From: a virus
Virus record (IMG/VR): IMGVR_UViG_3300030430_002701
Coordinates: 1-21,099 of that record
Strand: one strand, 5' to 3'
Length of the DNA: 21,099 nt
The position numbers were made by a program, and so were the translations under genes. Below, in pieces: positions 1 through 21,099 of the stretch. The notes under the pieces are model-generated. The model was not told where the DNA came from, did not search any database, and was given only the letters and a program-made list of their open reading frames with translations. Positions within the stretch are counted from its first letter, which is position 1; every line of letters starts with the position of its first letter.

Positions 1-2
1 TG

Positions 3-1508
3 CTTGGCTGTGACGGCATCCACGAACACCCCGGCGATGCGTACGGCTACGACGGCGTGATCTACATGCCATGCTCGTCGCATCGTGATTACGAAGCAGC
101 CATCAAGGACCAACAAAAGAAGTACGAAGAGATTGACTTCACGCCGCCTGCTGACGTTCAGGAAGAGGCACAGCGTGGTCTAGACTGGCGGGCCGAGCAT
201 GGCCGCGGTGGCACTGCCGTCGGCGTGGCTCGTGCGCGTGACCTCAGCAACGGCGTGTCTGTCTCACCTGAGACAATCCGCCGATCAGTCAACTTCTTCA
301 CCCGGCATGAGGTAGACAAACAAGCAGAAGGCTTTGAGCGTGGCGAGGACGGATACCCGTCTGCCGGTCGTATTGCTTGGGCGTTGTGGGGTGGTGATCC
401 GGGCAAGCGTTGGGCCAACTCGATTCTTGACCGCATGAAGGCAGAGGATGAACGCGGAGAGAAGGTGACGCGGAGAGAAGGAGAGAGCCTTGACAACTGC
501 GTTGCACGCGGCATCGAGAAGTTGCTGTCAGAAGGGTTCGAGCGTGACCAAGCGGTTGCGATTGCCTACCGACAGTGCGGTACAGCCACCAAGCGTGCCG
601 TTGCTTTGCTGACCGGCATGGAGCCGGAGATGCAGAAGAAGGCGTTCGATGGACCAAGCAAAGAAGACTGGCCCGACCGCACCAAGGACGCCCGCAAGGC
701 AATTGAAGATGTCGAGGACTACGAGCCAGTTCCTGCAACAGAAGACATCCGTGTAGGCGAACCCGCCAACCCTGCCCGCCGTATCCAGACCAACTTGGTG
801 CGGGTACTCGAAGACCAAAAGCGTGAAATCATCAACGCACTGCTGGGAGAGAAGGGCGGCAAAAAGCAGTTTACTCCTGCCAACCTTTTGAATCTGCTGA
901 CCTCGCTTGGTGCGTTTGAGATCAGATATCAAGAAGCAGTTGCCGGGCCGATGGCTGAGGCGACGGCATCGGGTAGCACGTTTGGCACCAATGAGGTTGG
1001 CGTGTCTGCGTCATTCGATGTGACCAACCCCCGAGTGGCGGAGTTTGCTGCAACGTATAGCCAAGAGTTTGCAAGCGAGGCTTCAGCGGCATCACTGCGG
1101 CGTGCGCGCACCGTGATTGCTCGCGGCTTAGAGCAAGGCCAAAGCGTGCAGCAGATTGCTGACCAGATCAGCACTGACTATGCGTTCAGCCCTGAGCGGG
1201 CGACCGTGGTGGCACGCACCGAGACCGCCCGCGCGTTTGTTGAGGGTGAGCGGCTGGGTTGGGAAGAGTCCGGCGTGGTGCGTGGCAAGCAGTGGCAACT
1301 AGCCGCAGGTGCTTGCGCGTTCTGCCAGCAAACTGCCGTCAAAGGAACAGCCAAGGTATTTGCTTTGAACGAACCCTTCTGGAAGAACGGTGACACCATC
1401 TCGGCTGGAGGTGGCACCTATTCTGTCCGATATGGCGATGTGCAAGGTGCGCCACTTCACCCCAACTGCCGGTGCGACATCATCCCCGTGCTTGGAGATT
1501 CTGACTGA
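3..1508 (+). CDS. MuF-type phage head morphogenesis protein, 5'-partial
   Basis: A minor capsid protein of the phage Mu gpF/SPP1 gp7 type, which usually sits with the portal inside the head. The reading frame is open to the left edge, so the gene probably starts outside the window. The first possible start inside is a GTG at 57 with no good ribosome binding site, and residue numbers here count from it. Residues about 27-126 form a small phage domain with the signatures GRGGTAVGVARARDLSNG, RHEVDK and GYPSAGRIAWALWGGDPGKR. Residues 141-174 form a second small module (NCVARGIEKLL, then DQAVAIAYRQCG). The C-terminal part carries the MuF signature: RTETARAF near 387, then C420xxC423, then HPNCRC at 468-473, a likely metal-binding set. 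Its stop overlaps the next start (TGATG). Family assignment is firm; the roles of the two N-terminal modules are not known to me. Confidence 0.88.
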   Translation, partial: LGCDGIHEHPGDAYGYDGVIYMPCSSHRDYEAAIKDQQKKYEEIDFTPPADVQEEAQRGLDWRAEHGRGGTAVGVARARDLSNGVSVSPETIRRSVNFFTRHEVDKQAEGFERGEDGYPSAGRIAWALWGGDPGKRWANSILDRMKAEDERGEKVTRREGESLDNCVARGIEKLLSEGFERDQAVAIAYRQCGTATKRAVALLTGMEPEMQKKAFDGPSKEDWPDRTKDARKAIEDVEDYEPVPATEDIRVGEPANPARRIQTNLVRVLEDQKREIINALLGEKGGKKQFTPANLLNLLTSLGAFEIRYQEAVAGPMAEATASGSTFGTNEVGVSASFDVTNPRVAEFAATYSQEFASEASAASLRRARTVIARGLEQGQSVQQIADQISTDYAFSPERATVVARTETARAFVEGERLGWEESGVVRGKQWQLAAGACAFCQQTAVKGTAKVFALNEPFWKNGDTISAGGGTYSVRYGDVQGAPLHPNCRCDIIPVLGDSD

Positions 1509-3538
1509 TGAATGAACTGAACCCAACCGAATACGGGTTGAAGTCTGATGTGCCAACCGTCTGGCGTGAACTGTCAATCAAGAACATCGAGGTTGACCAG
1601 CCCAAGCGGAGCGTGCTTGCGTACATCACCACGGATCGTGTGGACGAAGAAGGCGAGGTGGTTGTGCCTGAGGGCATCGACTTCTCACGCTTTAAAAAGA
1701 CGGGTACTGTGTTCTACAACCATGACTACGCAGCACCGTGCGGTGTTTGCACAAGCATCAAGCACACTGACCGTGGCATCATGGCAGTCACGCAGTTTCC
1801 TGAGCGTCCAGTTGGGTACGAGGGCAAGTGGCTGCCTGATGAAGTTTTTGCCATGTTTGCATCTGACCCGCCGATTGTTAAGGCGTTCAGCATCGGATTT
1901 GCGTACACCCAAGTACGCCAGCCCACCAAGAAAGACTTTGACCGATACGGCCGTGATGACATCAAGCGAATCGTGAGCAAATCACGCATGCTGGAATACA
2001 GCGTTGCACCCTTGCCCATGAACGAAGACGCCATTGCCGTACAAGTCACCAAGCAACTTAATGACAACGGCGACGTAGCCGATGTATGTAATTGTTCGCA
2101 GGCATCGTGCGAGAACCCTGACAGCGTCAATTGTCGCCAGGCAATTGAAGGAGCAGAGCAGGCATCAACGACTCAGCCAGAGCGAAGTCCTAATGATTCT
2201 GAAACAAAGGAAAAAACCATGTCGGAAGATATCCGAAAGAAAATGATGGTTGACCTCAAGCCAGACATGACCATTGCCGAACTCATGGCTGCCATGACAA
2301 TGGAAGATGAGGCCGACGCTGTGCGTGCTGAGGTTGAGGAAGACGTCCGTAAAGCAGAACACGATGACGAAGAAAAGAAGAAGCAAGATGACAAAGACGA
2401 GAAGGCAGCCAAGTCTGCTGTCGCCCTTGTCGCTGATCTTGTCAAGAAGCAAGCAGCAGAAGGCCGCCGTCGTGTTGCCGCTGCCACGCCAATCGTGACT
2501 GCACCTGTTCTCAAAGGCAACCTGAAGCACCTGAAAGATGCCGAAACCGCACACGGTCTTGGTCAGTTCTTCTTGGGTTCTATGGGCAACAAGTCCGCAC
2601 AACAGTGGGTCTCGGATCGCTACGGTGTCAAGGCACACGGCGAAACCAACAACTCGCTTGGCGGCTTCTTGGTTCCTGACGAACTGGAGCAAGCAATCAT
2701 TGACTTGCGTGCACAGTTCGGCAAGTTCCGTGCAAACACCCGTGTTCTCAACATGAGCCGAGACACCTTGCTTATCAACCGTATCGCTGGCGGCCTGACC
2801 GCTTCGTTCGTTGGTGAAGGTTCCTCGATCAGCGAGACTGATGCTTCGTTTGACCAAGTCTCCTTGGTTGCTCGCAAGGCTGCCACGTTGACCAAGTACA
2901 GCCGTGAGTTGGCTGAAGATTCCGTTGTGAATCTCGGCGACTTCTTGGCTGGCGAAGTCGCTCGTGCGTTTGCCAACACAGAAGACGAAGCAGGCTTCAA
3001 CGGTGATGGCAGTTCAAGCAACGGCGGTATCGTCGGACTGAAGAACGCCGTTGGCTCTGCTGGTATCAAGACCCAAGGAACAGGCAACACGTTTGCTCAA
3101 CTTGCTCTTGGTGACTTGACCGGCACTGTTGGTCTGGCCCCTGAGTTTGTCTTCTCGCAAGGCACTCCAAAGTGGTACATGTCCACTCAGTTCTATCACA
3201 CAGTTGTGCTTGACATCCTTGGCGATGCAGGCGGCAACACCAACCAGTCACTGGCAAACGGTGTGGGTGCACCATCTCTGTTTGGCTATGAAGTTGTGCT
3301 GACTGATGTGATGCCAAAGGCAACTGCCACTGCCACAATCTGTGCGTACTTCGGCGCACTCGAACTCGGTGCAACGTTGGGTGACCGGCGTCCAACCGAG
3401 ATTGCCGTAAGTGAAGATCGCTTCTTTGAAGCCGACCAAATCGGTGTTCGTGGAACGACTCGCTTTGACATCAACTGCCACGACGTTGGTGACAGCAGTG
3501 CCGCTGGTGCTATTGTTGCCCTCAAGACCGGCTCCTAA
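1508..3538 (+). CDS. Prohead protease-scaffold-major capsid protein fusion (HK97 fold)
   Basis: A 676-residue polyprotein joining the head maturation protease to the capsid protein. Residues 1-180 match the HK97-type prohead protease family (U35). The likely catalytic His72 is in FYNHD, Ser128 in KAFSIGF, and an acidic residue, Glu163, in LEYSVAPLP. Residues 190-237 are a linker with four Cys at 194-209. Residues 240-320 are charged and helical, like a scaffolding delta domain. From about 345 to the end the protein reads as an HK97-fold major capsid protein, with GGFLVPDELEQAIIDL and GEGSSISETDASFDQVSL typical of the N-arm and E-loop region. The protein would be cut after assembly, leaving the capsid part. 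A strong Shine-Dalgarno and ATG at 2219, in frame, could also make the 439-residue scaffold-capsid part alone. Most relatives keep protease and capsid as two genes. Confidence 0.92.
   Translation: MNELNPTEYGLKSDVPTVWRELSIKNIEVDQPKRSVLAYITTDRVDEEGEVVVPEGIDFSRFKKTGTVFYNHDYAAPCGVCTSIKHTDRGIMAVTQFPERPVGYEGKWLPDEVFAMFASDPPIVKAFSIGFAYTQVRQPTKKDFDRYGRDDIKRIVSKSRMLEYSVAPLPMNEDAIAVQVTKQLNDNGDVADVCNCSQASCENPDSVNCRQAIEGAEQASTTQPERSPNDSETKEKTMSEDIRKKMMVDLKPDMTIAELMAAMTMEDEADAVRAEVEEDVRKAEHDDEEKKKQDDKDEKAAKSAVALVADLVKKQAAEGRRRVAAATPIVTAPVLKGNLKHLKDAETAHGLGQFFLGSMGNKSAQQWVSDRYGVKAHGETNNSLGGFLVPDELEQAIIDLRAQFGKFRANTRVLNMSRDTLLINRIAGGLTASFVGEGSSISETDASFDQVSLVARKAATLTKYSRELAEDSVVNLGDFLAGEVARAFANTEDEAGFNGDGSSSNGGIVGLKNAVGSAGIKTQGTGNTFAQLALGDLTGTVGLAPEFVFSQGTPKWYMSTQFYHTVVLDILGDAGGNTNQSLANGVGAPSLFGYEVVLTDVMPKATATATICAYFGALELGATLGDRRPTEIAVSEDRFFEADQIGVRGTTRFDINCHDVGDSSAAGAIVALKTGS
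2206..2221 (+). promoter_or_regulatory. Internal in-frame ribosome binding site and start for scaffold-capsid product
   Basis: AAAGGA at 2206-2211 lies 7 bases before an ATG at 2219-2221 that is in frame with the protease-capsid fusion (codon 238). It falls exactly between the Cys-rich linker and the charged scaffold domain. The spacing and sequence match the best start sites of other genes in this window. Translation from here would give a 439-residue scaffold-capsid protein in excess over the protease fusion, like the nested C/Nu3 arrangement in lambda. That it is used is inference. Confidence 0.55.
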
Positions 3539-3556
3539 TTGAAAGGCTGATACCAA

Positions 3557-3970
3557 ATGATCGCTCTTCAAGACATTACTTTTAAGCACTTCTCTGAGTC
3601 CGATGCCTCGGCTCAAGACAAAGAGATTGACTGCCTCAACGCTGACTATCTCGTTGTTCAGTTCTTCACTTCTGGTGGATCCAACGGCGCGATGGCAGAA
3701 CTTCGATTGCTCGAATCTGATACCTCTGGATCAGGTCAAGCGGAAATCTCTGGCACTGACTTGTCCAGCACCGTCACTTCACCAAGTGCTGTTGCTGCTG
3801 ACGATGGCTGCGCCTTGTATTTCGTCGATCTTCGAGGCCGCAAGCGTTTCATCACCGTTGGCTTTGACGGCCCTGCCTCATCCGCCAACTACGTTGCAGC
3901 GTTTACTCTTAACGATCAGCGACCAATCACCGCTGCTTCTGCCGACTGGCAAGGCCGCGTGATCATCTGA
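3557..3970 (+). CDS. Putative capsid decoration or minor head protein
   Basis: A 137-residue protein that starts at ATG 3557 behind GAAAGG with good spacing, 18 bases after the capsid gene. It is rich in beta-strand-forming and small polar residues, with no membrane segment. The pattern is MIALQDITF at the start, a middle with MAELRLLESDTSGSG, then FVDLRGRKRFITVGFDG. Small beta proteins with an ESD...SG...DLRGRKR pattern often follow the major capsid gene in environmental siphoviruses. That position fits a head decoration or stabilising protein, but the function is inferred from position only. A strong hairpin follows the gene, setting it and the capsid gene apart from the connector genes. 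Confidence 0.6.
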   Translation: MIALQDITFKHFSESDASAQDKEIDCLNADYLVVQFFTSGGSNGAMAELRLLESDTSGSGQAEISGTDLSSTVTSPSAVAADDGCALYFVDLRGRKRFITVGFDGPASSANYVAAFTLNDQRPITAASADWQGRVII

Positions 3971-3991
3971 TCATTCACAACCCGTGACCTT

Positions 3992-4037
3992 CCTCTCAAA
4001 GGCCCGGCAGTCCGTTCGTGGCTGCCGGGCTGAGGGG
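3992..4037 (+). terminator. Strong hairpin after the capsid/decoration genes
   Basis: A perfect 9-bp stem, GCCCGGCAG (4002-4010) with CTGCCGGGC (4022-4030), encloses an 11-base loop. An outer stem of CCTCTCA (3992-3998) with TGAGGGG (4031-4037) has one G-U pair and a 3-base bulge. No run of T follows, so this is not a textbook rho-independent terminator. It may be a partial terminator or an mRNA-stabilising structure that lowers expression of the connector genes relative to the capsid. It lies in the only intergenic gap of note (84 bases) in the head module. Confidence 0.6.
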
Positions 4038-4054
4038 GGAACAGGAGACTGCTG

Positions 4055-4942
4055 ATGGCTCTGGCTGACAACGCACTCGTATCTCTAGCCGATGCAAAGG
4101 CGTACTTGGGGGTTGGCACATCCGGCGATGACGCCCTGATTGAACGGCTCATCAACGCGGAGTCAAGCCGGATCGAGCGGTACTGTGACCGCAACTTTCG
4201 AAAGCAATCTTATCGTGAGTCATACAACGGATACGGACAGCGACGGCTGCGATTGCGGAACTATCCAGTCATTGGAGTCAGCCGAGTTGCCATCGGCACT
4301 AAGATTGCATTTAGCGTCAGTAGCGATACACCGTCAGACCTGCGCTCAGTAGTCGAAGTGCAAGACGACAGGCTAGTGCTAACCCGTCACCAGTCAGACG
4401 GAACCAAGACCACAACCAACTTGGTGTTTGCATCAAGCAACAACGACACCGCATCTGGTCTGGTGGATGCCATCAATGCCACAACTGGCTTTGACGCAAC
4501 ACTCTCTACCAACTGCCTGAGCATTGACCTGTTCCGCCAAGGTGGCGTGAACGTCATGCTCTCTTCTGCTCAGGTTGAGTTCCCTGACCGAGACGATATC
4601 CCATACCGCGTGCATGATGACCGTGCCACGCTTGAGTTCGTTGATTCAGCCGACATGCTGTTCTTTGGCAAGCACACCGATGCTGGGCTGCCAATGCCTC
4701 ACACGTTTGCTGGCATCCTCGTCGAGTATGACGCAGGCTTTGACGGGCTGACCGAGATACCTGCTGACCTAGCGCAAGCCTGCATTGAGTTGGTGCAGTA
4801 TGCTTACAGCAACAGGGCCGAGAACCCAACCATGCAGTCTGAGTCAATCGGCTCATATTCGTACACGCGGGCAGCCGATCCGATCCGCTCATCTGACCGG
4901 ATCCGAGAACTGCTTGCCCAGTTTGTAGATCGCAAATCATGA
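4055..4942 (+). CDS. Head-tail connector (adaptor) protein, gp6/gp15-like, with insertion
   Basis: A 295-residue protein that starts at ATG 4055 behind AGGAG. The N-terminus (SLADAKAYLGV, ALIERLINAESSRIERYCDR) is the classic helical opening of HK97 gp6/SPP1 gp15-like adaptor proteins, which form a ring below the portal. The C-terminus (IPADLAQACIELVQYAYSNR and SSDRIRELLAQF) closes the same fold. Family members are often only about 100-200 residues. Here a beta-rich stretch, roughly residues 85-190, including TNLVFASSNNDTASGLVDAI, separates the two helical parts and looks like an inserted domain. The stop overlaps the next start (ATGA). Position after the capsid and before head closure supports the assignment. 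Confidence 0.8.
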   Translation: MALADNALVSLADAKAYLGVGTSGDDALIERLINAESSRIERYCDRNFRKQSYRESYNGYGQRRLRLRNYPVIGVSRVAIGTKIAFSVSSDTPSDLRSVVEVQDDRLVLTRHQSDGTKTTTNLVFASSNNDTASGLVDAINATTGFDATLSTNCLSIDLFRQGGVNVMLSSAQVEFPDRDDIPYRVHDDRATLEFVDSADMLFFGKHTDAGLPMPHTFAGILVEYDAGFDGLTEIPADLAQACIELVQYAYSNRAENPTMQSESIGSYSYTRAADPIRSSDRIRELLAQFVDRKS

Positions 4943-5313
4943 GCGTTACCGAACTCATTACCAAGCACGGCGTGTCAATCACGATCCAGACTGCATCGAC
5001 CACAAACGATGTGTCTGGCTTTCCACGTTTGACATACTCGGACGGTTCTACGGTCACAGGGTTCATACAGCCAGCCGGTGCGTCGGAGCCACTGCAAGCC
5101 GGTCGTGACGAACTGGTGATCACGCATCGCGTGTACTTTGATGCAGGCGTTGACATCGCACCAACCAATCGGCTGAAGTTCACCGATCCAGCAGACAGCA
5201 GCGTGCGATTCCTAGAGGTGGTCGGAGTAATCAAGCCCGGCATGTTTGCTGGTGCTGCGTCATTGGCTCACGTTGTGGTTGACTGTGCCGAAGATTCAAC
5301 GGCGGTTGCATGA
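4939..5313 (+). CDS. Head closure (stopper) protein
   Basis: A 124-residue beta-rich protein coupled by ATGA to the adaptor before it and to the gp10-like gene after it. The pattern fits the SPP1 gp16-like head closure family: an opening ITKHGVSITIQ, a GFIQPAGASEP loop, then VYFDAGVDI, then FLEVVGVIKPG. These proteins bind the adaptor ring and seal the DNA channel until the tail joins. Gene order (adaptor, closure, gp10, terminator) is as in HK97-like phages. Sequence similarity is weak by eye, so the call rests partly on order. Confidence 0.7.
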   Translation: MSVTELITKHGVSITIQTASTTNDVSGFPRLTYSDGSTVTGFIQPAGASEPLQAGRDELVITHRVYFDAGVDIAPTNRLKFTDPADSSVRFLEVVGVIKPGMFAGAASLAHVVVDCAEDSTAVA

Positions 5314-5744
5314 GCAGTGAGTTTAACATCCTGCTTGGCAAGAAGATCGCAGAGGCCATGGCAAAAGACGCCTTATCTGCTGCGGCTGTCGTGCTACAAA
5401 CTGCAACCAAAATTGAGTTGAACAAAGGTGGTCCGGGTGCGCCATCGCGTCCGCCAAATCCACCGCACAAGCAGACTGGCACGCTTGGTCGAAGCATCCA
5501 GATTGATGAGAGCAAAAACTTTGGGCCAAAGCCTTCAGTGCGTGTTGGCACGAAACTGGTCTACGCCCGACGGTTGGAGTATGGGTTTGCAGGTACTGAC
5601 AGCAAAGGGCGCACCATATTTCAGGCTGCACGCCCCTACTTGCGTCCAGCCCTCGACCGATCAAAGAAGAAAATGCAGAAGGCTGCAACAGCAGAAGCCA
5701 AGCGGACGTTTGACAAGTTAGCCAGACGAGGGGGCCGAGGATGA
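5310..5744 (+). CDS. HK97 gp10-like head-tail joining / tail completion protein
   Basis: A 144-residue basic protein with an N-terminal helix (residues 5-40), a Pro-rich loop (PGAPSRPPNPPHKQTGTLGRSI), a VRVGTKLVYARRLEYG motif, and ARPYLRPALDRSKKKM near the end. This GxP(S)...TGxLxxSI...YAxxxEyG...RPFLrPAl layout is the standard signature of the HK97 gp10-like family. These proteins act at the head-tail interface, probably in tail completion. It overlaps both neighbours by 4 bases (ATGA), which suggests coupled translation. Confidence 0.85.
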   Translation: MSSEFNILLGKKIAEAMAKDALSAAAVVLQTATKIELNKGGPGAPSRPPNPPHKQTGTLGRSIQIDESKNFGPKPSVRVGTKLVYARRLEYGFAGTDSKGRTIFQAARPYLRPALDRSKKKMQKAATAEAKRTFDKLARRGGRG

Positions 5745-6157
5745 GCCAAGACGTAGTTCGAGCGTTCTACTTTCAACTGACCAGCCAGCAACTTGCGAGC
5801 GATGGGTTCTTTGTTGCGGTCGGTGGTCGCATCTACGAGCAAGAAGCACCGGCTATGGAGAACACACCTCTGGCAATATTCCAACTGATCAGCGCACCGT
5901 TTGAGCAGACCTTCAACGGCAGCACCCTCAAGGATTACTTGTTCCAAGTCGATATTTACAACAGAAAGCAAGACGGTATGGCAGCCCTCGGCGGCATCCA
6001 AACCAAGTTGCTTACGCTTATGCAAAACAGCACGCCGACTATCTCAAACCACGGTGCTGCTAAAATCGAATGTACCAACGACGGTATCCGCTCAGTGGAG
6101 GGCGAGTACCTGAGAGTCATCACTGAATTCAGGCTTCGCACTGGGGCCGTCACCTAA
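5741..6157 (+). CDS. Tail terminator / tail completion protein (DUF3168/gp17-like)
   Basis: A 138-residue protein with the layout of the tail terminator family. It has an N-terminal helix, IYEQEAPAMENTPLAIFQLI in which a short Pro-flanked strand leads into a central beta-sheet, YLFQVDIYNRKQDGMAALGG, and a final strand with EGEYLRVITEFRLR. Such proteins cap the tail tube and bind the head connector. The place between the gp10-like gene and the tube gene is the expected one. It starts at ATG 5741, overlapping the previous stop by 4 bases. Confidence 0.75.
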   Translation: MSQDVVRAFYFQLTSQQLASDGFFVAVGGRIYEQEAPAMENTPLAIFQLISAPFEQTFNGSTLKDYLFQVDIYNRKQDGMAALGGIQTKLLTLMQNSTPTISNHGAAKIECTNDGIRSVEGEYLRVITEFRLRTGAVT

Positions 6158-6167
6158 AGGACCACAC

Positions 6168-6587
6168 ATGCCTTCAAACCGTATCACCGGATCCGATGGT
6201 CAATGCACCGTTGCGAGCCACAACATCCTCTTCAACACTTGGTCAGCAACCTTCTCGCAGGTTGTCTCTGATGTCACCGCCTTCGCTGATTCGTTTGCAC
6301 AGAAACGTGGCGGCCTTATGTCCGGCACATTCTCTGCTTCTGGCATCATGCAAGACAACGACGGAACAACAGAGCCGATGCCAACTTCAACCGACATCTT
6401 GGCCTTCAACAAAGTTGGTGAGGATGTGACTTTGCAAACCGGATCGACCAGCAAGGCTTTGAGCCAGTGGTCGTTCAAGGCTGTCATTGGCAACGTGTCA
6501 CCTACCAGCACGCAAGGCGGGGATGCCTCGATCAGTGTTGACGGTGAGTCTACTGGTGACATCACCTTGACTTGGGATGAAACCTAA
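6168..6587 (+). CDS. Major tail (tube) protein
   Basis: A 139-residue acidic, Ser/Thr-rich beta protein. It starts at ATG 6168 behind AAAGGA, the strongest ribosome site in this part of the tail module, as expected for a protein needed in many copies. The features are a K-R-GG turn after FADSFAQ, GTFSASGIMQDN, and a closing VDGESTGDITLTW. The pattern and position (after the tail terminator, before chaperone and tape measure) fit a small siphovirus tail tube protein. I do not see a C-terminal Ig-like domain. Confidence 0.7.
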   Translation: MPSNRITGSDGQCTVASHNILFNTWSATFSQVVSDVTAFADSFAQKRGGLMSGTFSASGIMQDNDGTTEPMPTSTDILAFNKVGEDVTLQTGSTSKALSQWSFKAVIGNVSPTSTQGGDASISVDGESTGDITLTWDET

Positions 6588-6589
6588 GC

Positions 6590-6835
6590 ATGGCAAAGAA
6601 GTCGCCCGATGATTGGGTGTCGGTCGTACAGTTCAGAGGGCTGAAGACTGGCAAGATCATCACGAGGAAGTGCGGCTCCTCGGCTGAAACACTTGAGGAG
6701 GCACAGCGTTGTGCCATCTCGCTCTATCGTTTGACCAACGACATCAACCGTTTGGTCAGTATTGAAACCAAGCGGCGGCGGGACTGGACGGAAACCACAG
6801 TCTCGCTGCCGCCTAACTTGAGAGGAATGACATGA
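6590..6835 (+). CDS. Small tail-module protein, function unknown
   Basis: An 81-residue basic protein beginning 3 bases after the tube gene. It has one Cys pair far apart in sequence (28 and 41 approximately), a helical middle (ETLEEAQRCAISLYRL) and a charged tail (SIETKRRRDW). I recognise no family. It overlaps the chaperone gene by 4 bases (ATGA). Position between tube and chaperone would suit a tail assembly accessory protein, but nothing in the sequence proves this. Confidence 0.65.
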   Translation: MAKKSPDDWVSVVQFRGLKTGKIITRKCGSSAETLEEAQRCAISLYRLTNDINRLVSIETKRRRDWTETTVSLPPNLRGMT

Positions 6836-7266
6836 TCAAAGAAGTCACGATCACACTTGACGGGCAAGAGTTCACTGTGCCACGCCTGACGGTTCGCCAG
6901 ATCCATGAGGTAGGGCAACGCATTTTTGAGGTACGCCGCAAAGAGATGATCAGCGACTGCCAAGCCGTGGGCCTGAACAACGAGCAGACTGTGGCGAAGG
7001 TCTCTCAAATGCGTGAGGCTTGGGACCAAGGCACAGAGGTCAAGCGGCAGGCGTACACCGAACTTGGTGCGCGTCTGTTTATTGGTGCAGCCTTGACCGC
7101 CGCAAAGCATCAGCCCGATGTGCTGGATGCCATCAGCGATCTAGGCGAACTGGCATCAGCGTCGGCAGAAGTGTGTGGGCTTTGGAATCCGTTTGCTGAG
7201 GGCAACGAACAGCCCGAAGAAACTGACCCGGAACTTGAGGAGATCAAGCCGGACAATCAAGGCTGA
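6832..7266 (+). CDS. Tail assembly chaperone, short form (gpG-like)
   Basis: A 144-residue protein directly before the tape measure gene, where siphoviruses encode the chaperone that coats the tape measure during tail assembly. It opens with VTITLDGQEFTVPRLTVRQI, a common start for such proteins, has a long helical middle, and ends in an acidic tail (PEETDPELEEIKPD). The acidic tail leads into the -1 reading frame described in the next entry, which is open across the stop codon. This is the usual arrangement of a lambda G/GT-type pair. Confidence 0.7.
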   Translation: MIKEVTITLDGQEFTVPRLTVRQIHEVGQRIFEVRRKEMISDCQAVGLNNEQTVAKVSQMREAWDQGTEVKRQAYTELGARLFIGAALTAAKHQPDVLDAISDLGELASASAEVCGLWNPFAEGNEQPEETDPELEEIKPDNQG

Positions 7267-7418
7267 CGCCGGGCTTGAGTTGGGTAAAGCGTGACTGGAC
7301 ACGAGAACGTGCGTTGCTTGCCCACTTCTTCCCCGGCGTCGGTGAGCCGATAGAACTAACATTGCCTGAGTGGAACGGACTGCTTGGGCAGGTCGAAGAG
7401 TTCATCAAGTTGAGGTGA
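7239..7418 (+). CDS. Tail assembly chaperone -1 frame extension (gpT-like part)
   Basis: The frame one base back from the chaperone is open from 7239, after a stop at 7236, to TGA at 7416-7418. It has no ATG. It reads through SWVKRDWTRERALLAHFFPG, then LTLPEWNGLLGQVEEF, a sensible protein filling the 155-base gap before the tape measure. This is the pattern of a programmed -1 frameshift making a long chaperone. The shift must lie between 7239 and 7264. I see no canonical X XXY YYZ slippery site there, so the mechanism is open. Start by re-initiation at TTG 7275 (47 residues), with AAGG at 7259-7262, is the alternative. The end overlaps the ribosome site of the tape measure. Confidence 0.65.
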   Translation, partial: GDQAGQSRLTPGLSWVKRDWTRERALLAHFFPGVGEPIELTLPEWNGLLGQVEEFIKLR

Positions 7419-7421
7419 TAT

Positions 7422-8828
7422 GTGGCTGAACTACCTGCTGGCTCCCTGACGATTGATGTTGGCGCGAACATTGGACCGCTTGAAAAAGGTTTGAACCGCG
7501 CACAGCAAAAGGTTGTGCAAGCGGATCAACAGATTGGTCAGGCAGCGCAGCAAGCACAAGGTGGTTTCTTTGAGGCTGCTGGAGCAGTGCAAGGATTCCA
7601 AAGCAAACTGTCAGCGGCCCTCGGTGTGGTTGCTGGGTTTGCTGCTGTTGGTGCTATTGTTGGCGGGGTTGCTCAAGGCTTCAGTGACGCAGCCGAAGCA
7701 GTCGAAGGAGCAAACGACAACATTGATGCTTTTGACAAAGGCGTTGATGCGGTCTTCTCCAAAATACCAGTGTTCAACCAGTTTGCCGCTGCCGGTCGCC
7801 AACTCGCGATTGCTCTTGGCTTGGCTGCTGATGAAGCCAAAGAACTTGCAGAAGCAACCGCAAGAACAAATCAAGAACAAGCAGGGTTCAAAGTATCCGG
7901 GCAAGCGCGTGTCAAAATCGCTCAGAATGAAATTGACATTCTCAAACAAAGAGGGCGCTTGTTGGAGGCAGACAATAAAGCAGCCGAACTGGCATTTGAT
8001 CAACAGATTGCGCAAGCACAAGCACTACGAGTAGAGGCTGCAAAGAACAGAGACAGCAACAGCCAAGTGGTCAAAGTTCTGCAATCGCAAGCCGACGAGT
8101 TAGAACGGCAAGCAAGGATCCAGCGCGCTCTTGCTGAAAATCAAGCACGAATTGACAACGAGAAGAGAGTCAGCGAGCAGATCAAGGAGACAAACCGTCT
8201 CATGGACGAAGCCCAACAAATGAACCGGGCGCGCAATGAGGCAATCGCTGAGGTACTGCAAACTGGGGAGGAAGAACTTGAGATAGCACGCTTGCGGCTG
8301 GAGTTGGCACAGACTTCAGACGAGGTGGCAAAGAACGAGTTGCAGACTGAGATTGACCGGCTGCAAATCGTGTCGAAGTTTGAATCTGAACTAGAGGCCA
8401 TCAATGCTTTGTTTGACGAGAGGAAACAGAAACTTGAAGAGGTTGATGGCGCGAGTGAGTTGCTTGCAGAGAATGAGGCCAAGAGACAACAAGCGCAGAA
8501 CAATCTGTTTTTGCGGCTACGATCTGAGCAACTCAGAAAACAGTTGGAGGACTCAAATCGGTTGGCGAAAGCGCAGCAGGATCAAATCAAAAAGCAGCAA
8601 GAAGAAGAACGCAAAGCCGACGAGGAACGCCGCAAAGCCTTCAGTGTAAGATCAGTAGGTGAGACCGCGATTGGTGCTTTCAAGTTTGCACTGGCAGCCA
8701 GCCCAAGCGTAAAGACCGGTGAAAGCAAAGCGGATCAAGAAGCACCCAAGCAGACGCAGGTGCTTGAAGCAATCGAGACGGTTCTAAACCAAATCAAACA
8801 GCAACAGACAGGTGGCGCATTGACATGA
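7422..8828 (+). CDS. Tail tape measure protein, short
   Basis: A 468-residue protein with GTG start at 7422 behind GAGGTGA. Residues 1-45 (LTIDVGANIGPLEKGLNRAQ) match the usual opening of tape measure proteins. Residues 65-88 are hydrophobic and glycine-rich, the typical membrane-active segment. Residues 135-430 are almost entirely helical, rich in Gln, Glu, Ala and Lys, and form long coiled coil. No peptidase or lysozyme domain is visible. Tape measure length sets tail length at roughly 0.15 nm per residue, so a tail of about 70 nm is inferred if the whole chain counts. It overlaps the next gene by 4 bases. Confidence 0.82.
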   Translation: MAELPAGSLTIDVGANIGPLEKGLNRAQQKVVQADQQIGQAAQQAQGGFFEAAGAVQGFQSKLSAALGVVAGFAAVGAIVGGVAQGFSDAAEAVEGANDNIDAFDKGVDAVFSKIPVFNQFAAAGRQLAIALGLAADEAKELAEATARTNQEQAGFKVSGQARVKIAQNEIDILKQRGRLLEADNKAAELAFDQQIAQAQALRVEAAKNRDSNSQVVKVLQSQADELERQARIQRALAENQARIDNEKRVSEQIKETNRLMDEAQQMNRARNEAIAEVLQTGEEELEIARLRLELAQTSDEVAKNELQTEIDRLQIVSKFESELEAINALFDERKQKLEEVDGASELLAENEAKRQQAQNNLFLRLRSEQLRKQLEDSNRLAKAQQDQIKKQQEEERKADEERRKAFSVRSVGETAIGAFKFALAASPSVKTGESKADQEAPKQTQVLEAIETVLNQIKQQQTGGALT

Positions 8829-9715
8829 CCGTGACATCAACAGAACTCGGCGACACTGGCGGCTTGCAGTTTGACGCAGCCGGGCCGACCACAACGACGC
8901 AACGCCGCTTTGTTGTAAAGGCTGATTCCGCCGAAGACAAACTAGAAACCGACCTGATGGCAATCCAAGCCACCGGCGTTGGCATCGGATCCTTTCACCC
9001 GGACTATCCAACACTTGTCTGCGTCAAGATCCGTGGCAAGCGTGACGCTGACAACACGCTTGTATGGCGTGTGACTGCTGACTACAGCAGTGACTCTCTG
9101 ATCGGTCCAGACATTGGTCCGGGTCCGGGCTTCAAACAAACTTGGAACCTTGCAGTGCAGGCCAAGTTTAAGGACGCATTTCGACGCCCGCCGGGTGCAA
9201 CTGAGACCGCACCTGCAAACTTCAGCAACCCAAACGAGGGTGCTGCACTGGATGGAGATATTGGAGGCATCGCCGTTGACTCTGGCGGCGATCCACAAAG
9301 CGTGCTGGACACTGAACCGAGGCTTGTCATTGACGTTGAGATTGAGACAAACCCAACGTCGGCAGTGTCTTTTCTAAGCGATCTGCTGACGTATGCTGGC
9401 AAGCGCAACTCAAACACCTTTCTTGGTGCAAAGGTTGGACAGTTGTTGTACCTCGGTGCCAACAGCCGATTCCTTGGCAACACACAGTTTGGGGCCAAGT
9501 ATGCTATTCAACATGTGATTGCTTTTGACGAGTACTACCACCGAGTACAAGTTGCAGACCGTGACTTAGGCAGGCAAGGCCAATATGTGATTCGGCTGGG
9601 GGCTTCAAGTGACACTGACGGCGGGCAGTTGTATGTTGGCAAAGCGTTTCAAGTCACTTACAAACAACCTTTTCCAGAGTTGTTTGACTTTCGCAACCTA
9701 GGCATTCGACTGTGA
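8825..9715 (+). CDS. Tail protein after the tape measure, family not recognised
   Basis: A 296-residue acidic, beta-rich protein, with no signal peptide or membrane segment. It stands where siphoviruses place the distal tail or tail tip protein. Visible blocks are a central linker with PGPGF and RRPPGATETAPANFSN, a turn rich in Gly and Asp, then a C-terminal half with SDLLTYAGKRNSNTFLGAKV and VIAFDEYYHRVQVADRDLGR. That half has a strand-rich feel like a baseplate hub or tip protein. Start ATG 8825 overlaps the tape measure stop. Role in the tail tip is inference from position. Confidence 0.6.
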   Translation: MTVTSTELGDTGGLQFDAAGPTTTTQRRFVVKADSAEDKLETDLMAIQATGVGIGSFHPDYPTLVCVKIRGKRDADNTLVWRVTADYSSDSLIGPDIGPGPGFKQTWNLAVQAKFKDAFRRPPGATETAPANFSNPNEGAALDGDIGGIAVDSGGDPQSVLDTEPRLVIDVEIETNPTSAVSFLSDLLTYAGKRNSNTFLGAKVGQLLYLGANSRFLGNTQFGAKYAIQHVIAFDEYYHRVQVADRDLGRQGQYVIRLGASSDTDGGQLYVGKAFQVTYKQPFPELFDFRNLGIRL

Positions 9716-10353
9716 GCCAGATACCACCGATTACAACAGGGCTTGGCAACTTCACGCCTGAGGTGTGGTCAAGGATGTCCAACTCAATCTATCAAAGCGA
9801 ACAGTTCTTTGGTGATGTCAGGCCGCAGCAGAAAGTAGCACAACCAAACCCTGTGACTTTTCCTGTGAAGATTACGGGCTGGGTCATGATTAATGAAGCA
9901 AGCGGGCAGGATTTTACAAACCCAAAGCGGCAGTTTTACTACACATGGCAAGAGGTCGCTTTGAAATTCAATATCAACAGCGGTTTCACGTTTGAGACTC
10001 TTGACGGTGCGAGAACAAGTGGAACGATTGCTGATGATGACTTCACACCAGCAATCAATGGAAGTGAAATCGGCGTACCTACGTCCCGAAGCGGTTCTTT
10101 TTTAGGTGTCAATTTGGAAGGCAACGAGTATCCACCAGTGGCAATGATGCCGTCGGTCAATGGTGATACCGTTAATGATTGCGGGGAACTTAATCAAAAC
10201 GGATCAAGCAATGGACCACTTGTAATGCTTACGATTTTGAAATGTAAGCAGGATGATGACGATCCAAATGCCGGTTCAGGTTTTCGCCAGTTGCCGTTTG
10301 TGGGTTTATTTTATTCAGCATTCTTACTTGACGGGTGTTGTGAGAGTAAGTAA
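9712..10353 (+). CDS. Tail-module protein, function unknown
   Basis: A 213-residue protein with GTG start at 9712 overlapping the previous stop (GTGA). It has no recognised domain. It contains FPVKITGWVMI, a Trp- and aromatic-rich stretch FYYTWQEVALKF, and ends in LDGCCESK with paired Cys. The next protein opens with three Cys, so disulfide or metal links between these two are possible, though unproven. GC content is visibly lower than in the head genes, a trait shared with the following gene. A tail tip or adhesin subunit is the likely class. Confidence 0.6.
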   Translation: MSQIPPITTGLGNFTPEVWSRMSNSIYQSEQFFGDVRPQQKVAQPNPVTFPVKITGWVMINEASGQDFTNPKRQFYYTWQEVALKFNINSGFTFETLDGARTSGTIADDDFTPAINGSEIGVPTSRSGSFLGVNLEGNEYPPVAMMPSVNGDTVNDCGELNQNGSSNGPLVMLTILKCKQDDDDPNAGSGFRQLPFVGLFYSAFLLDGCCESK

Positions 10354-11961
10354 ATGCTGATTCGCAAGAAAGACTGTTGCTGCAAAGGTGATAACACAGG
10401 GCCGCCGCCACCAAAGCCACCAGATGTTCCGTTTTGGGTTGAATGCTTCCCTTTGATTCTAAAGAATAAATTTCGAGCAAGTTTCTTTGGGCCGTCTGGT
10501 GAGGTTCAATCTGTGCGATTTTGGTGTCACATGAGACCGCCTGCCCAGTTTCCTTTTCCAAACCCCGGAAACATACCTACCGCATGGGCTAATGGTGACA
10601 ACTACTATTGGTATGACGGGTTTCAAGGTTGGGAGATTTTGCCAAACTCAACGATTGTGCAACAAGGATCAGACCCCAACCTGCCCTTGGGCGGTCCTGT
10701 GGAAGGCAACTACTATGTGTCGTTGCCAAACAGACCAGACCAAGATTTGATGCAGTTCGATGAACTTTTTACAAACCCAAACACCAATTTATTTGTCACG
10801 GTCAGCGTGTTCAACGAACAGCAGCGATTCAGGTACGGAGAAATACAAGTTGGACATGTCCTTATGCCGCACGGTTCAATCACTGGAACCAACAGAGGTG
10901 TCCCTGAGAGTGGCTTACAGCCACACAACACTTTTGACATTGTTGACAGTACCCTTGGATCAGGATCGCTTCATCTTGGTTCTGGATTACTTATGTGGAG
11001 CAACCCCGGCCGCGACGGCTCGTCACTTGATATAGCCGGTGCGTACAGGGCTGGCTCAAGGCCAAGCGGTGTTGGGTTTAGTTGGGTGTTCGAAAATCAC
11101 TACCAACGCAGCGGCTTTGGGTATCACCCAGTTCAAAACAACGCGCCAACAGAAATCCTTTGCTCGGTCGTACGAACCACACCAATCAAAGTTTGTAATT
11201 ATGATTCAGCAGGAAGTTTGCTTAGTACCCAAGACGTCTCTTTTGCTGTTTCAGACAATTCTCTTTCTCTTGATGATGTCGCTTTAGGAAACAAGCAATT
11301 CACCGGCGTTGAAACTTTGAGCGTGAATACCTCAGGATTGCCCTTCACCCAATCTTCGATTTCTAACTCTGTTGTTTTCCAAGCCTCTTACGGATATACC
11401 GGAGTTTCTTTTCCGGAAGTTTCGCCACCCCGCTTTTGTGGAGGATCTCAAGATGACAGCCTTACAGGATCCTTCGACGGGAACTGCACCGCTTTAGATT
11501 TGATTGAGTCATACCAGATCTCACAAATGACTATTCATGACCAGATACAAAGAGTAGGCCAACCAACTTCTTTCTCATGTGGATCAACATCTAACGTAAA
11601 TTTTCTCGACCCAGGTGAACTCGCTGGCCTTCAATATGCTTCGGTGGAAGCAGGCTTACCAAAGGCTCTACAACTCCAAGAGTGCTCTAAGCCGAGGGAG
11701 TGTTCGAACTCCGAGGGGATTGATACTGGATTCTTGTCCGGATTCAACAGCCAGGCTGCTCACCTTGGGACAGAATCTTACTCAAGGTCAGATTTCAACG
11801 GCCTCAATACCGTGGATGCAAACATTGAAGCCCGCGATGGTCACGTGATTCAAACGACAAACAATATTTTGCAGACCGGTGGGGTTATCATTGCTGCTGA
11901 TTCTACCTCAGCAACACTTTTCTCTCACGTTCATTTGGCGACAATCAATGGTGGTTCGTGA
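10354..11961 (+). CDS. Large tail protein, possible receptor-binding protein
   Basis: A 535-residue protein starting right after the previous stop. The N-terminus has a triple Cys (DCCCKGD) followed by a proline hinge (GPPPPKPPDVP), as in anchored fibre or tip proteins. The middle is aromatic- and Gly-rich (WANGDNYYWYDGFQGWEIL) and the C-terminal third is Ser/Thr/Asn-rich with scattered Cys. It ends in strands with VIIAADSTSATLFSHVH. No enzyme motif is seen. GC is about 40-48% in the lines I counted, against 55-58% in neighbouring genes, so the gene may have been exchanged recently. Receptor binding is inferred from place, size and composition only. Confidence 0.6.
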   Translation: MLIRKKDCCCKGDNTGPPPPKPPDVPFWVECFPLILKNKFRASFFGPSGEVQSVRFWCHMRPPAQFPFPNPGNIPTAWANGDNYYWYDGFQGWEILPNSTIVQQGSDPNLPLGGPVEGNYYVSLPNRPDQDLMQFDELFTNPNTNLFVTVSVFNEQQRFRYGEIQVGHVLMPHGSITGTNRGVPESGLQPHNTFDIVDSTLGSGSLHLGSGLLMWSNPGRDGSSLDIAGAYRAGSRPSGVGFSWVFENHYQRSGFGYHPVQNNAPTEILCSVVRTTPIKVCNYDSAGSLLSTQDVSFAVSDNSLSLDDVALGNKQFTGVETLSVNTSGLPFTQSSISNSVVFQASYGYTGVSFPEVSPPRFCGGSQDDSLTGSFDGNCTALDLIESYQISQMTIHDQIQRVGQPTSFSCGSTSNVNFLDPGELAGLQYASVEAGLPKALQLQECSKPRECSNSEGIDTGFLSGFNSQAAHLGTESYSRSDFNGLNTVDANIEARDGHVIQTTNNILQTGGVIIAADSTSATLFSHVHLATINGGS

Positions 11962-12206
11962 TGTGCAAGTATCTTTTTGAGCGTACAGAAAGACGATTGT
12001 GCTTGCTCAACCGCTACGACAGTCCAACCGATGAAGACTGTGCTGCGTGCAAGTCCGAAGGTCGTGACCGTGTGATTGGCCTTGGTGATCGGGTGGCTAC
12101 TGCAATCAACAAAACCCCAATACGTTTGATCAAACCAAAAGACTGTGGATGCAAGCAAAGGCAAGAACGGCTCAACCAATTGATGCCAGCGAAGGATTCT
12201 GACTGA
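11961..12206 (+). CDS. Small Cys-rich protein of the tail module
   Basis: An 81-residue protein. Start ATG 11961 overlaps the previous stop (TGATG), which I prefer to the GTG one codon earlier. It has C27xxC30 and C62xC64, a possible metal site. The stretch GLGDRVATAINKT followed by DCGCKQRQERLN resembles a short motif (GLGD...CGCxxRxxxLN) that recurs in small phage proteins encoded near tail fibres. No biochemical role is established to my knowledge. Its end and next start (GATTCTGACTGATG) repeat exactly the junction at 1497-1510. Confidence 0.6.
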   Translation: MCKYLFERTERRLCLLNRYDSPTDEDCAACKSEGRDRVIGLGDRVATAINKTPIRLIKPKDCGCKQRQERLNQLMPAKDSD

Positions 12207-13051
12207 TGGCAACTCTGATCTGGACCGGTGGCGAGTCAGCCACAACCAAGACATTCACAACAGCAGCCAACTGGGGTGGCACGGCTCCATCTAATGATGA
12301 CACCCTGATCATCAACAGCAGCAGCGACACCATCGGCGGTGCGGCTACTGGTCTTACAGGCATCACGTTTCGAGTGGGCAGCGGGTTCACTGGGACGATT
12401 GGAAGCAGTACCACGCACCTTGATCTTGACGGCCCGCTCTGTGAGTTTGCTTCAGGTGGCACTGCTGCCTACATCACTGGCACTTGGACCGACTTCCGCA
12501 TCACTGGTGGGTCTGCCTCGCCTCTGTTCCTGAACCTCAAAGGCAACGCTTCCACCGCGATTACCACGTTGCTTGCCAGCAGACTGAGCGGCACGGTGAC
12601 GGTCGGATCGTCTGCCGCAGTCACCACGGTGCAGATGAACGGCTCGAACGTCGGCACGATTGATCTTGCCAGCAGCATCACAGGGCTTGCAAACATCACC
12701 GTGACGGATGGCACGATTGCTTGCGCGTCAACGATCAGCGGCACGGCCTCGGTGATCGGCGGCACGTTGCAAACCTCTGGAACTTCTGCGTACCCAACGA
12801 TTGAGATTGACACTGATGGATCATGCGACTACCGCAGCAGTGGCACGGTCACCACGCTCAACATCTTTGACGGTGTGTTTACCAGCCGGGACAACGAGAC
12901 TGCTGGGTTCACAATCACGACCGCCAACAATCACAGTGGTGGACGCTTGCTGCTTGACGGTGCCTTGAACAACGCGACCGTGACCAACCCGATCAGCATG
13001 CTGGGTGGTGATGCCTCGTTTGCCGTCGGCAGCACGATCAGTCTTGGCTAA
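12206..13051 (+). CDS. Beta-helix repeat protein, likely tail fibre or spike
   Basis: A 281-residue protein almost without charged residues, dominated by Thr, Ser, Gly, Ile and Ala in short alternating strands. Repeated turns include SGTVTVGSSAAVTTV, NVGTIDLASSITG and SGTASVIGGTLQTSGTSAYP, typical of a right-handed parallel beta-helix. The N-terminus (LIWTGGESA, TAANWGGTAPSNDDTLII) matches the opening of autotransporter-associated beta-strand repeat proteins of aquatic bacteria. No glycan hydrolase motif is visible. It is the last gene of the tail operon, the usual place for an adhesin. Its 3' end overlaps the convergent minus-strand gene by 14 bases. Confidence 0.65.
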   Translation: MATLIWTGGESATTKTFTTAANWGGTAPSNDDTLIINSSSDTIGGAATGLTGITFRVGSGFTGTIGSSTTHLDLDGPLCEFASGGTAAYITGTWTDFRITGGSASPLFLNLKGNASTAITTLLASRLSGTVTVGSSAAVTTVQMNGSNVGTIDLASSITGLANITVTDGTIACASTISGTASVIGGTLQTSGTSAYPTIEIDTDGSCDYRSSGTVTTLNIFDGVFTSRDNETAGFTITTANNHSGGRLLLDGALNNATVTNPISMLGGDASFAVGSTISLG

Positions 13052-13376
13052 ACAGTTCCAATTGATCACCCGGCTGCTGCCCGACAAAGTGCCAATGCAA
13101 CGCCACCAGCAACTCACCGTGAGCCATCTCCTGCACTGATTGCTCCAGCAGTTGCATCGCCAGCAGGACCAAGCCTTCGGGTTCTCGTCCGGATCCGTGG
13201 CTGCAAACCTGCCACAAGGCGTCTGACAGGGATTCTTGCATCCCGGCGACCGCTTGCCCATTGTCTTGCTGCTTGGCCCTCAGAACGCACTCAGCAGCGA
13301 AGACGCGGGCGTTGCGTGTCAGGGCGTCGTAGGCCGTGTAAGTCTCCACATTTTCAAAGCCCATGAATCTCGCCAT
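13038..13376 (-). CDS. Minus-strand protein of unknown function
   Basis: The only convincing minus-strand gene. From ATG at 13376 (complement) it encodes 112 residues, opening MARFMGFENVETYTAYDALT, with a helical body (VLLAMQLLEQSVQEMAHGEL) and a QLELFSQD end. Codon third positions look like real coding, and nothing on + competes in this gap. No good ribosome site precedes either the 13376 or the 13364 ATG, and the frame is open up to 13613, so the start is uncertain. I recognise no family. The helical, acidic form could suit a regulator, but that is a guess. It converges on the tail operon. Confidence 0.55.
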   Translation of the reverse strand: MARFMGFENVETYTAYDALTRNARVFAAECVLRAKQQDNGQAVAGMQESLSDALWQVCSHGSGREPEGLVLLAMQLLEQSVQEMAHGELLVALHWHFVGQQPGDQLELFSQD

Positions 13377-13431
13377 ACAGGCATCATCGGAACAAACTCT
13401 GGAAAATGTTGGATAATGTCTAATCACCAAG

Positions 13432-13459
13432 TTGCATTGTGACGATGACTGTGTATGAT
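13432..13459 (+). promoter_or_regulatory. Predicted sigma70-type promoter for the rightward early region
   Basis: TTGCAT at 13432-13437 and TATGAT at 13454-13459 are separated by 16 bases. They lie in the gap between the minus-strand gene and the first rightward gene. Transcription would start near 13466, leaving about 30 bases of leader that include the AAAGGA ribosome site of the gene at 13496. The position at the turning point between tail and early modules supports it. Confidence 0.5.
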
Positions 13460-13495
13460 AGGACATCGGGCAATGACGCTCGGAAAGGAACTGAC

Positions 13496-13942
13496 ATGAC
13501 CAAAGTCGAAAACAACGTACACCTCGCCGCTCAAGCCATCGCTGCTTTCTGCAAATCGCTGCACTGGACATCATTGCCAATCGCACGCATCCCCGGTCTC
13601 GAATGCAAAGCATCCGTCAGAAAGTGGAGTACCTCGGATCGAAGAACAGTTGCCACCAACATCAGAACCGGCATGTGGAACGATCCAATGATGGTGCATG
13701 AAGAGCACCCCGAATCAACTGACAAAGCCTTTGAAGACAAGTGTCTACAGATTGCAGACATCTTCGGCGTTCGCATCAAGTTCGAAACCTATTCAAAGAA
13801 ACTCGACATCCTTGTTGAGCGGATCGAAGAGAGCGGCCTGATCCCGTTGGATGAAGAGATTGCCGACGCCGTTGACGAGGCCGAGTACGCGATGGAAAAA
13901 CGACTCGCCAAGCAATCCGAACGAAGCGGCCGGATCTACTAA
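13496..13942 (+). CDS. First early-region protein, function unknown
   Basis: A 148-residue acidic protein. I take ATG 13496 because AAAGGAACTGAC precedes it. A longer in-frame GTG at 13439 lies inside the promoter. The N-terminal half has paired basic and aromatic residues (AFCKSLHWTSLPIARIPG), and the C-terminal half is helical and acidic (LDEEIADAVDEAEYAMEKRL). No known domain is recognised. Standing directly behind the predicted promoter, it is probably among the first genes made after infection, a class that often targets host functions. Confidence 0.7.
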   Translation: MTKVENNVHLAAQAIAAFCKSLHWTSLPIARIPGLECKASVRKWSTSDRRTVATNIRTGMWNDPMMVHEEHPESTDKAFEDKCLQIADIFGVRIKFETYSKKLDILVERIEESGLIPLDEEIADAVDEAEYAMEKRLAKQSERSGRIY

Positions 13943-13965
13943 GCCACCCGCACAGCCCCCGGTCA

Positions 13966-13983
13966 CCCACCCTGCGGGGTGGG
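13966..13983 (+). terminator. Short GC-rich hairpin between early genes
   Basis: CCCACCC (13966-13972) pairs perfectly with GGGTGGG (13977-13983) around a TGCG tetraloop. No T run follows, so it is unlikely to stop transcription by itself. It may act as an attenuator, RNA processing site or 3' end stabiliser in the 78-base gap between two small genes. Confidence 0.45.
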
Positions 13984-14020
13984 CATCCGGCGACTCTGCC
14001 GATCAGAAAGGAACAATAAA

Positions 14021-14236
14021 ATGGCTTACATAGGCGGACGACCAGAACCACACGATCTCGAAGTACTTGACGAATGGTGCAAGGATCACTTCTTCTTCAT
14101 CAACAATCGCAAGGAATCAGCAAGCAAGGTGGCACATCTTGCTAGCCGGGAACTCGATTGTCGGTTCACCGCAAACCACATCCGATCAAGGCTCCAGAAG
14201 ATCATTGCCAAAGAGCAAGCAGAGAGCAACGACTAA
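14021..14236 (+). CDS. Small basic protein, function unknown
   Basis: A 71-residue protein starting at ATG 14021 behind AAAGGAACAATAAA. It contains HDLEVLDEWCKDHFFFINNR and a helical C-terminus with basic residues (ANHIRSRLQKIIAKEQ). The helix-turn-helix-like order SKVAHLASRELDCRFTANHI could be a DNA-binding unit, in which a serine- or alanine-led first helix is followed by a recognition-type helix. That reading is tentative and I see no confirming motif. Confidence 0.6.
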   Translation: MAYIGGRPEPHDLEVLDEWCKDHFFFINNRKESASKVAHLASRELDCRFTANHIRSRLQKIIAKEQAESND

Positions 14237-14256
14237 CGTCACAGAAAGGAACTGAA

Positions 14257-14574
14257 ATGAACAACATTGACAGTCTGAAGAAAATTCAAACTCTGCTGAA
14301 AACTCACGGCATCAGAAGCCGACTCGTCAAAAGATTGTCGACTTTGCACACTGATATGGAGACATGCGATGCCAACATGGACCCAATCTGGGACGAGATT
14401 GTTTCCATTTGCGAAGCAGACGGTCATCAACTTCGAGGGTTCCATCGCGATCCCGGATTCGGAACAGATACCACCGAAAGCATCCACCTCAAGGGATCGA
14501 CCGAAGAAAGTCGAAAGAACATTGCAATCTCGAACCCTTACCGCTCAACATCAGGCGGACACATTTGGTCGTAA
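14257..14574 (+). CDS. Hypothetical protein
   Basis: A 105-residue protein. Start ATG 14257 is preferred over upstream codons because it follows AAAGGAACTGAA, the leader repeated before several genes here. It has a helical N-terminus (DSLKKIQTLLKTHGIRSRLV), a middle with MDPIWDEIVSICEADGHQL, and a polar, disordered tail. No family is recognised. It ends 21 bases before the muramidase gene. Confidence 0.6.
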   Translation: MNNIDSLKKIQTLLKTHGIRSRLVKRLSTLHTDMETCDANMDPIWDEIVSICEADGHQLRGFHRDPGFGTDTTESIHLKGSTEESRKNIAISNPYRSTSGGHIWS

Positions 14575-14595
14575 GACCCGAAGAAAGGAACTGAC

Positions 14596-15003
14596 ATGAT
14601 CAGCACACTGATTGCAACCGTAGCCCTGAGCATCGACATGACACCGCTGGAGCGTGCCATCTGGCAGGTCGAAACCAACTGCCGCACTGGCGAAATCTGG
14701 GGCGACAACCATACCAGCGCGGGCGCGTTCCAGATCGGCAAGCCGTACTTCACAGACAGCAAAATCAAGGGCAAGTGGCCCGATGCCGTCTTTGATCTGG
14801 ACACCAGCGTGCTTTGCTTTCGGGCTTACATGGAGAGGTACTCCAAGCCTCACCGCATTCCGGAAGGCATGACCAAAGCCGAAGCGATGGCCCGCATGCA
14901 CAACGGCGGCCCTGCTGCCCTGCGTGCTACAGGCAAGAAGAAAGAGAACCTTGACCGCTATTGGTCAAAGGTGCAAAAAGCATTGAAGGAGTTGACCCGA
15001 TGA
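14596..15003 (+). CDS. Lysozyme-like peptidoglycan hydrolase (transglycosylase-type fold)
   Basis: A 135-residue protein starting at ATG 14596 behind AAAGGAACTGAC. After a short hydrophobic start (LIATVALS) it shows the lysozyme/SLT layout. Glu26 in IWQVETN is the likely catalytic acid, GDN is at 37-39, GAFQI at 43-47 forms the substrate-cleft strand, and HNGGP at 102-106 is followed by RYW at 121-123. Enzymes of this class cut the glycan strands of peptidoglycan. The short N-terminal hydrophobic stretch might serve as a weak export signal, and no holin is visible nearby. It may be the endolysin, though its place among early genes is unusual. Confidence 0.75.
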   Translation: MISTLIATVALSIDMTPLERAIWQVETNCRTGEIWGDNHTSAGAFQIGKPYFTDSKIKGKWPDAVFDLDTSVLCFRAYMERYSKPHRIPEGMTKAEAMARMHNGGPAALRATGKKKENLDRYWSKVQKALKELTR

Positions 15004-15203
15004 ATGCACCACACCGTATCGTGATCGAGAAGTCTGCTGACGAATGGATTGTTCGTGACAGGCTTAATGGTGATGACATCCGTATCGGCAGCGCGCCGAA
15101 CATCCGAACCGCGTCTGATCTGGCGGCAGACTTTGTGACCGCCTATGAAAACCAAGAGAGGAATCCAGATGAACAATCTACCTCTGACCATCCAGATCAA
15201 TGA
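15000..15203 (+). CDS. Small hypothetical protein
   Basis: A 67-residue protein. ATG 15000 overlaps the muramidase stop (ATGA) and has GAAGGAG upstream, so I take it over an earlier GTG. The sequence reads RIVIEKSADEWIVRDRLNGD and then a helix (TASDLAADFVTAYENQ), a compact strand-strand-helix fold. No family is recognised. It overlaps the next gene's start by 35 bases in another frame. Confidence 0.6.
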   Translation: MNAPHRIVIEKSADEWIVRDRLNGDDIRIGSAPNIRTASDLAADFVTAYENQERNPDEQSTSDHPDQ

Positions 15204-15357
15204 CGAGCGAGCCATTCGCATCGTGATTGATGAAGCCGAACGCCGTGGCATCAACTACCGTGGCGGGCGACAGATTGCAGCAGCGATCATCAAAGAGTGG
15301 GCCGCACTTCAAGACGGCTCGAAGTCAAAGTTCAACATTGTCACAAAGGAGGCGTAA
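15169..15357 (+). CDS. Small hypothetical protein
   Basis: A 62-residue protein starting at ATG 15169 behind GAGAGGAA. An earlier in-frame ATG at 15145 lacks a ribosome site. It holds LTIQINDERAIRIVIDEAER followed by a basic turn (YRGGRQIAAAII). It directly precedes the ERF-type recombination gene, with 3 bases between, and is likely co-translated. No family is recognised. Confidence 0.6.
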   Translation: MNNLPLTIQINDERAIRIVIDEAERRGINYRGGRQIAAAIIKEWAALQDGSKSKFNIVTKEA

Positions 15358-15360
15358 GCC

Positions 15361-15972
15361 ATGACATCTGAGAGGAAGGCCAACGTGTGGACGGCTCTAA
15401 AAACCGCACAACAATCACTTGATGCTGTGGGCAAAGGTTCAAAAAACCAGTTCCACGGATATAACTACACCAGTGCCGAGGACATGCTGAAGGCTTGCCG
15501 CAAGGCGTTGCACGACGCAGGGCTTGTGGCTTACCGCCGGTCGTGGTCTATAGAACAAACCGACTTGGGCTGCATGGTCAACAACCACTTTTGCGTGGCT
15601 CTGGCGACGGATCAGCAAGCCGAAGAAGACTGCCTATGTGCTGAGGTCACATACCCTGCGATACCCGGCAACGGTCGCCCGCTTGACAAAGCCGTGAGTG
15701 CCGCATTGACCACAGCGTTCTCGTACTGGCTGCGTGACATTTTGATGCTGCCACGGGTTGACGGTCTGGAAGTAGACACCCGCGACGATTCAACGTACAA
15801 GCACGATGAGCAAGAAGCCGTCGGCCTTGCGGTTGAGATTGAGGACCGGGCTACCGATGAACAGATGCAGAAGTTGCTTGACGCCTTGCCTAAATACAAG
15901 GCCAGCAAGTTGGAAGAAGTCCCTGTAGTCACCTTGAAAGCGTGGCTCAAAAGAGTGAAGGAAACAGCATGA
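15361..15972 (+). CDS. erf: ERF-family single-strand annealing protein
   Basis: A 203-residue protein behind AGGAGG at ATG 15361. The opening (VWTALKTAQQSLDAVGKGSK, then FHGYNYTSAEDMLKACRKAL) is the ERF superfamily hallmark, in which a K-N-x-F-x-x-Y-x-Y-x-S/T core leads into a long helix. The middle (PLDKAVSAALTTAFSYWLRD) replaces the usual GSaxTYakRY segment and keeps its shape. The tail has an acidic linker and a small helical domain from about 155 (TDEQMQKLLDAL). ERF proteins form rings on single-stranded DNA and promote annealing in phage recombination. The next gene encodes a small SSB-like protein, the expected partner. Confidence 0.82.
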   Translation: MTSERKANVWTALKTAQQSLDAVGKGSKNQFHGYNYTSAEDMLKACRKALHDAGLVAYRRSWSIEQTDLGCMVNNHFCVALATDQQAEEDCLCAEVTYPAIPGNGRPLDKAVSAALTTAFSYWLRDILMLPRVDGLEVDTRDDSTYKHDEQEAVGLAVEIEDRATDEQMQKLLDALPKYKASKLEEVPVVTLKAWLKRVKETA

Positions 15973-16223
15973 AGCAATACAACAAAGTTGGAAATGGTGC
16001 GTTGCACAACAACGGTGAGGTCAGAGGCAATCAACCGCCGTATGGTGGTCCGATTGAGATTGACGGACGCAAGTTGAGGATGTCAGCATGGGTCAAAGAG
16101 AAAGACGGCAAGCGGTACTTTAGTATTGAAGTCACTGAGGTTGTTGAGTTGGACGAAGAGCCAAAGGCTGCATTTGGAAACCAAACCAGAAAGGCGATTG
16201 ACAATGGCGACATCCCGTTCTAA
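15969..16223 (+). CDS. Small SSB-like / DUF736-like protein
   Basis: An 84-residue protein whose ATG 15969 overlaps the ERF gene stop (ATGA). It follows the pattern of small phage OB-like proteins: GALHNNGEVRGNQPPYGGPI, then IDGRKLRMSAWVKEKDGKRY, a strand with FSIEVTEV, and a C-terminus IDNGDIPF. The acidic-hydrophobic DIPF end is the docking tip seen in single-stranded DNA-binding proteins. Coupling to an ERF gene supports a role in recombination. OB-fold function is inferred and not shown. Its 3' end overlaps the next gene by 20 bases. Confidence 0.65.
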   Translation: MKQYNKVGNGALHNNGEVRGNQPPYGGPIEIDGRKLRMSAWVKEKDGKRYFSIEVTEVVELDEEPKAAFGNQTRKAIDNGDIPF

Positions 16224-17055
16224 CCCTTACTTCATGCACGAGGAAACTGCTATAGCATTCAGTGGTGGCCGCACGTCAGCCTTCATGCTTTGGCACATCC
16301 TCGATGCACACGACGGCCAGTTGCCTGAATACGTCAAAGTCGCATTCATGAACACTGGACTTGAACATGAGAAAACACTGGAGTTCGTTAGAGAAGTTCA
16401 GCAGAGATGGAATGTTGACATGGTTTGGCTTGAGGGACCAACCGAGTACCCAGAAGGAAAGAAAACACCAGACACATTTAGGATCGTTGACTTTTGCAGT
16501 GCTTCTCGTAATGGCGAGCCATTAGAGGCTTTGATTGCGGCTCGCAACCATTTGCCTACCGTCGTCATGCGATGGTGTACGGGTGAGTTGAAAATCAAAC
16601 TTGTTCGTAGATATCTAGAGCAAACTTTTGGTTGGGATGAGTATCAGATTACTCTTGGTCTTAGAGCCGACGAACCTTGGCGAGTGGCAAAGATAAATCA
16701 GTACTACAGGAAGGGAGTTGAACAGATAGCACCCATGCACGCTGCTGGCCATGACGAAAATGACGTTTTGAACTTCTGGAAAAATCAGGACTTTGACTTA
16801 GACCTGCCCGGCGGTGACAACACTTTTGGCAACTGTGTTGGTTGTTTTTTAAAGTCTGTTCCCAAACTAAAAAAAATCTGTGACGCCAAGCCAGAACACT
16901 TTGATTGGTGGTCAAGGATGGAAGAAAAGTATGGGATGCAATTTAGACCAGACCGACCATCGTACAAAAATTTGCAGGTTGAATTCAGGGTGCAAGGCCG
17001 ACTGTTTGACGACTCCCTAGTTGATGACTCTATACCCTGCACCTGCACAGACTGA
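16204..17055 (+). CDS. PAPS reductase / DndC-type PP-loop family protein, copy 1
   Basis: A 283-residue protein of the PAPS reductase/ATP-pyrophosphatase (PP-loop) fold. ATG 16204 follows AAAGG and is preferred over an upstream in-frame ATG. The nucleotide loop is IAFSGGRTSAFMLW. Later blocks are MNTGLEHEKTLEFV, RWCTGELKIKLVRRYLEQ, LGLRADEPWRVAK, FGNCVGCFLK and a C-terminal CTCTD. The Cys of RWCT, NCVGC and CTC could bind an iron-sulfur cluster. Family members reduce PAPS, or activate sulfur for tRNA or DNA thiolation. Phage copies are common but their role is unsettled. It is lower in GC (43-47% in lines counted). The next gene is a diverged duplicate. Confidence 0.78.
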   Translation: MATSRSNPYFMHEETAIAFSGGRTSAFMLWHILDAHDGQLPEYVKVAFMNTGLEHEKTLEFVREVQQRWNVDMVWLEGPTEYPEGKKTPDTFRIVDFCSASRNGEPLEALIAARNHLPTVVMRWCTGELKIKLVRRYLEQTFGWDEYQITLGLRADEPWRVAKINQYYRKGVEQIAPMHAAGHDENDVLNFWKNQDFDLDLPGGDNTFGNCVGCFLKSVPKLKKICDAKPEHFDWWSRMEEKYGMQFRPDRPSYKNLQVEFRVQGRLFDDSLVDDSIPCTCTD

Positions 17056-17066
17056 AAGGAACTGAT

Positions 17067-17885
17067 ATGAATTCTTGCAACGCCTATGCAGTTCAAGGGC
17101 CATCGGTTGTCTCATTTTCTGGTGGTCGAACTTCGGGCTTCATGTTATGGAACATCATGCAAGCACATGGTGGCCAAGTACCCAAAGATATCCTTGTGTC
17201 CTTTCAGAACACGGGATTGGAACATCCAGCCACATACGACTTCATCGTTGAAGTTCAAGAGCAGTGGCAGATTCCGATTGTGTGGCTTGAACTTGACATC
17301 TCCGAAGACGGCTATGGCTACAAGGTGGTTGACAAGAATACGGCAGCCAGACAGGGAGAACCGTTTGCAGCGTTGATTCGCAAAAGGAAGTATCTGCCCA
17401 ACCCGATAGCACGCTTCTGCACTGTAGAACTCAAGATCAAGACCCTTGAGCGATACATCAAGAACGTGCTGGGTTGGGAGGATTGGGACAACGCGATTGG
17501 TTTGCGTGCCGACGAGCCAAGACGGGTGGCAAAGATGAAGGCGGATGATCGTAATCTGACACCTGTTGCTGACGCTGGCCATACCAATCAAGATGTCATG
17601 AGGTTCTGGGAGTCACATCCTTTTGACCTCAAACTGCCCGGAGGCAACAACGACTTCGGCAACTGTGTTGGCTGCTTTCTCAAAGGACGCAGCAAACTGG
17701 AGAAAATCATTGACAGCAACCCGGCACACTTTGATTGGTGGGTTGCTATGGAAAAAGAAATAGGGTCAACATTCAGAAGCGACCGTCCAACGTACGAACA
17801 AATGCTGGTGCAAATGACCATACAAGGCCGATTGTTTGATGACTCCATACCTGACGAAAGCATGCCTTGCATGTGCCATGACTGA
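17067..17885 (+). CDS. PAPS reductase / DndC-type PP-loop family protein, copy 2
   Basis: A 272-residue paralogue of the gene before it, starting at ATG 17067 behind AAAGGAACTGAT. It keeps every key block: VSFSGGRTSGFMLWNI, QNTGLEHPATYDFI, ARFCTVELKIKTLERYIK, IGLRADEPRRVAK, FGNCVGCFLK and a C-terminal CMCHD. The two proteins look about half identical by eye, so this is an old tandem duplication, with GC content higher here in part. Conserved Cys positions suggest a shared cluster or active site. The pair might act together or on two substrates. A nucleic-acid thiolation role is one possibility, but no dnd-like partner genes are present. Confidence 0.78.
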   Translation: MNSCNAYAVQGPSVVSFSGGRTSGFMLWNIMQAHGGQVPKDILVSFQNTGLEHPATYDFIVEVQEQWQIPIVWLELDISEDGYGYKVVDKNTAARQGEPFAALIRKRKYLPNPIARFCTVELKIKTLERYIKNVLGWEDWDNAIGLRADEPRRVAKMKADDRNLTPVADAGHTNQDVMRFWESHPFDLKLPGGNNDFGNCVGCFLKGRSKLEKIIDSNPAHFDWWVAMEKEIGSTFRSDRPTYEQMLVQMTIQGRLFDDSIPDESMPCMCHD

Positions 17886-17896
17886 GAGGAACTGTA

Positions 17897-18199
17897 ATGC
17901 TACCGATACAAGGACCGCCCGACCCCAAAGATGACCACCATGAGGACGAACAAATCTCAGCCGCAGGAGAGATTGTTTACAGGCAAAGAGAATGCCTGCA
18001 CGATTGGCAAGAGATAAACGACACATCTTGTTTGTGCCGACTTTGTGGAAAGATAGAGCGGTGGGACAACATGCCCGCCAGCAATGACACTGTGATGATG
18101 AAGGCGTATGGCATCACGTTTATGGTACCCATGGACTGCTTGCCTAAATCATTTCAGAGAACGATTGAAATACAACGAATTTATAAGGAAGGGAACTAG
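17897..18199 (+). CDS. Small zinc-ribbon-like protein
   Basis: A 100-residue protein from ATG 17897 behind AGAGGAACTGTA. It is acidic in the first 25 residues and then shows C33-x-H35, C45-x-C47 and C50, a possible zinc ribbon (ECLHDW ... CLCRLCGKIERW). The C-terminal part (AYGITFMVPMDCLP) is hydrophobic. No family is recognised. It sits directly after the PAPS-reductase-like pair and may be in the same transcript; a functional link is only a guess. Confidence 0.6.
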   Translation: MLPIQGPPDPKDDHHEDEQISAAGEIVYRQRECLHDWQEINDTSCLCRLCGKIERWDNMPASNDTVMMKAYGITFMVPMDCLPKSFQRTIEIQRIYKEGN

Positions 18200-18202
18200 A
18201 CC

Positions 18203-18397
18203 ATGACAACCATACACATTGAATCCGTAGAACTTCTTGCGATAGTTGGTAAGTGCAAACAAATCAAAGAAGCCGCTGTGAATCTAAAAGCCACTGGACA
18301 TGATCAAGATTTGTTAGAAATTGAACAGCGGCTTGAGGCAATCATTGACGTTGTGATTGAGGCTGCAAGGGCTGAGTTCGGGAAGGTGGAAGCATGA
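18203..18397 (+). CDS. Small helical protein, function unknown
   Basis: A 64-residue protein from ATG 18203 behind AAGGAAGGGAACTAGACC. It is nearly all helix (VELLAIVGKCKQIKEAAVNL, then LEIEQRLEAIIDVVIEAARA) with alternating hydrophobic positions. It overlaps the next gene by 4 bases. No family is recognised. It belongs to a run of three small helical proteins that could form an assembly or may be accessory factors. Confidence 0.55.
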   Translation: MTTIHIESVELLAIVGKCKQIKEAAVNLKATGHDQDLLEIEQRLEAIIDVVIEAARAEFGKVEA

Positions 18398-18618
18398 AAT
18401 TGTCACAAGTCAACGAGATGCGCAAACACATAGATCGTTTGAACGAAACCGTAAGTACTCTGCAACGAGTTACCAACACCATTTGGGATCAGAAGCGGTA
18501 CGAGCCATGGATTACCGAAGAAGATCAAACATGGCATCTTGACATGAGCATCAAACGATTACAAAGACACATTGAAAACTTGAACAAAGCATACGATTCA
18601 GAAGGGAACAAAGAATGA
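18394..18618 (+). CDS. Small coiled-coil protein, function unknown
   Basis: A 74-residue protein with ATGA overlaps at both ends. The pattern (MKLSQVNEMRKHIDRLNETV, then MSIKRLQRHIENLNKAY) has heptad spacing of Leu, Ile and Met, so a coiled coil is likely, broken by a charged Trp-containing loop (PWITEEDQTWHLD). No family is recognised. Confidence 0.55.
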   Translation: MKLSQVNEMRKHIDRLNETVSTLQRVTNTIWDQKRYEPWITEEDQTWHLDMSIKRLQRHIENLNKAYDSEGNKE

Positions 18619-18824
18619 CGCCAGCACGCATAGACCATCTGCGAGACGTGACCAAGCGCATCTTGATAACAAGCCAATGCCTTAACGACCTAAGCCAAAA
18701 CTTGATGGCGGAGCAACCGACTGATCAGGAACTGAACACGCTTGATCAGTTCATCATTCGGCTGCAAGGTCAGATGATTGAACTGGACGATGCTGCCCAA
18801 AGCCTACAGGGGGACTTGGTATGA
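18615..18824 (+). CDS. Small helical protein, function unknown
   Basis: A 69-residue protein with ATGA overlaps at both ends. It is helical and amphipathic (RIDHLRDVTKRILITSQCLN, then LDQFIIRLQGQMIELDDAAQ). No family is recognised. Its coding sequence contains an inverted repeat around 18721-18752. It immediately precedes the replication-type gene. Confidence 0.55.
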   Translation: MTPARIDHLRDVTKRILITSQCLNDLSQNLMAEQPTDQELNTLDQFIIRLQGQMIELDDAAQSLQGDLV

Positions 18825-19501
18825 ACTTCGCATTCGTCAAGTGGTACCCCGGTGCGTTCATGGCTGGGACTGCTCACCTGTCCAACGAAGAGGTGGGTGC
18901 TTATATCCGACTTCTCTGCTGGCAGGCGCAGTCCGGCGAACTGCCCAACGACTTTGACCGCCTGAGCCGTTTGGCGGACGGAATGAGTCTTGATTCATGG
19001 AAAGCCATCAGGGACAAGTTCCAAGTGGACGAGGCCACCGACGGTTTGTTCAACGAACGGATGAGATCAGAAATGACAGCAGCAGCCGACCGTGTCGCAA
19101 AGGGCCGAAGGGCTGCCGACACCCGGTGGGGAAAAGAGGAGTATGCAAGGGCATGTGCGGATGCATTGCCGACCCATATGCCAAAGAAAGAAAGAGAGAG
19201 AGAAAGAGAGAAAGAGCCTCAGCAATCTCTGACTAAATCTAATACCGATCCGGAGTCAAGGCTGCATGCTTCTGGCCTCGATCCCGAATCATCGCCATAC
19301 AAGGTCGAGGTTGCCCGCTGGGGCGTTGCAAACGGTTTGACGCCTACCACGTCCATGATTCTTCCTCGGCTCGTAGCGGGCATCCACGGGCCAGCAAAAG
19401 GAAAGGTCTGGTTGCAGGACTTAGACTCACGGATTGCGACAGCAAAGAATCCAGCGGCATATCTACGCGGTGCCATCAAACAGGAGTTTGGAAGATCATG
19501 A
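18821..19501 (+). CDS. DUF1376-type phage replication protein
   Basis: A 226-residue protein starting at ATG 18821 (ATGA overlap). The N-terminus (FVKWYPGAFMAGTAHLSNEE, then VGAYIRLLCWQAQSGELP) matches the DUF1376 family: a short Y-P-x-D/G-F opening, then an L-S-x-E-E-x-G-A-Y-x-R-L helix. These proteins are linked to phage replication initiation, often as the N-terminal part of a primosome-type protein. Residues 121-132 are a Lys/Arg/Glu run (KKERERERE). It is encoded by a 34-base purine tract and works as a hinge. The C-terminal part (VARWGVANGLTPTTSMILPR ... AAYLRGAIKQEF) is a small helical domain. ERF nearby supports a replication-recombination role. Confidence 0.75.
   Translation: MNFAFVKWYPGAFMAGTAHLSNEEVGAYIRLLCWQAQSGELPNDFDRLSRLADGMSLDSWKAIRDKFQVDEATDGLFNERMRSEMTAAADRVAKGRRAADTRWGKEEYARACADALPTHMPKKEREREREKEPQQSLTKSNTDPESRLHASGLDPESSPYKVEVARWGVANGLTPTTSMILPRLVAGIHGPAKGKVWLQDLDSRIATAKNPAAYLRGAIKQEFGRS
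19183..19216 (+). repeat. 34-base homopurine (GA-rich) tract inside the replication gene
   Basis: An unbroken run of 34 purines, mostly GAAA and GA steps, encodes the KKERERERE hinge of the DUF1376-type protein. Such microsatellite-like runs can slip in replication and can form triplex DNA. It lies at the domain boundary. Confidence 0.9.
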
Positions 19502-19803
19502 CTGTAGGAAGAGGAAGGGGCAAACAGCCCAAAGCCAACGACGAGTGCAGCAACGAAGCCTTCGCACTCAAATCAGATTCAGTTCGCGGCAGAGTGCTGG
19601 AGTACATCAAAAAGGCCAAGTTGGTCACATGCGACCGGGCTGAACTCGACCTTGAGATGTCGCACCAGTCATGTTCAGCAGCATTCAACTATCTGGTCAA
19701 GAAGGGCTTGATCGAGAAGTCAGGCAAGGTCGGTGTCACCCGGTATGGACGCAAAGCCAATTTGTACCGCCCGGTTTACCGAGAAACGTTGTTTGAACTA
19801 TGA
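19498..19803 (+). CDS. Winged-helix DNA-binding protein
   Basis: A 101-residue basic protein coupled by ATGA to the DUF1376 gene and to the next gene. Residues 29-92 read as a winged helix: SVRGRVLEYIKKAKLVTCDR, then MSHQSCSAAFNYLVKKGLIE, whose recognition helix is followed by a wing with SGKVGVTRYGRKANLYRP. The N-terminal 25 residues are polar and probably disordered. Such small proteins act as phage regulators or assist origin binding. Which applies cannot be said from the sequence. Confidence 0.68.
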   Translation: MTVGRGRGKQPKANDECSNEAFALKSDSVRGRVLEYIKKAKLVTCDRAELDLEMSHQSCSAAFNYLVKKGLIEKSGKVGVTRYGRKANLYRPVYRETLFEL

Positions 19804-20132
19804 GAAAGCCCAAGTCACCACTGAGACGCAAGTTGCTTGAGATGGATGCTCTATACAACCTTTACTGCCCACGCAGGCCAATCGAACGCATGCAGGGTAT
19901 GGTTAAATTAGCACCATCAAGGTTTCATGGCTTTGTGTGGCTGAAGCCATACAAGTTCTTTGGATCATCCTGCGATTACTTTGGACTGACTCAAACGTGC
20001 AAGTACGTGGGCTTTTGTCGTGAGGATGGAGCCTTCATCTATCGGGTCTACCAAAAGCACTTTGGCATTGACGGGCGACTAGAACTTTTGCAAATTGCTT
20101 GCAATCGAATATCAGGGCTGTACTATAAGTGA
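19800..20132 (+). CDS. Hypothetical protein ending the early operon
   Basis: A 110-residue basic, aromatic-rich protein starting at ATG 19800 (ATGA). It carries five Cys and many Tyr/Phe (HGFVWLKPYKFFGSSCDYFG, then CREDGAFIYRVYQKHFGIDG). No metal motif with a clean CxxC is present. No family is recognised. It is the last gene before a 279-base structured non-coding block that holds likely terminators. Confidence 0.6.
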   Translation: MRKPKSPLRRKLLEMDALYNLYCPRRPIERMQGMVKLAPSRFHGFVWLKPYKFFGSSCDYFGLTQTCKYVGFCREDGAFIYRVYQKHFGIDGRLELLQIACNRISGLYYK

Positions 20133-20140
20133 CCACCCTC

Positions 20141-20182
20141 CTGCCGTCGGTGATCTGGCGACCATCGGCGGCTTTCCTTTCT
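20141..20182 (+). terminator. Probable operon terminator hairpin
   Basis: CTGCCG (20141-20146) pairs with CGGCGG (20166-20171), with one G-U, and GGT (20149-20151) pairs with ACC (20161-20163) across a small internal mismatch. The stem is followed by the pyrimidine-rich CTTTCCTTTCT. It lies just after the last gene of the rightward operon, where a rho-independent terminator is expected. Confidence 0.5.
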
Positions 20183-20212
20183 GTAGCGGCGTGTGGATGG
20201 ACTACTCGCCAG

Positions 20213-20240
20213 CCTCACTCGTTTGCAAGTGCGGGTGAGG
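20213..20240. other. Hairpin with 9-bp stem in non-coding block
   Basis: CCTCACTCG (20213-20221) pairs with CGGGTGAGG (20232-20240) with one G-U, enclosing a 10-base loop. No T tract follows on +. It may be part of a structured RNA or a terminator on the minus strand. Function is unknown. Confidence 0.45.
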
Positions 20241-20257
20241 TTCTAGCCTTCGGGTGA

Positions 20258-20272
20258 CATATCAGTTCCCTT
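20258..20272 (-). promoter_or_regulatory. Inverted copy of the AAAGGAACTGATATG start leader
   Basis: On the minus strand this reads AAGGGAACTGATATG, matching 14 of 15 bases of the ribosome site and start at 17055-17069. The ATG opens a five-codon reading frame ending in TAG (MSPEG). It may be a gene remnant, a leader peptide, or a chance match. The same hairpin as at 20213-20240 follows it on that strand. Confidence 0.4.
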
Positions 20273-20301
20273 GCTCCATGCATCCCGATCATGTGAGCCA
20301 G

Positions 20302-20339
20302 CAAGCCCGTAGTACTCAATTCTGCGGGCTTGTCTGTTT
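20302..20339 (+). terminator. Rho-independent-type terminator
   Basis: CAAGCCCGTAG (20302-20312) pairs with CTGCGGGCTTG (20322-20332) through 11 bp with one G-U pair, enclosing a 9-base loop. TCTGTTT follows. It is the best terminator-like hairpin in the window, placed before the phosphoesterase gene, so it would insulate that gene from the early operon. Confidence 0.65.
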
Positions 20340-20354
20340 GACGGTTCGGACAGT

Positions 20355-20381
20355 TTGCCCGCGCGCGCGTGCGCGTATAAC
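20355..20381 (+). promoter_or_regulatory. Possible promoter with alternating GC spacer
   Basis: TTGCCC at 20355-20360 and TATAAC at 20376-20381 are spaced by 15 bases, shorter than the usual 17. The spacer is a strictly alternating purine-pyrimidine run (20360-20379). It would start transcription about 24 bases before the phosphoesterase GTG at 20412. Weak on spacing, supported by position after a terminator. Confidence 0.3.
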
Positions 20382-20411
20382 AGAATCACGCGGTCCTGCC
20401 GATATACAAAC

Positions 20412-21099
20412 GTGGATACGGCACGAATCGCAGCAGTCTCTTGCAGCCACTCGCCATTCACCAGCCCTGTTGCTCACGCACGGCTGATGGAGTTGCTTGA
20501 TGATGTCGGCCCTACCTTGACGCATTTCGTCCACTGCGGCGACCTTCTCGAAGCAGCAGCAGCCAGCGTCCATGCAGACGAGCATGACCACACGCTTGCT
20601 GACGAGTTCGAGCATGCCAGCAACTTCCTGCGGTCGATCCGAGAAGCCTTGCCTGAGTCCTGCCGCCTGATCTGGATGAACGGCAACCACGATGACAACA
20701 TCTTCAAGCGTGACCCGCGACGGATCCCAAAGGCTCTGCGGGACATGATCGAGATAGGCCGCGATTCTCGTTGGCCTGAGTTCTCTCATTGGACGCAACA
20801 CCCGTATGCAAAGAACCAACGTGGGCAGGTACAGATTGGGCAGGTGGTCTTCTTTCATGGCTTTGATGCCGGGCAGACTTCAGACGAACTTGAAGCGTTG
20901 CAGTTCAACAACATCACTGGCGGTCATTCTCATCGTCTGTTCGTCCGTGGTCACACGCACCGACCCGTTCCACCTACCCAATGCCACCGAACCCGCAAAG
21001 TTCCTTTGCCTTACTGGTATGCGAACGTGGGTACTCTTGGGCCACTCACGCCGGACTGGGCAAGCCGTATGGATACCTCTGCATGGGGTGCTGCGTGCC
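20412..21099 (+). CDS. Calcineurin-like metallophosphoesterase, 3'-partial
   Basis: The frame is open to the right edge (229 codons seen). I place the start at GTG 20412 because homologous sequence begins there, though no good ribosome site precedes it; ATG 20487 would cut off the first motif. The motifs run in order: IAAVSCSHSPF, with H13; HCGDLLEA, with GD at 43-44; NGNHDD, with GNHD at 91-94; FFHG, with H149; and RGHTHRP, with GHTH at 180-183. YANVGTLGP at 203-211 closes the fold. These bind two metals and cut phosphate esters; phage members act on nucleic acids, nucleotides or 2',3'-cyclic ends. The usual Asp of the first D-x-H motif is Cys11 here. Confidence 0.85.
   Translation, partial: MDTARIAAVSCSHSPFTSPVAHARLMELLDDVGPTLTHFVHCGDLLEAAAASVHADEHDHTLADEFEHASNFLRSIREALPESCRLIWMNGNHDDNIFKRDPRRIPKALRDMIEIGRDSRWPEFSHWTQHPYAKNQRGQVQIGQVVFFHGFDAGQTSDELEALQFNNITGGHSHRLFVRGHTHRPVPPTQCHRTRKVPLPYWYANVGTLGPLTPDWASRMDTSAWGAAC

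Follow-up and report, generated by a model that had tools for sequence, protein, structure and literature searches.

Two adjacent NinC-type genes in a viral recombination operon have SspD-like rather than CysH-like sequences and most likely stem from two phages

SspD is a PP-loop protein of the SspABCD system for phosphorothioation of single-stranded DNA; it acts together with SspA, SspB and SspC, and it was reported to bind the desulfurase SspA (PMC7188994). In DndC, a [4Fe-4S] cluster is held by three cysteines, and a separate cysteine dyad is thought to carry the sulfur (PMC10853773). Phage lambda encodes NinC (orf290), the gene of which is non-essential (PMC10695390), and no interaction of NinC was found in the lambda two-hybrid map (PMC3224144). 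Literature searches for a function of NinC or for phage phosphorothioation by NinC yielded no paper, and no biochemical work on any NinC was found in the literature. Viral genes annotated as cysH are reported to be among the auxiliary metabolic genes with the widest distribution in viruses, and they are read as the viral part in sulfur cycling (PMC9301287); a literature search for a critique of viral cysH was negative.

The window, i.e. the whole stretch of DNA that was analysed, is a linear IMG/VR virus contig of 21,099 bp, which includes an HK97-type capsid gene. Its early operon consists, in this order and on the plus strand, of genes for an ERF-family ssDNA-annealing protein (15361..15972; PHROG_155), an SSB-like small protein (15969..16223; PHROG_18154), the NinC/SspD-like PP-loop proteins P1 (16204..17055, 283 aa) and P2 (17067..17885, 272 aa), a 100-aa protein encoded directly 3' of P2 (17897..18199), small ORFs and a primosomal or replication-initiation-like protein (18821..19501; PHROG_9327, DUF1376). 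P1 and P2 are complete ORFs with 11 nt between them, and the start of P1 overlaps the 3' end of the SSB-like gene by 20 nt. Direct reading of the P1-P2 junction (17050..17071, plus strand, GACTGAAAGGAACTGATATGAA) revealed the P1 stop codon, the ribosome-binding sequence AAAGGAA and the P2 start codon, and the same element was read at the junction downstream of P2 (17880..17899, plus strand, GACTGAGAGGAACTGTAATG). No signal above chance for a sigma-70-type promoter or a terminator was detected around the operon. The ERF gene near the pair, which had been noted in the initial annotation, was verified (PF04404, E 6.5e-12). The 100-aa protein had been called zinc-ribbon-like; only scattered Cys and His residues could be retained from this description, and a family search gave no match.

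P1 and P2 had been described as an about half identical pair of the PAPS-reductase/DndC superfamily, and this was borne out by their BLASTP comparison (49% identity, 68% positives, single-comparison E 1e-102) and by the presence in both proteins of all motifs that had been quoted. The profile of PHROG_424 matches the whole of P1 and P2 (E 2.9e-52 and 8e-53), and lambda NinC falls into the same family (E 1e-89). P1 and P2 share with lambda NinC the PP-loop SGGRTS and the CT..LK and GNC..C motifs, and P1 and P2 also have the C-terminal Cys pair of the family. As in the operon studied here, lambda NinC is encoded among recombination genes, next to NinB; it differs in being a single copy, in its C-terminal segment (SCSESCEIF) and in overall sequence (36% identity to P2 over 205 aa). 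Relatives in phages are annotated as PAPS reductase or as NinC. In P1 the PP-loop comprises residues 20-25, and the invariant cysteines are C125 (WCTGELK), C211/C214 (GNCVGC) and C279/C281 (CTC tail); the equivalents in P2 are C118 (FCTVELK), C200/C203 and C268/C270 (CMC tail). These five residues, all kept by P1 and P2, are 100% conserved among 78 relatives, in agreement with the earlier description of Cys-rich proteins. Of the 62 alignment columns with a conservation of 90% or more in the 78 other family members, P1 has kept 59 and P2 61.

If the usual view of viral cysH in virome papers (PMC9301287) were applied, P1 and P2 would be ordinary PAPS/APS reductases, i.e. auxiliary metabolic genes that feed the infected host with sulfite or sulfide. 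In favor of this, a match to Pfam PAPS_reduct was obtained (E 2.9e-5, with P1 just above and P2 just below the cut-off), DTG and RKV/LK regions are shared with CysH/APS reductases, and the fold also agrees with a Z of about 13 (P2 model with 2goy: Z 13.2, 176 residues, 3.6 A). However, the scores are far below the NCBIfam cut-offs for CysH and APS reductase (17.8 and 11.2 bits versus 154, and 16.2 and 11.8 versus 235). The catalytic C-terminal segment ECG(L/I)H, with E232, C233, G234 and H236 invariant in 12/12 real CysH proteins, is absent from P1 and P2, both of which end with C-x-C-x-D. The first loop is degenerate in 12/12 real CysH, whereas the ATP-type PP-loop SGGRTS is intact in NinC-type proteins, and P1 and P2 have one Cys where the APS type has a CC pair. 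Further points against a role in sulfate assimilation are that the SspD profile is nearer than the CysH profile, that the neighboring genes process DNA, and that a real CysH query found 3 of 50,697 phage records, compared with about 500 that contain NinC. By their sequence features neither P1 nor P2 is an assimilatory PAPS reductase, and a cysH function is regarded as very improbable.

The PADLOC model for SspD matched the pair with E values of 4.6e-14 and 3.2e-17, in comparison to about 3e-4 for DndC, and across P1, P2, lambda NinC and other family members the SspD matches ranged from 1e-12 to 1e-18. For a profile comparison nine SspD proteins were aligned, two of which had a confirmed adjacent SspC. 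The NinC family matched SspD with 99.7% and E 1.3e-25 in hhalign, while the E values were 6.6e-10 for DndC and 6.3e-7 for CysH, and a function in nucleic-acid sulfur modification, as had been suggested initially, is more plausible than sulfate assimilation. In the hhalign alignment Cys118/200/203 of NinC coincide with Cys90/175/178 of SspD, which belong to the motifs CT..LK and C..C. The alignment does not extend to the C-terminal Cys pair; such a pair, in the form CxxC, is also present in eight of the nine SspD proteins, the ninth being truncated. Length, PP-loop and an (I/L)R.DE..R and a GC..C motif are also common to both groups, and the differences are SGG(K/R)DS in SspD versus SGGRTS in NinC and the CxxC versus the CxC tail. 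Because true SspD proteins reach E values below 1e-90 and P1 and P2 score far more weakly, the two proteins are homologous to SspD, but they are not SspD orthologues. Ten genes around the pair gave no PADLOC match, an operon with SspA, SspB and SspC is thus not seen here, and a cysteine desulfurase, SspB, SspC, DndD and DndE were not found in the window, which is a linear 21-kb fragment. DndC resembles P1 and P2 in the PP-loop and in the RWCT..(L/M)K and GCW.C motifs, but the examples used were about 100-230 residues longer, its profile match was weaker, Dnd partners were not found with the pair, and the cut-off of TIGR03183 was not reached (12.5 and 12.3 bits versus 290.4). The PDB entry 21fy, 'PptA', gave a weak sequence match (E 0.017-0.043) and was absent from the fold-search list (library to April 2026). 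Taken together, the label "PAPS reductase" seems to hide an SspD-like enzyme.

The AlphaFold models of P1 and P2 were confident (pLDDT 93.3 and 92.2), with a flexible and less confident C-terminal CxC tail. In addition to the reductases, the P2 model matched LarE with [4Fe-4S] and NcsA, and the P1 model matched LarE with [4Fe-4S], TilS, NcsA (6scy), CysH and 5mkp, which is a tRNA thiolase with a [4Fe-4S] cluster. The candidate Fe-S ligand cysteines are conserved among the 78 relatives, and P1 and P2 probably bind a cluster. The predicted fold alone does not pick a function. The matches to 6scy and 5mkp would fit TtcA/NcsA-like tRNA thiolases acting on the tRNA of host or phage in the course of infection; these enzymes belong to the same superfamily and likewise depend on an Fe-S cluster. 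Nevertheless, the sequence profiles favor the SspD branch, the window is devoid of tRNA genes and the recurrent neighbors of the family act on DNA, so that a role as tRNA thiolases appears quite unlikely.

The genomic neighborhood of the family was analyzed in a sample of 120 non-redundant loci. There was no dominant partner gene, the most frequent one being present in 16 of the 120 loci. Recurrent neighbors encode a cytosine methyltransferase, terminase, primase/helicase, Sak4, NinB, another DNA methyltransferase and RusA, and no sulfur-assimilation gene was found among the annotated recurrent neighbors. Isolate phages agree with this picture, i.e. genes for SSB, a DNA methyltransferase and a Holliday-junction resolvase occur near NinC-type genes.

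On balance, it is probable that P1 and P2 are NinC-type PP-loop ATP pyrophosphatases whose mode of action on nucleic acid resembles that of SspD/DndC, and that the pair is a product of recombination. Persulfide sulfur would be taken from a host cysteine desulfurase; host IscS could fill this role, for which no protein was found in the 21-kb fragment. The sulfur would be carried on an Fe-S site formed by the C-T motif and CxxC and/or on the flexible C-terminal CxC tail, the acceptor would be activated with ATP, and the sulfur would be moved onto nucleic acid. The likeliest acceptor would be phage DNA in single-stranded form, handled by the neighboring ERF and SSB-like proteins. Several points count against sulfur transfer: the PP-loop difference between SspD and NinC, the lack of an Ssp or Dnd partner in the window, the dispensability of lambda ninC (PMC10695390) and the missing two-hybrid interactions (PMC3224144). 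A more far-reaching version, in which NinC-type proteins are stand-alone SspD-like sulfur transferases without SspB/SspC and the two proteins of this phage have different targets, resulting in two DNA sulfur marks or a two-part enzyme, is considered to have a small chance only. The two-subunit enzyme that had been suggested initially found no support, and the P1 type and the P2 type each occur alone elsewhere.

The strongest characterized homologue of the pair is a subunit of a defense system, and DNA methyltransferases, which are typical anti-restriction genes, often adjoin the family. In addition, ninC is dispensable in lambda in laboratory hosts (PMC10695390). These observations would be compatible with counter-defense, in which NinC-type proteins hamper the host Dnd, Ssp or type-4 BREX systems, which contain the homologous DndC, SspD and BrxP, by competing for the desulfurase or the DNA complex, or self-mark the phage DNA; two alleles would then cover two host systems. 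All catalytic residues have been kept, however, which would be needless in a pure decoy, and we regard counter-defense as unlikely, although worth considering.

As to the origin of the pair, the initial annotation had assumed an old duplication. The near-colinear phage fragment L003 (ERF 97%, SSB-like protein 82% and 100-aa protein 75% identical) has a single NinC gene directly after the SSB-like gene. This gene is the P2 orthologue (93%; dN/dS 0.11), and its first codons stand where those of P1 do. As L003 has a single gene at the site, related phages do not conserve the pair. One copy each was found in L004, L005 and L083. A search for the FGNCVGCFLK pattern at the DNA level yielded L294, the lone NinC of which is of the P1 type, with 65% identity to P1 and 56% to P2 and with the same insert and C-terminus as P1; searches of viral contigs with P1-specific peptide patterns gave no match. 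The stop of the L294 gene is overlapped by a gene for a small protein (11054-11431) that looks nuclease-like by eye. In the phylogenetic tree P1 and L294 grouped with a support of 100/99.9, and P1 and P2 as sisters were rejected (AU p 6e-8), as was a group of P1, P2 and L003. The reading as an old duplication therefore fails, and a local tandem duplication was ruled out by the AU tests. An ancient duplication with repeated losses would need at least four losses plus the separate survival of P1 in L294, and it is not the simplest history. The simplest one is that recombination put a P1-type allele before the resident P2-type allele, and the pair is most likely the result of a recombination that set the NinC alleles of two phages side by side. 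Two allelic types, each normally alone at the site in a different lineage, would now be arranged head to tail, with the stop-RBS-start junction that is native to the locus repeated between them. The P1-P2 junction and the junction after the single L003 gene (GACTGAGAGGAACTGATATGAA) are identical at 21 of 22 bases, and the exact P1-P2 junction occurred in no other viral contig. P1 has a deviating codon usage (z -3.9), which was set aside as a proof of recent gain, as several tail-region genes deviate likewise.

The family is ordinary, and the pairing is unusual. Searches of 50,697 phage records found lambda NinC homologues in 501 records, at one place each, and P2 homologues at 483 places in 483 records, again one each. 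In 52 additional viral or phage records, which were scanned in full, one copy each was likewise found, and the initial view that a kept pair is unusual was confirmed. The pair is rare because a phage normally carries only one version. L159, a Bordetella prophage locus, L087 and L222 each have two genes of PHROG_424 at a distance of no more than about 2 kb, but these belong to different and much more divergent subfamilies. In L159 they lie at 7998-8852 and 9717-10574, and one of them is closer to lambda NinC (32% over 292 columns). L018 was rejected as a second pair, as its extra copy is incomplete and fused to another gene: the partial NinC at 6290-7439 follows in frame after a deaminase-like start and has the appearance of a chimera that arose by assembly or recombination.

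That such chimeric NinC fragments exist, that the pair is confined to one metagenomic contig and that its junction is in no other viral contig raise the question whether the pair might be an artificial join made by assembly, or else a transient recombinant that is redundant and lacks its own function, in which P1 decays. Six private changes were counted in P1 at positions that do not vary among eight relatives, compared with two in L294 and none in P2, and the P1 branch is faster (0.51 versus 0.14). In contrast, P1 is full-length with all invariant cysteines, the RBS/start junction matches, and P1 is in translational overlap with the gene before it. The pN/pS between P1 and L294 was 0.26 (with dS saturated), and the relative-rate test depended on the outgroup, with p from 0.005 to 0.77. 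P1 is thus under constraint, but in view of the six private changes at otherwise invariant positions it may be drifting or specializing. An artefact or a functionless recombinant is possible, but doubtful.

The sequence evidence on the NinC branch points to a chemistry like that of SspD, directed at nucleic acid, in operons for recombination and replication, and many of the viral genes called cysH may have been misread. If this is true, many virome statements on sulfate assimilation need to be revised, and a direct test becomes available for lambda NinC, which is unexplained although lambda is a model phage. With two alleles of the same enzyme family in a single operon, the pair is also a natural experiment.

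Three further genes of the window are worth mentioning. The major capsid gene (1508-3538) has a fused N-terminal prohead-protease-like domain (Peptidase_S78 and Phage_capsid). A destabilase-type lysozyme-like protein (PF05497), from a family that is unusual among phage endolysins, is encoded at 14596-15003. An ORF on the plus strand at 20355-21098, which is open and runs off the end of the window, contains the metallophosphoesterase-like motifs CGDLLE, GNHDD and GHTHRP. The lambda nin region also encodes a phosphatase, NinI, and this ORF may be a second nin-like gene.
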